DNA of 64,000 bases. Source: Phormidium tenue FACHB-886. GTDB taxonomy: Bacteria; Cyanobacteriota; Cyanobacteriia; Elainellales; Elainellaceae. Below are positions 1-64,000 of the stretch, one piece after another. The notes under the pieces were generated by a model. That model saw only the letters and a program-made list of their open reading frames with translations, searched no databases and had not been told where the DNA came from. Position numbers and translations under genes: made by a program. The stretch covers positions 1 through 64,000 of the forward strand of contig NZ_JACXWX010000015.1 of NCBI RefSeq assembly GCF_014764505.1, in the 5' to 3' direction. Position 1 is the stretch's first letter. Each line of letters begins with the position of its first letter.

Positions 1-41
1 TTTTATATCAAAAATTTTAAGTCAGAGATAGGGTTGACAGA

Positions 42-680
42 CTACTTCAGCTGAGTAGGATCGAAATCGGGTGGCAGTAGCACCTTGTCGATCGCATGGA
101 TTACTCCATTGCTGGCTGCAATATCTGGCTGGGTCACAGTTGCGTCATTAACTTTTACACTGCTGCTGGCAGTATCTACTTCAGCGGTAACTGGCTTACC
201 TTCGACTGTCGGCACTTCTCCAGAAGAAATTTCCGTAGAAGCCACTTCTTGAGGCACGACGTGGTAGGTCAAAATGCGCGTCAAGGCGTCTTTGTTCTCT
301 GGGCGAAGCAGCGCTTGAAGTGTTTCTGGAGGCAGGGCGTTGAAAGCTTCATTGGTAGGTGCAAAGACAGTGTAAGGTCCGCCTTGCGATAGGGTTTCAG
401 TGAGACCTGCTGCCTGAAGGGCTGAAGTTAGAGTGCTGAAATCGCTGTTGCTAGAAGCAACTTCTACAACGGTGCCGCCAGCGCTGGTACCAGCAGGGCT
501 TTCAGCGGTGGTTACTGGGCTTTCAGTGGTTGTAGGAGATTCTGCAACTGGAGAGTCCGAGGTCGTCGGGGCTTGTGAGGTTGTCTCGGTGGGCCCGGAG
601 CAAGCAGCCAAAACTGCCAGGGTGACACCGCTCACTAGACCGATCGTGGCTTTGCGAAACACAGAAGATTGCAGATTCAT
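42..680 (-). CDS. Fasciclin (FAS1) domain lipoprotein
   Basis: This 212-residue protein is probably an exported, lipid-anchored adhesion-type protein. Residues 1-28 form a signal sequence ending in the lipobox LAAC, so Cys27 or so would be lipidated. Residues 29-70 are a low-complexity linker rich in Thr, Ser and Pro. The rest is one FAS1 domain, with the first conserved block YTVFAPTNEAF near residue 103 and the second block NGVIHAIDKVLLP near residue 192. Single-domain FAS1 proteins are common in cyanobacteria and are thought to act in cell-surface or matrix adhesion; the partner is unknown. It stands alone, with about 590 bp of AT-rich DNA upstream. The fold is clear; the role is inferred. 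Confidence 0.9.
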   Translation of the reverse strand: MNLQSSVFRKATIGLVSGVTLAVLAACSGPTETTSQAPTTSDSPVAESPTTTESPVTTAESPAGTSAGGTVVEVASSNSDFSTLTSALQAAGLTETLSQGGPYTVFAPTNEAFNALPPETLQALLRPENKDALTRILTYHVVPQEVASTEISSGEVPTVEGKPVTAEVDTASSSVKVNDATVTQPDIAASNGVIHAIDKVLLPPDFDPTQLK

Positions 681-1274
681 TAACCAAATTCCTTGAATTA
701 TTACAAACTGAATATTTGCCTGTGCTTAAAGCAAATTCAAAACAGAGACATTGCTATTTACAGCTGGAGGAATTTAGCCATCCAACTGGAAATAAAGTGT
801 AAGAACTGCACCTTGCTCCTGGAAGGTATCTAAGCGATCTAAGGAAGCGAATTCTACAAATCTATTTCTACGAATGTAATGATTTGTAAATCGCTCTCTT
901 AAGATAAATTACAAACTATTCCTGAGATTCCATATCCCCCTTTAGATGGATTTGAACGGAAACCAAAACTAAACAGCTTAGAACTCTTCTACACATTTGA
1001 GTCGCCTAGCTTTATTCAAGTTTCTTAATCTTCATTGATGATTGTGAACTCCATGTGAACCAGATGTGAATTATTCCTCAACATTTGTAAAACTAATAAT
1101 GTTGTAAATAATCTTTTAGTTTCTTGATACTTAAGCTTTTACAGCGCATTTTTGCCCTATGAGAACTTCTTCGCTTTTACGATTCAGCTACTGTAAGAGC
1201 ACAAAATTTCTGAATAGCGCAATTCTTTTAATCACGATTCAGCGATCGCCCTACCGCCATTTTCAACTGTTGCC
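681..1274. other. AT-rich intergenic region, no gene seen
   Basis: This stretch of about 590 bp lies upstream of the FAS1 lipoprotein gene and downstream of the desaturase gene, both on the minus strand. It is clearly richer in A and T than its neighbours, with short runs such as TTGTAAA and AATAATGTTGTAAATAAT. I find no convincing open frame with a ribosome binding site, no tRNA-like arm and no strong hairpin. It most likely carries the FAS1 promoter and leader. Confidence 0.5.
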
Positions 1275-2285
1275 TTATCTATCGCTATGGTTTACTTGAG
1301 GGATTAGCTCAAGAGTTTGACTCAGTTTGACAACTTCACGCAGATAGCCTTCGCCGATCGTCAGCTCTGGCAAGTCATACTGCTTTAGAACTGCTTGAAT
1401 TCGTTTTGTTGCTTCGGGGAGTTGATTGAACGGAATATGAGGAAAGGCATGATGAGCCGAATGATTATTTAGCCCGCCCATTAACCAGGCAACCACTGGA
1501 CTGACCTTGAGATTACGGCAGGCATAAAACTGCGTCAGCTGATGACTGTGTATACTGCCCCACAGCCCATAATGTTCCAGATGGCCTCGTGCCTGTACCA
1601 CTAATCCAATGATTCGTTCCAGCAGCAGCCAGAATAAAAGGTAGTCGCCCAGCCGATTATTAAAGAGCGCTAGCGAGAGAAGACCAATCTGCGCAGCAAA
1701 GATACCGATCGCATCCAAAATTAAAGCTCGACGTAGCGAAGGCTGTTGAGATTGTAATTGGACTGCAGTCAATATTGTTTTGCTAATTAAGCCCACCCCA
1801 CCCAAAAGTAAGAGATCGATCGTCCATTGATGGCGCACATACCAGCGCAGCAGAAAGTTTGCCTGCTGATATTCAGCAACTGTCCATTGCACCCGTTCTG
1901 GATCGCGGAGGTCAATGCCGTTCCAGCCATGGTGGAGGCGATGGAGTTGGGCGTAGGCTCCATAAGTCCACAGCATCGGGTAAGAGATGAGGCGCGGCAT
2001 CAACTCATCGAACCAGCGCCAGCCTGTTAGCGTGTGGTGCGTGGTGTCGTGGGTGCACACTAGCCAGAAAGCATAGAATAGTCCGGCGATCGCTGTATAT
2101 GCCACAAACAAACTCGTTTGCTGAGTGGACCAAGCTAACACCACAAAACTTATAAATACACAGCCTAATAGACCAAAGCGACATAAACCGACAATAGGAT
2201 TAACAGTGGTCAACTCCGCAACGGCATTCCGCAAATCTTGCTGCAATAAGGCGATCGAAACAGTCGATTTTATGAAGGTTTTCAT
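1275..2285 (-). CDS. Membrane fatty-acid desaturase family protein
   Basis: A 336-residue integral-membrane di-iron protein of the fatty acid desaturase/hydroxylase superfamily. It shows the three histidine boxes: HDTTHH near residue 84, HRLHH near residue 114 and HSAHH near residue 276, followed by FPHIPF. Hydrophobic segments lie around residues 35-75 and 150-220. The family inserts double bonds or hydroxyl groups into acyl lipids or carotenoids at the membrane; the substrate cannot be told here. I use the ATG at 2285; an in-frame TTG at 2327 would add 14 residues. It is the last of three minus-strand genes, 111 bp after the GMC oxidoreductase, so it may be cotranscribed with it. Confidence 0.85.
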   Translation of the reverse strand: MKTFIKSTVSIALLQQDLRNAVAELTTVNPIVGLCRFGLLGCVFISFVVLAWSTQQTSLFVAYTAIAGLFYAFWLVCTHDTTHHTLTGWRWFDELMPRLISYPMLWTYGAYAQLHRLHHGWNGIDLRDPERVQWTVAEYQQANFLLRWYVRHQWTIDLLLLGGVGLISKTILTAVQLQSQQPSLRRALILDAIGIFAAQIGLLSLALFNNRLGDYLLFWLLLERIIGLVVQARGHLEHYGLWGSIHSHQLTQFYACRNLKVSPVVAWLMGGLNNHSAHHAFPHIPFNQLPEATKRIQAVLKQYDLPELTIGEGYLREVVKLSQTLELIPQVNHSDR

Positions 2286-2396
2286 AGTTAAGATGAAGCG
2301 CGATTGGCTCAACAATAGCTGATCCAATCGCGCCTCACAAAACCCTGTGTGACAGCAAGCTGCCTATTCAAAATCAACAAAGCAACGTTTAACCAC

Positions 2397-3968
2397 CTAG
2401 CCCTTAAGAACTTGGTCTGCCAGGTACTCTGCCGTACGAATCGTCAGAGCAGCGATCGTCAGTGTAGGGTTCATTGGGGAGGGAGTGACAAAGCTGCCAG
2501 AACCAACCACAAACAGGTTAGGAACCTCATGAACCTTGCCGAAGGAATCAACCACACTGTCCCGTATATTCTCGCCCATGCGGCAGGTTCCCATATGATG
2601 CCAAACCGAGTGAACCTCTGAGATGGGTGCAAGAGAGCCTTCTTCTGCTTCAGTTGCTTCCATGAACTGCTTAAAAATGCTGTCGGCGTATCGGTAGGTT
2701 TCTTGATCAAACTCAGTGAGCTTATAGTGAATCTGCGTAAACGGATCACCAAAGCGATCGACCTGTTGATCTGCCAGCGTTAAATACTTTTCTGCTCCGG
2801 GCAAAGCTTCTGCATGCAGCCCCAACACTCTGGAGTGCAGGACTGGCTTCAGGTCTTCCAATATGCTCGCGGCGTTCTGCCAGGCTGTAGGATTGCCCTT
2901 ATAAGCAAGACGCGAACAAAATTCAACCTTGATGCCACCATGTTTACCCCTTGCGGGTGGATCAAGAAACTGGTGGCTCTGTCCTGTGTCAACCGCGGTT
3001 CGTCCGGGATACAGAGCCTCTTTATAGCGCAGATTGCCTTCCCAAAAGTGGTGAAATGTCAGATTTTTGCCAAGCAGTCCGCTATTATTACCGATGCCAT
3101 CGGCATGACGCGAATCTTTCGACAGCAGCAGCAGCCGCGCAGATTCGATCGCCCCTGCCCCCAGCACAATTAAATCAGCAGCGAACTCTTGATCAGTCGA
3201 TTCATCATTGGCACGGTAGACAATGGCTTTGGCTTTCCCCGTTTCGTCTAATATGACGCGCCGAACCGAGACATTTTTGAGAACTGTACAGAGTCCAGTT
3301 TTTTCAGCGAGCTGCAGGTGATGGTTAGGAGAATAGCGAGCGCCTGTAGGACAATAGCGGCAAGGGCCATAGTTATCGCAGGTTGGACGACCTTCGTAAG
3401 GAACGCTAGTTCTGGCTTGCGGCGTCGTATGAATTGTGATGCCGCGATCGCGCAGCTTCTTGTTCAGAATTTGGTCATCGTAGCTGAACTCAAACGGGGG
3501 CAATGGGTAGGGCTGCGATCGGGGTGGGGCAAACGGATTATCTGCATCGGTTCCGGCTACCCCCAAAAACTTCTCTGCTTTGCTGTAGTATGGCTCCAGC
3601 ATTTCATAGGTAATCGGCCAATCATCCCCGACTCCATAAAGCGTTTTCATCTTGAAGTCGTTGGGTCTCATGCGGACGGTGATACCCGTCCAGTTCGTTG
3701 CCATACCGCCTACCATCATGTGAAGTTCGTCGGTGAGACTGCGCTGATAATCTCCCGAAAGCTCAACTCGCTTCAAGTCGGGCGGCATGATGTAAGCCGG
3801 ATTGTTGTAGTTGTGGAAATATACTTCCTGGTGTTGGGTCGCGTGTGGATAGGGGTAATCTGGACCTTTCTCAAAGATCGTCACCTCATGCCCTTGCTTG
3901 GTCAGCAGATAGGCAATGGTGGTGCCAACCAATCCTGATCCAACAATAGCGATCTTGCTTTTAGCCAT
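2397..3968 (-). CDS. GMC-family FAD-dependent oxidoreductase
   Basis: A flavoprotein of 523 residues in the glucose-methanol-choline oxidoreductase family, which oxidises alcohols, sugars or sugar acids. The N terminus has the dinucleotide fold VGSGLVGTTIAYLL followed by the acidic end of strand 2 at EKG. The C-terminal substrate domain carries HHMGTCRMG, with the catalytic His region, and the closing FAD motif GSGSFVTPSPMNPTLTIAAL. Cys-rich CDNYGPCRYCPTGAR near residue 210 is a feature of the gluconate/fructose dehydrogenase branch. An ATG at 3968 is used; a TTG lies 9 bp upstream. The upstream gene encodes a Tat-exported small subunit, which suggests a periplasmic two-subunit dehydrogenase. 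The substrate is unknown. Confidence 0.9.
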   Translation of the reverse strand: MAKSKIAIVGSGLVGTTIAYLLTKQGHEVTIFEKGPDYPYPHATQHQEVYFHNYNNPAYIMPPDLKRVELSGDYQRSLTDELHMMVGGMATNWTGITVRMRPNDFKMKTLYGVGDDWPITYEMLEPYYSKAEKFLGVAGTDADNPFAPPRSQPYPLPPFEFSYDDQILNKKLRDRGITIHTTPQARTSVPYEGRPTCDNYGPCRYCPTGARYSPNHHLQLAEKTGLCTVLKNVSVRRVILDETGKAKAIVYRANDESTDQEFAADLIVLGAGAIESARLLLLSKDSRHADGIGNNSGLLGKNLTFHHFWEGNLRYKEALYPGRTAVDTGQSHQFLDPPARGKHGGIKVEFCSRLAYKGNPTAWQNAASILEDLKPVLHSRVLGLHAEALPGAEKYLTLADQQVDRFGDPFTQIHYKLTEFDQETYRYADSIFKQFMEATEAEEGSLAPISEVHSVWHHMGTCRMGENIRDSVVDSFGKVHEVPNLFVVGSGSFVTPSPMNPTLTIAALTIRTAEYLADQVLKG

Positions 3969-4109
3969 GTTATTCAATGCTCTTCAGCTCATGAAGTAAT
4001 ATGCCGTTTACGAGCAGCTCAAACGCTCTACAAAAAACAAGCCAGACTTGCGTTATAGGTAGCAGATCAGACGCAATGTGACTGTGATTTTGCATTCGCC
4101 CAGCCAAGC

Positions 4110-4721
4110 TTACACGTTGTCGATTAATGGCTTACCGGGAATCTGTTTGTATTCACTCAGTCCGCGTACTGAGCCAGGCCAAGCTCGATGCCCCAGCGCA
4201 ATATAGGCATCGGTTTTGGCAAAAGTTTGAAGGATTTCACTCACTATATATTTGTTGTATAACGCCCAGTTTGAGCCAAACGTTACAATTCTGAGTTTAT
4301 CGACAGTTCCAGGATCATGCTCTTTAGCCGCCTTATCTAGAATCTTTTTTCTAGTATCCAGATCAGACTCCACAAAGTTCTTCTTAGTAATATTTTGCGC
4401 CTCTTGATCTGCAGCCGCTGCAAATTCTTTGTACAGCTTCATGTATCCCGGCAAGTGTTGAGCACGCCACAGAAAGTAGTCATCGTAGTGCTTCATATCT
4501 CGGACTGGAACACCTGCCAGCACTGCTTCAGTGGTTGCTCGCAAGACTCGCGAAGCTTGCGCATCCAACGCCCCTGGAGGCGCTACCGCAAGCTCTAGCC
4601 TTTTGTCATACTTGCTTTGCAAAAGTGGCTGAAAGTCTCGACGGTGAGCAACCGCCAGCGATCCTAGCAGCGTTGCAGAAGTGGACACAGCTAAGAGGGT
4701 TAAAAATCTCCGTCTCTTCAT
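4110..4721 (-). CDS. Tat-exported small subunit, gluconate 2-dehydrogenase subunit 3-like
   Basis: This 203-residue protein starts with MKRRRFLTLLAVSTSATLLG, a twin-arginine signal with a short hydrophobic core. The rest is mainly helical and hydrophilic. Its position 141 bp upstream of a GMC oxidoreductase fits the arrangement of gluconate, sorbitol and fructose dehydrogenases. There a small Tat-signal subunit carries the folded, signal-less flavoprotein across the membrane. The mature sequence resembles gluconate 2-dehydrogenase subunit 3 in size and helical character, but I cannot confirm the family without a profile search. There is no cytochrome c subunit with CxxCH nearby, so the electron acceptor is not visible in this window. 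Confidence 0.7.
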   Translation of the reverse strand: MKRRRFLTLLAVSTSATLLGSLAVAHRRDFQPLLQSKYDKRLELAVAPPGALDAQASRVLRATTEAVLAGVPVRDMKHYDDYFLWRAQHLPGYMKLYKEFAAAADQEAQNITKKNFVESDLDTRKKILDKAAKEHDPGTVDKLRIVTFGSNWALYNKYIVSEILQTFAKTDAYIALGHRAWPGSVRGLSEYKQIPGKPLIDNV

Positions 4722-5228
4722 CGAGCAGTAGGGGTAAGGAACTTAATTTGAATAGACAACTGGCTAGAACAGAGACAGCACAAGCTGAGCGGAAAGTGCC
4801 GCCGATTTGCCGAATTCGAGCTAGCCTCCAAAACCCGCTGCATGAACCTCTGCTTCTGGGTTAGAAGCAAAAGTTTACTGCTAGAGTGGGCATTACATCT
4901 AAGGCTGTGCTGGAGCCTAAAGTTAGATTGAAGCTCAAAACTGAGCGCATCAAAACTGAGCGCATTAGTCCCAAAACCTATCTTTCACTAACTACTCCCG
5001 TCGGTAGAGGAGTCAGGATTATTTATGTGACATGTAGCATTCTTTACATCTTCTTTAAACAATTGAGCTGCTAAAGCTGACGCAACTCGAAAGTAGAAGA
5101 AATGGTTTTGTAAATATAGCTGTGTCCATTAATTAGAACATTTACTTCAAACATTTTTGAGAGCAGGTGGAGTGCCTCACAAAATGCTCTAGTTCTAAAC
5201 GCTTTCTAAACGCTGTAGCGATCGCTAT
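4722..5228. other. Intergenic region with a 15-bp tandem repeat
   Basis: About 500 bp between the start of the Tat-signal gene and the terminator of the repeat-protein gene. Open frames on the plus strand here lack ribosome binding sites and look random. The one clear structure is a perfect 15-bp tandem repeat, CAAAACTGAGCGCAT, at 4936-4950 and 4951-4965. The promoter of the small-subunit operon should lie in the first part. Confidence 0.5.
4936..4965. repeat. 15-bp perfect tandem duplication
   Basis: Two adjacent identical copies of CAAAACTGAGCGCAT, upstream of the Tat-signal subunit gene. No function is apparent. Confidence 0.8.
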
Positions 5229-5256
5229 AAAAAAATCCCGGCAAACTGCCGGGATT
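5229..5256 (-). terminator. Rho-independent terminator of the repeat-protein gene
   Basis: The inverted repeat AATCCCGGCA (5234-5243) and TGCCGGGATT (5247-5256) forms a perfect 10-bp stem with a 3-nt loop. Read on the minus strand it is followed by a run of T from the A-run at 5228-5233. It lies about 75 bp after the stop of the minus-strand repeat-protein gene. Confidence 0.9.
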
Positions 5257-5329
5257 GTTTATCTACGCAAGAGCAATGAGGTCTAATTTAGGTGCAAGTT
5301 GGTAAATGCACGATGAATCACACTGTGTA

Positions 5330-5722
5330 CTATTTATCCAGTGTGGCTTGACGTGCCCTCTGGGTCGGGTCACTCAGACTTGTCCGATCGAGTGTCTCTT
5401 GACGAGCGCGTCCTGTCCGATCGCTCAGGTTACTTCTGTTGCGATCGAGTTCAGTCTCGAAGCGATCGTTAAGCTTATTAAGAGTGGACTCACGAGCTTG
5501 CTCAGTGCGGTCGCTCAGGTTACTTCTGTTGCGATCGAGTTCAGTCTCGAAGCGATCGTTAAGCTTATTAAGAGTGGACTCACGGGCTTGCTCAGTGCGG
5601 TCGCTCAGGTTACTTCTGTTGCGGTCGAGTTCGGTCTCGAAGCGATCGCTCAGGGCGAAGGCAGGAGCAGCAACGGCAGTAAGAGTAAGAGTGGTTAGAC
5701 TCATTAGAACGAGGCGTTTCAT
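5330..5722 (-). CDS. Secreted protein of 30-residue tandem repeats
   Basis: A 130-residue protein I do not recognise as a family. Residues 1-23 form a Sec signal peptide with a likely cut after AFA. The mature part is almost only repeats: three 30-residue units beginning DRFETELDRNR at residues 26, 56 and 86, then a 15-residue partial unit. The first two units are identical and the third diverges at its end. Within a unit the motif LSDRTxxARxxTL recurs at shorter spacing. It is rich in Arg, Asp, Glu and Leu, lacks Cys and should be helical. The start at 5722 is chosen because AGGAG lies about 10 bp upstream; a longer in-frame reading has no signal peptide at its start. A strong terminator follows. 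Confidence 0.8.
   Translation of the reverse strand: MKRLVLMSLTTLTLTAVAAPAFALSDRFETELDRNRSNLSDRTEQARESTLNKLNDRFETELDRNRSNLSDRTEQARESTLNKLNDRFETELDRNRSNLSDRTGRARQETLDRTSLSDPTQRARQATLDK
5378..5647 (-). repeat. 90-bp direct repeats (3 units) within the secreted repeat protein
   Basis: Three head-to-tail 90-bp units on the minus strand at 5647-5558, 5557-5468 and 5467-5378. Units one and two differ by only a few bases and encode the same 30 residues; unit three is diverged at its 3' end. The near identity points to recent duplication or ongoing homogenisation. Confidence 0.9.
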
Positions 5723-6078
5723 ATAACTTGTCTCCTGGTTTCGTAATTCTTGGGCGAACGGTGTTGTGTGTTGTGTGTTGTGTTCGCTTGCTTGATTACT
5801 AGAATGCGGCTCGAACCTGAAAGCCTTCTGACCCTTCTCTGAGAAAACCTTAATCGTTTGCTGAGAAAACTGAGAAACAGGCAGGCTCTCGACTCGGATT
5901 AGACGATCGTTCCGCTGCCTCACGGTGGAAAGCCCCTTCTGTAAACACTGTAGGTCTGCCAGGATGGGCAATTGAGCCAGCACCAATGGGACGTTAATGA
6001 TTAGAGAATTCTGATGTTTCCCAGTTTGGATAAACGCCCAACGCTACACTGATCGATTGTGATCCAGAGGAAGAACTC
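5723..6078. other. Divergent intergenic region with heptamer repeats
   Basis: About 355 bp between the start of the secreted repeat-protein gene (minus) and the start of the PotD-like gene (plus); both promoters should be here. It holds three perfect heptamers GTGTTGT at 5761-5781, just upstream of the repeat-protein gene. It also has repeated CTGAGAAAAC-like words around 5838-5880. Confidence 0.6.
5761..5781. repeat. Heptanucleotide short tandem repeat (GTGTTGT x3)
   Basis: Three perfect adjacent copies of GTGTTGT. Heptamer tandem repeats of this kind (STRR) are a known feature of filamentous cyanobacterial genomes. They lie about 40 bp upstream of the repeat-protein start codon. Confidence 0.85.
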
Positions 6079-7131
6079 ATGCGGCATCGTTTGATCATTC
6101 CGCTATTTGTGGCGATTTTAGGACTCTTTACTATTTGCCTGCCCGCTCCAGCACAGGCAGCAAGCTGTACCCTCACAGCAATTGTTTGGGAGGGTTACAC
6201 AGACCCCTCATTTGCTCAGGAGTATGAACAGCAGACAGGCTGCACCGTCAAGGCGACTTACGCAGGCTCCAGCGACGAAATGTTTGCCAAGTTTCGAGCC
6301 AGCGGCGGGCGTAACTACGATATTGTCTCTGCATCAGGCGATATTACTGAGCGGCTCTACAAAGCTGGACTAGTGCAGCCGATCGACACCAACAAACTCA
6401 GTCACTATGACTCGATCTTCTCTTCCTTCCAGCGTGGCGACTGGAATACTTTCGATGGCAAACCCTATGGGGTTACCTTTGCTTGGGGACCCAACGTGCT
6501 GGTCTACAACACCAACGAGGTAAAAGCAGCTCCCAAATCCTGGGATGTGCTGTTTGACTCAAAGTATGCCAACCGCATTGCCCTACCCGACAACCCAATG
6601 ACGATCGCGGATGTCGCGCTCTGGCTCGGCAAACCTAACCCCTACGACCTCACAGATGAAGATTTAGCAGAAGTCAAAGCCAAACTGCTGGAACTGCGCC
6701 CCAACATCCGCAAGTTTTGGACAACCGCAGGCGAACTCGCCAACCTGTTTCAATCTGGGGAAGTGGTACTGGCTCATGCATGGCCGCTCACCTACACCCA
6801 GCTCAGCGAGGCAGACTTTCCGATCGGCACAGCGAGCCCCAAAGGCAAGCTCACCGGCTGGACAGATTCCTGGATGATCTCCAAAAACTCCCGCCATCCT
6901 GATGCCGCCTATCAGTGGATCGACTTCATCCTCAGCGGCGACGGACAAAAAGGCGTGATGGATGTAACAGGCTATTCCGGCGCTACGGAACTGGGTGCGG
7001 AGGCAGTCGGCAAAGAACGAGCGAAAGCGCTGTTCATGGACGATCTCTCACTCCACTCTGAGATCAAAATGTGGCAAAGCGTCAAAAATTACGACCAGTG
7101 GGTGCAGCTCTGGAACGAAATCAGAAGCTAA
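6079..7131 (+). CDS. PotD/PotF-like ABC transporter substrate-binding protein
   Basis: A 350-residue periplasmic binding protein of the spermidine/putrescine (PotD/PotF) type. Residues 1-28 form a Sec signal peptide ending in AQAA. The mature protein opens with LTAIVWEGYTDP, the usual first strand of this family, and has YDIVSASGDITERLY near residue 95 and YNTNEVKAAPKSWDVLFDSK near residue 150. A ribosome binding site, AGAGGAAGA, precedes the ATG. No permease or ATPase gene is next to it: hisG follows. It may therefore serve a transporter encoded elsewhere. The ligand, polyamine or other, cannot be read from sequence alone. Confidence 0.88.
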   Translation: MRHRLIIPLFVAILGLFTICLPAPAQAASCTLTAIVWEGYTDPSFAQEYEQQTGCTVKATYAGSSDEMFAKFRASGGRNYDIVSASGDITERLYKAGLVQPIDTNKLSHYDSIFSSFQRGDWNTFDGKPYGVTFAWGPNVLVYNTNEVKAAPKSWDVLFDSKYANRIALPDNPMTIADVALWLGKPNPYDLTDEDLAEVKAKLLELRPNIRKFWTTAGELANLFQSGEVVLAHAWPLTYTQLSEADFPIGTASPKGKLTGWTDSWMISKNSRHPDAAYQWIDFILSGDGQKGVMDVTGYSGATELGAEAVGKERAKALFMDDLSLHSEIKMWQSVKNYDQWVQLWNEIRS

Positions 7132-7160
7132 CGCCGTTACAGCGCTTTGCAGAGAGTAAC

Positions 7161-7195
7161 TTTAAGAGAGCCGCGCAATGCGCGGCTCTCTTAAA
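7161..7195. repeat. Perfect 16-bp hairpin between potD-like gene and hisG
   Basis: TTTAAGAGAGCCGCGC (7161-7176) and its exact reverse complement (7180-7195) with an AAT loop. It follows the PotD-like gene by 30 bp and could end its transcript on either strand, although the T-run lies inside the stem. It resembles the other long GC-tipped hairpins of this window at 20395, 22066 and 45973. Confidence 0.85.
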
Positions 7196-7267
7196 ATATA
7201 GAGCGGATTGGGACGGGCTAAAGCTTTCCGAAACGTGCTACTGTCAAACTTGTGATTTCTCAGAGTT

Positions 7268-7918
7268 ATGATTACTGTTGCACTTCCCAAAGGCGGACTT
7301 CTAGCAGACAGCATCCGGCTGCTGAAGGCGATCGGCTTAGACTTTAGCGCATTTCTAGACAGCAGCAATCGCCAGCTAGAAATTTGGGACACCAGCCACA
7401 CTGCTAAGGCGCTGCTGGTGCGGAACTATGATGTGCCTGTGTATGTGGAGTATGGCCAGGCGCAGCTGGGCATTGTGGGCTACGACATTTTGCGAGAAAA
7501 GCAGCCCCATGTGGCGCAGTTGGTCGATTTGCAGTTTGGGCTGTGCCGGATGTCGGTGGCAGTGCGATCGTCCAGCCCTTATCGCTCGGCGTTGGATCTG
7601 CCGCCGCACAGCCGCGTCGCCTCTAAGTTTGTTCACTGTGCCAATGAGTATTTCAACAGCTTGGATTTGCCGGTTGAGATCGTGCCGCTGTATGGCTCTG
7701 TGGAGCTAGGGCCGATTACGGGCATGTCAGAGGCGATCGTCGATCTAGTTGCCACCGGGCGCACCCTCCAGGAAAACAACCTGATCGAGATCAACCAGCT
7801 GTTTCAAAGTACTGCCCGCCTGATTGCCCATCCGCTCAGCTACCGGCTCAATCTTGATGGTTTGCAGACACGGATTGAACAAGTCCGGCAGATGGTATCT
7901 CCTGTTACCCATTCTTAA
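7268..7918 (+). CDS. hisG: ATP phosphoribosyltransferase, short form
   Basis: HisG catalyses the first step of histidine synthesis, joining ATP and PRPP to give phosphoribosyl-ATP in the cytoplasm. At 216 residues it is the short form, which lacks the C-terminal regulatory domain and works with the regulatory subunit HisZ; no hisZ is in the window. Visible family motifs are [15 protein letters not shown] at the N terminus, [10 protein letters not shown] near residue 65 and [14 protein letters not shown] near residue 157, the PRPP-binding part. It stands alone between a hairpin and a small membrane-protein gene. Confidence 0.95.
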
Positions 7919-8120
7919 GAAAACCAACGCTAGTGTAAATAAACACTGCAATTCATCCGAATTAATCCGGAAAAGGCGCAATCAACTGTGTTGAACAGTT
8001 TATATCCGCCTTGTTCGGTTTGAGAGGCATGTTCGTTTTTTGAAAGGCGCAGGCCAATTAGAAATCAAACTGAGCCTCTATCGCATCAGAACTTACCCAC
8101 TAAATCAGGGAGGACTCAGG

Positions 8121-8270
8121 ATGGATACCTCTTTGGGCGAGAGATTAGTTGTCGTTTTGCTGAGCTTGGTTGTTCTAGGCTCGGTCATGACATTGACCTA
8201 CACGCTGTTCACTGCAAATTCAACTGCCGCAGCCACTAGCTCGCCGCTGGAATCGCCGCTACAGCCTTAG
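8121..8270 (+). CDS. Small single-pass membrane protein
   Basis: A 49-residue protein of unknown function. Residues 8-33, from about RLVVVLLSLVV to YTLF, form one transmembrane helix; the tail is Ser, Thr, Ala and Pro rich. The ATG at 8121 is preceded by GGGAGG at good spacing (8108-8113), which supports translation from there. The longer in-frame reading from 8040 has no such site. A terminator-like hairpin follows at 8348. Its size, strong ribosome binding site and own terminator make it a plausible real gene, but I know no named family for it. Confidence 0.6.
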   Translation: MDTSLGERLVVVLLSLVVLGSVMTLTYTLFTANSTAAATSSPLESPLQP

Positions 8271-8300
8271 TCGATCGGTGGCTATGGCTCATCACGCAGA

Positions 8301-8336
8301 TTAGATAGACTGGACAATTTAGATAGATTGGACAAT
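8301..8336. repeat. 18-bp tandem repeat
   Basis: TTAGATAGACTGGACAAT at 8301-8318 is followed directly by a copy with one change (8319-8336). It lies between the small membrane-protein gene and its terminator. Confidence 0.85.
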
Positions 8337-8347
8337 GAACATTCGCA

Positions 8348-8376
8348 GCTCCTACGGCTGAGCCCGTGGGAGTTTT
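8348..8376 (+). terminator. Rho-independent terminator
   Basis: A 9-bp stem CTCCTACGG/CCGTGGGAG with one T-G wobble and a 6-nt loop, followed by TTTT. It sits 80 bp after the small membrane-protein gene and 70 bp before dapL. Confidence 0.75.
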
Positions 8377-8446
8377 GCTATCAAATTCGTGAGCCTTGGC
8401 GGTAAACTGTGTCAAGTCACACAGGGATTCACAACGCAACTGATCC

Positions 8447-9676
8447 ATGGCAACCATCAACGACAACTATTTGAAACTGAAAGCGGGCTATCTTTTCCCC
8501 GAAATCGCCCGCCGCGTCAACGCTTTTGCTCAAGCTAACCCAACTGCCAACATCATCCGGCTGGGGATCGGCGATGTCACCGAGCCTTTGCCAGAAGCCT
8601 GCCGCACGGCAATGATCAAAGCCGTGGAAGAGATGGGCGATCGCCACACATTTAAAGGCTACGGTCCCGAACAAGGCTACGACTGGCTCCGCGAAAAAAT
8701 TGCTCAGCACGATTTTCAGTCGCGCGGCTGTGCGATCGATGCCTCTGAGATTTTTATCTCCGACGGCTCTAAGTGTGACTGCGGCAATATCCTCGATATT
8801 TTTGGGAATGACAATACGATCGCCGTTACCGATCCCGTCTACCCGGTCTACGTGGATACAAACGTGATGGCAGGGCACACGGGTGATGTAAATGAGCAAG
8901 GTGAATATGGCGGCTTGGTCTATTTACCTATCACCGCCGACAACCACTTCACTGCCGAAATTCCCAAGCAAAAAGTTGATCTCATCTACCTCTGCTTTCC
9001 CAATAACCCGACAGGCGCAACCGCATCGAAAACCCATCTGCAAGCCTGGGTAGACTACGCCAAAGCAAACGGCTCGATCATCTTCTTTGATGCTGCCTAC
9101 GAAGCTTTTATTACAGACCCAGAGGTGCCGCACTCCATCTATGAAATTGAAGGCGCTCGGGACTGCGCGATCGAGTTTCGCTCGTTCTCCAAAAATGCTG
9201 GCTTTACCGGAACGCGTTGCGCTCTCACCGTCGTTCCCAAAACCCTAACGGCAACCGCCAAAGATGGCTCGCAGGTAGAGCTGTGGAAGCTGTGGAATCG
9301 CCGGCAGTCCACCAAGTTCAACGGCGTTTCTTACATCGTGCAGCGGGGGGCTGAAGCGGTCTATTCTCCGGAAGGGCAGGCGCAAACGCGATCGCTGATT
9401 GATTTTTACATGGAGAACGCTAAAATCATCCGCGAACAGCTCACAGCAGCAGGCATCCAAGTATACGGCGGCGTGAATGCGCCCTACGTGTGGGTAAAAA
9501 CGCCGAACGAACTATCGAGCTGGGATTTCTTTGATAAGCTGCTGCAGATTTGCAACATTGTGGGCACACCGGGTTCTGGCTTTGGAGCCGCCGGAGAAGG
9601 CTATTTCCGGATTTCCGCGTTTAACAGCCGCGAGAATGTGGTGGAAGCAATGCGGCGCATTACCGAGCAGTTTTAG
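8447..9676 (+). CDS. dapL: LL-diaminopimelate aminotransferase
   Basis: DapL converts tetrahydrodipicolinate directly to LL-diaminopimelate with glutamate as amino donor. This is the short route to lysine and peptidoglycan precursors used by cyanobacteria and plants. The 409-residue length is normal. Motifs seen are [16 protein letters not shown] near residue 38, [15 protein letters not shown] near residue 75, [10 protein letters not shown] near residue 184 and the PLP-lysine region [16 protein letters not shown] near residue 245. It is a fold-type I PLP enzyme acting as a dimer. No other lysine gene is adjacent. Confidence 0.97.
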
Positions 9677-9703
9677 TAGAAAGATCGGGGGGAGGCAACA
9701 CTA

Positions 9704-9938
9704 CCTGAGGGAGGGCAGTCATTTACCCTAGAATTGCAGCCGTTTAGCTGAGCCGCAATTGCCATCAGCCAACCGGGCGATCGGATTCTGTCCGGTCGTC
9801 CGATGGAGAGAGCCACTACAGCTGCGAGAATTGAGTAAATGCAAAGCTAATTCAGGAATCTCAGCACTTCAGCTTGTGGCATATTGCGGAAGCAGCATCG
9901 GCGCAGCTTCTCCTTTAGAGAATGACCCTCCCTCAAGG
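9704..9938. repeat. Distant imperfect inverted repeat upstream of devB
   Basis: CCTGAGGGAGGGCAGTCATT (9704-9723) is matched by the imperfect complement AATGACCCTCCCTCAAGG (9921-9938). Between them a shorter hairpin, AATTGCAGC/GCCGCAATT (9732-9740, 9752-9760), lies 55 bp after dapL. The right arm ends a few bases before the devB start codon, where it could pair in a leader RNA. Confidence 0.4.
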
Positions 9939-9943
9939 TTTTT

Positions 9944-11143
9944 ATGGTGCAGCCTCAGCGTCACATCAATCAGATTCAGACTTCTGCTCTGAGCATCGCT
10001 GTTTTAAGCCTGCTGAGCGTCTGTGCGGCCTGCAGTGCACCTCCGCTTGCCCAAGTCCCCGAACCCTCCCCATCAGCCGCCGCCACTCCATCTACAATCG
10101 TCGTTGCCTCGGGAAAAATTTTGCCAGAGGGTGGTGTCCTAAAAATCTCTGCTGCCAATGCCCAAGATAGCCGCGTCAACCAGATCCTGGTCAAAGAGGG
10201 GGATACCGTTCAGGCAAATCAGGTTATCGCCGTGCTGCAGGGACGAGACCGCGCCCAGCAAGACCTGCGGGATGCTGAAGCCAATGTGGCAATCAAACGA
10301 GCCCAGCTCTTAAAAGCGCAGCAGGGAGACTCTAAAACCGCTGAGCTAGTTGCCCAACAAGCCGCGATCGCGGAGCTCAACGCCCGCCTCAAATCTGAAA
10401 CGGTGGAACGCCAAACGGCAATTGCCGAAGCCGAAGCCACCCTCCGCAACGCTGAGCTGAGGTTTCGGCGCAACCAAGGACTACAAACCGAAGGCGCGAT
10501 CAAGCAATCAGACTTGGACGATTCCCAAGAAGAGCTCGCGAAAGCCCAAGCGACGCTGACCCGCACCCAAGCCGAACTCGCAAACACCACTTCAACACTG
10601 AAAGCCCAGCTAGAGCGAGAGCAGGCAAATTTGGCAATGCTGCAGGAAGTCCGTCCGGTGGATATTGCGATCGCCCAAGCTGAGCTAGAGCAAGCCCTTA
10701 TCCAAGTTGAACAGCGCAAAGCCGAACTGGATGACAAACTGGTGCGCGTTCCTATGGCAGGTCAGATTCTTAGAATCAACACTCGTATCGGGGAACAGGT
10801 CAACACCCAACAAGGGATTGCTGAACTCGGCAAGACTAACCAGATGTATGCGATCGCCGAAGTCTACGAAACCGAAATTACGAGAGTTAAACTCGGACAA
10901 CGCGCCACGATCGTCAGCGAGTACGGGGGCTTTAAAGAAGAGCTACAGGGCAAAGTCGATCAGATCGGCTTGCAGATTGGGAAAGCGGAGCTGAATCAAG
11001 ACCAGAGCAACCCCACCACCGATGTGAATGCCCGTGTCGTTGAAGTTAAAGTTCGCCTAGATCCTGCTGACAGCCGCAAAGTTGCTACCCTGACCGAGAT
11101 GCAGGTGAGGGTCAAGATCGATACATCTGGAGAAGAGGGCTAA
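9944..11143 (+). CDS. devB: DevB-like membrane fusion protein of an ABC exporter
   Basis: A 399-residue periplasmic adaptor of the HlyD/DevB family, linking an inner-membrane ABC exporter to an outer-membrane TolC-type channel. Residues 10-30 form the signal or anchor. The biotinyl-like half motif (ILVKEGDTVQANQVIAVLQG) lies near residue 90. Two long Ala, Glu and Gln-rich coiled-coil arms run through about residues 105-260, and the second lipoyl half is DDKLVRVPMAGQILRINTRI near residue 265. It is followed by DevC and DevA genes in the usual B-C-A order. In heterocyst formers this system exports envelope glycolipids; other cyanobacteria carry several paralogues with different cargo. Confidence 0.92.
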   Translation: MVQPQRHINQIQTSALSIAVLSLLSVCAACSAPPLAQVPEPSPSAAATPSTIVVASGKILPEGGVLKISAANAQDSRVNQILVKEGDTVQANQVIAVLQGRDRAQQDLRDAEANVAIKRAQLLKAQQGDSKTAELVAQQAAIAELNARLKSETVERQTAIAEAEATLRNAELRFRRNQGLQTEGAIKQSDLDDSQEELAKAQATLTRTQAELANTTSTLKAQLEREQANLAMLQEVRPVDIAIAQAELEQALIQVEQRKAELDDKLVRVPMAGQILRINTRIGEQVNTQQGIAELGKTNQMYAIAEVYETEITRVKLGQRATIVSEYGGFKEELQGKVDQIGLQIGKAELNQDQSNPTTDVNARVVEVKVRLDPADSRKVATLTEMQVRVKIDTSGEEG

Positions 11144-11246
11144 AGAAAAAGCGGTTTGCGCGGTTTCTGTGCATTGTCTCTTTCACTTCTTGGTTTGGCT
11201 AATTTGTATTGATTATTCATCTGGCAATTTTGTTCTATTTGTTCTA

Positions 11247-11263
11247 GGCGAGGCAGTCTCGCC
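11247..11263. repeat. Short GC hairpin (GGCGAG/CTCGCC)
   Basis: GGCGAG-GCAGT-CTCGCC followed by CCTA lies between devB and devC. On the other strand it reads TAGGGGCGAGACTGCCTCGCC, the look of a dispersed cyanobacterial intergenic repeat. A similar TAGGGG-led hairpin (GTCAG/CTGAC) lies at about 14973-14995 upstream of the cyanophycinase-like gene. Confidence 0.5.
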
Positions 11264-11289
11264 CCTATGGCCTCTATCCTCACCCGCTC

Positions 11290-12534
11290 ATGCCTCCTCG
11301 TTTCCTTAAATTTCTTCCCTTGCCTGCGATCGAAACGCCACTCGCTTGGGCACAGCTGTCTCATCAAAAAGTACGCTTGGTCGTGGCCACGACAGGAGTC
11401 TGTTTTGCCAACATTTTGATGTTTACCCAGCTAGGGCTGCAGGCGCTCCTCTCGGACGGCACCACACTGCTGCACGAGAATCTGGGTGGCGATCTGCTGC
11501 TGGTGTCTTCCTTTTCACCCAGCTTGCAATGGGGAATGACGTTTCCCCGCAACTACCTGTATCGGGCGGCAACGGTCAAGGGCGTGAAATCTGCCAGCCC
11601 GGTCTATATTGGCTCTAGCAACTGGGTGAATCCTGCTGAGCTGAACAAGCCCCGCCCCGAGCCGGGTGAAAACACAAACGAGATCAGCGAAGGGGGAGAT
11701 TTATTTGGCAATCAGGTGCGGATTATTGCTTTCAACCCCAGTCAGCCTGTGCTGATCTTGCCGGAAGTGAACCAGCAGATAAGCAAGCTCAATGCACCCG
11801 GTGCTGTGTTGTTCGATCGACTCTCTCAGGCATCGTTGGGAGAAGTGCCAACCTTGCTAAGCCGCCAGCCAGAAGTGCAAACCATCATGGGTAACCGCCG
11901 CAGCTATGTGGTGGGATTATTTAGTATGGGCAGCACGGTGTATGAAAAAGGCAACGTGGTGATGAGCGATTGGAACTATGCTGAGATCAATGGCTCTGAT
12001 TCGCTGGAGAAAGTGACGATCGGCGTGTTGACCCTAGAGCCTGGAACAGATGCTGCCACCGCAAAAGCTCAGCTTCGCGCCACCTTACCGCCTGAAGTGG
12101 GAATTTTTACCCGCGAAGAGCTGATTGCCCGAGAGCGGCTCTACCAAGATACAGAACCCAACGGTGTGATTCTCAAATTCGGGACGATCGTTGGCTTCAT
12201 TGTTGGGATTATCATCGTTTATCAGGTACTATACGCAGACATTAACGATCACCTGTCGGAGTATGCAACTCTGAAAGCGATGGGATATGCCGATCGAACC
12301 TTGCTCTATGTCATTCTGCAAGAAGCAATTGTTCTTGCCGTTCTAGGATTCATTCCTGGTTTTGTCACCTCATTGGGTATCTATCAACTGCTGACGGTGC
12401 TCACTCGGATTCCGCTCGCAATGAAAACGACCGTCGCCATTCAGGTTTTTCTATTAACGCTGGTCATGTGTACTGTTTCTGGCGCGATCGCCTCTAGTAA
12501 ACTGCGATCGGCTGATCCAGCCGATGTATTTTAA
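11290..12534 (+). CDS. devC: DevC-like ABC exporter permease
   Basis: A 414-residue permease of the FtsX/MacB superfamily that pairs with DevA and DevB. One transmembrane helix lies near residues 27-55. A large periplasmic domain follows (about 56-290). Three C-terminal helices lie around residues 297-320, 338-370 and 380-405, ending in the family tail SKLRSADPADVF. The motif YATLKAMGY near residue 325, before the third helix, is typical. It is 146 bp after devB, with a small GC hairpin between, and its 3' end runs into the devA region. Confidence 0.93.
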   Translation: MPPRFLKFLPLPAIETPLAWAQLSHQKVRLVVATTGVCFANILMFTQLGLQALLSDGTTLLHENLGGDLLLVSSFSPSLQWGMTFPRNYLYRAATVKGVKSASPVYIGSSNWVNPAELNKPRPEPGENTNEISEGGDLFGNQVRIIAFNPSQPVLILPEVNQQISKLNAPGAVLFDRLSQASLGEVPTLLSRQPEVQTIMGNRRSYVVGLFSMGSTVYEKGNVVMSDWNYAEINGSDSLEKVTIGVLTLEPGTDAATAKAQLRATLPPEVGIFTREELIARERLYQDTEPNGVILKFGTIVGFIVGIIIVYQVLYADINDHLSEYATLKAMGYADRTLLYVILQEAIVLAVLGFIPGFVTSLGIYQLLTVLTRIPLAMKTTVAIQVFLLTLVMCTVSGAIASSKLRSADPADVF

Positions 12535-12562
12535 TGATCTTGTTTCTTCATCCCTGCCGCTC

Positions 12563-13249
12563 ATGACTCCCACTGTCGCAGTCAAAAATCTCAACTATTC
12601 GTTCGGCAAAGGCGCATTGCTTAAGTCTGTGCTAGCTGATGTGGATTTGGAAATCTATCCGGGAGAAATTGTGATTTTGACGGGCCCTTCGGGCAGCGGC
12701 AAAACAACGTTGCTAACGCTAATGGGGGGGCTGCGATCGATCCAGGACGGCAGCCTCAAGATTTTGGGGCAGGAGCTGAAGGGAGCCAGCAAGCGGCGGA
12801 TGACGCAGGTGCGAAACCAGATTGGCTTTATCTTCCAGCACCACAATTTGCTGAAATGCCTGACGGCCTATGGCAACGTCTGCATGTCGCTGAAGCTGCA
12901 TCCCGATATTCCCAAGCATGAATATCGGCAGCGGGTCAGTGATATTTTGGAGTCGGTGGGGTTGGGCGATCGCATCGACTATTATCCCGAAAAGCTCTCC
13001 GGCGGACAGAAACAACGAGTCGCGGTGGCGCGAGCCTTGGTGGCTCATCCGAAGCTGCTGCTGGCAGATGAGCCCACTGCTTCACTCGACAGCAAAACGG
13101 GTCGGGATGTAGTCAGCACGATTCAACGGCTGGCGCAAGAAGATGGCTGCTCGGTGCTGCTGGTGACGCACGACAGCCGGATTTTGGATATTGCCGATCG
13201 CACGCTGCACATGGAAGACGGCAGGATCACTAAAGATATTGCCGTTTAA
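12563..13249 (+). CDS. devA: DevA-like ABC exporter ATPase
   Basis: The ATP-hydrolysing subunit of the DevBCA exporter, about 228 residues. It has Walker A (GPSGSGKTTLL), the Q-loop FIFQHHNLL, the signature LSGGQKQRVAVARAL, Walker B (LLLADEPTASLD) and the switch His in LLVTHDSR. I take the ATG at 12563, giving MTPTVAVKNLNYSFGKG, the usual family start. An upstream in-frame ATG at 12524 would overlap devC by 11 bp and add 13 residues. Neither has a clear ribosome binding site, which suggests coupling to devC. Confidence 0.93.
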   Translation: MTPTVAVKNLNYSFGKGALLKSVLADVDLEIYPGEIVILTGPSGSGKTTLLTLMGGLRSIQDGSLKILGQELKGASKRRMTQVRNQIGFIFQHHNLLKCLTAYGNVCMSLKLHPDIPKHEYRQRVSDILESVGLGDRIDYYPEKLSGGQKQRVAVARALVAHPKLLLADEPTASLDSKTGRDVVSTIQRLAQEDGCSVLLVTHDSRILDIADRTLHMEDGRITKDIAV

Positions 13250-13322
13250 GCAGCTAAATTCTCCAGTTTGAGGAGGCACGCAGGAAGCTATGATCGGCTA
13301 GTGGGTTTCATCGTCTCCATCT

Positions 13323-14810
13323 ATGTCTTCAACCAACGTGCCAACGCTGCAAAACTACATCGACGGTGAATGGCGGGCTGCCAGCACCAGCGAATCGCTC
13401 GAGGTCATTAATCCGGCCACTGCCGAAACCTTGGCAAAGGTTCCCCTCTCGCCCGCCAGCGACGTAGCACAGGCAGCAGAAGCCGCAGCGATCGCCTTCC
13501 GCACATGGCGGCGCACTCCGCCCACACAGCGAATTCAGTATTTGTTTCGGCTGAAGACGCTGATGGATGAGCAGTTTGAAGACCTATCGCAGACGATCAC
13601 AATCGAGTGTGGCAAAACGCTGGAAGAAGCTAAAGGCGAGATGCGGCGGGCGATCGAAAATGTGGAAACCGCCTGCGGGATCCCTATGATGATGCAGGGT
13701 AATATTTTAGAGGATATTGCTTCTGGCATTGATGAGTATATGATTCGGCAGCCGTTGGGTGTGGCGGCAGTGATTGCCCCCTTCAATTTTCCAGGAATGA
13801 TTCCGTTCTGGTTTATGCCCTATGCGATCGCCTGCGGCAATACCTACATCGTCAAGCCTTCCGAAAAAGTGCCGCTGACGATGCAAAAAGTGTTTCAGCT
13901 GATCGATCAGCTGGGCTTGCCCAAGGGGGTGCTGAACCTGGTAAACGGCGGCAAGGAAGCGGTGGACGCCATTTTGGAGCATCCAGCAATCCGGGCGATT
14001 AGCTTTGTTGGTTCTTCGCCTGTGGCACAGTATGTCTACAGCCAGGCTGCTGCCCACGGCAAGCGCGTCCAGTGTCAGGGGGGTGCCAAAAATCCAGTAA
14101 TCGTGCTGCCGGATGCCGATATCGAGATGACAACGCGCATCACTGCCGATAGTGCCTTTGGCTGCGCCGGACAGCGCTGTCTTGCCGCTTCGATCGCCGT
14201 CACCGTTGGGGAAGCCCGCACCACCTATACTGAAGCGATCGCCGCTGCGGCTGCCGATCGGGTGGTGGGCTATGGGCTAGAGGCGGGCGTGCAGATGGGC
14301 CCGGTGATCTCTTCGCAGAGCCGCGATCGCGTGGAGCAGCTCATTCAGCAGGGAGCCAATGAAGGCGCAAAAGTGCTAATCGATGGGCGCAGACCAGCAA
14401 TTGCTGGCTATGAACAGGGCAACTTCGTGCGACCGACGATCCTACAAGACGTTGACCCGCGCAGTGAGATTGCTCACACCGAAATCTTTGGTCCGGTGCT
14501 GAGCTTGATGCATGTCGAAACGATTGATGAGGCGATCGCCTTAGTCAACAATAGCCCTTGGGGCAATATGGCATGTCTGTTTACGGGTAGTGGGGCAGCG
14601 GCTCGCAAGTTTCGCTACGAAGCAGAAGCAGGCAACATTGGCATCAACATCGGCGTGGCGGCTCCAATGGCGTTTTTCCCGTTTAGCGGCTGGAAAGAGA
14701 GCTTCTATGGCGATCTGCATGGGCAGGGACAACATGCGATCGAGTTTTTTACGCAAACAAAGGTGGTAGTGGAGCGCTGGAGCCAAAAAGATTGGTCGCG
14801 CAAATTCTAG
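13323..14810 (+). CDS. mmsA: Methylmalonate-semialdehyde dehydrogenase (CoA-acylating)
   Basis: An NAD- and CoA-dependent aldehyde dehydrogenase of 495 residues. It converts methylmalonate semialdehyde or malonate semialdehyde to propionyl-CoA or acetyl-CoA, as in valine or inositol breakdown. Family features are the N-terminal [32 protein letters not shown] near residue 155, the NAD-contact region [12 protein letters not shown] and the catalytic cysteine in [11 protein letters not shown] near residue 283. The Pro-Phe-Asn-Phe-Pro-Gly segment and [15 protein letters not shown] near the end separate MmsA from other aldehyde dehydrogenases. No other catabolic gene is adjacent. It starts 73 bp after devA. 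Confidence 0.93.
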
Positions 14811-15018
14811 TTTGCAGGAGGCGCGACGAAGCCAATCTTCAGGTCAATTCTTTGAACACTTGCCCTAAAGGTTTCCTTAAAATTTCTGTATTCGGTACAA
14901 AGTCCAGGTAGGATGCCGTCTGGTGAGCCGGATCTAACAACTCCAAGTCGATCTGCCACCAGATTGTACGATAGGTCAGGTCTGACGACCCCTACAGCCT
15001 CATTTACCTTTTGGCAAT

Positions 15019-16350
15019 ATGTCCTCAAACTCTAGCGCAGATGCAAATTCGGTTGTTTTTACCCCTACAAGAACTGAATCGCCTTCCACTGTTGGCGATC
15101 TGGTGCTGGTGGGTGGAAATTGGCAGTATCCTGCGACCGAAGATCCGTATGGGGTTTTTATTTATCTCGATATCCTGAACCGGGCAGGTGGCATTGAAAA
15201 CGCCAAAATTGGGATTTTTACCACTGCCTCTGCGGATGCGGAAGCTGCCAAAGAAAATGGAGAGCTTTACGTTCAAGATTTTCGCGATCTCTATGAAAAA
15301 TACCTGAAAGAGCAGTATCCCAACGCCTCGATCGACGTCGAGTGGATTCCGTTTGATATTGAAAATGCCGAAGCGGAAGAAGGCAGTCAAGCGCTGATCG
15401 ACCAAATCAACAGCCGCAATGCCTTTATCTTTGGGGGCGGCGATCAGTCTTTCATCACGCAAGCTTTCTTCGATGAAGATCCTGCAACGGGAACCCGCAC
15501 CGAGACCCCGGTCTACGCAGCCCTGCGGCAGCGATTTGAAACCGGAGCCTTGGTTGCAGGAACGAGCGCCGGGACTGCCGTGCAAACCAGTTCCCCGATG
15601 ATTACCGAAGGCGAGAGCTATGAAGCAGTGCTGAAGGGTTCTAACAGCTTGATTGGGTCGCCTCCCTTCGTGCGCGAGCTATACTACAACCCGCTGGGCG
15701 GACTGGGATTTTTCAACTATGGGCTGCTGGATAGCCATTTCAGCGAGCGGGGGCGGCAGGGGCGGATTATTCGCTTAGCCTCTGATTTAGAAGTGCCGCT
15801 TGCCTTTGGCGTGGACGAAAACACAGCGCTAATCGTCACGAATGCCAACACGCCGGATGTCAATCTGGAGGTGCTGGGCGAGGGTGGAGTATTTATTTCG
15901 GACCTGTCTGAGGCAACGGTTAATTCAAACGAAAACTGGTCGATTACAGGGGTCAAAGCTACCTATCTTACCGAAGGGGATGAGTACGACCCACTGACAG
16001 GCGTAGCCACCTTTGACCACAAAACCCATCTAGCGGGACAAGAGTCCAGCAACCGCATTCCCTTTACCCAAAACGTGTTTAGCCGGAAAGATCCAGAAAG
16101 CGGCAATTGGACAGACCCACGTGCCCTGACTCAGACGGCGATCGATTTGTTTAAAAGCAGCGCCAAAACGGGCTTTGGGTTAAGCAACGAAACAGAACCC
16201 GTCCAGTATGGCGTGACTCTTGCCAAAGCCGACGGGGCTGAGGGGTATGTAGGCAAAGATAGCCAGGGAACCGAGAAGGTGTCTTTTGCCAATTTGGATC
16301 TGTCGATCGCGCCAGTCTCGTTTGTGCCCGCTTCTTCTCCAACCTTGTAG
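15019..16350 (+). CDS. Cyanophycinase-like S51 hydrolase with C-terminal extension
   Basis: A 443-residue protein of the cyanophycinase family, serine exopeptidases that cut the nitrogen store cyanophycin into Asp-Arg dipeptides. It shows LVLVGGNWQYP near residue 30, AFIFGGGDQSF near residue 135 and the nucleophile elbow VAGTSAGTAV near residue 183. The companion HFSERGRQGRIIRL is near residue 242. It is longer than the usual intracellular enzyme of about 270 residues because of an extra C-terminal part from about residue 310. Longer forms are known among secreted cyanophycinases, but no signal peptide is evident at the chosen start. No cyanophycin synthetase gene is in the window. Confidence 0.85.
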   Translation: MSSNSSADANSVVFTPTRTESPSTVGDLVLVGGNWQYPATEDPYGVFIYLDILNRAGGIENAKIGIFTTASADAEAAKENGELYVQDFRDLYEKYLKEQYPNASIDVEWIPFDIENAEAEEGSQALIDQINSRNAFIFGGGDQSFITQAFFDEDPATGTRTETPVYAALRQRFETGALVAGTSAGTAVQTSSPMITEGESYEAVLKGSNSLIGSPPFVRELYYNPLGGLGFFNYGLLDSHFSERGRQGRIIRLASDLEVPLAFGVDENTALIVTNANTPDVNLEVLGEGGVFISDLSEATVNSNENWSITGVKATYLTEGDEYDPLTGVATFDHKTHLAGQESSNRIPFTQNVFSRKDPESGNWTDPRALTQTAIDLFKSSAKTGFGLSNETEPVQYGVTLAKADGAEGYVGKDSQGTEKVSFANLDLSIAPVSFVPASSPTL

Positions 16351-16444
16351 GGTTGGGAGGAGAGCACTCTTAAATTCCCCTCATTTGTGCAACGATCGAA
16401 CCTGTTGCGGATCTCCTTTTATCGTGTTAACTCTCAATCTCCAG

Positions 16445-17476
16445 ATGCTACAACAGCAGTTGGCAGGGCATCTGACTCGCACTGCTGTGGTCGATCGCTG
16501 TGAATTAAGTCTTTTGGCGCATGGCGAATCCAACGCGATCTTTCGGCTAAATCAAACGTCGCTGATACGGGTGGCAGTCAATACGCCGAATCATCGGTTT
16601 GGCGGAGAAAACTACCGAGTCACGCAGTTTGAGCGGGTGATTTTGGATTATCTACGCGGCACCCAGATCGGGCACGATCTGTATCAATCCAAGCCGGAGC
16701 CAACGCCCGATTTTCCCTACACTTACCTGATCACTAATTATCTAGAAGGCGTGTCGCTCGACTATAGCCGATCGCATCTGCAGCAGTGTGCGACGACCTT
16801 GGCGCGGCTGCATCGCCTGCCGCTGCAGCCAGGATACGAGATCGAGGCTTTGCGATCGCAGATTCCCATTGTTCACCAGCCTTTAACGCTGTTCTACGAA
16901 GAATCCAAAGCCTATGCTCAGCCTTATCTAGAATCACCAGCGGCAGAGGCAGAAATCGTGGCGATGATTCGGGCAGTGCTGACGAAAGCAGAGGCGCGGC
17001 TGGGGGCAGAACGGCTGCTGGCAGACTATCCGCATCTGTGCTTGGTGCATAGCGATCACACGTTTGAGAACTGGGTGATCAATCCGCAGGTTGCTCATCT
17101 GATCGACTGGGAATGGGCAGAGTTGGGATCGGCGGCAGGCGATCTGGGGCATTTTCTGTCGCCTGTGACCGTACGACGACGGCAGGGCTATCATCTCCCT
17201 CCGGCGGATCGTGCTTTCTTTTTGCAATGCTATTACGATGCTCTGGAGGATAAATCGCTGGTAACCACCATGGAGCGCCACTTTGCCGCCTTTGGCGCGT
17301 TTCCGGCGGTGCGATCGCTCTGCTGGACAGCGGGATATTGGATCACGGCAAATCGCTGGTATGTGGATGCCGATAGCCCGGACGCGGCAGAGCGGTTGGC
17401 ACGCTTGCAGCGGAGTCGTCAACAGTTTCCTGAGCTGTGGCAAGAGATTATGGCTTGGCTAGAGGAAGAGGTTTAA
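16445..17476 (+). CDS. Aminoglycoside/choline-thiamine kinase-like (APH family) protein
   Basis: A 343-residue kinase-fold protein of the APH phosphotransferase family, which also contains choline and thiamine kinases. The catalytic loop is LVHSDHTFENWVIN near residue 205 (HxDxxxxN) and the metal-binding IDWEWAELG follows near residue 222. The nucleotide-binding N lobe has ESNAIFRLN and SLIRVAV. I start at the ATG at 16445; the open frame runs upstream into the previous gene but without family character. It ends 19 bp before the first permease gene of an ABC importer. A link between this kinase and the imported small molecule is therefore plausible but unproven. Confidence 0.8.
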   Translation: MLQQQLAGHLTRTAVVDRCELSLLAHGESNAIFRLNQTSLIRVAVNTPNHRFGGENYRVTQFERVILDYLRGTQIGHDLYQSKPEPTPDFPYTYLITNYLEGVSLDYSRSHLQQCATTLARLHRLPLQPGYEIEALRSQIPIVHQPLTLFYEESKAYAQPYLESPAAEAEIVAMIRAVLTKAEARLGAERLLADYPHLCLVHSDHTFENWVINPQVAHLIDWEWAELGSAAGDLGHFLSPVTVRRRQGYHLPPADRAFFLQCYYDALEDKSLVTTMERHFAAFGAFPAVRSLCWTAGYWITANRWYVDADSPDAAERLARLQRSRQQFPELWQEIMAWLEEEV

Positions 17477-17495
17477 TCAGGTTGAATCTATTGCT

Positions 17496-18404
17496 ATGAC
17501 TAGTGCCTTCCGCTCTTCGTTCGCTGCTTTGGGCGATCGCCTCGCTCCGTCCCGTTTGGCTCAGTGGCAGCCTTATCTGCTGCTGCTGCCCGCCGTGAGC
17601 ATCATTGGGCTGCTGTTTGGCGGCGGTTTGCTGCTGGCGCTGCTTCAGAGTATTGGGGTCGTGGGGTTGCTCAGCAATGGGCAGCCAACCGGGGCAGCCT
17701 ATCAGGCGGCTCTGGCGAACCCGGAATTTTGGCGATCGCTCCTCCTCAGCTTCTATATTGCGATCGTTGCGACTGGGCTATCCACGCTGCTGAGCATTGG
17801 GCTGGCGCTGCTGCTGCGGACTGCGGGACGCTGGGCAAGTTTTGCCTGCCAGATTACACTGCCAATTCCGCATCTAGTCGGCATTGCAGGGCTATTGCTG
17901 TTGATTTCGCCGAGTGGATTTATCGCTCGGATTCTGGTGGCACTGGGTTGGATTCAGTCGGATCAGCAGTTTCCACTGCTGGTAAACGACGGAGCAAATC
18001 TGGGTGTTTTGATCCTCTTCCTTTGGAAAGAAATTCCATTTATTACGCTAATTTTGCTGGCGGTGCTGCGCGGCATGAACCCGGCTTACGAGCTACAGGC
18101 GCGGGTGCTGGGTGCTTCTCCGTGGCAGTGCTTTTGGCAGGTCACTTTGCCGATGCTCAAGTCGGGAATTTTATCATCCAGTTTGATTGTATTTGGCTAT
18201 ATCTTTGCTTCGTTTGAAGTCCCCTTTCTGCTAGGCTCAACTCGTCCCCGCACTTTGCCTGTGCTGGTCTATCGATCGTTTACCGATACGGATCTAACCC
18301 AGCGACCGGAAGCAATTGCTCTAGGATTAATTTTGTCGGCAATTTCAATTCTGGTAATTGCTGCCTACCTCTGGGTAACTGCCGATCGCCCCAAGCCAAG
18401 CTAA
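17496..18404 (+). CDS. ABC importer permease, YnjC N-half type
   Basis: A 302-residue inner-membrane permease with six or so hydrophobic helices. The cytoplasmic coupling motif of the binding-protein-dependent family lies near residue 200 (ELQARVLGASPWQCFWQVTL). It belongs to the polyamine/thiamine/iron permease superfamily. The binding protein at 20475 is of the YnjB kind. In E. coli the YnjC permease is one fused protein; here the two halves are separate genes, 4 bp apart. The full set is kinase-like gene, permease 1, permease 2, ATPase, then the binding protein on the other strand. Confidence 0.85.
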   Translation: MTSAFRSSFAALGDRLAPSRLAQWQPYLLLLPAVSIIGLLFGGGLLLALLQSIGVVGLLSNGQPTGAAYQAALANPEFWRSLLLSFYIAIVATGLSTLLSIGLALLLRTAGRWASFACQITLPIPHLVGIAGLLLLISPSGFIARILVALGWIQSDQQFPLLVNDGANLGVLILFLWKEIPFITLILLAVLRGMNPAYELQARVLGASPWQCFWQVTLPMLKSGILSSSLIVFGYIFASFEVPFLLGSTRPRTLPVLVYRSFTDTDLTQRPEAIALGLILSAISILVIAAYLWVTADRPKPS

Positions 18405-18408
18405 CCTC

Positions 18409-19200
18409 ATGCTGCGAAACACCCTGATCGTTCTTATTTTGATCGTTCTGTTCCTGCCGTTTCTACCGCTGCTGATCTGGTCATTTACACAGGGGTGGTT
18501 TTTTCCACAGCTTGTGCCGCAGCAGTGGACGCTGCAACATTGGGAGCAGGTGTTGTCTACCACGTCTAGAGTCGGAGAAGGGGTGATGCAGAGTTTGGCG
18601 ATCGCCCTGCTGACGACTGGGCTTTCGCTGCTGGTAGGGTTGCCCGCCGGACGGGCGCTGGGGCTAATGGAGTTTCCAGGGAAGACGCTGCTGAAGCTGT
18701 TTCTGCTGACTCCAATTATTGTCTCGCCGCTGGCAACGCTGATGGGAATTCAGTTTATCTTGATTCGCTTGGGCTTAAGCGGAACGCTGCTGGGCGTGGT
18801 GCTGGTGCATCTGATGCCTACGATCCCTTATATGACGCTGGTGCTGTCCAGCGTGTTTGCCAACTTTGAGCGGGGCTACGAGACGCAGGCGCGATCGCTG
18901 GGTGCCTCTCCGTGGCAGGTGTTGGTGCAAGTCACGCTACCGCTGATCGCCCCCGGTGTCATGGTGGGAGCGCTGTTTGCCTTTTTGATCTCCTGGAATG
19001 AGTTTCTGCTGACGTTTTTTGTGGGCAGCGGGCAGGTGTTTACGTTGCCAATGGTGCTGTTTACGCTGCTGCAGGGGGGCAATCAGGGGCTAATTGCGGC
19101 AGTGGCGATCACTTCGATTCTGCCAGGGCTGGTGTTTCTGCTGCTGGCGAGCCGGGCGCTGCAAAATGATGCGGCGTTGGGCGGGTTGGGCAATGTCTGA
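18409..19200 (+). CDS. ABC importer permease, YnjC C-half type
   Basis: The second permease, 263 residues, also with about six membrane helices. The coupling motif ETQARSLGASPWQVLVQVTL lies near residue 160. It begins 4 bp after the first permease and should form a heterodimer with it. The stop codon lies in the first of three tandem copies of GCAATGTCTGA, so the end of the gene has been duplicated into the gap before the ATPase gene. Confidence 0.87.
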   Translation: MLRNTLIVLILIVLFLPFLPLLIWSFTQGWFFPQLVPQQWTLQHWEQVLSTTSRVGEGVMQSLAIALLTTGLSLLVGLPAGRALGLMEFPGKTLLKLFLLTPIIVSPLATLMGIQFILIRLGLSGTLLGVVLVHLMPTIPYMTLVLSSVFANFERGYETQARSLGASPWQVLVQVTLPLIAPGVMVGALFAFLISWNEFLLTFFVGSGQVFTLPMVLFTLLQGGNQGLIAAVAITSILPGLVFLLLASRALQNDAALGGLGNV

Positions 19201-19222
19201 GCAATGTCTGAGCAATGTCTGA
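19190..19222 (+). repeat. 11-bp tandem triplication at the permease stop codon
   Basis: Three perfect adjacent copies of GCAATGTCTGA (19190-19200, 19201-19211, 19212-19222). The first contains the permease TGA stop; the last ends 9 bp before the ATPase ATG. It lengthens the spacer inside an otherwise tight operon and looks like replication slippage. Confidence 0.95.
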
Positions 19223-19231
19223 GGGGAAAGC

Positions 19232-20302
19232 ATGGGTCATCTAGTCCTGCAAAGTTTGACGAAGCGGTTCCGGGGTATGGCGGCGGTACAAGACCTGTGG
19301 CTAGAGGTGCAGCAGGGCGAAATTTTGGCGCTGCTGGGCCCGTCGGGCTGTGGCAAATCCACAACGCTGCAGATGATAGCAGGGGTGCAGCACCCGGATA
19401 GGGGCACGATCGAGCTGGAGGGAAAGGTGCTAAATCGAGTGCCACCAGAGCAGCGTGACATTGCGCTAGTTCTGCAGCGGGGTCTGCTGTTTCCCCACTT
19501 GAGCGTGGGGGAGAATGTGGCATTCGGCTTGAAGATGCGGGGGGTGAATCGGGTGGAGCGCGAGCAGAAAGCGATCGCCCTTTTGCGGCAGGTGCAGCTA
19601 GAAGGGTTTGCCGATCGCCGTCCGGCTGAGCTATCGGGTGGGCAGGCGCAGCGGGTAGCACTGGCGCGATCGCTGGTCATTCAGCCGAAGCTGCTGCTGC
19701 TGGATGAGCCGCTTTCTGCCTTGGATGCCAACCTGCGCGAAGAAATGCAGGAGCTAATCTTGCAGCTCCAGTCTAAGACCGGCGTGACGATGCTGCTAGT
19801 GACGCACGACCAAGCAGAAGCGGTAGTAATGTCCGATCGGATTGCGCTGATGTTTGAGGGCTGCCTGCGTCAGGTGGATACGCCCGAACAGCTCTATCGA
19901 CAGCCGCAAGATGAAGCCACGGCTCGTTTTATGGGCGGGGTCAATTTTTTTGAGGCAGAGGCGCAGGGTCAGGAATGGCTCTTGGCGGATGGCGCGAGGT
20001 TGACTAGCGCGATCGCCCAGCAGGGCAAAATCCGGGTGACAATCCGCCCAGAGCAAATCCAGGTGTTCACCCTGCCCAGACCGGGCATAAATGTGCTTCT
20101 GGGAACGGTGATCGCTCAGCGCTTTACCGGAACACAGCGGCGGCTGACGATCGATTCTGCTGGGTTGCGGCTGCAAGCTTGGGTCGCCCCTACTCAAGAA
20201 TTAGCGATCGGTCAGGCAGTGTGGGTTTGTCTGCCACCAGAAGCACTGTGGTGTTTTCCTGATGCTAAATCAACGCAGAGCGTAGTTCAAAGTTTGCAAT
20301 AG
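19232..20302 (+). CDS. ABC importer ATPase, YnjD/PotA-like
   Basis: A 356-residue ATPase with Walker A (LLGPSGCGKSTTLQMI), Q-loop LVLQRGLLF, signature LSGGQAQRVALARSL, Walker B (LLLLDEPLSALD) and the switch LLVTHDQAEAV. After residue 240 comes a C-terminal TOBE-like domain, including RVTIRPEQIQVF, as in PotA and related importers. The ATG follows GAGGGGAAAGC. It should energise the two permeases just upstream. The last two bases of the gene overlap the start of a dispersed hairpin repeat. Confidence 0.92.
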   Translation: MGHLVLQSLTKRFRGMAAVQDLWLEVQQGEILALLGPSGCGKSTTLQMIAGVQHPDRGTIELEGKVLNRVPPEQRDIALVLQRGLLFPHLSVGENVAFGLKMRGVNRVEREQKAIALLRQVQLEGFADRRPAELSGGQAQRVALARSLVIQPKLLLLDEPLSALDANLREEMQELILQLQSKTGVTMLLVTHDQAEAVVMSDRIALMFEGCLRQVDTPEQLYRQPQDEATARFMGGVNFFEAEAQGQEWLLADGARLTSAIAQQGKIRVTIRPEQIQVFTLPRPGINVLLGTVIAQRFTGTQRRLTIDSAGLRLQAWVAPTQELAIGQAVWVCLPPEALWCFPDAKSTQSVVQSLQ

Positions 20303-20358
20303 CTATCGCCATTACGAAGGACAGTTTTATGAGCGCTCCACGCCTACAAAACTGTCCT
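20301..20358. repeat. Dispersed hairpin repeat, family 2, copy 1
   Basis: AGCTATCGCCATTACG is followed by an 11-bp perfect stem AGGACAGTTTT (20318-20328) / AAAACTGTCCT (20348-20358) with GAGCGCTCCACG in the loop. A relative at 57078-57182 has the same lead (AGCTGTTGCCATTACG) and a matching loop (GAGTGCTCCACG) but a different stem. Confidence 0.75.
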
Positions 20359-20380
20359 AAACCCTGTAGCGATGGCTAGA

Positions 20381-20465
20381 CATTGCTTAACAGGGGGATG
20401 ATTTTTAAGTGAGAGGGGCGCGAAGCACCCCTCTCACTTAAAAATCATCCCAGAAATCAGCAACA
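20381..20465 (+). repeat. 85-bp dispersed hairpin element, copy A
   Basis: The element runs from CATTGCTTAACAGGGG to GAAATCAGCAACA and contains a perfect 24-bp stem (20395-20418 with 20428-20451). An inverted copy of exactly the same length lies at 45961-46045. The flanks are nearly identical while the stem differs mostly by paired changes. Here it sits between two convergent genes, where it could also end transcription both ways. Confidence 0.9.
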
Positions 20466-20474
20466 CCGCGATGG

Positions 20475-21722
20475 CTATACGATCTGCTGTTGCCATTCTT
20501 GTTCAAGCCGCGTTGTATATTCTGCATTCACAACTGGAACTGTATTAGCAATTAGCTCCTTTAAGGGAATACCGTATTGCGTTTCCACGGCGGCAAACTG
20601 CTGCTGTAGCTCTGGAGAAAGTTTCTGCACGTCAATCAAGGGCGGATCACCCCAAACATTTGGCTTAAACTTTTCGAGCTGTCCTTCGGGGCTAGCGAGG
20701 ATATCGGCTAGCACCATTGCGCCTGATGGATTTTTAGCATTGCTAGGAATTGCCGTAAATGACGGATCGTTGAGGGAAGCACCTGCGATCGTAAAAGCCT
20801 TTGTTGTAGATGGAAACTGCTGGGTTGCCAGCCCTTCTGCAACCTGGCTCACAAACACCGGCATCATCCAAATTTCGCCATTGGCAAATAATTCTGACAA
20901 GCGCGCTTGGGTAGGAGGATAGGTTTGTCCCTGCCGCCACAGATAAGGGCTTAAGGTTTTGAGATAGCTAAAAACCTGGGGCGAATTTTGTGTCCAGAGG
21001 TCTTCCTTAAATTCGCTACCCGCATATTGCTCATAGCCTCCAGTCATGGCGTAGAGCGTTGTCAGCAGAAATCGGCTGCCGTCGAATGCAGGAGGGGCAA
21101 CGTAACCAAAGCGTCCTGGATTTGCCTTCGCCCACTCCAAAAGTTCCTGATAGTTTGTGGGTAATTGTTTTACTTTGGCGGTATCTACCGCCATAACGTA
21201 GTAGCTGCCCGTGTAGGGAGATTCGTACCCCTCATTGGGAAGACCAAAATCTGAGGTTACTGCTGCATTGTTCTGGTCATAAAACTGCAAGCTTGGCAGC
21301 TTATTGGTGAAAGGACCCAGCAACAGATTGCCTTGTTTCATGGTGCGAAAGTTTTCGCCGTTGATCCAAATTAGATCGATACTGCCATCCTTAGTTAAGC
21401 CTGCCTGCACCTCGCCCACAATCTTGTTCACCGCTTCTACCGTGTCATTGAGCGGTACGCGATTGAGCGTAATGCTGTATTGCTGTTTGAGACGATTTGC
21501 TACCCACTGATCGATAAATTTGTTGGTGCTATCGCTCCCTCCCCACATCGCAAAGTTAACCGTCGTGCCTTTGCTCAGCTCTAGCACCTTATCCCAAGTG
21601 ACCGTTTTCAAATCGAGTCCGGAAGCCTCAGACTGCTGTTGCTGCGATCTAGGAGAACAGTTTGTTGTGAGTGTGGCAAAGCAAGCTGCTGCAGAAAGCG
21701 ATAGAAAATAGCGACGAAACAT
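20475..21722 (-). CDS. YnjB-like ABC importer substrate-binding protein
   Basis: A 415-residue periplasmic binding protein. A signal sequence spans residues 1-22, with a cysteine at TTNCS that may be lipidated. Family marks of the YnjB (COG4134) group are FAMWGGSDSTNKFIDQWV near residue 58 and SIDLIWINGENF near residue 117. NEGYESPYTGSYYVMAVDTA lies near residue 163. It is convergent with the permease and ATPase genes at 17496-20302 and surely belongs with them, but has its own promoter. The ligand of YnjBCD systems is not established. The kinase-like gene in the cluster hints at an alcohol-bearing small molecule such as thiamine or choline, which is inference. Confidence 0.87.
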   Translation of the reverse strand: MFRRYFLSLSAAACFATLTTNCSPRSQQQQSEASGLDLKTVTWDKVLELSKGTTVNFAMWGGSDSTNKFIDQWVANRLKQQYSITLNRVPLNDTVEAVNKIVGEVQAGLTKDGSIDLIWINGENFRTMKQGNLLLGPFTNKLPSLQFYDQNNAAVTSDFGLPNEGYESPYTGSYYVMAVDTAKVKQLPTNYQELLEWAKANPGRFGYVAPPAFDGSRFLLTTLYAMTGGYEQYAGSEFKEDLWTQNSPQVFSYLKTLSPYLWRQGQTYPPTQARLSELFANGEIWMMPVFVSQVAEGLATQQFPSTTKAFTIAGASLNDPSFTAIPSNAKNPSGAMVLADILASPEGQLEKFKPNVWGDPPLIDVQKLSPELQQQFAAVETQYGIPLKELIANTVPVVNAEYTTRLEQEWQQQIV

Positions 21723-22226
21723 GGTAGGTAGAAAGCTCTAGGTATTTGAAGCCTGATATTTGCACCCAAGTGTTTAAAGCTTAGGGAAAGCAATAATCAC
21801 TCCTCGGCATGACAGCTTATCCTGTTTTGCACCCAGATGTACAGTCTAACGATCGCCGCAAAATCTACAGTTTGAAGACAGATGAGGTACCGCGGCAAAC
21901 AAGCTTTAAAGACTGCATCAATATTTCCTGCAGCTTCAATCAATGCCGCCCACACTGCTCCAGCAGGAATTTGCTAAAGTCAAAGCTAGCTAAGGGATTC
22001 GACTCCAACAACTGACAAAGATACGGTTCCCGTCGCTGTATTGACGCGCATCTATCTCAGGAAAAATCTTTTTGTGTAAAAGCCTCGCGTTGCGAGGCTT
22101 TTACACAAAAAGATCTCAGTCCAACTGTGTATTGCCATAAGTGCATGATGCGCTCGGAGAACCATCAGAAGCCCAATTGCAAGCAAAGAAGTATAGCTGA
22201 ACACATTGATTACAGGATGAATTGAC
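21723..22226. other. Divergent intergenic region with a perfect hairpin
   Basis: About 500 bp between the start of the binding-protein gene (minus) and the radical SAM gene (plus). It must hold both promoters. A 68-codon open frame at 21809 has no ribosome binding site or family look and I do not call it. The striking element is the 49-bp perfect hairpin at 22066-22114. Confidence 0.55.
22066..22114. repeat. Perfect 23-bp hairpin in a divergent promoter region
   Basis: ATCTTTTTGTGTAAAAGCCTCGC (positions 22066-22088, quoted here in two parts as ATCTTTTTGTGT and AAAAGCCTCGC) pairs with no mismatch to 22092-22114 across the 3-nt loop GTT. Because it lies upstream of both neighbouring genes it is not a terminator of either. 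It shares the layout of the 7161 hairpin: an AT-rich outer stem and a GCC..GCG tip. Confidence 0.9.
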
Positions 22227-23063
22227 ATGGCACTTAAAGAACGTCAACCTCGCGAGAAGGGTGTGATTACAGACGATCGTTTCTTAGAACTTCATTTGTA
22301 TCCTGGCAACCAGTGCAACCGCGACTGCTCTTTTTGCACGGTTTTTGGAACACCAAAGGGTTGGTATGAGGACTATACAACCCACCATCTCGATGCGGTG
22401 TTGCAAACGGTGGCTTTAAACGAGATGGGAACCATCAAGTTTTATGGTGGCGAACCCACGCTACATCATGAAAACGTGATTTGGGCGATCGCCTACCTGC
22501 GCCAGCAGGGCTTCCAAGGGGCAATTGTCATCTATTCCAACGGCATCCAAGCCGAGCGCCTGCTGCAGATTCTCCAGTCCGATCCATTGGCAAACACGAC
22601 TGCTTCGCTCAACTATTCGATCGCCACAGGCGATGGTGCCGCCCAAATGCCACTCAAAGCCCTAGCGCTGTTGGAAGCTTACGAAGCGGACCATCCCGGT
22701 GCGATCGCCATTGGGCACCCGGATATTGTCGATTCTGGACGGGGTGTTGATCCGTTTACGGGTGAAGAAACACGCCCCAAGGCAAACTCTCGTTGTCCTC
22801 ACTGTTATCCCGTCCTTACTACAGAAGGCAAGTTTCACGCCTGTCCCTTTGCCATAGAAAATAAAGCCCCTCATTATCAGCTCGGTGATATTCATACCGA
22901 TCCAGCGATCGTCACCCAAAATTTCCAGGCGTTCTTTCGCTGGCTAGACACAGTGCATGAGCCGTATGCTGTTGCCCATGACTTGCCGGCCTGCACGGTT
23001 TGCTGGAAGCATTTAGCAGATTTACCTCAGCCGGAGTGGGTGGCTGAACCTGCTGCTTGCTAA
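22227..23063 (+). CDS. Radical SAM protein
   Basis: A 278-residue radical SAM enzyme. The [4Fe-4S]-binding motif CNRDCSFC (CX3CX2C) lies near residue 30 and the SAM-contact segment IKFYGGEPTLHHE near residue 72. The C-terminal part has more cysteines, in SRCPHCYPVL, FHACPF and ACTVCWKH, as in proteins with an extra auxiliary cluster. The reaction is unknown. No small peptide gene that would suggest peptide maturation is adjacent, and it faces the YnjB-like gene across a divergent region. It ends 2 bp before the stop of the convergent LysE gene. Confidence 0.88.
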   Translation: MALKERQPREKGVITDDRFLELHLYPGNQCNRDCSFCTVFGTPKGWYEDYTTHHLDAVLQTVALNEMGTIKFYGGEPTLHHENVIWAIAYLRQQGFQGAIVIYSNGIQAERLLQILQSDPLANTTASLNYSIATGDGAAQMPLKALALLEAYEADHPGAIAIGHPDIVDSGRGVDPFTGEETRPKANSRCPHCYPVLTTEGKFHACPFAIENKAPHYQLGDIHTDPAIVTQNFQAFFRWLDTVHEPYAVAHDLPACTVCWKHLADLPQPEWVAEPAAC

Positions 23064-23065
23064 GG

Positions 23066-23698
23066 CTATTCGTTGTGGGTGGCGATCGCCAGCCGCACTC
23101 CCAGCCCAATTAAAACTGCGCCGGTGATTCGCTCTAGCCAATGAGAGACGGCTTGCAGCATTCGTTTGATAGAGCGCTGGGAGATAAAAATGGCAACTAG
23201 CATAAACCAGGCTAGAGCCAGCGTGGCGATCGTCAAGCCATACAGCGCTTGAATGGGAACAGGCGTTCCGGGACGAATAATTTGGGTAAATAGCGCCAGC
23301 CAAAATAGCGTAGCTTTAGGATTGAACAAGTTACCCAGCAGACCGATGCGGAGAGCTGTCCAGCGAGAAATCGACTGCGGGGCATGCCGCATGACGATCG
23401 CTGCGGTCTGCTTCTTTGCGCCCAGCGATTTAACACCGACGTAGATCAAATAAGCAGCGCCAATCCACTTTAAAGCTGTAAACACCAGGACAGATTTGGC
23501 GATCACTACCCCAATTCCGATCAGCGAATAAGCAGTGTGGATGCTGTTGCCAATGAAGATGCCAATTGCCGTATAGATGCCTGCTCTACGGGAATAGGCT
23601 AAGCTGTTCCGCAGCGTTAGCGCAAAATCGGGACCGGGGCTAATAACAACTAAAACGCCAATCTAAAAGACCGTAAACCAATCAGCTAGAAAGGGCAT
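23066..23698 (-). pseudogene. LysE-family exporter with an in-frame stop at codon 12
   Basis: Read from the ATG at 23698 the frame gives MPFLADWFTVF, then TAG (23665-23663). It continues in the same frame as IGVLVVISPGPDFALTLRN through a full LysE/RhtB exporter to 23066, 210 residues if read through. The start is good: GGAG lies 8 bp upstream. The downstream part has the family motif ISPGPDF and about five membrane helices. The remaining open frame from about 23506 lacks the first two helices. A one-base change from CAG or TTG would explain the stop. It is either a young pseudogene or a base-call error. It follows an AraC regulator gene by 48 bp, a common pairing for such exporters. Confidence 0.88.
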
Positions 23699-23746
23699 GA
23701 GTTTCTCCAGAAGCAAGAATTGTGGTGCGTTCAGTGTTCTGAGGCT

Positions 23747-24583
23747 TTAGACAATTTTTGGACAGCCGATCGCATACTGTCCGGGTGTCACGCCAACCAG
23801 CCGTTTGAAGTGACGGTTCAGGTGGCTCTGGTCAGTAAAACCCGTATCAAAAGCGACTTGGGCGATCGGCTGTCCCTGGGCTAGCAGGGCTTTTGCCTGG
23901 GCAACCCGGAGCTGCACTAGATAAACGTGAGGGGGCAACCCCATCTGCCGCTGAAAGACACGCAGCAGCCGCAACGGCTTCAGGTTAGCTAGCGTAGCAA
24001 GCTGGTCTAGCGTAATCGATTCGGCATAGTGAGCGGTTAGATAATCCCGAATGCGCAAAACAGCTTGATGATCTTGCCCGACCGCCTGCAGCGGTGGGCA
24101 GCGATCGGCATAACGGCTAATGAGCTGGGTCAGCGTCCAGAGGAAGCGGGATTCTCGCTCTAGCTGTGATTCTGTGGTTTCCAACGTCAAATGCAAGCGA
24201 CGCAACTGCCCAGCCAACTCGGGATCGGCGATCACCGGATTGGCAAAATAGGGAATGAGCTGAGCTTTGTCTTGGAGCTCGGTGGCAGCTTTTTGCAGCA
24301 GCGGCACGTCTGGATACAACATGCGATACTGCCAGCCTTCTGGTGTACCCGCATGCCCCGTATGGACCTCGCCCGGATGAACAATCACAATGCTGCCCGC
24401 AGGAGCGCGACGGGTTGCGCCCCGGTAAGTAAATTCTTCAACCCCCGACTCAATCACCCCGATCGCATAGCCGTCGTGCGTGTGGCGCGAGAAAGAATGG
24501 GTCACGTAGGTTGCCCGCAGCAGTTCGGTGTTATCCAGGGCAGGATCGCGCCAGAATTTGACTCGCTCAGTCGATCGGGGCAT
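23747..24583 (-). CDS. AraC-family transcriptional regulator
   Basis: A regulator of 278 residues from the ATG at 24583. The N-terminal half is a cupin-like sensing domain, with THSFSRHTHDGYAIGVIESG near residue 28 and APAGSIVIVHPGEVHTGHAG near residue 60. The C-terminal 100 residues have two helix-turn-helix motifs: ITLDQLATLANLKPLRLLRVF and IAQVAFDTGFTDQSHLNRHF, followed by GVTPGQYA. The open frame extends further upstream into the methyltransferase gene but has no homologous character there. It lies just upstream of the broken LysE exporter gene and most likely controlled it; the ligand is unknown. Confidence 0.9.
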   Translation of the reverse strand: MPRSTERVKFWRDPALDNTELLRATYVTHSFSRHTHDGYAIGVIESGVEEFTYRGATRRAPAGSIVIVHPGEVHTGHAGTPEGWQYRMLYPDVPLLQKAATELQDKAQLIPYFANPVIADPELAGQLRRLHLTLETTESQLERESRFLWTLTQLISRYADRCPPLQAVGQDHQAVLRIRDYLTAHYAESITLDQLATLANLKPLRLLRVFQRQMGLPPHVYLVQLRVAQAKALLAQGQPIAQVAFDTGFTDQSHLNRHFKRLVGVTPGQYAIGCPKIV

Positions 24584-24618
24584 AGCTCTGAATTTGCGAT
24601 AGATACAGTTGAGAGGGA

Positions 24619-25257
24619 TCAGCCTGGCTTGATACCAATGAGCAGCGCTAGCTCTAACCATTTCCAATAGCAGTCTACATCGGTAAAGCCGATCTCTCTC
24701 AGCCATCTCAACTGAGTTTCCACATCCAGTAATTTGTTGGAGGGATCATCGTTCTCAGGCGTGCTGCCAATTGAGTACAGAAAGCATTCATGCAGCCGCT
24801 GAGTCGGAGACGCGACATGCTCTAGATTACAGAAAATTCCGCCCGGTTCTAGCAAGTCAAAAATTTCGTAATAGAGCGATCGCTTTCGTTCATGCACCAC
24901 ATGATGGATCGCAAAGCTAGAGACAATTGCATCAAAGCTTCCTAGAGCTGGCAGTGCATCATCTAGATTATGCTCTACGATTTCAATGGTGCTGTCTTCA
25001 CGGAAGCGATCGCGCACCGCTTCTAGCATCGTTGGCGAAAAGTCAATTGCCACACCTTGAGCGATCGGGCGATCGAGTTTGAGCAGCGCCATCAGCCGCC
25101 CATTTCCCGTTCCCAAATCGAGAATTCGCTTGGCAGTTTTGGGGACATGCTCCAGCAGAACACTCTCCCCTTCGGTGCGGTGTGGAATGGTATCCGCCTT
25201 AGCAAGATACGCCAAGGCATGTTCTGCCGAAGTCCACTTGTTAATAGCTCCTACCAT
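24619..25257 (-). CDS. Class I SAM-dependent methyltransferase
   Basis: A 212-residue methyltransferase with the SAM-binding glycine motif ILDLGTGNGRLMALL near residue 40. The acidic motif II is IDFSPTMLEAV near residue 76, and the post-motif DAIVSSFAIHHVVHERK lies near residue 108. The substrate is unknown. Its ATG follows the DinB stop codon with no gap (TAAATG), so translation is coupled. It is the third gene of the minus-strand run GNAT, DinB, methyltransferase, AraC, LysE. Confidence 0.87.
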   Translation of the reverse strand: MVGAINKWTSAEHALAYLAKADTIPHRTEGESVLLEHVPKTAKRILDLGTGNGRLMALLKLDRPIAQGVAIDFSPTMLEAVRDRFREDSTIEIVEHNLDDALPALGSFDAIVSSFAIHHVVHERKRSLYYEIFDLLEPGGIFCNLEHVASPTQRLHECFLYSIGSTPENDDPSNKLLDVETQLRWLREIGFTDVDCYWKWLELALLIGIKPG

Positions 25258-25770
25258 TTAGCCCTCTACAACTACACCCAGATTAGGCAACCAGGGCAGA
25301 TCGGTTACGCCTGGATCATACCCCAACTGGCTAAGTAGGGTAGTAAGCTGTCCACGATGATGGGTCTGGTGGTTGAACAGATGCGTCACCAGCACCCAAG
25401 CGGGCAATTCACGGGTTTTGCCATCTACGCCGCTAGTGTAGCGAAATGGCTGGTTTAACCATTCCTCAGATAAATTCTTTGCCCACTCTATAATCTGGAG
25501 ATCGGTAATCTGGCTCTGCTGTCTCAGTTCATCAAATGTTGCACAGAGTGGCTCACCAATTTTGATAGAAACGGGCTGCCCAATGAAGCGCCCCAGCCAA
25601 ACTCGATCGCCAAATAGCAAATGATTTAGAGTCCCGTGGATTGAACCAAAAAATGCACCTCGGTCAGCTCTACGCTGATCGTCAGGAATCTTAGCGCAGA
25701 TCACATATATTTTTTGATTCATCCAGTGGTTGTAATCTGCCATCATTTTGCAATATCTACGATCGTGCAT
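25258..25770 (-). CDS. DinB-family protein
   Basis: A 170-residue four-helix protein of the DinB/YfiT superfamily, which contains metal-dependent thiol-transferase-like enzymes. The likely metal ligands are His in SIHGTLNHLLFGD and the pair in HLFNHQTHHRGQ near residue 130. The start at 25770 lies one base after the GNAT stop codon; an earlier in-frame start at 25794 would overlap that gene. Many such proteins act in bacillithiol or glutathione chemistry or have no known role. Confidence 0.88.
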   Translation of the reverse strand: MHDRRYCKMMADYNHWMNQKIYVICAKIPDDQRRADRGAFFGSIHGTLNHLLFGDRVWLGRFIGQPVSIKIGEPLCATFDELRQQSQITDLQIIEWAKNLSEEWLNQPFRYTSGVDGKTRELPAWVLVTHLFNHQTHHRGQLTTLLSQLGYDPGVTDLPWLPNLGVVVEG

Positions 25771-25772
25771 TG

Positions 25773-26285
25773 CTAGCTCTCGCCTCCATTCCAATGAAAC
25801 AACAGCGTTTTCCCATACTCTTCAACTATCCTACCGCCAACGCGTTTGTAAAACGCGACAGCTCGGACATTATCTCCCCAGGCATTCCAGGCGACATGAC
25901 TACAGCCTTGTTCTCTAGCAACTGCGGCAAGAGAAGCCATAAGAGTACTGCCAACGCCACAGCTCCTGACGGAGGCATTAACAAATAGATCATCAATCCA
26001 GAGACTCGGCTGCGCCTTAAAGGAGGAATAGCGAAAATAATAAAGCGCAAAGCCAACTGCCTGTTGCTTCACTTCAGCCAGCAAAACTTTAGCGAATGGC
26101 GTTTGACCAAACAGCGTTTGCTGAAGCTTCGCTTCTGTCACCAGCAGCGTTCCATCACAGGAACCGATCGCGGTATCAAATTCAGCTTTCTTGTGAATCA
26201 ATTGCAGAATGATCTGGCAATCGCTCATTTCAGCCTCACGAATCTGAACGTTTAGCTGCAAATCGGCTATGACGAGGGGCTGCAT
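25773..26285 (-). CDS. GNAT-family N-acetyltransferase
   Basis: A 170-residue acetyltransferase of the GNAT fold. The acetyl-CoA-binding region is LFVNASVRSCGVGSTLMASLAA near residue 107, a variant of the usual R/Q-x-x-G-x-G/A motif. It is followed by SHVAWNAWGDNVRAVAFYKRVG near residue 133. The substrate is unknown; small-molecule amine acetylation is most likely. It is the first gene of a tight minus-strand run, and the downstream DinB start is 2 bp from its stop. Confidence 0.85.
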   Translation of the reverse strand: MQPLVIADLQLNVQIREAEMSDCQIILQLIHKKAEFDTAIGSCDGTLLVTEAKLQQTLFGQTPFAKVLLAEVKQQAVGFALYYFRYSSFKAQPSLWIDDLFVNASVRSCGVGSTLMASLAAVAREQGCSHVAWNAWGDNVRAVAFYKRVGGRIVEEYGKTLLFHWNGGES

Positions 26286-26352
26286 TTAGAAGTAATCCAC
26301 TAAAAAGGCAAAGCGATCTTGAGCAGAACGGCGAAACTCTACAGCATCCTTC

Positions 26353-26395
26353 TGCCTCTACCCCTCCAGGTCAGATAACCGGAGGGGTAGAGGCA
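26353..26395. repeat. 15-bp perfect hairpin
   Basis: TGCCTCTACCCCTCC (26353-26367) and GGAGGGGTAGAGGCA (26381-26395) with a 13-nt loop. It lies downstream of the small minus-strand genes at 26499-27033 and upstream of the GNAT gene, so it may end the upstream transcript, though no T-run follows. Confidence 0.75.
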
Positions 26396-26498
26396 ATATG
26401 GGGCTATTTCCCACAGTTTGGATACAGATCGATTATGCTTTCAACGGTTCTATGTAAAAAGCAGAAGGCATAACCATAGCTATTTATTCAATGTCTAA

Positions 26499-26714
26499 TT
26501 AGCGCCGCCGATCGTTCTTAGAGCAGTGCTTTCCTCTTTCCGAGGGCGGTAGAGACATGTATTCACCATAGAAAGTACTGAATGCAACAAATTGCTTAAC
26601 CAGCTTCTCAACTTGGGTCTGGATATTCAGCTTCTCAAATGACCGCGTGCCAGTACGTACAGCAGACCAAATCATATCTGCCTCCAGAATTGTATTAGAA
26701 GAATCAGACAACAA
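26499..26714 (-). CDS. Small hypothetical protein
   Basis: A possible 71-residue protein, starting at TTG (26714); an internal ATG at 26675 gives 58 residues beginning MIWSAVRTGTRS. It has a helical, mixed-charge centre, EKLNIQTQVEKLVKQFVAF, and a basic tail. I know no family. It follows the conserved gene at 26734-27033 by 19 bp on the same strand. Coding status is uncertain. Confidence 0.4.
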   Translation of the reverse strand: MLSDSSNTILEADMIWSAVRTGTRSFEKLNIQTQVEKLVKQFVAFSTFYGEYMSLPPSERGKHCSKNDRRR

Positions 26715-26733
26715 ATGGTAACCGCTCCGTCAC

Positions 26734-27033
26734 CTAACGGTAATCGGCATAATATCGCTGCTCTATCCATATCCGAACTTCTTGTTCAGAGCCAAGCATA
26801 CTTAATTCGCCTGTAGCTGGATCAAATACCTGAAAATACCAGTTGCCTGCGCGGTCGCGCTTACGCCAAATTTGCGGCTCTGTGCGTCCTGATAGCAACG
26901 TTAGCAGACGTTCCCAAAAGTGGCGCAAGCGGCTAGGCTGAGCGGGGCGGAGGGCTTTTGCGCTCACGATCTCAGACGTTGCGTTCTCTGGTTTGAAGAG
27001 CAGAAAGTCGGGCGAAAAGTTAGAGGATTTCAT
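26734..27033 (-). CDS. Conserved cyanobacterial hypothetical protein
   Basis: A 99-residue soluble protein. The C-terminal half has the pattern PQIWRKRDRAGNWYFQVFDP, then TGELSMLGSEQEVRIWIEQRYY. This resembles short cyanobacterial proteins of unknown role whose C-terminal domain displays a W-Y-V-Y-D-P type strand and a terminal helix. The N-terminal 40 residues are basic and Pro-rich. It has no signal peptide and no catalytic motif I can name. Upstream is the divergent MocR regulator. Confidence 0.65.
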   Translation of the reverse strand: MKSSNFSPDFLLFKPENATSEIVSAKALRPAQPSRLRHFWERLLTLLSGRTEPQIWRKRDRAGNWYFQVFDPATGELSMLGSEQEVRIWIEQRYYADYR

Positions 27034-27431
27034 AATGACGTTCCGGGTGCTGATGAAGCTGGTACTACTCTATGAATTACAACCTGCAAGATCAAACGAA
27101 TCGCTTTATGACTCATATGAACAGAATTCATGCATAAAACAGATGCAATTCCGGCCAAGCGATCGACAATGATCTCAAGGCAACAGCTCAAGCTAAGGTA
27201 TCCCGCTGGTATCTATCTCGATCGGCAAACTTAGTTTGAGTTGTCATACTCTGAATTCTCTGCGATCTTTTCCAACCAGAACAGAGGCAGTTAAGCTAGA
27301 TTGTTATGAACACAGTTGAGAGTTGCATAACTGTTATGGTTATTGTGCCGTGAAACTGTACCGATCGCTGCCTCATCCTGCTGCGCTTTGCAGAAGCTCC
27401 GCCGCCGAGTGCTTTTCATTCTTTACACCCT
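27034..27431. other. Divergent intergenic region
   Basis: About 400 bp between the minus-strand hypothetical gene at 26734-27033 and the plus-strand MocR gene. It should hold both promoters and, since MocR proteins often control their own gene, possibly an operator. I see no strong repeat or hairpin. Confidence 0.45.
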
Positions 27432-28877
27432 ATGAAAGTTCAACTAATTGATGCGTCTCAGACAAACAACCTCTATGAACAGGTTGCCGATCGCATTTGT
27501 GATTTGATTCGAGAGGGAACTCTGCGACCAGGCGATCGATTGCCCTCGGTGCGGCGGCTGCATGAGCAGCTATCGGTGAGTATTTCAACGGTGCTAGAGG
27601 CATATCGTCTCCTGGAAGACCGGGGCTTGATTAGCGCTCGCCCCCAGTCGGGCTATTACGTGAAGCAAACGCTTTCAAATGCGCCAGAAGAGCCAAATCA
27701 GTCAAAGCCACCCAAGAGGGCGAGAACAATTGATAACTCGCTAGCGTTTCAAATTATTCGCCACATCAATCAGTCCCAAACGCTGAACTTGGGGGCCGCA
27801 GTTCCCGCGATGGAGATGCTGCCGCTCGATTCGCTGAATCGGCTAATGGGGCAAGTGCTGCGAAATCAACCGTTTCTCGCGCATAGCTACGACGTGCCGC
27901 CAGGATGCGAACCGCTACGGCATGAAGTTGCCCGACGGCTGATGGATGCAGGCTGCTCAGTTGCACCCGATGAAATTGTTACCACGAACGGCACCTTTGA
28001 GGCAGTTTATCTTTCGCTGAAAGCCGTGACGAAACCAGGGGATACAGTGGCGATCGAATCCCCGACTTACTACGGCTTGCTAGAAGCGATGGAAATCTTG
28101 CACCTGAAGGTGCTGGAGTTGCCGACTCATCCGCGCGATGGCATTTCGCTGATGCATCTAGAAAGTGCGCTGCAGAAGAAGCAAATTGCGACGGTGGCAC
28201 TGGTATCTAACTTCAGCAATCCGCTGGGAAGCTGTATGAATGATGCCAAGAAAAAAGCGTTAGTTGAGCTAATGACGCGCTACGATGTGCCGCTGATCGA
28301 AGATGACATCTACGGCGATCTCTATTTTGAAGGCAGCCGTCCCAAAGCATTGAAGGCATTCGATCGCAACGGCATCGTCCTCTACTGCGCATCCCATAGC
28401 AAAACGCTTTCTCCTGGTTTTCGAGTCGGCTGGGCGGTGGCAGGGCGCTACCAGTCGCAGGTGGAGCAGCTAAAGTGGGTGATCAACCAGACCACGGCAA
28501 TTGCTCCCCAGCTCACGATCGCGGCTTTCTTAGCCAATGGTGGATACGATCGCCATCTGCGCAATCTGCGCCGCACCTACCAGTCGCAGGTTGCCCTGCT
28601 AACGCAGGCGATCTGCGAATATTTCCCGTCAGAAACTAGAGTCACTCGTCCGAAAGGCGGACATGTCTTGTGGGTAGAGCTACCAGACTCCTTCGACTCG
28701 CTGCGGCTCTATCACGAAGCAGTGGAACGAAACATTAGCATCGCGCCCGGTGTCATGTTTTCGCCCTCCGGCAGCTATGGCAACTGCTTCCGGCTTAACT
28801 GCGGTTTGCCTTGGTCAGAGCGAGTGGAGCAGGCGATGCAAACATTGGGCAAATTAGCCAAGGAACAGTTGGGCTAG
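27432..28877 (+). CDS. MocR-type GntR regulator with aminotransferase domain
   Basis: A 481-residue fusion of an N-terminal GntR winged helix-turn-helix to a fold-type I aminotransferase domain, the layout of MocR/PdxR regulators. The DNA-binding part is GTLRPGDRLPSVRRLHEQL followed by ISTVLEAYRLLEDRGLI (about residues 30-70). The PLP lysine is in CASHSKTLSPGFRVGW near residue 326, with VSNFSNPLGS near residue 258. MocR proteins sense PLP or an amino-acid-like ligand. No pyridoxal or GABA gene is adjacent, so the target is unknown. Some members are true aminotransferases. Confidence 0.9.
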   Translation: MKVQLIDASQTNNLYEQVADRICDLIREGTLRPGDRLPSVRRLHEQLSVSISTVLEAYRLLEDRGLISARPQSGYYVKQTLSNAPEEPNQSKPPKRARTIDNSLAFQIIRHINQSQTLNLGAAVPAMEMLPLDSLNRLMGQVLRNQPFLAHSYDVPPGCEPLRHEVARRLMDAGCSVAPDEIVTTNGTFEAVYLSLKAVTKPGDTVAIESPTYYGLLEAMEILHLKVLELPTHPRDGISLMHLESALQKKQIATVALVSNFSNPLGSCMNDAKKKALVELMTRYDVPLIEDDIYGDLYFEGSRPKALKAFDRNGIVLYCASHSKTLSPGFRVGWAVAGRYQSQVEQLKWVINQTTAIAPQLTIAAFLANGGYDRHLRNLRRTYQSQVALLTQAICEYFPSETRVTRPKGGHVLWVELPDSFDSLRLYHEAVERNISIAPGVMFSPSGSYGNCFRLNCGLPWSERVEQAMQTLGKLAKEQLG

Positions 28878-28890
28878 TCCTGAAATTGGG

Positions 28891-29289
28891 CTAGTCCTCA
28901 AACAAGTCGAGCGGCAAGTGCCCATAGATGTCATTTACACCAGACTCATAGGCAGACTGGCATGCCACTAACACCCCGCGATGATTGCCTTCGTAAGGGC
29001 TGACATAGCACGATCCCGCTTTGGGATTGAACTTGAAATAAACGACGCCTTCGATCGGCTGCAGATTAAATGCTGTTTCGTAGCCTAGCGCTGCTGCGTA
29101 TGTTTGGAGCGATCGATAGCCCTGTGCAAAGCTTTCGGAACAAACGCCCAAGATTTGATAGTCAGACTGTTGGGCAACCTGCAGGAGCGCCTGCCGGACT
29201 TGCTGCCGTTCAGCCTGGGAGCGGATTGTTTTGTCAGTCAGACAATCGAACGCCTTGAGGAGAGAGTGAGCTGCTTCCAGGGAAGACAT
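28891..29289 (-). CDS. DUF1824 family protein
   Basis: A 132-residue cyanobacterial protein of the DUF1824 family, without known function. Typical segments are SDYQILGVCSESFAQGYRSL near residue 40, VYFKFNPKAGSCYVSPYEG near residue 82 and HRGVLVACQS near residue 102, ending in YGHLPLDLFED. I use the ATG at 29289; an upstream GTG at 29322 adds 11 residues and lacks a well-spaced ribosome binding site. It is convergent with the MocR gene, 13 bp apart. Confidence 0.85.
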   Translation of the reverse strand: MSSLEAAHSLLKAFDCLTDKTIRSQAERQQVRQALLQVAQQSDYQILGVCSESFAQGYRSLQTYAAALGYETAFNLQPIEGVVYFKFNPKAGSCYVSPYEGNHRGVLVACQSAYESGVNDIYGHLPLDLFED

Positions 29290-29820
29290 AAGCGCGGCAA
29301 ATAAAGGGGTGGAAATTATCACCTTATTAGGATGACATAGGACGGTTTCTTGTGTTATGTTTTCCGCTCAGAAATGTCATTTTAAGGTTAAGTAGTGCTC
29401 AATACAAAAGATTATCTTTTGAGAAAAAACAAGAAGGTTCGACACAATTCTCTCAGTTAAACGAGTACCAATTCAACCTTAAAGACAACCTTGAATTGAA
29501 GTAGTAAATTATCAATTTAACAACTTTAAAGATAGTCTTGGACTGCGGCAAACGCTTTAACCTTCGATAGTTTAAGGTGATCCCACTCGTTTTTATATAG
29601 ATTCGGTGAATTCACTGAAGAAATTTTAGAGAACTATTTACTGCTGTTAATGTATCCGTAGCTTAACAGGAGTATAAAGACAATCTAAATTATTATCTTG
29701 TCTTTGGGATCGCTAGAAAGCAACGTGAATCTCGCTTTCAAGCATTTTTACTTGGCAAAATCATTCTTTTACAAAGATGAGAATGAAGGTGAAGATTCGC
29801 GCTTATAAACCCTTGGCTTT
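29290..29820. other. AT-rich divergent intergenic region with a degenerate direct repeat
   Basis: About 530 bp between the DUF1824 gene and the Cys-rich small protein gene, clearly AT-rich. It contains a 25-bp degenerate direct repeat: CAACCTTAAAGACAACCTTG at 29474 and CAACTTTAAAGATAGTCTTG at 29521, with related words (TTTAAGGT) nearby. These could be protein-binding sites. No gene is visible. Confidence 0.5.
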
Positions 29821-30090
29821 ATGAAACCCATCGATCGCCTCGTTTCCGCCTGCCGTCACTGCCGCTTCTATAAATTAGAAGGGCGACGGGGTGGTCACTG
29901 CCAACTGCTTGACGTATCCATTCAAGGAAGCTGGACAGCTTGTGCGCTCGCTGCCTCCCCCTTCACAACTAAATGGCAGGAGCTAGAGGAGTTGATGGCG
30001 CTACAAACGCCCATCGAGCTACAGGCGATGGTACAGGAAGCCGATCTAATTAATCCTGCTTTGGTTGAGCCATCGGTTGGCTCCGTGTAA
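29821..30090 (+). CDS. Small Cys-containing conserved cyanobacterial protein
   Basis: An 89-residue protein with four conserved-looking cysteines: ACRHCRFYKL near residue 10, GGHCQLL near residue 26 and WTACALAA near residue 39. The spacing C-x2-C-n-C-n-C suggests a small metal or iron-sulfur site, which is inference. The rest is an acidic, helical tail. I recall similar short proteins in many cyanobacteria but no assigned function. It has a long AT-rich upstream region and its own terminator, so it is a single-gene unit. Confidence 0.7.
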   Translation: MKPIDRLVSACRHCRFYKLEGRRGGHCQLLDVSIQGSWTACALAASPFTTKWQELEELMALQTPIELQAMVQEADLINPALVEPSVGSV

Positions 30091-30115
30091 GCGGTTACAA
30101 ATTTGCAAAATCATA

Positions 30116-30144
30116 GCCTCATCCCGGGAAGGGATGAGGCTTTT
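30116..30144 (+). terminator. Rho-independent terminator
   Basis: GCCTCATCCC (30116-30125) pairs with GGGATGAGGC (30131-30140) across a 5-nt loop and is followed by TTTT. It ends the small Cys-containing protein gene. Confidence 0.92.
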
Positions 30145-30249
30145 GCTTGCACAAATGATCTACAGATGATCTAACGCATTCAAGAATTGCGGCTTAGCGC
30201 TTGCCCTCGCGCGCAGCAGGTTTCAGCAGCGCAATGCCCATTGAAATCC

Positions 30250-30290
30250 GCACGATGGGCAGGAGTGCTGTACATTCCTGCCCATCGTGC
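30250..30290. repeat. 15-18 bp hairpin between convergent genes
   Basis: GCACGATGGGCAGGA (30250-30264) pairs with 30276-30290; with a G-T wobble the stem grows to 18 bp with a 5-nt loop. The top of the hairpin, GGAGTGCTGTACATTCC, recalls the loop of the family 2 repeats (GAGTGCTCCACG). It lies between the plus-strand small gene and the end of glcF. The rest of 30145-30410 holds no gene I trust. Confidence 0.75.
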
Positions 30291-30410
30291 AAGCCCTTAG
30301 ACAACCTTAATTCTACGATTCTGCGATGTCTCGCTGAAACAACGCTATAGAAATAGGGATCTTCGGCTGCAATAGCTAGAGGCAATCTAAGATCATCTGA
30401 TCGCTATAGG

Positions 30411-31802
30411 CTACAAGCTTCTTTTACTTCCCTCAGCCTGTTTCCCTGAGCCTAGCCGGATACCCCGAATTGAATAATCCAACAGGCGAATCGGGTGAAT
30501 GACCTCGATCGATTTGTCTCGCTGTTGCAGATGCTTGAGAATCTGGAGAGAGCAGCCCGGATTCGAAGAGGCGATCAGGGTTGCACCCGTGTTCAGCAGG
30601 TTTTCGACCTTTTGCCGACCCAGCTCCTCTGAAACTTCTGGTTGCAGCATATTGTATACCCCTGCGCTGCCGCAGCACAGAGCTGCGTCGATTGGCTCTC
30701 GCAAACTCACTCCAGGAATTTGGCGGAGCAGCTGACGCGGCTGCAGGCTAATTTTTTGTCCATGCAGCAAATGACAGGCATCCTGATACACCAGCGTCAG
30801 CGGTTCTGCCTGCAAAGGATGCAGCTTTGTCGTTAGACCCACTGTGCTTAGAAACTCCTGAACGTCTTTAACTTTGCTGGCAAACGCTTTAGCCTTGTCG
30901 CGATACTGCGGATCGTCCTGAAGAATCTCGCCATAGTCTTTCAGCGTATGCCCGCAGCCTGCAGCGTTGATGATAATGGCATCCACCTGGGTGTCTTCAA
31001 AGGCATCGATCATCTGCCGCGCTAGGGCTTGGGCTTGGGCAGTTTGTCCTTGATGTTGCGGTAAGGCAGCACAGCAGCCCTGCGATCGCGGAATCACTAC
31101 TTCACAGCCATTAGCGCTCAAAACTCTGGCGGTGGCTTCGTTCACATCTGAGAAAAACAGCCGCTGCACACAGCCCAAAATCATCCCAACTCGGTAGCGA
31201 GTCTGCCCCTGCGCCGGAACCACCGTCGGCAGCGTATCTTGAAACGACTCAGGCGTCACAGTGGGCAGCAGCGCTTCCATTGCCGCCAGCCGAGGTGAAA
31301 TTCGCTGGAGTAACTTCGTCGATCGCATCAGCTTCGGAATGCCCAGCTTTTGATAAACCGCCAGTGGAGCCAGCAGCAGCCGAAGCCGATCTGGGTAGGG
31401 AAATAGCGAAAACAGGAGCTGCCGAAACAGCCGATCGCCTAAATTGCGAGGATAGTTCCGCTCTATTTGCGGACGAGTGGCGGCAATGAGCTGGTCATAC
31501 TGCACTCCGGAGGGGCAAGTGGTGACGCAGGCCAAACAGCCCAAGCAGGAATCAAAATGCTCCACCGAAGCAGAGGATAAAGGCGCTTCTCCTTCGTTGA
31601 TCGCATCCATTAAATAAATGCGTCCACGCGGAGAGTCAGTTTCTTTGCCCATTACACGGTAGCTGGGGCAGGTCGAGAGACAAAAGCCACAGTGAACGCA
31701 GGCATCGATCAGCTTCGGATCGGGTGGATGCTGAGCATCGAAGCCTGCTACAGGCGCAGGCTGAGGAGAGGCGATTGAATTGGGAAGGGAATTTGCAGTC
31801 AT
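30411..31802 (-). CDS. glcF: Glycolate oxidase iron-sulfur subunit
   Basis: GlcF, 463 residues, is the electron-transfer subunit of glycolate dehydrogenase, which oxidises photorespiratory glycolate to glyoxylate. Two ferredoxin-like [4Fe-4S] motifs are seen: CVHCGFCLSTCPSY near residue 35 and CLGCLACVTTCPSG near residue 87. Two CCG-type cysteine-rich domains follow, with SQGCCAALPQHQGQ near residue 243 and ALCCGSAGVYNM near residue 380. It lies 42 bp after glcE on the same strand. The catalytic glcD is not in this window and is probably elsewhere. Confidence 0.95.
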   Translation of the reverse strand: MTANSLPNSIASPQPAPVAGFDAQHPPDPKLIDACVHCGFCLSTCPSYRVMGKETDSPRGRIYLMDAINEGEAPLSSASVEHFDSCLGCLACVTTCPSGVQYDQLIAATRPQIERNYPRNLGDRLFRQLLFSLFPYPDRLRLLLAPLAVYQKLGIPKLMRSTKLLQRISPRLAAMEALLPTVTPESFQDTLPTVVPAQGQTRYRVGMILGCVQRLFFSDVNEATARVLSANGCEVVIPRSQGCCAALPQHQGQTAQAQALARQMIDAFEDTQVDAIIINAAGCGHTLKDYGEILQDDPQYRDKAKAFASKVKDVQEFLSTVGLTTKLHPLQAEPLTLVYQDACHLLHGQKISLQPRQLLRQIPGVSLREPIDAALCCGSAGVYNMLQPEVSEELGRQKVENLLNTGATLIASSNPGCSLQILKHLQQRDKSIEVIHPIRLLDYSIRGIRLGSGKQAEGSKRSL

Positions 31803-31844
31803 GGGTCGTATTACCGGAATAAAGCTGGAGCGGGGGTTTGTAGC

Positions 31845-33155
31845 TTAGATGCCACCCACAAACCGACCCGGGCTGAATAAATTTTCTGGATCAAACTGCC
31901 GTTTTAAAGTCTGCATCAGATTAATGGCATTGCCGGAATAGCCCCACACGTCTAGCTTTTGCTTCCAAGCAATCGGCGCTTCCAAAAGACTGAGAAAACC
32001 GCCCTGCTGCTGACAGCGATCGCGCAGCTCCAGTAATCCCTGCGGGGTCAACCTATCAGTATTGAAGCGGAGAGTCCCTAGCCCGCTGCCTGCATGCAGG
32101 ATGCCGATCGCTCCTTGGCTGTGGGCTAGCGCCAATATTTCAACAGCTTTTGCCGGGACTATTCCTATTTTGCAGGTAATCAGCGGCTCTGGGAGGCGCG
32201 ACTCGATTGGTTCTTGCAATTGCTGCCATAGAAGGTCTTCCGCTGCATCAGCCCAATCAGTACTGTCTAAACCGAGCGTCTGACCGAGTTCTACAAGCTG
32301 GGCAGCTTGCTTTTCAACGCTGACTTCAATGCTTTGGAAGCGGGCAATCAGGCTAAGTTCGCCCTTTGGGGAGTCGATCGCCTCAAACAGCAAGCTAGAT
32401 GTGACTAGCTCAGCGGCAGTCGGGGTCAAGCCGGAGGCAAGCAGGCTGGAGGCAGCAACGGCAATTGCCTCGCTTGTTCCCGTTAGCACGACCGTCCGCG
32501 ACGCAGTAGATAAAGGATACAGCCGAAACGTTAGCTGGCTAATGACACCCAACGTGCCATAGGAACCAGTTAAGAGCTTCATCAAATCATAGCCCGCCAC
32601 ATTTTTCACGACTCGTCCACCCGCTTTGGCGATCTTGCCATCGGCTCGCACTAGCGAAAGGCCGATCAAGAACTCGCGAATACCACCATATCGCTGCCGC
32701 AGCGCTCCGGTATCTGCCGTTGCCACAATGCCGCCCAAAGTCGCTTGACTGGCATAGGCAGGGTCAGCTGCCAGAAATTGCCCCTGCTGCTTCAATATCG
32801 CCTGCAGATCTGCAAACCGCAGCCCTGCTTCTGCTGTTACCGTCATATCTCCGGCTGCATGATCGATTAGGCGATTCAGCCGCGCTGTGCTAATCACAAC
32901 CTGCGCTGGTGTCAGCCCACCCCAATGCAGCTTACTGCCGCTGCCACAGACCAAAACGCGCCAACGATTGGCATGGATGCAGGCGATCGCCTCTGCTAGC
33001 TGCTCGACCGAGTTGGGAAATACCGCACAGTCAATTTGTGTTTCTGGCGTAAGGGCTTGGGCAATCTGAGAATGTAGTGCTGCCTCTAAAGCGTTTGTAG
33101 GGCAGACGGCATCAGCACCAAGGAGGCTTTCTAAGGTTTGGGCGATCGGACTCAT
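31845..33155 (-). CDS. glcE: Glycolate oxidase FAD-binding subunit
   Basis: GlcE, 436 residues, is a PCMH-type FAD-binding subunit of glycolate dehydrogenase. The FAD domain has VLVCGSGSKLHWGG near residue 68, then DPAYASQATLGGIVATADTG near residue 132 and GGRVVKNVAGYDLMKLLTGS near residue 180. The C terminus ends in FDPENLFSPGRFVGGI, usual for this oxidase family. It is upstream of glcF in the same transcript. Glycolate disposal is essential for growth in air in cyanobacteria, which fits. Confidence 0.95.
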   Translation of the reverse strand: MSPIAQTLESLLGADAVCPTNALEAALHSQIAQALTPETQIDCAVFPNSVEQLAEAIACIHANRWRVLVCGSGSKLHWGGLTPAQVVISTARLNRLIDHAAGDMTVTAEAGLRFADLQAILKQQGQFLAADPAYASQATLGGIVATADTGALRQRYGGIREFLIGLSLVRADGKIAKAGGRVVKNVAGYDLMKLLTGSYGTLGVISQLTFRLYPLSTASRTVVLTGTSEAIAVAASSLLASGLTPTAAELVTSSLLFEAIDSPKGELSLIARFQSIEVSVEKQAAQLVELGQTLGLDSTDWADAAEDLLWQQLQEPIESRLPEPLITCKIGIVPAKAVEILALAHSQGAIGILHAGSGLGTLRFNTDRLTPQGLLELRDRCQQQGGFLSLLEAPIAWKQKLDVWGYSGNAINLMQTLKRQFDPENLFSPGRFVGGI

Positions 33156-33361
33156 CGAGGACGTGAAAGCTAGAGGATGAGGAAAGCAGAAGTGATTTTC
33201 CCACTTCCGCTCTCACTCCTTAACCCTACACCCAGTAGACCGCTTGCGCGAATGCTTTTTAAGGACACGAGAAAGCGTGGAGGGATGCAGCCAAGCTGTG
33301 TAACACACGCACCCTGTCTTGCCCTGTTAGTAGCTGTCTCAGATGAAATTAGGTTTACTCT

Positions 33362-34252
33362 ATGAAATCCATTGATCCGACAGTCAAGGCGAGTAAGCCG
33401 AACGCACCAGCGCGAACAGGCACTCAGTCTACCTCTAGCCGATCGCTGGTTGACCAGATCGATCGCGTCCTGATTGTGGCTTATCGAGAGGCAACTGAGC
33501 GACTGGAGGCAGCTTTTATCGAAGCAGGCTTTGTCTGCGAGGTGCTGCGGCAGGTCGATCAGCCGGAGTACCAAGACTGTGCCGCAATCTACCGCTGTCT
33601 GCTAAATCACCACTGCGCATGGCAGCGAGCAGCAGCTGCATCAAAACCAACGCTGATTGTCGAGGCAGATTTTGTGCCGGTAGTTGGGTTAGGCAAGCTG
33701 CCGTTGCCCTTTGCGGTTGAGGAACCCAGCGTGGGGATGGCGTGGCTATACACCTGTGCAGCACAGCTCTTTAGCGTCAGCCAAGCGGAATTTGCGGAAG
33801 GGTTTTCTACGGGACTGGTTGCCTATGTGCTGACACCAGAGGGTGCAAAAGGACTACTACCCTTTGTAGAACACATCACCCAGGCACAGGGCACAGGCTA
33901 CTACAACTTCGACTCAGAAATCGATCAATTTCTCCGTCAACAAGGCTTCAGAAACTACATTCCGTTCCGCAACTACGGAGAACACGGCGGGAAAGCCAAT
34001 CCTGAACACCAGCACAATGGCATGAGCGGCATCCACCGAGCAGATGTGCTATTCGATCGGCTGGCTTTTCTGCCTGCCTACGCCTTAAACAGCCGCTGGC
34101 AGTTTTGGACAGCCCGATTGCAGGCCCGAGCGAAAGGGCTGGGGCGCTTGCTCTTAGGGAAGTATCTGCGTCCCAAAGTCGCCCTCAGCTCCAGCGTGCC
34201 GGATCGGCTGCTCCGTTTTACAATTTTGCGGCAGCTGACGCTGCGGCTGTAG
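33362..34252 (+). CDS. GT25-like glycosyltransferase family protein
   Basis: A 296-residue protein with features of LPS-type glycosyltransferases of family GT25: YQDCAAIYRCLLNHHCAWQR near residue 73, then TLIVEADFVPV near residue 98 as the acidic donor-binding strand. STGLVAYVLTPEGAKGLL follows near residue 157, and FDSEIDQFLRQQG near residue 190. GT25 enzymes transfer sugars to lipopolysaccharide cores or proteins. The first 35 residues are basic and low-complexity. No other cell-envelope gene is adjacent. The call rests on motif layout only. Confidence 0.6.
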   Translation: MKSIDPTVKASKPNAPARTGTQSTSSRSLVDQIDRVLIVAYREATERLEAAFIEAGFVCEVLRQVDQPEYQDCAAIYRCLLNHHCAWQRAAAASKPTLIVEADFVPVVGLGKLPLPFAVEEPSVGMAWLYTCAAQLFSVSQAEFAEGFSTGLVAYVLTPEGAKGLLPFVEHITQAQGTGYYNFDSEIDQFLRQQGFRNYIPFRNYGEHGGKANPEHQHNGMSGIHRADVLFDRLAFLPAYALNSRWQFWTARLQARAKGLGRLLLGKYLRPKVALSSSVPDRLLRFTILRQLTLRL

Positions 34253-34269
34253 GTTGTTGTCCTTCAGCC

Positions 34270-35052
34270 TTATGCGCTGGGAACCAATGCTGGACTCAGG
34301 GTCAGAACTTCTACTCCATCTGGGGTGACGGCGATCGTATGCTCAAACTGAGCTGAGAGCTTGCGGTCTTTAGTAACGGCGGTCCATTTGTCGGCGAGAA
34401 CTTCAACTTCCCAGGTGCCTTCATTGATCATGGGTTCGATCGTGAAGACCATACCCGGTCTTATCTTTTTGCCTTTGCCGTGAGTGCCGTAGTGGGGAAC
34501 CTGCGGTGCAGTGTGGAAGATGCGGCTGACTCCATGACCGACAAAATCGCGCACGACCGAAAATCCATTTGCTTCTGCATATTCCTGGATTGCCGCACCG
34601 ATGTCGCCAATTTTTGCACCCGGCTTAACCGCTCGGATGCCTCGCCACAAACATTCCTCAGTCACTTCAACCAGCTTACGGGCAATGGGTGAAGGCTCTC
34701 CCACAAAGAAGGTGCGCGAGGTATCACCGTGGTAGCCATCAACTAAAGGTGTGACGTCAATGTTGATGATGTCGCCGTCTTTCAAGATCTGCTTGGCGTT
34801 GGGGATGCCGTGGCAAACAACTTCGTTGATGCTGGTGCAAATGGATTTTGGAAAACCGTGATAGCCCAACGGCGCACTTTTTGCGCCCCGCTTCAGCGTC
34901 CAGGCTTCGGCGGCATCGTTGAGTTCTAGCGTGCTCACACCCGACTTCACCATGGGCGCAAGGTAGTCCAAGAGCGCAGAGGCAAACTGCCCTGCCTGCC
35001 GCATCTTTTCAATTTCTCGACTTGATAAAAGGACAATCTGTTCGTTATCCAT
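34270..35052 (-). CDS. map: Methionine aminopeptidase, type I
   Basis: Map removes the initiator methionine from new proteins. At 260 residues it is a type I enzyme without the zinc-finger extension. The five metal ligands are visible: Asp in DGDIINIDVTPLVDG and YHGDTSRTFF, His in FVGHGVSRIFH, Glu in FTIEPMI and Glu in SAQFEHTIAVT. The substrate-pocket His is in LGYHGFPKSICTSIN. GAGGTGG lies just upstream of the ATG. It is convergent with the GT25-like gene, 17 bp away. Confidence 0.97.
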   Translation of the reverse strand: MDNEQIVLLSSREIEKMRQAGQFASALLDYLAPMVKSGVSTLELNDAAEAWTLKRGAKSAPLGYHGFPKSICTSINEVVCHGIPNAKQILKDGDIINIDVTPLVDGYHGDTSRTFFVGEPSPIARKLVEVTEECLWRGIRAVKPGAKIGDIGAAIQEYAEANGFSVVRDFVGHGVSRIFHTAPQVPHYGTHGKGKKIRPGMVFTIEPMINEGTWEVEVLADKWTAVTKDRKLSAQFEHTIAVTPDGVEVLTLSPALVPSA

Positions 35053-35090
35053 GCCACCTCAGCGTTTGCTCACTGTATCCATGCCTACTC

Positions 35091-35202
35091 TATAGCGCTT
35101 CACACTCAAATGAAGAGTGCTTTCCGGTTGTATACCGTGTGCTGTGGAGCATACAGCATACAATAAGAAACCCAATACCTCACACGATTGGGAATCGCTA
35201 TA
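35091..35202. mobile_element. Putative 112-bp MITE-like element with TATAGCG terminal repeats
   Basis: The segment starts TATAGCGCTTC and ends GAATCGCTATA, 11-bp terminal inverted repeats with one mismatch and TA at both ends, as in elements moved by IS630/Tc1-like transposases. Inside are short hairpins at both ends (CACTC/GAGTG and CCCAAT/ATTGGG) and an imperfect central one. No open frame fits. It fills the gap between the map gene and the PLP decarboxylase gene. Confidence 0.55.
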
Positions 35203-35243
35203 TACAAATTTAGCTTTATTTGAATGGAAACGACTGGTTGCCG

Positions 35244-36644
35244 CTATAGGCGGCTTTTGAGTGCTGCTTCGCACAGTGCTTCCCAAGCGATCGCCACATC
35301 TGCCAAGCCAGTGCGCCAGTTGGAAAAAGCCGCCCGCATTGCCGGACTGCCTTGATACACCGTCGGCGTCAGAAAAATTCTGCCTTGCTCATTAAGAACC
35401 ATTAGAAACTGCTGGATATTCTCTGCGCTAGGGGCGATCGCCAGTGTAAAACACACGACATTGAGCCGCACCGGAGCCAGCAGCCGAAACTCCGACGACT
35501 GGTCAATCTTCTCCCCTAGCAGCTGCGCCATCGCACAGTTGCGCTCCACAATCTCCTGATAGCCCGCCGCGCCATATGCCAGCAAACTAAACCAGGCAGG
35601 CAAGGCTCTGAGGCGGCGCGAGTTTTCAGGGGTCAAATGCACAAAGTCGGGATTCGCAGTAGGCAATCCCAGATAGGCAGCGCTATTTTGAAACACTTCA
35701 ACCTGGAGCTGGCGATGCTGCGTGAACTGCATCGCGGCATCATAGGGAACGTTCAGCCATTTGTGGGCATCGATCGCGATCGAATCTGCCAAATCCAGCC
35801 CCGCGACCCGCGATCGATACATTGGTGAACAGGCAGCAAACCCACCAAACGCTGCATCCACATGCAGCCAGAAGCGAAAGTCTTGCTTTAAGGCTGCAAT
35901 TGCCTGCAAACCATCAAAATCCACGGTGTTCACGGTTCCGGCGTTGGCAACCACAATGCAGGGCGACTGAGTTGATGCCGCTTGGTGCAATGCCTGCCGC
36001 AGTGCTGCTAAGTCAATTGCCTCTCGATCGGGCAAACAGGGCACAATTTCAAGGTTCTTGCGTCCCATGCCCAGCATCGACATTGCCTTAAAGGTGCAAG
36101 AGTGCGGCGCACCGCTCAAAACCTTGATGGCAGGCAAACCCGCCAAGCCAGATTCCGCCAAATTCACGCCCCACTGATGCCCCACCCACTGCCGCCCGAT
36201 CGCTAGCCCGACAAAATTTGCCATCGTTGCGCCGGTGACAAACGTGCCCTGATGCCCCTCCGACAGCCCAAACAACTGGCGCAACCAGCCGATCGCCTCT
36301 CGTTCAATATAGGGTGCAGCCGAATCTGCCGCCCCAAAAGCATTCTGGTCATAAACGCTCGTGAGCCAGTCGCCTGCCAGCGCTGCTGGTGTAGCGCCGC
36401 CGGTCACAAAGCCAAAATAGCGCGATCCGGCACTGCCCGTCATAGCGTCTGCAAATCGCTGCCGAAAAACTTTTAGCGCATTTTCAGCTCCTAATCCCTC
36501 CTGCGGTAAGGGTTCTGGCGCAATGGGTTGAGGTGAAGTTCCGGCAGGGCGATCGGGCAGGGCTTGAAAAAAGCGATCGGCTTCGGCAAGGACTTGGTTG
36601 AGAAGGGCGGGGAGCTGTGCGGCATCTTGGGCGAGCAGGTTCAT
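35244..36644 (-). CDS. Group II PLP-dependent decarboxylase
   Basis: A 466-residue PLP enzyme of the aromatic amino acid/glutamate/diaminobutyrate decarboxylase group. Key parts are SRYFGFVTGGATPAALAGDW near residue 80, GTFVTGATMANFVGLAIGRQ near residue 133, FWLHVDAAFGGF near residue 262 with the PLP-binding Asp, and the Schiff-base lysine in SIAIDAHKWLNVPYD near residue 292. The product would be an amine such as a polyamine precursor or aromatic amine; the substrate is not readable. I start at the ATG at 36644 (MNLLAQDAAQ); the frame is open further upstream but crosses the CIRCE operator of groEL. Confidence 0.88.
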   Translation of the reverse strand: MNLLAQDAAQLPALLNQVLAEADRFFQALPDRPAGTSPQPIAPEPLPQEGLGAENALKVFRQRFADAMTGSAGSRYFGFVTGGATPAALAGDWLTSVYDQNAFGAADSAAPYIEREAIGWLRQLFGLSEGHQGTFVTGATMANFVGLAIGRQWVGHQWGVNLAESGLAGLPAIKVLSGAPHSCTFKAMSMLGMGRKNLEIVPCLPDREAIDLAALRQALHQAASTQSPCIVVANAGTVNTVDFDGLQAIAALKQDFRFWLHVDAAFGGFAACSPMYRSRVAGLDLADSIAIDAHKWLNVPYDAAMQFTQHRQLQVEVFQNSAAYLGLPTANPDFVHLTPENSRRLRALPAWFSLLAYGAAGYQEIVERNCAMAQLLGEKIDQSSEFRLLAPVRLNVVCFTLAIAPSAENIQQFLMVLNEQGRIFLTPTVYQGSPAMRAAFSNWRTGLADVAIAWEALCEAALKSRL

Positions 36645-36730
36645 GGGGGAAAGCCATTTTGCGGAAGAGGGACAGCATAATTTTAAGAAGAGGATGCTCT
36701 GCCCGGTACGGCTTTCCCTCCCCGATTGTC

Positions 36731-36757
36731 TTAGCACTCCACCGGGAAGAGTGCTAA
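36731..36757 (+). promoter_or_regulatory. CIRCE operator (HrcA site) of groEL
   Basis: TTAGCACTC (36731-36739), a 9-bp spacer and GAGTGCTAA (36749-36757): a perfect match to the CIRCE consensus. It ends 33 bp before the groEL ATG, so HrcA should repress this gene until heat shock. Confidence 0.97.
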
Positions 36758-36790
36758 ATTCATACATTGGAGAGATGTGAGCAAAATCAT

Positions 36791-38476
36791 ATGTCAAAAA
36801 TTGTTGTATTTGACGAAGCGTCGCGGCAGGCATTGGAACGCGGCATTAATGCGTTAGCCGATGCCGTACGAATCACGCTCGGACCCAAAGGACGAAACGT
36901 GGTGCTGGAGTCAAAGTTTGGCGCTCCGCAAATTGTCAACGATGGCGTCACGATCGCTAAAGAAATTGAGCTAGAAGACCCCCTAGAGAATACCGGCGCA
37001 CGGCTAATTCAAGAAGTTGCCTCTAAGACTAAAGATTTAGCGGGCGACGGCACAACCACCGCAACTGTGCTGGCGCAAGCGATGATCCGGGAAGGTTTAA
37101 GAAACGTGGCGGCAGGCAGCAACCCGGTCAGCCTCCGGCGCGGCATTGAGAAAGCGGTAGGCGTGGTGCTAGATGAAATTGCCAGCATTGCCAAGCCGAT
37201 CGAGGGCAACGCGATCGCCCAAGTTGCCGCTGTGGCAGCCGGCAGCGATACTGAAGTCGGCAACATGATCGCTGAGGCGATGGAGAAAGTCGGCAGAGAC
37301 GGCGTCATTACCGTGGAAGAGTCGAAGTCGCTGTTCACCGAAATGGAAACCGTGGAGGGGATGCAGTTCGATCGCGGCTATGTGTCGCCTTATTTTGTCA
37401 CCGACCCCGATCGGATGACCTGTGAGCTAGAAAATCCGCTGATCCTGCTGACCAGCGAAAAGATCAGCAGCATCCAAGACCTCGTGCCTGTGCTGGAAAA
37501 GATCGCTCGTGCAGGCCGTCCTTTGCTGATCATTCCTGAAGACATTGAAGGTGAGGCACTGGCGACGCTGGTGGTCAACCGCCTGCGGGGTGTGTTGAAT
37601 GTAGCCGCTGTGAAAGCGCCCTCATTCGGTGAACGCCGCAAAGCCGTGATGCAGGACATCGCAGTACTAACGGGCGGTCAGCTGATCGCACAGGAGATCG
37701 GGCTGAGCCTCGATCTGGTGACGCTAGAAATGTTGGGGCAAGCTCGCAAAGTCTCTATTACCAAAGACACGACTACGATCGTTGCCGATGCAGCCGATCG
37801 AGCTGCATTAGACAAACGAATCGCCCAAATTCGCAGAGAGCTAGCCGAAACAGATTCTGAATACGACACTGAAAAGCTGCAAGAGCGCCTAGCAAGACTG
37901 GTCGGCGGAGTTGCCGTCATCAAAGTAGGCGCGGCTACCGAAACCGAGCTGAAAGATCGCAAGCTGCGCCTTGAAGATGCGCTCAATGCTACCAAAGCTG
38001 CCGTTGAGCAAGGCATTGTTCCGGGTGGCGGCACGACGCTGCTGCACCTCGCGCAAAAAGTGCAGGCGTTCAAGCCCTCGCTTAATGCGGAAGAGCAAAT
38101 TGGAGCGGATATCGTTGCCCGAGCATTGGAAGCGCCGCTGCGCCAGATTGCTGACAACGCAGGTGTAGAAGGCTCTGTCGTGGTTGAGCGCGTCAAAGGT
38201 CTCGACTTTAACGTAGGCTATAACGCCCTCACCAATGAATACGAAGACCTGATCGCTGCTGGCATCATTGACCCCGCCAAGGTGGTGCGATCGGCACTGC
38301 AAGATGCGGCTTCGATCGCCGGAATGGTGATTACGACCGAAGTGCTGGTGGTTGAGAAACCCGAGAAGAAAGCTGCTGCCGCGCCTGATATGGGCGGCAT
38401 GGGCGGCATGGGTGGTATGGGCGGCATGGGCGGCATGGGTGGCATGGGTGGTATGGGCGGCATGGGCATGATGTAA
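36791..38476 (+). CDS. groEL: Chaperonin GroEL, GroEL2-type (no groES upstream)
   Basis: A 60-kDa chaperonin subunit of 561 residues that forms ATP-driven folding rings. It has [17 protein letters not shown] near residue 28, the ATP-binding [15 protein letters not shown] near residue 85 and [12 protein letters not shown] near residue 412. The tail is a run of GGM repeats ending GMGMM. No groES precedes it, and the phrase [20 protein letters not shown] resembles what I recall of the second cyanobacterial chaperonin, GroEL2; that subtype is inference. I use the ATG at 36791; an earlier in-frame ATG at 36767 would add eight untypical residues. A perfect CIRCE site and a strong terminator make it a single-gene heat-shock unit. 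Confidence 0.96.
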
Positions 38477-38503
38477 GCCTATCCATAGCGCTAGCGCCAA
38501 ATT

Positions 38504-38536
38504 AAAGCGGGAGAGGGTATGCCCCTCTCCCGCTTT
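38504..38536 (+). terminator. Terminator of groEL
   Basis: AAAGCGGGAGAGGG (38504-38517) pairs perfectly with CCCTCTCCCGCTTT (38523-38536) over a 5-nt loop. It lies between convergent groEL and gshB and may work in both directions. Confidence 0.88.
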
Positions 38537-38556
38537 GTGTAGACAGCCCAAACCTT

Positions 38557-39522
38557 TTACCGCTGCACTCGCTGCACCACCCAGTCCATCACCTGCTGAC
38601 CCAGCCGTACGCCGTCTAGCCGATCGATCTCTCGAATTCCAGTCGGGCTAGTGACGTTGACCTCTGTCAGATAGCCACCGATCACATCAATTCCTACAAA
38701 GTACAGCCCGTCCCTTTTCAGGGCGGGCGCAACTTGAGCACAGATCTCTCGATCGCGATCGGTAATTTCCACCTGTGCGGCTCGTCCACCTACTGCCATA
38801 TTGCCGCGAAACTCCTTGCCGGTTGGAATCCGATTCACAGCGCCGATCGGCTCACCGTCCAACAGAATGATTCGCTTATCGCCATCTTTGGCAGCAGGCA
38901 GATAAGCTTGCACCATAATCGGCTGTTTGCCCTGTGTGCTAATCTCCACCAGCGAATTGAAATTGCGATCGCCCGGTTCTATAAGTAAAATCCCCTCGCC
39001 TGCCTTGCCGCCCAACGGCTTTAGCACTGCCGCGCCCTGCCGCTCCACAAACTCTCGAATCACCTGCTTGTCCTGGCTGACAATCGTATCGGGAATCGCT
39101 TCAGCGAACTGCAGCGCATACATCTTTTCGTTCGCGGCTCGGATGCCTGCCGGAGTGTTAACCACCAGCGTTTTAGCAGGATTGACGTAATCCAGGATAT
39201 AGGTGGCATAGAGATAGGGGACTGTCACCGGTGGATCAGTCCGCATGAAAACGGCATCCATTTCTTCGAGCCGCAGCAAGACCCGATCGCCCAGGCTAAA
39301 CCAATCCCGCTTTGCCTCCCAGCGTCCTTCGCTCAGCTGGACTGACTCGAGGCGCACAGGCTGCGCGATCGCCCAAGCTTTACCATCTGCCACGCTTAGT
39401 AAGCTTGCCTCTGTAATCCAAACTTCATGCCCCAACCCCTGCGCCGCTTCCATTAGCGCTACGCTGGTATCATGTCCGGGGTCGAGCTTGGCAATTGGAT
39501 CGATGATGTAGGCAAATTTCAC
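38557..39522 (-). CDS. gshB: Glutathione synthetase
   Basis: GshB, 321 residues, joins gamma-glutamylcysteine and glycine with ATP to make glutathione. The prokaryotic family starts with FAYIIDPIAKLDPGHDTSVA; DAVFMRTDPPVTVPYLYATY lies near residue 90 and AVLKPLGGKAGEGILLIEPG near residue 155 (ATP-grasp). The metal-binding end is GLYFVGIDVIGGYLTEVNVT near residue 272. AAGGAG lies upstream of the start. It follows the glutaredoxin gene by 101 bp on the same strand, so glutathione synthesis and use are cotranscribed. Confidence 0.97.
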   Translation of the reverse strand: MKFAYIIDPIAKLDPGHDTSVALMEAAQGLGHEVWITEASLLSVADGKAWAIAQPVRLESVQLSEGRWEAKRDWFSLGDRVLLRLEEMDAVFMRTDPPVTVPYLYATYILDYVNPAKTLVVNTPAGIRAANEKMYALQFAEAIPDTIVSQDKQVIREFVERQGAAVLKPLGGKAGEGILLIEPGDRNFNSLVEISTQGKQPIMVQAYLPAAKDGDKRIILLDGEPIGAVNRIPTGKEFRGNMAVGGRAAQVEITDRDREICAQVAPALKRDGLYFVGIDVIGGYLTEVNVTSPTGIREIDRLDGVRLGQQVMDWVVQRVQR

Positions 39523-39623
39523 AGAAGGACTCCTTGGAATAGGCGATCGGCACCTAACTTATCATCTCCTATCCCTTCCTTCTTACAGCGCTCCGTGCTT
39601 CTGCAACCAAAAATTGCAGCAAA

Positions 39624-39890
39624 CTAGCTGACTGCCTGCAGCAACGGATCGAGCCTGCCTCTGGAATCGAGGGCATAGAGGTCATCGCAGCCGCCGATGT
39701 GCTGGTCGTTGATAAAGATCTGGGGAAGCGATCGCCGTCCGTTGGCTCGCTGCGCCATTTTTGCGCGTGCAGCTTCGTCACCGTCAATGCAATATTCAGT
39801 GAACTCTACACCTTTGCGCTTGAGCAATGATTTTGCCCGGATGCAGAAGGGGCAAGAACTCCAGGTGTAAATTTCTACGTTGGCAGCCAT
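39624..39890 (-). CDS. grxC: Glutaredoxin 3
   Basis: An 88-residue dithiol glutaredoxin that reduces disulfides with glutathione. The active site is SSCPFCIRAK near residue 12, and the glutathione-binding parts are RRSLPQIFINDQHIGG near residue 52 and GCDDLYAL after it. AGGAGG lies 5 bp before the ATG. It is directly upstream of gshB, a pairing often seen in cyanobacteria. Confidence 0.97.
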   Translation of the reverse strand: MAANVEIYTWSSCPFCIRAKSLLKRKGVEFTEYCIDGDEAARAKMAQRANGRRSLPQIFINDQHIGGCDDLYALDSRGRLDPLLQAVS

Positions 39891-39964
39891 AATGCCTCCT
39901 TAAAGCAATCTTTCTTAATCTTAACGCGACAATATCCCCGCTGCAGACGCGCCACGCCTCGCCG

Positions 39965-40852
39965 TCATGCTTGCTTTTGCAGCAAGATTGTGAATGCCCC
40001 TGCCCCCAAGCCCGACTGCGGAAAGATCCGGTAGCAGGGCAGTTCGGTGAGGTGCGATCGCCAGTCCTGCAAGTGCGGCACTGCCAACGGCTGAAATTGC
40101 GGAAACCGCTGCAAAAACCATTCGCTCACCTGCTCATTTTCTTCTGGCGAGTAGGCGCAGGTCATGTAAATCAGATAGCCTTGAGGTGCAACAAGCTGGG
40201 CAGAATTTGCTAAAATCCGCTTCTGGCGATTGGCGTTCTTGTTAATGCTGACCGGATGAAAGCATCCCGGTGCTTTGCCGCCTTTTGCCAGCAGCGATTG
40301 TCCGGTGCAGGGCGCATCCACCAAGACCAGATTAGCAGTTTCAGGATAGCGATCTGCCAAAATCGCCGGATCGAGATTCAATGCGATCGCTCCCTCCACC
40401 CGGCAGCGCTTCAGATTTGACACCAACGCCCCCATTCGTTTGCCGATCGCCTCATTGCAGATTAGCTGTTCAGGATGCAGGGCTGCCCAGGTAAACAAGC
40501 TTTTGCCACCCGGCGAAGCACACACATCGATCGCCTGCTTGATCGGTGGTTCGATCGTCAGCAGCGGAGAGACAGCAAACACCGAAGAGAAGTCGAGACA
40601 GTAGAAATAGCCTGCCTGGTGAAGCGGCTGCTGTCCTGGTTTTTCAGCCAGAGCAAGGCGATCGACAAAGGCGGGCTGCCAAGCTAGAGGAGGTTCTGGC
40701 TGGAAGGGCAATTCTATTGGCTTGGGCTGTGTCCAGAGGATGCAGGGATGGAAAGGCCGGGGGTGAGTTAAAGCTGCTACAAACTGGGTTTGACTTTCTG
40801 GATCATCAAATAGCTTCTGGCTGAGTTTGAGCAGGAGTTTGGAAGCATCCAT
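39965..40852 (-). CDS. RsmB/NOP-family RNA cytosine-5 methyltransferase
   Basis: A 295-residue SAM-dependent RNA m5C methyltransferase of the RsmB/NOP2/Sun family, without the N-terminal NusB-like domain of long RsmB. The SAM site is IDVCASPGGKSLFTWAAL near residue 108. The two catalytic cysteines are in LVDAPCTGQSLLAKGG near residue 178 and YMTCAYSPEENEQV near residue 230. The target, rRNA or tRNA, is unknown. Its ATG is 2 bp after the stop of mnmH, so the two RNA-modification genes are translationally coupled. Confidence 0.9.
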   Translation of the reverse strand: MDASKLLLKLSQKLFDDPESQTQFVAALTHPRPFHPCILWTQPKPIELPFQPEPPLAWQPAFVDRLALAEKPGQQPLHQAGYFYCLDFSSVFAVSPLLTIEPPIKQAIDVCASPGGKSLFTWAALHPEQLICNEAIGKRMGALVSNLKRCRVEGAIALNLDPAILADRYPETANLVLVDAPCTGQSLLAKGGKAPGCFHPVSINKNANRQKRILANSAQLVAPQGYLIYMTCAYSPEENEQVSEWFLQRFPQFQPLAVPHLQDWRSHLTELPCYRIFPQSGLGAGAFTILLQKQA

Positions 40853-40854
40853 AT

Positions 40855-41931
40855 CTATCGCAGAACCGTTTCGCTCTGGCGTAGATTGAGATTTATTTTT
40901 GATGTCAGCGCGGCAGCTTGCTTAAGCAACTGCATAGCGCTTTCCGTCGGCAATAGCCCCGTTACATCGATCGGATAAATTGACACTGCCCGACGCTGTA
41001 AATCGTAGGTATAAGTTTTGTCGTAATAGTTCAAAATAATGTCAACCGATTCGGCTAGCTTGCCTTCGTAGATCAAGTCAATCGCCCGTTTGGCATGTTG
41101 TCCCCCCAGTCGTCTTTCAATGCGTTTTGTGGCGGTCACTAAAGCCTCGCAGTCGGCGGTTCCATAAACCTCCACCAGCGCCGCTAGCCTTTCCGAGCGC
41201 GGTCGGGTAATTTCTAGCACTGGGGCCCGCTCCATTTGCCAAAACAGCGCTTCAGGGATACGGCATAGCCCAATCCGCTTGCTTTCGGCTTCAATCCAAA
41301 CAGACTGATGCGGGTCAAAGTTTGCCCACCGCACGGCGATCTCATTTTCAAATTGCTCGTTGCTGGGTTGGGGCGGCAATCCCAGCGCCCCAAAGCTACT
41401 GCCGCGATGGTTGGCGATCGCTTCCAGATCCAAAACCTGTGCACCTTGCTGTGCTAGAGCATGCAGAATATCGGTTTTGCCTGTGCCTGTCATGCCGCCG
41501 AGTATGGCGATCGGCTGAGGTACAGAAAACTGGTCAAGCGACCAGCGGCGAAAGGCTTTATAGCCGCTGATAAGCGTTGTCACGTCAAAACCTGCCATCT
41601 CCAGCGCCCAAGCCACGGCGCCGCTGCGCATCCCTCCCCGCCAGCAGTGAACTCGCACCTGTCGTGGGTTAGGGAAACTGCCAGCTAGCCGTTTCGCATC
41701 GGCAATAAAGCCAGCCAGTTTTCCACCTGACAACGCAAAGCCCAATTCTACAGCAGCATCTCGTCCTTGGTGCTTATAGCAAGTGCCAACCTGCGCTCGT
41801 TCTTGGTCAGTAAACAGTGGAAAACTGATTGCACCTGGAATGTGTCCCTGCGTGTACTCGCTCGGACTGCGAACGTCTAAGATCACGCCGGGAGCACTGA
41901 GAAACTCTTCGATCGGTACTGCTCGAACCAA
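40855..41931 (-). CDS. mnmH: tRNA 2-selenouridine synthase
   Basis: MnmH (SelU/YbbB), 358 residues, replaces sulfur by selenium in the wobble 2-thiouridine of some tRNAs, via a geranylated intermediate. The N-terminal rhodanese domain has VILDVRSPSEYTQGHIPGA near residue 16 and the active cysteine in VRVHCWRGGMRSGAVAW near residue 95. The C-terminal P-loop domain has ILGGMTGTGKTDIL near residue 145. The frame begins with TTG. Its presence suggests the organism can make selenophosphate; selD is not in the window. The coupled downstream gene is an RNA methyltransferase. Confidence 0.93.
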   Translation of the reverse strand: MVRAVPIEEFLSAPGVILDVRSPSEYTQGHIPGAISFPLFTDQERAQVGTCYKHQGRDAAVELGFALSGGKLAGFIADAKRLAGSFPNPRQVRVHCWRGGMRSGAVAWALEMAGFDVTTLISGYKAFRRWSLDQFSVPQPIAILGGMTGTGKTDILHALAQQGAQVLDLEAIANHRGSSFGALGLPPQPSNEQFENEIAVRWANFDPHQSVWIEAESKRIGLCRIPEALFWQMERAPVLEITRPRSERLAALVEVYGTADCEALVTATKRIERRLGGQHAKRAIDLIYEGKLAESVDIILNYYDKTYTYDLQRRAVSIYPIDVTGLLPTESAMQLLKQAAALTSKINLNLRQSETVLR

Positions 41932-42041
41932 CTGCCGCCTATCTCCTATCTAGCCTTAACCATTAGCCTTGATCACCAGTTTGCCACAGTTACTCTGGAG
42001 TTAGAGTGCTCATTAAACCTCCGCTGGAAGGCTAAAGATGC

Positions 42042-42075
42042 AAAAACGCTCCCCAACTGACGGAACTGGGAAGCG
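42042..42075 (-). terminator. Terminator of rpsD
   Basis: On the minus strand CGCTTCCCAGTT pairs with AGTTGGGGAGCG (with wobbles) and is followed by TTTTT, about 90 bp after the rpsD stop codon. Confidence 0.8.
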
Positions 42076-42166
42076 CTGTTGAGACTATTAGATGTCGCAT
42101 CGCAGCCGCGCAGATGCAACCTAATCGCGAAAAATGAACTCGAGAAAATTCTGAAAAAACTCGAAC

Positions 42167-42775
42167 TTAAGCTTGGCGCGAGTAGTATTCCACGACCAGC
42201 AGCTCGTTCACCTGAAGGGCAACCCATTCACGCTCAACTACGCTGTTGACTTTGCCTTGAAGTTTGGCTTTGTCAAACTCTAGGTGGCTGGGCAGGTGCG
42301 CCAAACCAGGAAATTGTAGATTGCTTTCTACCAAACTACGGGAGCGATCGCTATCCCGCACGTTAATAACATCTCCCGGCTTGCACTGATAGCTAGGAAT
42401 ATCCACAACCCGACCATTAACAGTGACATGACCGTGATTAACCAACTGCCGAGCGCCCGGAACAGTCGGTGCCATACCCAGCCGGAAAACGGTATTATCT
42501 AGCCGCATTTCCAAAAGCTGTAGCAAGACTTGACCCGTCGAACCTGCGGCCCGACGCGCTTTACGAACATAGCGGAGCAACTGCCGCTCAGAAACACCAT
42601 AATTGAAGCGAAGCTTCTGCTTCTCTTCCAAGCGAACTGCATACTCAGAACGCTTTTTACGCGCTTGACCATGCTGACCAGGGGGATATGCCCGCCGAGG
42701 AGTTTTGCGCGACAGACCCGGCAATTCGCCCAGCCGACGCACAACTCTGAGGCGGGGACCTCGATATCGCGACAT
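42167..42775 (-). CDS. rpsD: 30S ribosomal protein S4
   Basis: S4, 202 residues, binds 16S rRNA early in small-subunit assembly. The start [20 protein letters not shown] and the following [20 protein letters not shown] are typical of the cyanobacterial and plastid form. The S4 RNA-binding domain, [20 protein letters not shown] then [18 protein letters not shown], lies near residues 92-135. AGAGGAA precedes the ATG. It is a single-gene unit, away from the main ribosomal operons, as is common in cyanobacteria. Confidence 0.99.
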
Positions 42776-43095
42776 CTAGATTCCTCTCAAAAAGACTGAC
42801 CCAAAGCTACTATCATAGTCTAGCTTGTCGAGTTTTTGGGATGAACCATTAAAGAGATTTAAGTTTCCCTTGTGTTTAATTAAAATAAATAATCTGCTAA
42901 TGCAGATCACAGCAAGCGCGGCATGATTAGAGCGTTTGTGCTAGCATGAATCACTAGAGTATTCTTCAAGCACATCACCGCAGCGCTGGCAGCCTCACAT
43001 GAGTAGCGTTGCGTCAACACATAAGCGTTGTGCCTGGAGATTATGTCCAAGCAGCATTTGTAAAACTTACTTGCCTAAACACGGCTAAAGCTATT
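42776..43095. other. Divergent intergenic region
   Basis: About 320 bp between rpsD (minus) and the DUF4327-like gene (plus). It should hold both promoters; the part next to rpsD is AT-rich (TTTAATTAAAATAAATAAT). No hairpin or further gene is evident. Confidence 0.45.
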
Positions 43096-43317
43096 ATGAA
43101 CCAGCAGGTTGCCCAACCGATGGAGAAATTCCAGCGTCAAGTGCGATCGCTTGTCGAGTCAAAAGTTATCCACTCCACAGACAAATTGTGGAAAATTGCC
43201 TTGCTCTATGGGGACGAGTGGTCGTTTTGGAAGAAAGAGCTAGAAGATTTTGACTTTTCCATGCAAGACCCAATCAGCGATCTGCTAGCGGTTGAGTCTT
43301 GGGAAGACAGTGATTAA
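43096..43317 (+). CDS. DUF4327-like small protein
   Basis: A 73-residue protein resembling the cyanobacterial DUF4327 family. The pattern is a helix with RQVRSLVESKVI, a middle strand-helix part LWKIALLYGDEWSFWKKELE, and an end SMQDPISDLLAVESWEDS. DUF4327 members share the order SLV, aromatic-rich EW, and D-x-I-x-D-L-L-x-x-E-x-W. No function is known. I use the ATG at 43096; the frame is open upstream without family character. It is convergent with the PP2C gene. Confidence 0.7.
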   Translation: MNQQVAQPMEKFQRQVRSLVESKVIHSTDKLWKIALLYGDEWSFWKKELEDFDFSMQDPISDLLAVESWEDSD

Positions 43318-43385
43318 AGCGGTGAGGGCAGAGAGAAAAGCTTTAATTTCTTCTGCGCCCTGCCTTCTGCCCTTGCAATAAATTT

Positions 43386-45491
43386 CTATTTCTGCTTAAG
43401 TTGCCCTAGATCGGGGCGAACTTTTGCCCGAATTGCGATCGCCGTAATATTGTCATGTCCGTTCTGCTGATTTGCTAGCTCAATCAGCTGCTCAACGCCT
43501 TGCGTTAGATTAGCTTGAGCGCTAAGCAGCGGCTCTAGATGCGTCTGCCAGTAGGCTTCCAGCAGGTCATTGTCGGTTAAGCCATCTGAGCAAAGCAGCA
43601 GCAGCATATCCTCATTCAGTTCTACAAATCGGACATCTGGATTGACAAAGTTCTCATCTCGAGGTCCTAATGCCTGCGTTAGCTGGTAGGCATCTGGGCG
43701 GGCATAAGCGATCGTTGGCTCCACGCCCCGCTGAATTTCGCGCTGCCCTACTTCATGATCGACCGTGAGCCGCTCTAGTCCTCGCCTGCGGCTAAGGCTA
43801 TAGAGGCGGCTATCTCCCACATGCGCGATCGCTGCTTCAGTGTCTTGCACCAAAACCAGCACTAGGGTTGTTCCCATCCGACCGCTGCCCGATCGAGCGT
43901 TTTCCTGGTTGCAGTTATAAATAGCTTGGTTGGTTTGGCGAATGGCCTCACGGATGCTGTCTTGGCTGGGCAATTTGTCATGCCAATGTTCAGCAAAATA
44001 GCGCTGGAGAGTTTCTACGGCTAATGCACTGGCTACTTCACCGCCTGCATGTCCACCCATGCCATCGCATAGAATATAAAGCCCTTTAGCCTGCAGCGAT
44101 CGCCCCTTCATGCCTTCCAGTTTTTGAATACTGGTTTGGATACTGAAATTATCTTCGTTATGATCGCGCTGGCGACCAATATCTGTAGCACCTGCATCTT
44201 CAAGGCTCACCAAGCGCATAGGCAGCACTACCGTCGGCGAGTCGTCACCGTCTGGGGAAGCCTCTTCCGAAGGTTCAACCTCTACTTGTTCGGTCTGCTC
44301 TAACAAAATATTCTCTAGCTCCTCTAAATCGGTAGCCATTGCCGTATCAGTTCGCTCAGCCTGCGCTGTCAGACCAACGGAGGGTTGAGCAGTGGGAACA
44401 GGAGCTACTACAGCGGGGACAGCAGTCTCATCAAAGAAAGCTCGTTCGTCTGCATCGTCCATTTTGAAGGGGTTGAGCAGTTCAGGTGCAGCGGGGGCAG
44501 CAGGAGGCGCTGCGGCTGGAGCAGGCTGAAGTCCTGTGGCAATTTCTTCAATACGCGATCGCAATTCAGGCAGGGAAGCGACTGCCCCTCGTTCTAGATC
44601 GCTACATAGCCGAGCCAGATCGCCCCACTGGGTACGCTGAGACTGCTGAAACAACGTTTGCCAAAACCGGCCTAGATCGCCTAGCTGGGGCGGATGATGC
44701 GGATCATCTGAATAGAGGCGCTGCAGACACAGCAGGTAGTCTTCATCGACCCGCAAATTCTCTAGAACGAGCAGACTCTGGCAGCAGTAGGACGGCTCCA
44801 GCGCCTGCCAAAGTTCTACCATTTCGTGCAGCCAATGCAGAATCTGCAGCGGCAGCACCTGTTCGTCTTGCCAAAAATCTAGCAAGGATGGTAGGTGAGT
44901 TCGGTCTTCTAGCAGCACTACCTCTATACCATCTTGCTCCCATGCCTCATGAATCTGAGGCAGTGGCAGTGAGGGGTAGCGCTCTTGCAGTTCCAAATAA
45001 AGCTGGGCAATGAGCGGAATTAGCACCTGTCCGCTGTAAGGAAGGCTCTTCGGATCTACGTGATTATGCAAGGCTTCTAGCAGCGATGCCTGTAGAGGAT
45101 GGCGATCAAGTACCCGAACCTCTACCTCGGCAGAAGACGCCTGGCTAACGATAGAGGCTAAATCAACAGAATCAAGCAGCTGGTAGCGCTGCTGTGCATC
45201 TAAATATTTGCTGTTTTGGGCGATCGACTCAAGACTGGCTGATTCAAGGCTAGATGACGCAGTTGGCGATGCAGCGGTAGATTGATTTAGTGCTGTGGAG
45301 GCGGCAGCAGGGGAAAGAATAGCTCTCCAGATGATGCCAGTGGCAGCTCCACAGTGAGAACAGAATTCTGCCTCAAAGGGAACCGTTGTGCCACAAACGG
45401 AGCAGTTCATCTCGGTCAACGAATCCCCACATTTTTGACAAAACTTGTGGGTATCTGGGTTTTCAAACTGACAGTGAGGGCAAACCAGCAT
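43386..45491 (-). CDS. Zinc-ribbon PP2C-type protein phosphatase
   Basis: A 701-residue serine/threonine phosphatase. Residues 1-50 hold double zinc ribbons, CPHCQFENPDTHKFCQKCG and CSVCGTTVPFEAEFCSHCG. The middle (about 90-450) is a helical region with long acidic, Pro/Ala-rich linkers. The C-terminal PP2C domain has ATDIGRQRDHNEDNF near residue 437, LCDGMGGHAGGEVAS near residue 472, MGTTLVLVLV near residue 538 and the metal-binding GHDNITAIAI at the end. All the usual acidic ligands are present, so it should be active. The ATG follows GAGGAAAT. Such proteins counter Ser/Thr kinases in cyanobacterial signalling; the partner kinase is not in the window. Confidence 0.93.
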   Translation of the reverse strand: MLVCPHCQFENPDTHKFCQKCGDSLTEMNCSVCGTTVPFEAEFCSHCGAATGIIWRAILSPAAASTALNQSTAASPTASSSLESASLESIAQNSKYLDAQQRYQLLDSVDLASIVSQASSAEVEVRVLDRHPLQASLLEALHNHVDPKSLPYSGQVLIPLIAQLYLELQERYPSLPLPQIHEAWEQDGIEVVLLEDRTHLPSLLDFWQDEQVLPLQILHWLHEMVELWQALEPSYCCQSLLVLENLRVDEDYLLCLQRLYSDDPHHPPQLGDLGRFWQTLFQQSQRTQWGDLARLCSDLERGAVASLPELRSRIEEIATGLQPAPAAAPPAAPAAPELLNPFKMDDADERAFFDETAVPAVVAPVPTAQPSVGLTAQAERTDTAMATDLEELENILLEQTEQVEVEPSEEASPDGDDSPTVVLPMRLVSLEDAGATDIGRQRDHNEDNFSIQTSIQKLEGMKGRSLQAKGLYILCDGMGGHAGGEVASALAVETLQRYFAEHWHDKLPSQDSIREAIRQTNQAIYNCNQENARSGSGRMGTTLVLVLVQDTEAAIAHVGDSRLYSLSRRRGLERLTVDHEVGQREIQRGVEPTIAYARPDAYQLTQALGPRDENFVNPDVRFVELNEDMLLLLCSDGLTDNDLLEAYWQTHLEPLLSAQANLTQGVEQLIELANQQNGHDNITAIAIRAKVRPDLGQLKQK

Positions 45492-45647
45492 TGAGAAATT
45501 TCCTCAACTCCCGCTAGACGTGCTTAGAAGTAACGAATCTTCAATTCGTAACTCAGCAACTCCTAAGTAAGCTTGTGCCTGTGCTTGCTACGAAGCCTGT
45601 TACAGCGACGTAAGTTTGGACAGAAACGTGCCAGAACTCAGTTGTTG

Positions 45648-45709
45648 TTTCAGGGTACACGATGAAGCCACCACCCGATCGGGTATGGCTCCCCTCAGAG
45701 TACCCGAAA
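45648..45709. repeat. Nested palindrome, possible structured RNA
   Basis: An outer stem TTTC-A-GGGTAC (45648-45658) with GTACCC-GAAA (45700-45709) encloses an inner one, AGCCA..ACCCGATCGGGT.TGGCT (45666-45690). ACCCGATCGGGT is itself a perfect 12-bp palindrome. It lies about 160 bp upstream of the PP2C start and 450 bp upstream of cbiD. It does not match any riboswitch class I can recall. Confidence 0.6.
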
Positions 45710-45960
45710 GAAAAGGTTTGCTCCCAATTTACCCATTTAAGCCTAACGTGAACCACCACATTGCGTTGCTACGGTACCCGCTTTTGTAGAAGAGTGACAC
45801 AGCTTGGAAAGCGGTAATGCTTTTTTGTGTTTGAAGATGTAATGCTGCTTCTATATGGCACACAGATTTTCGGGGGCACCCCCCAAATTGTGCTGCTTTA
45901 TGGAAAATTGGCATAAGTTTGCATCCTTTAAAAATTCTTCAAAACTTCTTGACGGCAAGA

Positions 45961-46045
45961 TGTTGCTGATTTCAGGGATGATTTTTGGGTGAGAGAGGCG
46001 CTCTGCGCCTCTCTCACCCAAAAATCATCCCCCTGTTAAGCAATG
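45961..46045 (-). repeat. 85-bp dispersed hairpin element, copy B
   Basis: The inverted relative of the element at 20381-20465, exactly the same length. On the minus strand it reads CATTGCTTAACAGGGGGATG, a perfect stem with tip GGCGC-AGA-GCGCC, then AAAAATCATCCCTGAAATC and AGCAACA. Flanks match copy A with one difference; most stem changes (AAG to GGG, GGGG to GAGG) are paired by changes in the other arm. It lies between divergent genes, so it is not a terminator of either. Confidence 0.9.
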
Positions 46046-46154
46046 CCGACGGCAATAGTAAATTCAAATAGGTTTTGACATAACCCCAGAGTGTGTTTCA
46101 TACAGCCCGGGTCATTGCAACGGATGGCCGAAGGTGCTACGGATGAGAGACTAG

Positions 46155-47303
46155 ATGAGCAGCAAAATGACTCGTAGCAATCACCTCGATACAGACTCAA
46201 ATGCAGCACCACGGGCTGGATATACACTTCCTGTATTTGCCTGTGCAGCGGCGATCGCCGCGTTGCGCCACCTGCATCAAGATTCTGCGCCCACGGTTTC
46301 GGTTGAACTGCTGGAGCCAGCTGAAACGGTAGAAATTCCGATCGAGCAAGTTGCTTGCTTGAGTGCCGACTCTGCCATCGCCATTACCCGCAGCGATCCG
46401 GGGGATAATTTAGACCTGACGCGCAATACACCAATTTGGGCAAGGGTGGAACTCAATCCGCCAGGGCAGACAGAGGCAATTTTTCTGCAAGGCGGCGAAG
46501 GCTTAGGGCGAGCAAATGATCAGCCTGCCATTTATGCCTATGCGCGACGTTTAGTTCAGGAGAACCTGAAGCGCTGGTTAAAGCCGGCAGAATCCGTTCG
46601 CATCACGGTTATTTTGCCAGAGGGGCGGGCATTGGCAGCGCGCACCTCCAATGCAGCCTTTGGTGTAGTGGAGGGGCTGTCGCTGCTGGGAACATCTGGA
46701 ATCGCGCAGCCCTTGAGTGCTCCAGGACAATTAGAGATTTTTCGGCAGGTGCTTCAGCAGAAGGCAAGCCTTCAGACAGCGTTGGTGTTTTGTATTGGGG
46801 AAAATGGATTGGATCTAGCGAAAACGATAGGGGTGCAGCCCGATCGCCTTGTGAAAACTGCCAATTGGTTAGGTTCACTGCTGGTAGAGGCAGGAATGCA
46901 AGGTGTAGAGACGATTTTGCTGTTTGGCTATCACGGCAAGCTCATCAAGCTAGCAGGCAGCATTTTTCATACGCATCACTATGTGGCAGATGCGCGGCAG
47001 GAAATATTAGCAGCGCACTGTGGCAACTTAGGATTGCCTACGACGGCTGTGCAAGCTGTGTTCAGTAGCTCTACAGCTGAGGCAGCACTCCAGTATCTCC
47101 GGTCGCAAGATGCCAATACAGGGAGCAAATGGGTACAGCAAGTATATGGTGCCATTGTGGAGCAGATCGATTGGCGGGCACAGGCGTATGTTAAAGCCCA
47201 TAGCAATAGAACCATTACCGTTGGTTCGGTTTTATTTGATCGCGATCGACAAATTATTATTCAAAGCCGGGCGGGGGCTTCAATTTTGCCCCAGGTTTGT
47301 TAA
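46155..47303 (+). CDS. cbiD: Cobalt-precorrin-5B C1-methyltransferase
   Basis: CbiD, 382 residues, methylates C1 of cobalt-precorrin-5B in the anaerobic (early cobalt) route to vitamin B12. Family features are RAGYTLPVFACAAAIAALRH near residue 20, the region AITRSDPGDNLDLTRNTPIW near residue 78, PEGRALAARTSNAAFGVVEG near residue 156 and LLFGYHGKLIKLAGSIFHTH near residue 258. No other cobalamin gene is adjacent; the neighbour is guaA, a pairing seen in several cyanobacteria. Start codon choice: ATG at 46155, with another in-frame ATG four codons later. Confidence 0.93.
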   Translation: MSSKMTRSNHLDTDSNAAPRAGYTLPVFACAAAIAALRHLHQDSAPTVSVELLEPAETVEIPIEQVACLSADSAIAITRSDPGDNLDLTRNTPIWARVELNPPGQTEAIFLQGGEGLGRANDQPAIYAYARRLVQENLKRWLKPAESVRITVILPEGRALAARTSNAAFGVVEGLSLLGTSGIAQPLSAPGQLEIFRQVLQQKASLQTALVFCIGENGLDLAKTIGVQPDRLVKTANWLGSLLVEAGMQGVETILLFGYHGKLIKLAGSIFHTHHYVADARQEILAAHCGNLGLPTTAVQAVFSSSTAEAALQYLRSQDANTGSKWVQQVYGAIVEQIDWRAQAYVKAHSNRTITVGSVLFDRDRQIIIQSRAGASILPQVC

Positions 47304-47570
47304 TGTAGTTAAAATATTCAGTTTCTTAAGACATTTGCAGTATTTTCTGATTGTCAATATATGGGTTGACGGGCTGTATGAGGCGCAGAGCGCACTCGGC
47401 AGACGGTTACCCGGGCTACGCAATTTGAGAGGTTGCCATTTCAGCGATCTTTTCAAGTCATACGATTTAAGACCGCGATCCCAGCTGGATCACGGTAACT
47501 AGTTCTCTGTATAACTTTTTTATAAGTTTTAGTTGCTTTCTCGTAATTCTCTAATCAATAGGTTTCAGCG

Positions 47571-49178
47571 GTGACTCTTCAAACTGAACAAGCCCCGCAG
47601 GCTTCGTCTACCTCTCCACTCGATCACCAAATGATCGTCATCCTAGACTTTGGCTCCCAATATTCTGAACTAATCGCCCGCCGTATCCGCGAAACCCAGG
47701 TTTATTCAGAAGTGCTGTCTTATCGCACAACTGCCGAACAGCTCCGACAGCTTAACCCGAAAGGAATTATTCTCTCTGGTGGTCCTAGCTCTGTTTATGA
47801 CAAAGGTGCACCCCACTGCGATCCCGGTATTTGGGAACTGGGTATTCCGGTGCTAGGCGTTTGCTACGGCATGCAGCTCATGGTGCAACAGCTAGGTGGC
47901 GGTGTTGAAAGTGCCGATCGCGGTGAGTATGGCAAAGCTTCGCTGTTTATTGACGATCCTACAGATCTGCTTACAAATGTTGAAGATGGCACCGTGATGT
48001 GGATGAGCCACGGTGACTCTGTAACGGGTCTGCCGACAGGCTTTGAACGTTTAGCACACACCGACAACACGCCTTGTGCAGCGGTTGCCCACCATGAGCG
48101 CAAGCTTTATGGCGTTCAGTTTCACCCGGAGGTGGTGCATTCTTTGGGTGGGCAAGCCTTGATCCGCAACTTTGTGTATCACATTTGCGCCTGCGAGCCG
48201 ACCTGGACAACGGCAGCCTTTGTGGAAGAAACCGTGCGAGAAATCCGCGCCAAAGTTGGCGATAAGCGGGTGCTGCTGGCATTGTCGGGCGGGGTGGATT
48301 CCTCAACGCTGGCGTTTCTGCTGTATAAAGCAATTGGCGAACAGCTAACTTGCGTTTTTATCGATCAGGGCTTCATGCGGAAGGGAGAGCCAGAGCGCCT
48401 CTTGAAGCTATTTAAGGAGCAGTTTCATATTCCTGTGGAGTATGTAAAAGCGCGTGACCGTTTTTTGGTAGCGATCGAAGGTATTACCGATCCCGAAGAA
48501 AAGCGCAAGCGGATTGGGCATGAGTTTATTCGCACATTTGAAGAAGAATCGCGACGTTTAGGACCCTTCGACTATTTAGCACAAGGCACCCTTTACCCTG
48601 ATGTAATTGAATCGGCAGATACCAATGTCGATCCGCAGACGGGCGAGCGAGTGGCAGTCAAGATCAAGAGCCACCACAATGTAGGCGGATTGCCCAAGGA
48701 TCTGCGCTTTAAGCTCGTGGAGCCGCTGCGGAAGCTGTTCAAAGACGAAGTGCGGAAGGTAGGCCGATCGATCGGCTTACCCGAAGAGATCGTGCAGCGC
48801 CATCCATTTCCTGGTCCGGGGCTAGCCATTCGGATTATTGGTGAAGTGACAGGCGATCGGTTGGATATTCTTCGTGATGCTGATTTGATTGTGCGGCAAG
48901 AAATTAACCGCAGCGGCTCCTATCATGACCTTTGGCAAGCCTTTGCGGTGCTGCTACCGGTCCGCAGCGTTGGGGTAATGGGCGATCAACGAACCTATGC
49001 CTATCCGATTGTGCTGCGTCTTGTCACTAGCGAAGACGGCATGACTGCAGATTGGGCAAGAGTGCCTTATGAGCTGCTGGAAATCATTTCTAATCGAATC
49101 GTCAATGAAGTTCGGGGGGTCAATCGAGTTGTTTATGACATTACTTCTAAGCCACCCGGCACCATTGAATGGGAGTAA
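47571..49178 (+). CDS. guaA: GMP synthase (glutamine-hydrolysing)
   Basis: GuaA, 535 residues, turns XMP into GMP using glutamine and ATP. The N-terminal class I amidotransferase has the catalytic cysteine in [15 protein letters not shown] near residue 100 and His-Glu in [10 protein letters not shown] near residue 183. The ATP pyrophosphatase has the P-loop [16 protein letters not shown] near residue 238. The C-terminal dimer domain includes [17 protein letters not shown] near residue 412 and ends in PPGTIEWE. The start codon is GTG. A hairpin follows 40 bp downstream. Confidence 0.99.
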
Positions 49179-49778
49179 GCTGCAGTCTCAAACTCGATCC
49201 CTCTTTCGTAAAGCGTACGGTGCGGCTGGCTTTAGAGCTAGCCGCACCTTCAATTGAAGCTTACGTATTTTGTGGAGATGTAGCAGACATTGCCTACTGC
49301 CTCTTCAGGCAATACACGACCCGTCGAGCATACATAAATCTTGTTTATGCTAACTTGCGGTTTCTGAGTCTTATTTTGACTCAAGCCGTTATTTTCTGTT
49401 TCTTCTAGCCTGTGAGAATTTATAAATTGAGTTGCTCACGTTATAATGCATAACCAGTTGAAATCACTAACCTTCTGATAACCACTTTGCAATTACGTTG
49501 GTGCTTTCTGGCGTTTGTTGTGATCCGTAGCCCGAGGCGGTCAAGCGTTAATTTCTATTTCTTGAGGCGCTTCCATCCCGCTAAAGAAGGCTATTGAGGG
49601 GAAATGGGTGTTTTACCGGACTGTACATAATCTCATTAAATTCGTGTTGGTCTACAGAAGGTGTATCTGACTAGGAACATCCCGATTTTGGGCTGGGTTG
49701 CCTGCCAAAGAATCAATAGCAAAAGCTGGGATATGTCCTATTTAATCTGCATTGGATTAACTCGATCGCAGTAGAGAG
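49179..49778. other. Intergenic region, only a hairpin seen
   Basis: About 600 bp between guaA and the response regulator gene. The first part has the hairpin at 49219-49248. Beyond that I see AT-rich DNA without a convincing gene, ribosome binding site or tRNA. It should include the response regulator promoter and a leader of unknown length. Confidence 0.5.
49219..49248 (+). terminator. Terminator-like hairpin after guaA
   Basis: GGTGCGGCTGGCT (49219-49231) pairs with AGCTAGCCGCACC (49236-49248), one mismatch in 13 bp, with a TTAG loop. Only a short TT follows, so termination strength is uncertain. Confidence 0.65.
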
Positions 49779-50198
49779 ATGAAACAGACGATGCTCACCG
49801 CTCCAAAATTAGGTGTGGAATCTTCAGCTCGGATCTTGTTGATAGAAGACAATCCTACTAGCCGCCAGCTGATGAGCGACTACTTAGAATACTATGGGTG
49901 GAATGTGCTGAGCTTAGAGCAGGGTGCGGCATTCCCCTCAGCGATGTCGCACTTCAAACCGCATCTAGTCCTGCTAGATCTGAAGCTGCCTGACTTAGAT
50001 GGCTATACCTTGCTTGAGCAAGTTCAACAGCACAGCGAATGGCGACACATTCCGGTGATTGTGGTTTCGGCATTTGCTTTTCAATCAGACCGAGAGAAAG
50101 CCTTGAATCTAGGGGCAAGGCAATACTTGGTGAAACCCGTAAATTTGATACAGCTACGGCAAGCGATCCATGAAGAGTTGGGTCATTCGCTGGTTTGA
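49779..50198 (+). CDS. Single-domain response regulator
   Basis: A 139-residue receiver-domain protein with no output domain. It has the acidic pair in RILLIEDNPTSRQ near residue 20, the phospho-accepting Asp in LVLLDLKLPDLDGY near residue 67, the switch Ser in VIVVSAFAF near residue 96 and the conserved Lys in YLVKPV near residue 119. It should be phosphorylated by a histidine kinase encoded elsewhere and act by protein contact, for example in motility or a phosphorelay. No kinase gene is adjacent. Confidence 0.93.
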   Translation: MKQTMLTAPKLGVESSARILLIEDNPTSRQLMSDYLEYYGWNVLSLEQGAAFPSAMSHFKPHLVLLDLKLPDLDGYTLLEQVQQHSEWRHIPVIVVSAFAFQSDREKALNLGARQYLVKPVNLIQLRQAIHEELGHSLV

Positions 50199-50404
50199 GC
50201 AATAGCCTAAATTCAAGCAGTGCAACTGCCGGCTAAGGTCCGTTGAGACCTGCAGGAGGGGCAGCTTCTCATAGCGCCCGAGAAATTTATTCTTTAAAAC
50301 CCTGTTCAAATTAGGTTTTTAGGAACAATCTGTTCTGGATACCATTGAAGCTTGCTATTCTTGGCAGAGTTACTATTCTTGGCGGACAGCGTAGAGTAAA
50401 CCGT

Positions 50405-50608
50405 TTAATCAGCACCTTCAGAGTCAGACGCTTGCCCTCGAGATTCTGCAAGAAATAGCTCGATTGTCTCACTCAGACTTTGAACTGACCTACCCGCTTC
50501 AGAAATTTGGGTCTGTAGTCGTGCTGTTAAAAGGGTGGCCGTCTGTAATTGATTGAGTACTTGTTCGATCGCTTCACGGGTCTGGGACTCAAACTGTTCG
50601 AGATCCAT
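50405..50608 (-). CDS. Small coiled-coil hypothetical protein
   Basis: A 67-residue protein starting at the ATG at 50608 (MDLEQFESQTREAIEQVLNQ). It is almost fully helical with heptad-like Leu, Ile and Val spacing and an acidic, Ser-rich tail. The frame can be read 16 residues further upstream. I know no function. It lies in its own space between the response regulator and helicase genes. Confidence 0.55.
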   Translation of the reverse strand: MDLEQFESQTREAIEQVLNQLQTATLLTARLQTQISEAGRSVQSLSETIELFLAESRGQASDSEGAD

Positions 50609-50835
50609 AACAGGGGTATGAAATATAGTGCATAGATACTGTAATAAATTATACACCTATGCTCAATAATCTATAGATACTATCAGTGAATTTACGCAAC
50701 CTTGATAAAAAACGAGTTTCCCTCGCGTAATTTCCGCTTTTAACACAATATTTCAAGATCATTAGCGCTTGCCTAACGTTCTATAGTTAATTTGACGAGT
50801 AAACGTAACAGAGTGATGCACTCTGCGAGAGCCTC

Positions 50836-52335
50836 TCACTCCTCTGCATCTATCGCATCTGTTGTATCTGGCAGAGCGTCGCTATAGATACCAGAAGTCT
50901 CAGCAGCTTTGAAGGTGTCAGATTTATAAAACGGTTGCGAAACAAGCTCCAGCTGATGCGTTGACTTAGTCAACTTGGTGGGCTGTCGTCGACGCGAAAC
51001 GCCTTCTTCGGTTGTCTCTTCTGCTACCACTTCATAAAGCAGCGCTCGCTTTTGATGTCCCTTTCGCAGGACGCGCCCTAACCGCTGGATGTATTCTCTC
51101 GTAGAGCCAGTCCCCGACAGCAAAATGGCGATGCTGGCTTCGGGTACATCTACGCCTTCATTCAGCACATGTGAGGCGACCAGCGTCTTGTATTTGCCTT
51201 CTCGGAAGTTCTGCAAAACCTCATGCCGCTCCTTAACGGGTGTTTGATGAGTTAGGGCAGGGATAAGAAACTTTTGGGAGATGCGATAGACAGTGGCGTT
51301 GTCGTTAGTGAAAATTAGCGTTTGTTCTGGATAGTGCTGTGCCAGCAGATCCGCAAGGACGCGCAGTTTACCCTCTGTACCCAGCGCGATCGCCCGCGCT
51401 TCTCGATGGGCTAGCATGGCACGTCGTCCAGCTTGAGACTGGGCGCTTGCCTGCACAAACCGCTGCCAGCCTTGCATTGTGCCCAGCCAGATGTTCGACC
51501 GCTGCAAGAATTCATTGCGCGTCTCGATTAGCTGGTTATAGCGCTCTCGCTCCTGCTGCGAAAGCTCTACTTTAAGGTGGATAATTTCATGATGGGCGAG
51601 CGCTTTACCTGCAAGCTCTTCAGGCGTCCGGTGGTAGACTACCGTGCCGAGCAGTGTATCAAGATCGGCATGCCTACCGTCTGTGCGATCGGGTGTAGCC
51701 GTTAACCCTAGCCGATAAGGGGCGATCGCATATTCAGCGATCACTCGATTAAAATCACTCGGTAAATGATGACACTCATCGCAGATTAGCAAAGCATAGC
51801 GGTTGCCTAAAGATTCAGCGTGGATGGCAGCGCTGTCGTAGGTTGCTACCAAGATAGGGGTGCGATCGCGCGAACCGCCGCCCAGCAGCCCGATTTCGGC
51901 ATCCGGAAAGGCAGCTAGCAGGTGAGCATACCACTGGTGCATGAGATCCAGCGTTGGCACCGTAATCAGCGTACTGCGCGGGGTTGCCTGCATCGCCATC
52001 TGCGCCAAATAGGTTTTGCCAGCAGCGGTGGGTAGCACAACTACACCCCGACGACCGGCGGCTGTCCAGGCTGCCAACGCTTCAGTTTGGTGAGGGTAGG
52101 GTGATCGCTCCAGTTTGGCAATCAGTTCAACCGTGGCAAAATCTTTAGCTTCGTCTGCAAAATTTGCCCCCTCGGCTTGCAGCGCTGTTACCAACTCTCG
52201 ATATTGCAGCGCTGGAATGCGGAAGCGTTCAACGCGATCGTCCCAGGTGGCAAAATCAACCCAGGTTTTACCTTTGGGCGGAGGATGTAGCAGCAGCGTA
52301 CCGCGATCGAATTTCAACGTAGGGAGACGGACCAT
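50836..52335 (-). CDS. XPB/Rad25-like superfamily 2 DNA helicase
   Basis: A 499-residue ATP-dependent helicase. Motifs in order: Q-like RSPYPHQTEALAAWTAAGR near residue 80, Walker A LPTAAGKTYLAQ near residue 104, DEAH-type ICDECHHLP near residue 188, LGLTATPDR near residue 216. The C-terminal half has VASHVLNEGVDVPEASIAIL near residue 389 and the arginine-finger motif YIQRLGRVLRKG near residue 420. This is the XPB layout, including the N-terminal damage-recognition-like part. In archaea such helicases pair with the nuclease Bax1; no such gene is adjacent here. I use the ATG at 52335; a TTG lies 24 bp upstream. Confidence 0.88.
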   Translation of the reverse strand: MVRLPTLKFDRGTLLLHPPPKGKTWVDFATWDDRVERFRIPALQYRELVTALQAEGANFADEAKDFATVELIAKLERSPYPHQTEALAAWTAAGRRGVVVLPTAAGKTYLAQMAMQATPRSTLITVPTLDLMHQWYAHLLAAFPDAEIGLLGGGSRDRTPILVATYDSAAIHAESLGNRYALLICDECHHLPSDFNRVIAEYAIAPYRLGLTATPDRTDGRHADLDTLLGTVVYHRTPEELAGKALAHHEIIHLKVELSQQERERYNQLIETRNEFLQRSNIWLGTMQGWQRFVQASAQSQAGRRAMLAHREARAIALGTEGKLRVLADLLAQHYPEQTLIFTNDNATVYRISQKFLIPALTHQTPVKERHEVLQNFREGKYKTLVASHVLNEGVDVPEASIAILLSGTGSTREYIQRLGRVLRKGHQKRALLYEVVAEETTEEGVSRRRQPTKLTKSTHQLELVSQPFYKSDTFKAAETSGIYSDALPDTTDAIDAEE

Positions 52336-52608
52336 CAGAAAGAGTTGATTTTTTGACAAACTTCTTCTTCATTTTTAAATAGAAACCTGATTTACAAACG
52401 TTTCAGTTTTTATTTTTTGAGGGCTTAGCAAACTACAACAACTGAAACCTCTGACGGGGTGCTTCTACTTCCAAAACTTACAAAAGTTCCACAGGCGAAA
52501 GTCTTACAGGTTTAGTGCATTTTTGAATTGAGGGTTGACTCTACCCACCATCTGCCAAACAGACGTAAGTTCTGATTTTTCCTAGTCTGGGTGTGAGGAG
52601 TTCTAGTT

Positions 52609-53184
52609 ATGAAACGTCACTGGATTGCTTTAGGGGTGAGTTTTAGCGTTATAGGGCATGGAATTGCTGCAGATGCACGTCCAGCAGAGGTGTTTCAGCC
52701 TTACCTGGGTCAAATTCAGAAGTTGCTGCCGCCTGAAACTGCGATGCGGCTGCCCACCGAGATTTTGCTGGGCGGACCAGGACTCGCACCCGATGAGATC
52801 AATCAGCTGATTGTCAATGTGCTGCCGTCGGAATCACCACCACGTTTAACGGTTAGCCTCGCTACATGCGAAAGTGCACCCTATCCTTGTTTAATAGGAA
52901 GCTTCTCCGTTGAGAATGTCAATTCTGCTGCTGCCCAGCAAGCCCTATATGAGCATCAGCTAAAAGCAACTCCCATTACGCTATCGGAGAGTGTGATGGG
53001 CTATTTACAGGAGGGCAATCGCCTGACTCCACCTTCGGAGGTTTCGTCTGTCATATGGGCACAAGATGATATGGTCTATACAGTGCGCTTCTTGGCGGCA
53101 GAGCGGCAGAATATTCTGTATATGGCACAGTCAATGGTGATGCAGGAGCCGATCAGGGGAGTCGTTTCAAACAGTTCTAGGTAG
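52609..53184 (+). CDS. Exported hypothetical protein
   Basis: A 191-residue protein with a short signal peptide (MKRHWIALGVSFSVIGHGIA, likely cut near ADA). The mature part has no motif I can name; two cysteines, in ATCESAPYPCLIG near residue 85, could form a disulfide in the periplasm. Strand-helix alternation and a Pro-rich centre suggest a small globular domain. GGAG lies 9 bp before the ATG. It precedes the CHAT gene by 360 bp on the same strand, but nothing ties the two together. Confidence 0.65.
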   Translation: MKRHWIALGVSFSVIGHGIAADARPAEVFQPYLGQIQKLLPPETAMRLPTEILLGGPGLAPDEINQLIVNVLPSESPPRLTVSLATCESAPYPCLIGSFSVENVNSAAAQQALYEHQLKATPITLSESVMGYLQEGNRLTPPSEVSSVIWAQDDMVYTVRFLAAERQNILYMAQSMVMQEPIRGVVSNSSR

Positions 53185-53545
53185 TAATTGACAGACAGCA
53201 GCAATTTTGTTGTTCAACTCAGGGCTTAGAAAATGAAAGCCTAGAAGAGACAACCTAGAAAATGAAAGAAATGCCATTTGTAACTTTTTCAAGAACCGAG
53301 CGTCTACTGTTCTAGCTTCTTCAACCGAAAGATCCATCAGCTCTGCGTCGGAATCACTTTGGCAAACCGAAGATTTATTTGGGCAAAGGCTTAAGAATAG
53401 AGGAAGTAGAGCTAAAAACTCCTGGAGGCGATTCGGCTTGAGGAACTATTTAGATAAGGAACTATTTAAATAGGTTTCGCCTCTAGGATTTGACATAAAC
53501 CGACGAAACAACATTCAAGAACAAGCTTAGGGGAGCGCTGATCCA
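53185..53545. other. Intergenic region with short direct repeats
   Basis: About 360 bp upstream of the CHAT gene. It contains two copies of TAGAAAATGAAAG (near 53227 and 53257) and two of AGGAACTATTTA (near 53440 and 53457). No gene is seen. Confidence 0.45.
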
Positions 53546-56161
53546 GTGACTCAAGAGTTTCACATTTCTGTAACCCCAGTGGGGAGTGATGATTACTTGG
53601 TGCGAACAGAACAGGTTGCGCCCGGTGTGCCCTTGGCAGAGGAGCAGCTAACCTGGCAGGTTGAAGAATGGCTGACGCAGGCGCGGCAGTTAATGAGCGA
53701 TCCACTGCTGGGAGTGCTGCAGGGAGGCGGCTTGCAGGGCGATCGTATTCTAGATATCCCTGGCGCAGGCAACCCAGCGCCAGGGGCGGATGCTTCCTCT
53801 CTCAGCCTGATCAATTTGGGTCAGCAGCTCTTCAGTGCTCTGTTTCAGGGGACTTTGCGCGATAGCTGGGTGACGGCGCAAGGCATTGCTCAGAATCGGC
53901 GAGAAGCACTGCGGCTGCGATTGGGGCTGAAAGGAACACGCTTGCCGCGTCTGCCGTGGGAAGTGATGTACGGCAACGATGCACCGATCGAGCGAGTCCA
54001 GCAAACGCTGAGCGCTGCTGCACGTCCGTTGGCAGCCGGAACCCATGTCATTTTTTCTCGCTACCAGCCTACCCAACGCGTGATGGGCGATCGGCTGCCG
54101 CCGCCCATTAACAGCGATCAACCGCTGCGAATTTTGATGGTGATTGCGGCTCCCGATGACCAAGAGCGTTTGCAGCTGCATCAAGAAGCTGTCCGTCTTC
54201 AGCAGGAACTTTACAACACCAGCCCACAGAGTAACCTACCAGCCTACCCCCCCCAGCGCGAGGCAATGCTGCCCGAAATTCAGCTAACGATCCTGGATCA
54301 ACCAGGGCGGGAGCAGTTGACACAGGCGCTAGAGCAAGGACATTACCAAGTGCTGCACTACTCTGGGCACAGCGATTTGAGCAGCGCAGGCGGCAGCCTC
54401 TATTTGGTAAATCATCGGACTGGGTTAACAGAAATTCTCAGCGGCGACGACTTAGCAGGGCTGTTGGTTAACAACGGGGTGCGGCTGGCGGTGTTTAACT
54501 CCTGTCGGGGAGCATCTGCTGCTACGGCTGACCCGGTCAATGAGCGTGAGCGCAATCTGGCTGAAGCATTGGTTAGCCGTGGCATACCGGCAGTACTGGC
54601 AATGGCAGAGCAGATTCCTGATAGTGTGGCGCTGACGCTGACCTGGCTGTTTTACCGCAACTTAAAGCAGGGCTATCCGATCGATCTCAGCCTTAGTCGG
54701 GCACGGCAAGGCTTGATTTCGGCTTACGGTTCGCATCAGCTCTATTGGGCGCTGCCAATCTTGTATTTGCATCCAGAGTTTGATGGCTATCTGACAGCGG
54801 TCGATCGCAGCTTTGAAAATCCTGCCGATCGGCTGGTGTTTATGCCGCAGTCTTATAGCAGCTTCCCGGCGCTGACGCTCGATGAGAGAACGCCGCTGCC
54901 AGCCAGCTTCGTTACCGATGATTCCCATCTGCCAACAGATGAGGAGCTAGTTGCCAATGCCGTGCTAGCGGAGGACGAGTTAGTTGGGGAGAATGTGGAC
55001 GACTGGATCGAGGAGCTAGAAAACTTCGACAATGCAGAAGCACAAGAAGAAGAGACTCTCGATTGGATTCGGCAGCTAACTTCCCAGGTTTCCGAAGAAT
55101 CGATCACAGACGCAGGGCAGCTCAGCCTAGACGAAGACGATTTGCAAAACTTACAGCCGCCCGCTGAAACCGCTCAGCCCATGCTGGCAGACAGCGATCG
55201 TCCTACCGCTAGCGTAGGAGGTGTAACTTCTGCGATCACGCTGTTTAACGAATCACACGACCTATCTACCGCTGAGCAAACCGCGTCGGCTGGGATGGTG
55301 CAGGCGTTACCCGTAGATAGCCGAAATGGCAATGTTTCTTCCAGGCGCCGAGGGATACTGTTGCCTGCAGTGGGAGCAGTAGCTACATTCGCTGTCCTTT
55401 TCTTTGCCTTTACGCTGAGCCAGTCTCTTCATCCAATGTCAAAGAACCCTGATAGCCCACAAACTGCTACTCCTGGGGCTACCACACCCACTGAATCCTT
55501 TAGCGAAAAGCTGGCTGCAAACTCTACAGCAGAAGTAAGGGCGATCGCCCTCAGCAGCTTTAGCAAAAAGCAGGTTGCGCAAGGGCAACAAGCCGTAGCG
55601 GTGCTGCTCGATCGCAATGCCTTAGCAGAAGCCAAGGCAGCGCTGGCAGCCGTCCCTAAGGAATACCAGAATGATGCAGAAACGCAGTTCTTGCAGGGGC
55701 GGCTAGCTTGGCAGGGCGTCAAACAACGCGACCCGCAGTACAAACTAGCAGACGTACAACGCGCCTGGGAAAATGCAGCGCAAGCTGAGCCAAACACTGT
55801 GCCATATCATCAAGCGCTGGGGTTTGCTTACTATGCTGGCGGAGATGCCTCTAGGGCAAGACAAACCTGGATGCAATCGATCGCCCTGCTAAACAGCGGG
55901 CAGGCAACCGTCGCCAATCGAGCAACAATGGATCAGCAGATGCTGACTGCCTATGCAGGAGTGGCGCTGGCGCTGCAGCAAGTTTCGGCAAATCAGCCAA
56001 TCGACGAGCAGCAAAACATCGCCAGCAAAACCACCAAAATTTATCAGATGGTAGTAGCAAGCGATCCAGACAGCTTCCAACCCCAGGCGTTAAGCCAAAA
56101 CTGGCTCTGGAATGAAGCAGCCATTCAAGGCTGGAAAAAACTAGCGCAGGGACAGCTTTAG
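53546..56161 (+). CDS. CHAT-domain protein with TM helix and TPR-like C terminus
   Basis: An 871-residue protein. Residues 1-420 contain a CHAT (caspase-like) domain with the catalytic His in VLHYSGHSDLSSAGG near residue 275 and Cys in LAVFNSCRGASAATA near residue 320, followed by RGIPAVLAMAEQIPDSVA. Residues 440-600 are acidic and low-complexity. One membrane helix (GILLPAVGAVATFAVLFFAF) lies near residue 618. The end (about 680-871) is a helical repeat region resembling TPRs. The start is GTG with GGGGAG upstream. CHAT proteins are proteases in some defence or cell-death pathways; in cyanobacteria many are uncharacterised. The catalytic pair looks intact. Confidence 0.88.
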   Translation: MTQEFHISVTPVGSDDYLVRTEQVAPGVPLAEEQLTWQVEEWLTQARQLMSDPLLGVLQGGGLQGDRILDIPGAGNPAPGADASSLSLINLGQQLFSALFQGTLRDSWVTAQGIAQNRREALRLRLGLKGTRLPRLPWEVMYGNDAPIERVQQTLSAAARPLAAGTHVIFSRYQPTQRVMGDRLPPPINSDQPLRILMVIAAPDDQERLQLHQEAVRLQQELYNTSPQSNLPAYPPQREAMLPEIQLTILDQPGREQLTQALEQGHYQVLHYSGHSDLSSAGGSLYLVNHRTGLTEILSGDDLAGLLVNNGVRLAVFNSCRGASAATADPVNERERNLAEALVSRGIPAVLAMAEQIPDSVALTLTWLFYRNLKQGYPIDLSLSRARQGLISAYGSHQLYWALPILYLHPEFDGYLTAVDRSFENPADRLVFMPQSYSSFPALTLDERTPLPASFVTDDSHLPTDEELVANAVLAEDELVGENVDDWIEELENFDNAEAQEEETLDWIRQLTSQVSEESITDAGQLSLDEDDLQNLQPPAETAQPMLADSDRPTASVGGVTSAITLFNESHDLSTAEQTASAGMVQALPVDSRNGNVSSRRRGILLPAVGAVATFAVLFFAFTLSQSLHPMSKNPDSPQTATPGATTPTESFSEKLAANSTAEVRAIALSSFSKKQVAQGQQAVAVLLDRNALAEAKAALAAVPKEYQNDAETQFLQGRLAWQGVKQRDPQYKLADVQRAWENAAQAEPNTVPYHQALGFAYYAGGDASRARQTWMQSIALLNSGQATVANRATMDQQMLTAYAGVALALQQVSANQPIDEQQNIASKTTKIYQMVVASDPDSFQPQALSQNWLWNEAAIQGWKKLAQGQL

Positions 56162-56297
56162 CGGTTCTTTAGCGGTTGAAGAGATGTAGATTAATCTAGA
56201 GCTTATACAAATCCTGTAGAAGCTTCTCCTGCCTTTGTGTCTTTAGCTTGCCAAAGCTAAAATTGCACGTCCCCAACAAGCTTATTTGAGCACATAC

Positions 56298-56990
56298 TTA
56301 TTTGGGCACATAAACTCCGCGACGGTAGCTCCAAGCAATTTTCTCTGGATCAAGGTTGCGTGTCCACTCGCTGAAATAGTTTTGATGCCGCATAGAGCGG
56401 ACAGCCCCACGACTAGTTTTGAGACGGTGAGCAAGCTGACTGCTAGTCAACTTACGGGATGATGTCTGCTGGGGGGAGGTTTCTTCGATCACTGCGATGT
56501 AAGCATCCCAAAATAGCACCAGGCTGCAGAAAAGAATAAAAGCCACTGCCTCTGGGCGCTTGAAAATGTTTGGCAGTTCTCCTTCAGGTGTCTGGGGCGC
56601 GGCACTCGTTTGTTGCTCTGGGGTAACAGCTTCTGGCAATTCGGGAGAATCTGTAGTAGTTGCGGGTTCCATAAAGTCTGATTCCTGCGCTGGGGTAGTT
56701 TGGATGGGCTGAAGGACAATTGTTTGCTGCCAAGCTGGAGCGCGATCGCCCCGCCGTCGTCCGTAGACCGTAACTTTTTGAATAGATTCAATTTCCAGCA
56801 GCCGCATCCCTGCCTGGACGAAAGCTACTGCTTTTGATTGGGCGGGAAGAACCTCCGACTCCAGTAACAGATGCAGCCAATTCCCGCGTCGTCGCGCTTT
56901 CATTTGGATATCCTGCAACTGTAGCGATCGATTGAAGATTGCCGCCAGTGCAACTGGATCACCTTGTTGAATTAGCGACAGCCCAGGCAT
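56298..56990 (-). CDS. Conserved cyanobacterial protein with TM helix and HTH-like tail
   Basis: A 230-residue protein in three parts. Residues 10-75 form a small domain (DPVALAAIFNRSLQLQDIQM and GMRLLEIESIQKVTVYGRRR) that I recall at the start of many cyanobacterial proteins without a name. Residues 95-140 are a Pro/Glu/Thr linker. One membrane helix (AVAFILFCSLVLFWDAYIAV) lies near residue 155. The last 50 residues, with TSSQLAHRLKTSRGAVRSMR then NYFSEWTRNLDPEKIAWSY, look like a helix-turn-helix. If so, a DNA- or protein-binding domain is tied to the membrane. Function unknown. Confidence 0.65.
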   Translation of the reverse strand: MPGLSLIQQGDPVALAAIFNRSLQLQDIQMKARRRGNWLHLLLESEVLPAQSKAVAFVQAGMRLLEIESIQKVTVYGRRRGDRAPAWQQTIVLQPIQTTPAQESDFMEPATTTDSPELPEAVTPEQQTSAAPQTPEGELPNIFKRPEAVAFILFCSLVLFWDAYIAVIEETSPQQTSSRKLTSSQLAHRLKTSRGAVRSMRHQNYFSEWTRNLDPEKIAWSYRRGVYVPK

Positions 56991-57077
56991 GAGAATACCT
57001 TTTTTGCGACTTCGAACTCTAAGCTCTTAAATTTGCCTCTAATTTTCCCACGATTCTGATATTAAATCCGGCTGATA

Positions 57078-57182
57078 TAGCTGTTGCCATTACGCTTACA
57101 ACATTGCGCTTAGAACATTTAGGACATTTGGAAGATTTAGGGCATTTTTGTAGGAGTGCTCCACGTGCCGACAAAAATGTCC
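57078..57182. repeat. Dispersed hairpin repeat, family 2, copy 2
   Basis: AGCTGTTGCCATTACG at 57078 leads, after a tract of near-repeats (CTTACAACATT, CTTAGAACATTT, AGGACATTT), to a 12-bp stem GGGCATTTTTGT (57140-57151) / ACAAAAATGTCC (57171-57182). Its loop carries GAGTGCTCCACG. Lead and loop match the copy at 20301-20358 while the stem differs. It sits between two minus-strand genes. Confidence 0.7.
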
Positions 57183-57237
57183 TGTCTTAACCCGAAGTAC
57201 AAGCGCCATTTCTCAACCGAGCCGCGAAGGATATTGT

Positions 57238-58215
57238 TCAGTTTTGCTGGAGTAGCGCTGTCACTGCGTTAACAACAATTTGCGCCGAACCCACAAAAAA
57301 TTCTCGATCGATCGTTTCTAGCGTATCGCTGGGTTGGTGATAATTAGAATTGCGAAAATTGGCAGTGTCGGTTAGCAGCACCGCTCCAATGCCAGTCTTC
57401 CAGAAGGGGGTATGATCGCTGCGAACTAGGTCGGGAGCCAGTCCTCCTAAGGTAGGAATCGACAGGGTTAGCACCTGCGGCAGGTCAGTGCGTCCGGCTT
57501 CTGAGATGGTTGTAGTTAACTCTGGGTGTCCCTGATCGCCAATTGCTGCAATAAACTCGCCTCGGTCGGTGGGGGGCTGGATTGGCAACGGCGGGTAGGA
57601 TTGGCAGCCTGCTGTTTTGCAGGAGTAGCCAATCATATCCATAATTACAGCGCCCTTGAGGCTTTGAGGCTGAGCCAGCTTTTTAACAAAGACTGTGCTA
57701 CCGATTAACCCAAGCTCTTCTAGATCAAACAAGGCAAGCTGAAGCGTCCGGGGAGTTTTGAGCGGAGCAAGCAGCCGCGCCGTTTCCAAAATCGTTGCCA
57801 CGGCTGTGGCATTGTCGTCGGCTCCGGGCGATCGCTCCACGGTGTCATAGTGCCCACCTAGCAAAATCGCACCCGCCTCCGGCTCGGTTCCCACTTTTTC
57901 TGCCAAGATATTTGCGCCACCGTCGAATCCCTGGAGCTGCGGTGTCCAACCTGCTGCTTCAAGTGTCTGCAGGATATATTCACGGGCGCGTAACCGATCG
58001 CTTTCCTCAAAGCGAGGAAATGAGAGTACTTCTACATCGTTTAGGAGCCGTTGCGTATTCACCGTAGGAGCGACAACTGTCGGGGCTTGAGCAGCTTGAG
58101 TGTAGCTCGCTTCACTAGGTGGCGATTGCATCAAGGACCGTAACCAGCTCCAACCGATAAAAATGCTAATAAGCGTAACGGCAAACAAAAGTAGCCAAAG
58201 CGATCGGCGTTTCAT
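57238..58215 (-). CDS. M28-family zinc peptidase, membrane-anchored
   Basis: A 325-residue aminopeptidase-like protein of family M28. Residues 7-28 form a signal anchor, so the domain faces the periplasm. Zinc-binding and catalytic motifs are LLGGHYDTVERSPGADDNAT near residue 117, FDLEELGLIGSTVF near residue 163 (catalytic and bridging acids), MDMIGYSC near residue 193 and SDHTPFWKTG near residue 268. All expected ligands are present. M28 enzymes remove N-terminal residues from peptides. Two cysteines in SCKTAGCQSYP could form a disulfide. Confidence 0.9.
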   Translation of the reverse strand: MKRRSLWLLLFAVTLISIFIGWSWLRSLMQSPPSEASYTQAAQAPTVVAPTVNTQRLLNDVEVLSFPRFEESDRLRAREYILQTLEAAGWTPQLQGFDGGANILAEKVGTEPEAGAILLGGHYDTVERSPGADDNATAVATILETARLLAPLKTPRTLQLALFDLEELGLIGSTVFVKKLAQPQSLKGAVIMDMIGYSCKTAGCQSYPPLPIQPPTDRGEFIAAIGDQGHPELTTTISEAGRTDLPQVLTLSIPTLGGLAPDLVRSDHTPFWKTGIGAVLLTDTANFRNSNYHQPSDTLETIDREFFVGSAQIVVNAVTALLQQN

Positions 58216-58609
58216 GAGGCTTGTGGGTTAAGAGCTAATCCTCATTGTAGGAAGTGGGCAGAGCATAGAGGTTGAATAGAGCGCTGCTGAGGATTGCTAT
58301 AAGAAACTATGTTCTTTGTCTGGCTGTACGCGGCTATGCAGCCAGTAGAGGTAAGCGTTAAACTGACGACAACAGCGCTGCTCGCGTTAGCATTTTGCAT
58401 TAAGGCAGTATTTCACAGAGATTAGGATCGATTCAGCTCAGAGGCAGCTGTTAGCCTCGTGCAAGAGCTTGCTGTGACATATAGCACTTTTCAGTAACAG
58501 ACTGCCCATTAAGATAGGTCTGAGCCAAAGAGGAAGATAAGAAGACACTGTAGCACCATAAATCCAAGTTCAATTGATCGATTGAGTTTAGTATTGCGAT
58601 CGAGGTTCT
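58216..58609. other. Divergent intergenic region, nothing clear seen
   Basis: About 390 bp between the M28 peptidase gene (minus) and the coiled-coil RelE-like gene (plus). I looked here for a small antitoxin gene on either strand and found no open frame with a ribosome binding site. Promoters of both neighbours should lie here. Confidence 0.5.
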
Positions 58610-59578
58610 ATGCTGAAGAACAGCTATGTCAAAGTTTTAGTCGTCGCTTCGGGGACGCTACTCGTGACGCTGGTTCTCAATCGGCTGCAATACACGGTGG
58701 CACTAGGCTTATTGGCAGGAGTGCTGGCATGGCGGACCTGGGAGCAAAGCGAAACTAGCTATCAGCTTGCCCAAAAGATTCAGATCGAGACAGAACAGAA
58801 TGTCGAGATCCAAACCGAAAATACACAGCTACAAACTGAGCTGGAGCAAATGCAGGTGCAATCACAGGAAATCGCCGAGCGTTTGAACCTGGAACTTACT
58901 GCAAAACTTAAAAGCGAGGCAAAAGTTGCTGAGTTAGCTGAACAGCTCAAGCTCGTTCAGCTAACTACAAACAGCTACCAGCTCAAAACACGTCAGCTAG
59001 AGAGCCGCATTTTAGAGAACCGATCCCTCCAGCAAAACTTCCAGACCTTACAGCAAGAGCTAAAGAACCGAGACGACATTATTAATCTAATGTCTGAGGA
59101 GATAGAGCAGGAGCAAGACCAACGCAAAACATTGGAAGCATTAGCAGAAGAGTATTCTAACCAAGTGCAGATGTTAGGCGCTGAAAATGCTGAACTTAAA
59201 GACCGCTTGGGGCAAGCCAACCGCAAGCTAGAAGCAATTAGAGTCGAGCCGACTGCCGCCGAACCAGATTCAAAGCCGACCATTGGGCAATACACCCTCA
59301 AGTTTGACTACATGGGCGACTTTAATGATTTGCCCGATCGTGAGTACAAGAAAGTCTTGGGTAAAATTTTTGCGCTGCAAACCGATCCCAGACCCCATGA
59401 TTGCGACTATCTTAGAAAATTTAATCATCGCCACGGCAAAATCTATCGGGTCCGCGCTGGAGACTACCGTATCTGCTACACCATTGAAGAAACGCCCATT
59501 AAGCAAATTCGGATTCTGATGGTGGACAACCGCAACGAACGAATTTACGACGAGCGGCTGAGCCGCCGCCTCAGCTAG
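58610..59578 (+). CDS. Membrane-anchored coiled-coil protein with a C-terminal RelE-like domain
   Basis: A 322-residue protein. Residues 7-42 are hydrophobic, one or two short membrane helices (KVLVVASGTLLVTLVL and VALGLLAGVLAW). Residues 50-210 are a Gln/Glu/Leu-rich coiled coil. The last 95 residues look like a RelE/ParE toxin fold. YTLKFDYMGDFNDLPDREYK near residue 228 is the first strand and helix. TDPRPHDCDYLRKF near residue 260 matches the usual L-x-x-D-P-R-P turn. KIYRVRAGDYRICYTIEE near residue 280 and ILMVDNRNERIY near residue 303 are the central strands. GAGG precedes the ATG. No antitoxin-like gene is adjacent. Whether it cleaves mRNA or has lost activity is unknown. Confidence 0.82.
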   Translation: MLKNSYVKVLVVASGTLLVTLVLNRLQYTVALGLLAGVLAWRTWEQSETSYQLAQKIQIETEQNVEIQTENTQLQTELEQMQVQSQEIAERLNLELTAKLKSEAKVAELAEQLKLVQLTTNSYQLKTRQLESRILENRSLQQNFQTLQQELKNRDDIINLMSEEIEQEQDQRKTLEALAEEYSNQVQMLGAENAELKDRLGQANRKLEAIRVEPTAAEPDSKPTIGQYTLKFDYMGDFNDLPDREYKKVLGKIFALQTDPRPHDCDYLRKFNHRHGKIYRVRAGDYRICYTIEETPIKQIRILMVDNRNERIYDERLSRRLS

Positions 59579-59612
59579 AGCTTTTGAACTCTTTTGGTCC
59601 TGATTTAATACC

Positions 59613-62600
59613 CTATTCTTCCTGCAGCACAGGCTCTTCAACAGGGCGAACGATCGGTGCATCCGCAGCAGGCGGCTGAAAAACGACTTGCAGAGAGCGC
59701 TCCAGAGTTTCAGCCATAGCGATGCGATTGCCAAACGCCACAATGACCCGCGCCAAAGTTGGTAGCTCATTGTACTCTGCTTCTAGGTAAAGCGGCTCTA
59801 TATACAGCAGCGAGCGTTCGATCGGAATCACTAGCAAATTGCCTTGAACTGCCCGCGAGCCTTGCCGATTCCACAGCGAAATCTGCCTGGAAATGACCGG
59901 ATCTTGATTGATTCGAGCTTCAATTTGCTCTGTGCCAAAGACCAGCTCCTGCTTGGGAAACAGATAGAGCAGTTGCTTCCCATACTGGTCGCCATCCGAT
60001 CGCGCTGCTAGCCAGGCCACCAAGTTGTTGCGCTGCGCTGGCGTAAACGGACGCAGTAAAACAAACTCCTCTGCTGTGCCTGTGGACAGCTTTAAAATTG
60101 CAAAATATGGCTGAACTACCTCCTCCTGATTGCCATAGATTTCATTTGGCGCTCTCCACTGGTCTTCTCGGTTGTAAAACACAATCGGATCGCGCATGTG
60201 ATAAACCATCAATTGCTCAGTCTGAAGCTGATACAGGTCTTGCCCGTAGCGAATGTGCTGCCGCAGGGCAGGCGGCATTTGATCAAGCGGCTGCAGCACC
60301 CCAGGAAAAATTTTTTGCCAAGCCTGGATGATCGGATCTTGCGGGTCGGCTACATAGAAATTGACTGAGCCATGGTACGCATCCACTACTACTTTCACCG
60401 AGTTGCGGATGTAGTTAAACGGATTCGCCAGTGGATCGGCATAAGGAAAACGATCGCTCGTTGTGTAGGCATCAATCATCCAGTACAAATAGCTTTCATC
60501 CGCCGCATTGGTTTGGCTGGCTCTTCTCCCCCGTTCCCAACCTTTTCCATTGGTATCTGCCACCACCAAGTATGGATCGCTGTCATAGCGCAAAAACGGA
60601 GCAATCGCCCTGACTCGATCAGCAATCTGGCGACGAAACAGCAGGCGGGTCTGTGATGTAAAATCATCCGTCAGCAACATCCGCCAGTCGCGCAGATGTT
60701 TGGCGAACAGAAGACGCTGCCCAAAATGACCCAAATCAACGCCGCCCTGTCCGTCATACGTGTTGTAGACGTTCTCACTGCCGCTGGGATAGTCAAGTTC
60801 TTGTACCTGTGTTTGGGTCATCACATAGGTATTGGCAAGTTCGCCGTAGTAGATGCGAGGTTTGCCAACGGGAATGCTGCCTTCGACGCGAGGATCAGCA
60901 ATAACAGGATCGATTGCCTGAATCAAGTAGTCAGGTAAGCCTCCTTCTCCCACCACATTGACTGGACTAACGGTAAAGCCATAGCCATGGGTGTAGATCA
61001 AATGCTCGTTAATCCAAGTCTGGGCTGCTTCTGGAACGGCGCTATAGTCCAACTCTCGTGCAGCAATCAGCACTTGTTGCTTAGCTGGGCTACCACTCTC
61101 CACAGGAATGACATACCGATCGAGGTCTGCATCTGGAAACTCATAGTAAGAGCGAATACGCTGAAGCTGGCGGTTGGTCTGCAGTAGCGGTCGCTTGTCC
61201 CATATTCGGATGTTGTTAACGGTCAGATCATTTTGCTGGAGCTGTGCGAAGGTGAGCCCGTTGTTAGGATCAAAAGTCTCAACTTCGATCTCGTTCAAGC
61301 CAAACCCCTGCCGCGTCAGCTCGATCGTCCGCCGCAGATAAGGCTGCTCTAGCTGAAGCTCATTCGGCTGCACTGCAAACTGTTGAATGGCGGCGGGCAG
61401 CACATAAGTTGCGATCGCCGCCACCACAGCATACAGAAGCGCTGCCTTAAAGAGGCTGAAACGGAAATTCAGCGTCCGAGTTTGCGTGGGCTGCGGCAAC
61501 CGATCCAGCGTTTGGGGCTGAAGAATCCTGGTTTGGATGAATGGGGAGTCTGGATTCGAGAGTTGCCTGTCCCCTTTCGATCGCTCAGTTCTGATAGCCG
61601 ATCGCCCCAGCAGCAGCAGCCCCAGTCCCAATGCCAAGCCGCTCAATAGTGTATAAACCGGTAGCTCAACGTTGGCGCTAGTGTAGCTGGCTCCGTAGCC
61701 TGCCCCGGTCGGAGAGTAGAGGAGTTCGTAGCGATCGAGCCAATAGTAAAGGGAGATGGCTAACAGCAGCAAGCCACCCAACGTATAGAGATGTCGCTGC
61801 TGAGGCAACGAGAGCCCAGGGAAGTAGCCCTGGCTGAGGCTATCTGCCGACAATAAATAAGTGAGGCTCACCGACAGCAAACCCACGGCAAACAGACCAA
61901 TCAGCCAAAATTCTCCCAACTCCCAGAGCGGCAGCGCAAATACATAGAAACTAATATCGCGCCCAAATAGGGGATCAGCCTGCCCAAATCGAGCAGGAGA
62001 CAGCGCTAGAAGAAGCGTCGTCCACCGCTCTGAAGCCACAATGCTAAAGGCAAAGCTGATCGCCAGCCCGATCACTCCCAGCATCAGCCGTGGATAAACC
62101 AGCAGCGCAGCCGCTAAGCCCAAAACAACAGCAACTTGCCAACCGAAAGAACTCCACTGCTGCCCAATCATCCAAATTGCGCTAGGGCTAAAGGGAGCCA
62201 GGGGCGGCAAGGCAGTTTTGCTCACAAAGTCTGGGTGCCAGTGCGCTAAGGCAATCTGCCCGTGGTACAGCAGCAAAGTACTCACCAGCAGGCTTATTAG
62301 CACGGCGAGCGGCAGCAACCAGCGCATCCGCAGATGCCCCCGGTGCTTGGCTCGCTCAAGCCCTACCGGTCGCTTTGCCCAAGCGTAGCGATCGGCAACC
62401 CACAAATTTCCCCACAAAAATCCTAGACTGGACGCTGTAACAGAAAATCCCAGAAGTCCCTGCGCCCACAGGCGAGTGGCAAAGATTTCTAGATAGTCCA
62501 CTTCCTGAAACCACAGCCCTTCTGCCCACAGAAACGAGCCAACATCCAGTAGTACGATTCCACCGAGCAGCGCAAAGCCCAGGAGATAATCTTTTTTTCC

Positions 62601-62627
62601 GCTCCGTAGCTGCTTGCTAATCCACAT
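59613..62627 (-). CDS. UPF0182 family integral membrane protein
   Basis: A 1004-residue member of the UPF0182 (COG1615) family, of unknown function and present in cyanobacteria and actinobacteria. About seven membrane helices lie in residues 15-410, for example LLGFALLGGIVLLDVGSFLW at the start and AALLYAVVAAIATYVLPAAI near residue 395. A large outer domain of about 600 residues follows, with conserved phrases such as IRIWDKRPLLQTNRQLQRIR, YTHGYGFTVSPVN and RIYYGELANTYV. The length is usual for the family. AGAGG precedes the ATG. It is convergent with the RelE-like gene, 35 bp apart. Confidence 0.95.
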   Translation of the reverse strand: MWISKQLRSGKKDYLLGFALLGGIVLLDVGSFLWAEGLWFQEVDYLEIFATRLWAQGLLGFSVTASSLGFLWGNLWVADRYAWAKRPVGLERAKHRGHLRMRWLLPLAVLISLLVSTLLLYHGQIALAHWHPDFVSKTALPPLAPFSPSAIWMIGQQWSSFGWQVAVVLGLAAALLVYPRLMLGVIGLAISFAFSIVASERWTTLLLALSPARFGQADPLFGRDISFYVFALPLWELGEFWLIGLFAVGLLSVSLTYLLSADSLSQGYFPGLSLPQQRHLYTLGGLLLLAISLYYWLDRYELLYSPTGAGYGASYTSANVELPVYTLLSGLALGLGLLLLGRSAIRTERSKGDRQLSNPDSPFIQTRILQPQTLDRLPQPTQTRTLNFRFSLFKAALLYAVVAAIATYVLPAAIQQFAVQPNELQLEQPYLRRTIELTRQGFGLNEIEVETFDPNNGLTFAQLQQNDLTVNNIRIWDKRPLLQTNRQLQRIRSYYEFPDADLDRYVIPVESGSPAKQQVLIAARELDYSAVPEAAQTWINEHLIYTHGYGFTVSPVNVVGEGGLPDYLIQAIDPVIADPRVEGSIPVGKPRIYYGELANTYVMTQTQVQELDYPSGSENVYNTYDGQGGVDLGHFGQRLLFAKHLRDWRMLLTDDFTSQTRLLFRRQIADRVRAIAPFLRYDSDPYLVVADTNGKGWERGRRASQTNAADESYLYWMIDAYTTSDRFPYADPLANPFNYIRNSVKVVVDAYHGSVNFYVADPQDPIIQAWQKIFPGVLQPLDQMPPALRQHIRYGQDLYQLQTEQLMVYHMRDPIVFYNREDQWRAPNEIYGNQEEVVQPYFAILKLSTGTAEEFVLLRPFTPAQRNNLVAWLAARSDGDQYGKQLLYLFPKQELVFGTEQIEARINQDPVISRQISLWNRQGSRAVQGNLLVIPIERSLLYIEPLYLEAEYNELPTLARVIVAFGNRIAMAETLERSLQVVFQPPAADAPIVRPVEEPVLQEE

Positions 62628-62740
62628 GCAACAAACCTCTTTTTAGGTGCGCGGCATCCTTCAAACAATTAAATTTCAGCTCAGCACCACAGGTTAAGAT
62701 TTGAACACAGGTTAAGATTCGGACTAAGCCAGCCCACTCC

Positions 62741-63466
62741 CTAATCATCGCCTTTTGCAGAGCGCTTTTTGCAAAGATAAGTCGCATATTCTGGCGCAAA
62801 GCGATCGGCTTCAACAATCTCAAAACCCGCTCGCTGAAGCATTTCCTCAATAATCCAAGCATAGGTACTGCGTTCTTCCCGAATGTGGGCAGTAAATTCT
62901 GCGGCAGTAAAACCCTCGCTGCTCGGCTTTGCCATCCGCCGAATCCAGGCTTCGATTCGAGCCGCATACTCCCTTGGCTCAAATGAGAAAATTACGTCTT
63001 TCAGATAAAGCAGCCCACCGGGTTTTAGCATGGCTGCTATCCGTAGCAGCGCCACCATTTTCCAGAAATCTGGCAGATGGTGCAGCGCAAACTTTGTCAC
63101 CACAAAATCTGCCGAATTGGGTGGATGCTCATACGTCAAAAATCCAGCGTGGTGAAACTGGAGCTGAGGCACATTTGCTTGAGCTGCTTTCTGTTGAGCA
63201 TAGGTTAGCATCGCCAACGACACATCCACCGCCTGAACTGATGCCCCCGCCAACGCTGCCTGGATGACAAATGTACCCGTGCCGCATCCTAAATCAACCA
63301 CAACATGACCGGCAGCAATCCCAAGCTGCGTGACTAAGCGCTGCTCTGCTTCAACGCTAGAGGATCGTTGATTACAATCAAACGCTGCCACTTGAGCGAC
63401 ATCTGTAAAATCAACGCCTACCTGCTGAAACTCGTCGTAGAGCCAGGCAGGCTGTGCTGTGTTCAT
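62741..63466 (-). CDS. Class I SAM-dependent methyltransferase
   Basis: A 241-residue methyltransferase. The SAM-binding motif is VVDLGCGTGTFVIQAAL near residue 55, motif II VQAVDVSLAMLTYAQQKA near residue 77, and ADFVVTKFALHHLPDFWKMV near residue 115. The ATG at 63466 is chosen because GGAGGAAATTA lies just before it. Its A overlaps the stop codon of the upstream gamma-glutamyltransferase gene (TAATG), so the two are translated together. The substrate is unknown. Confidence 0.9.
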   Translation of the reverse strand: MNTAQPAWLYDEFQQVGVDFTDVAQVAAFDCNQRSSSVEAEQRLVTQLGIAAGHVVVDLGCGTGTFVIQAALAGASVQAVDVSLAMLTYAQQKAAQANVPQLQFHHAGFLTYEHPPNSADFVVTKFALHHLPDFWKMVALLRIAAMLKPGGLLYLKDVIFSFEPREYAARIEAWIRRMAKPSSEGFTAAEFTAHIREERSTYAWIIEEMLQRAGFEIVEADRFAPEYATYLCKKRSAKGDD

Positions 63467-64000
63467 TAATTTCCTCCCGAGTAAATTTCTACTACGCCGC
63501 CGCGCCGCCGATCGCCTGCACCTGCTAGCCCCCCACTGCGGGTCACCGCATGAACGCCACCAAAGAACAAATTCTGCTGTCCCCACAGCTCCAATTGTCC
63601 GTTGAACGGGAAAGCAGCTCGATCGATCACCAGAGCGCCAAAGCCCGGTTCCACGTTGAACACACCCGCCTCCCAGTGCATCCGAGCCGAATTAACAGCC
63701 TCCTCGATCGGCATTCCCAAGTCTGCCCAATTGCAAATCACCTGCAAAATTGCAGTGCGAATCCGATTGGAGCCACCAGAGCCAAGCACCAGCTCTGGCT
63801 CATGGTCATTCAAAATAATTGTCGGAGACATCATCGACGAAATTCGCACGTCAGGCTGCCACTGGTGAAATCCACTCGGATGCAGGTCTGCCTCTCCCAG
63901 CATGTTGTTCACCATGATGCCTGTTCCCGGAATCACATAAGACGCCCCTTCACCATTGGTCGTTGTGACGCTGGCAGCATTGCCATCCCGATCGATTGCG
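63466..64000 (-). CDS. ggt: Gamma-glutamyltransferase, small-subunit part (cut by window edge)
   Basis: The C-terminal 177 residues of a gamma-glutamyltranspeptidase, which hydrolyses glutathione or moves its gamma-glutamyl group. The frame stays open to position 64000 and reads in from the edge as AIDRDGNAASVTTTNGEGAS. Then come GTGIMVNNMLGEADLHP, SSMMSPTIILND, LVLGSGGSNRIRTAILQVI (the oxyanion Gly pair region) and, near the end, GDRRRGGVVEIYSGG. The catalytic Thr that begins the small subunit and the whole large subunit lie beyond the window. The stop codon overlaps the start of the methyltransferase gene by one base. Confidence 0.93.
   Translation of the reverse strand, partial: AIDRDGNAASVTTTNGEGASYVIPGTGIMVNNMLGEADLHPSGFHQWQPDVRISSMMSPTIILNDHEPELVLGSGGSNRIRTAILQVICNWADLGMPIEEAVNSARMHWEAGVFNVEPGFGALVIDRAAFPFNGQLELWGQQNLFFGGVHAVTRSGGLAGAGDRRRGGVVEIYSGGN

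Follow-up and report, generated by a model that had tools for sequence, protein, structure and literature searches.

A RelE-fold domain behind a hydrophobic N-terminus and a long coiled coil, encoded without an adjoining antitoxin gene in Phormidium tenue and other cyanobacteria

Toxins of the BECR fold joined to membrane-spanning sequence have been described as ToxM, with its antitoxin ToxR (Gerdes 2025, PMC11980606). According to this survey, ToxM begins with the BECR domain, followed by a transmembrane part and a periplasmic C-terminal domain, and the antitoxin gene toxR is co-transcribed (PMC11980606). The same survey left out many multidomain proteins because no antitoxin was identified or because the members were too few (PMC11980606); the antitoxin-less multidomain class thus looks little examined. 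ToxM is the closest described membrane BECR toxin that we found, and the only membrane BECR toxins that we found described come with an antitoxin. E. coli RelE, the archaeal aRelE (1wmi) and M. tuberculosis RelE1 and RelE2 are monodomain toxins of two-gene modules. A different arrangement is known from the soluble protein Cami1, in which a C-terminal RelE domain lies behind an N-terminal control part, a ligand-binding CARF domain. To our knowledge, Cami1 has no separate antitoxin.

Here we describe a gene of Phormidium tenue FACHB-886 located in a 64,000-nucleotide stretch of contig NZ_JACXWX010000015.1 (assembly GCF_014764505.1), referred to as the window. It is a single uninterrupted frame at the coordinates given by an initial annotation made from the sequence (Table 1). 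The three-part layout proposed there, a hydrophobic N-terminus, a coiled coil and a RelE domain, holds and extends to the orthologues. The protein resembles ToxM, as described in the survey, in that a BECR-fold toxin domain, predicted to be cytosolic, is joined to membrane-spanning sequence, which is here a prediction from hydropathy. It differs from it by the reverse order of membrane part, coil and C-terminal RelE domain, by the lack of a periplasmic C-terminal domain and by the lack of a detectable antitoxin. With Cami1 it shares the C-terminal position of the RelE domain behind an N-terminal part, which is here composed of hydrophobic segments and a coiled coil instead of CARF. No CARF family was among the Pfam matches at E values up to 1, and residues 4-207 were modelled as one helix. 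Fold and catalytic residues are shared with E. coli RelE, aRelE, RelE1 and RelE2, which unlike the fusion are monodomain.

Table 1. Features of the RelE fusion gene in the window
Feature	Position	Strand	Basis or remark
Whole gene, 322 aa and stop	58610..59578	+	MLKN start also used by three orthologues
First hydrophobic (predicted membrane) segment, residues 7-23	58628..58678	+	Kyte-Doolittle peak 9-23 (15-residue windows); above 1.6 with 19-residue windows too
Second, weaker hydrophobic segment, residues 28-42	58691..58735	+	Peak 26-40 (15-residue windows); below 1.6 with 19-residue windows
Coiled coil, residues 48-207	58751..59230	+	AlphaFold2 helix, 3.5-residue periodicity, one-heptad indel relative to orthologues
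Flexible linker, residues 208-226	59231..59287	+	pLDDT below 50 at 207-225; 14% identity to orthologues over 213-226
RelE-fold (BECR) domain, residues 227-322	59288..59575	+	Sequence and profile searches, AlphaFold2, structure comparison
R280 and R282, RelE K52 and K54 positions	59447..59455	+	K54 assignment less certain: two-residue insert in RelE in the profile alignment
R287, RelE R61 equivalent	59468..59470	+	Present in 6/6 fusions
R308, RelE R81 equivalent	59531..59533	+	Present in 6/6 fusions
Y313, RelE Y87 equivalent	59546..59548	+	6/6 by motif; low model confidence at this position

The gene is separated by a 394-bp gap from a divergent M28 peptidase gene upstream and by about 35 bp from the end of a convergent UPF0182 gene downstream. 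A sigma-70 scan found no promoter, and a terminator scan gave no excess over shuffled sequences. Its neighbours vary from genome to genome: ABC transporter genes and a glycosyltransferase gene in the Drouetiella group, a peroxiredoxin gene in genome G424, and a PTPS gene plus one ORF without Pfam match in genome G027. Since the contexts of the fusion genes differ (ten neighbours scanned), a conserved gene partner was rejected. Elsewhere in the window, at 53546-56161 (+), an 871-aa protein contains a CHAT domain (residues 91-406, E 1.2e-25). Behind this domain, inspection by eye suggests a hydrophobic segment and then a C-terminus resembling repeats; the protein has no evident link to the RelE fusion.

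Matched singly to family models, the C-terminal domain stays below the thresholds. The last 102 residues matched the Pfam family ParE_toxin at E 0.0022 (19 bits, cut-off 23) and Gp49 at E 0.0028, also sub-threshold, and the NCBIfam match to RelE_StbE was likewise below cut-off (E 0.06). Against the PDB, the single sequence matched 1wmi at E 0.0035. A profile of the six fusion proteins described below placed 1wmi first (6.7e-5) and M. tuberculosis RelE2 fourth (0.012), the two rows between them being designed TIM barrels (0.007) that we judged to be chance matches. With a ten-sequence profile consisting of five fusions and five standalone relatives, the E values were 4.6e-9 for 1wmi, 2.6e-8 for ribosome-bound E. 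coli RelE (4v7k) and 3.4e-8 for RelE2. AlphaFold2 gave residues 229-321 the RelE fold, with block pLDDT values of 82-95 at 231-310 and about 69 in the last dozen residues, and Foldseek matched the modelled domain to 1wmi at 6.3e-5. Comparison with VIA yielded Z scores of 11.3 for RelE1 (9g12; rmsd 2.2, 81 residues aligned), 10.9 for 1wmi and 10.7 for RelE on the 70S ribosome (4v7j; rmsd 2.2, 89 residues aligned), and the CARF-RelE protein Cami1 reached 9.1 (8phj) and 8.1 (8phb). RelE structures scored 9.5-11.3, closely followed by YoeB (at most 11.0) and ParE (at most about 10); as gaps of less than 1 count as ties, structure alone cannot part RelE from YoeB or ParE. Taken together, sequence relationship and predicted fold clearly mark the domain as a member of the RelE/BECR superfamily. 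The RelE/ParE pattern that the initial annotation had read from the C-terminus is thereby borne out by profile searches against solved RelEs, in which a RelE match was indeed found, and by AlphaFold2, Foldseek and VIA.

In E. coli RelE, the substitutions R61A, R81A and Y87A reduce mRNA cleavage in vitro, and K52A and K54A were reported to be without significant decrease (PMC2807027). M. tuberculosis RelE1, which cuts 16S rRNA and not translated mRNA, has a serine at the K52 position and is toxic nevertheless; it requires R60, the equivalent of K54, for toxicity (PMC12620021). A comparison of catalytic residues with RelE had been proposed at the outset, and equivalents of R61, R81 and Y87 were found in all six fusions. 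They were assigned from the 1wmi alignment (up to R308), the profile alignment to E. coli RelE and the motif spacing, and for the tyrosine of two distant members a one-residue shift relative to the MAFFT alignment is needed. The K52 and K54 positions are occupied by R/R in the four close members and by S/D in the two distant ones, which could be weaker or inactive because RelE1 needs its R60. Among 33 sister standalone sequences, arginine stands at the K52 position in 33 and aspartate or asparagine, not arginine, at the K54 position in 33. The R81-Y87 motif is present in 31 and the R61 equivalent in 32, the latter count being partly by construction since the motif pattern, which one sequence failed to fit, demands R or K at this position. 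Judged by this residue comparison, the window domain is no less complete than its sisters, which are presumably active.

The membrane segments were predicted from hydropathy alone. Of the membrane helices claimed by the initial annotation, the hydrophobic N-terminus and its first segment stand, and the second segment is the weaker one (Table 1). In the AlphaFold2 model of the window protein (17 sequences, mean pLDDT 86.5, pTM 0.34), a single helix extends over residues 4-207 with block pLDDT values of 90-98 at residues 41-200 and low confidence at the N-terminus, and no break is drawn between the two hydrophobic segments. The residues that follow, with pLDDT below 50, were read as a disordered linker. 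The same layout was obtained for the orthologue from Drouetiella (helix 3-200, disordered 200-218, domain 222-314); in view of their low pTM (0.32-0.34), the two models do not predict how the parts are placed relative to one another.

The coil of about 160 residues would measure about 24 nm if fully helical. Among six periods tested, a hydrophobic period of 3.5 residues was strongest in all six fusion proteins, with shuffle p values of 0.044 for the window protein and 0.001 to 0.03 for the other five, the limits of the coil having been chosen by hand. The sole length difference between the window protein and its orthologues amounts to seven residues, i.e. one heptad, and lies inside the coil. 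Helix, heptad periodicity and one-heptad indel thus bear out the 160-residue coiled coil noted initially. The coil is acidic (net charge -2 to -11) and the RelE domain basic (+4 to +5). Matches of the fusions to coiled-coil families in Pfam, and PADLOC matches located on the coil, were taken as chance.

Conservation differs between the parts of the protein. Across genera, the RelE domain has changed least: identity of the window protein to its orthologues is 78-79% in this domain, 65-70% in the hydrophobic part, 47% in the coil and 14% in the linker. In comparisons inside the Drouetiella group, conservation is as high in the hydrophobic part (93-98%) as in the RelE domain (94-96%) and lower in the coil (70-87%). 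As dS is saturated in most comparisons, only the pair L109-L110 has dS below saturation for the coil as well as the RelE domain; its dN/dS ratios are 0.026 for the hydrophobic part, 0.101 for the coil and 0.017 for the RelE domain. These values indicate that the RelE domain is under strong purifying selection.

The family is small. Full-length proteins were found in 4 of 36 genomes of the window's family, namely its own and three of one other genus (58% identity); a fourth member of this genus, whose genome has a completeness of 68%, yielded a short fragment match only. These orthologues come from Drouetiella hepatica Uher 2000/2452 (Oculatellaceae), an Oscillatoriophycideae MAG and an uncultured cyanobacterium MAG. 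A search of 388 genomes of the class with a five-sequence profile, in which the best 4-5 candidates per genome were scored so that the counts are lower bounds, revealed at least six genomes with a fusion: the same four plus G027 and G424, each the sole genome of its order among those searched. Altogether, the six fusion proteins represent four genera. Those of G027 and G424 comprise 409 and 418 aa with the parts in the same order and share 65.6% identity in a BLAST segment of 96 residues. Inspection by eye suggests two hydrophobic stretches in each protein, with a long loop in between, and by the hydropathy threshold there are three peaks in G424 and one alone in G027; their coils span 138 to 202 residues (21-30 nm). 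Homologues with the three-part layout, which the initial annotation had suggested collecting, therefore exist as three orthologues and two distant cyanobacterial proteins.

Queried with the single protein, a pattern scan across named genomes gave no match. Repeated with the six-fusion profile it gave six loci, three of them the orthologues; the scan is incomplete because the G027 and G424 sequences were not among the six. In 42 genomes of another order, no fusion was found at E 1e-22 in a search run without a positive control. An origin from phages or plasmids was rejected, as a phage collection contained no match, the one match among plasmids was to a standalone RelE, and viral contigs contained no relative of the full-length protein. 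Among the literature matches listed, no membrane-coil-RelE protein was described, which is weak evidence as the term RelE also matched words like 'release'.

The initial annotation had noted that no antitoxin gene lies next to the fusion gene, and this is confirmed for the window gene and extended to the other five fusion loci. Neither of the two gaps beside the window gene contains an antitoxin. The gaps flanking the six fusion genes contain 55 ORFs no shorter than 25 aa, of which the 27 of at least 40 aa were scanned and matched no antitoxin family (Pfam, E 0.1), including RHH and HTH families as in toxR; two matches below cut-off, to SVWC and LRR_14, were attributed to chance, and the upstream gap at L108 runs to the contig end. 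A genome-wide search, which covered the Phd/YefM family, gave no match at E 0.01 in the 8.9-Mb, 99.88% complete genome of the window, and the same search found matches in 8 of 14 control genomes. Nor did this genome contain a second match to the ten-sequence RelE profile at E 0.01. The other five fusion genomes have 1-3 Phd/YefM genes each, located elsewhere, so that control in trans is possible there. As a separate observation, the missing Phd/YefM match (E 0.01) sets the genome of the window apart from five other cyanobacteria searched.

The nearest relatives of the fusion domains in the tree are standalone cyanobacterial RelE proteins of about 90 aa, 33 sequences of which many are near-identical. 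In contrast to the fusions, 31 of the 33 genes have an antitoxin-sized ORF of 73-120 aa directly upstream, whose end lies anywhere from 8 nt within the domain match to 40 nt ahead of it. Six of seven such upstream proteins scanned matched Phd_YefM, four of them above cut-off. The tree was built from 80 of 90 distinct domains over 90 columns, after removal of fragments shorter than 65 residues and of any second domain from a locus already represented. In this tree, a node with support 95/89 unites the fusions and the sister standalone clade; support for all six fusions as one clade is weak (64/27), and AU tests on one or two fusion origins rejected neither alternative (p 0.41 and 0.53). By the features tested, the fusion locus is not a type II toxin-antitoxin module: it has no adjoining antitoxin and encodes a 322-aa protein with a hydrophobic N-terminus and a coil.

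We consider it about an even bet (roughly 0.5) that the protein is a membrane-anchored RelE-family member derived from a toxin-antitoxin module, free of an antitoxin and controlled in cis, and most likely still a ribosome-binding RNA cutter. The hydrophobic N-terminus would anchor it in a membrane, the coiled coil would oligomerise it and act as a stalk, and the short disordered linker would offer the RelE domain to the cytosol. This domain was probably captured from a cyanobacterial module with an upstream Phd/YefM-type antitoxin. It would most likely still bind ribosomes and be able to cut RNA, with its location, its copy number and the state of its oligomer setting limits to this activity, much like Cami1 with its own control domain; by this analogy the two proteins may resemble each other in their manner of working. 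An RNase whose action is set by anchoring and oligomerisation appears the most economical reading because the catalytic set is kept, the domain is strongly constrained, and the N-terminus and stalk are found where the relatives have an antitoxin gene. Several points weigh against it, namely the Pfam and NCBIfam scores below cut-off, the S/D pair of the distant members, the hydropathy basis of the membrane segments and, in the Drouetiella group, a hydrophobic part as conserved as the RelE domain. If correct, it would mean that a toxin domain has left a two-gene addiction module and is held in check by membrane location and oligomeric state. An unlikely refinement would have the stalk serve as a molecular ruler that holds the RelE domain about one ribosome diameter off the membrane, where it could reach the A site of docked ribosomes and cut the mRNA of those jammed during membrane-protein synthesis; a toxin domain would then have been turned into quality control of co-translational insertion.

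The main rival to an anchored, still active RNase is a RelE domain co-opted as a non-cleaving binder of the ribosome, RNA or a protein, with the stalk tethering this partner to the membrane. We regard this as possible, with the odds against it. A harmless domain needs no antitoxin, and none adjoins the fusion genes or appears as Phd/YefM in the window's own genome. Moreover, the spacing of the R81 and Y87 positions is shorter by one residue in the window group than in the standalone clade, and in the two distant members the basic residues at K52 and K54 are both gone, the K54 equivalent being important in RelE1 (PMC12620021). On the other hand, K52 and K54 are dispensable for in vitro cleavage by E. 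coli RelE (PMC2807027), and RelE1 is toxic despite its serine at the former position (PMC12620021). Since every fusion keeps the R61, R81 and Y87 equivalents and purifying selection on the domain is strong, the option of a co-opted inactive domain, raised initially, is weakened. A further option raised then, a sensor that uses the fold to bind RNA or ribosomes at the membrane, may apply. Another early suggestion, a toxin held in check by its own coil, found no support, and an active toxin that the coil would mask as a built-in antitoxin and release on a membrane signal seems improbable. Single-gene toxin-antitoxin fusions do exist (PMC11980606), and an acidic coil lies beside a basic domain; yet the coil is poorly conserved, and the linker is disordered in both models, although single-chain models of such low pTM are unable to show docking within an oligomer. 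The coil as a degenerate Phd/YefM antitoxin was rejected for want of homology (hhalign probability 0.8%).

A conventional type II toxin with its antitoxin gene at another locus would agree with the Phd/YefM genes found elsewhere in the other five genomes. It is quite improbable, as the nearly complete genome of the window has none at E 0.01 and all six proteins have a hydrophobic N-terminus and a stalk. Still less credit is due to a ParE-like domain acting on gyrase or another non-RNA target. ParE_toxin is the best Pfam family by name and ParE structures reach similar Z scores, but the top profile matches and most of the top structure matches are RelE, the Pfam family also includes mRNA-cleaving toxins (PMC11980606), and ParE toxins were described as being without the BECR RNase catalytic residues (PMC11980606), which are present here. 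The chance that two genes were fused by a sequencing error is negligible: nothing was found in favour of a split frame, which is refuted by three orthologues and two distant genomes that have this layout in one continuous frame as well, and coil and RelE domain alike show far less amino-acid than silent change.

A second multidomain RelE architecture came to light among the relatives. UvrD/Rep-type helicases with an N-terminal RelE-like domain, about 700 aa long where complete, occur in several cyanobacteria and a Roseiflexus MAG (nine loci: L111:5914-8085, L005:1486-3240, L028, L034, L049, L061, L066, L054 and L042). Pfam, run on two of these loci, showed ParE_toxin plus UvrD-helicase, and in the tree all nine fall into a single group (87/89).
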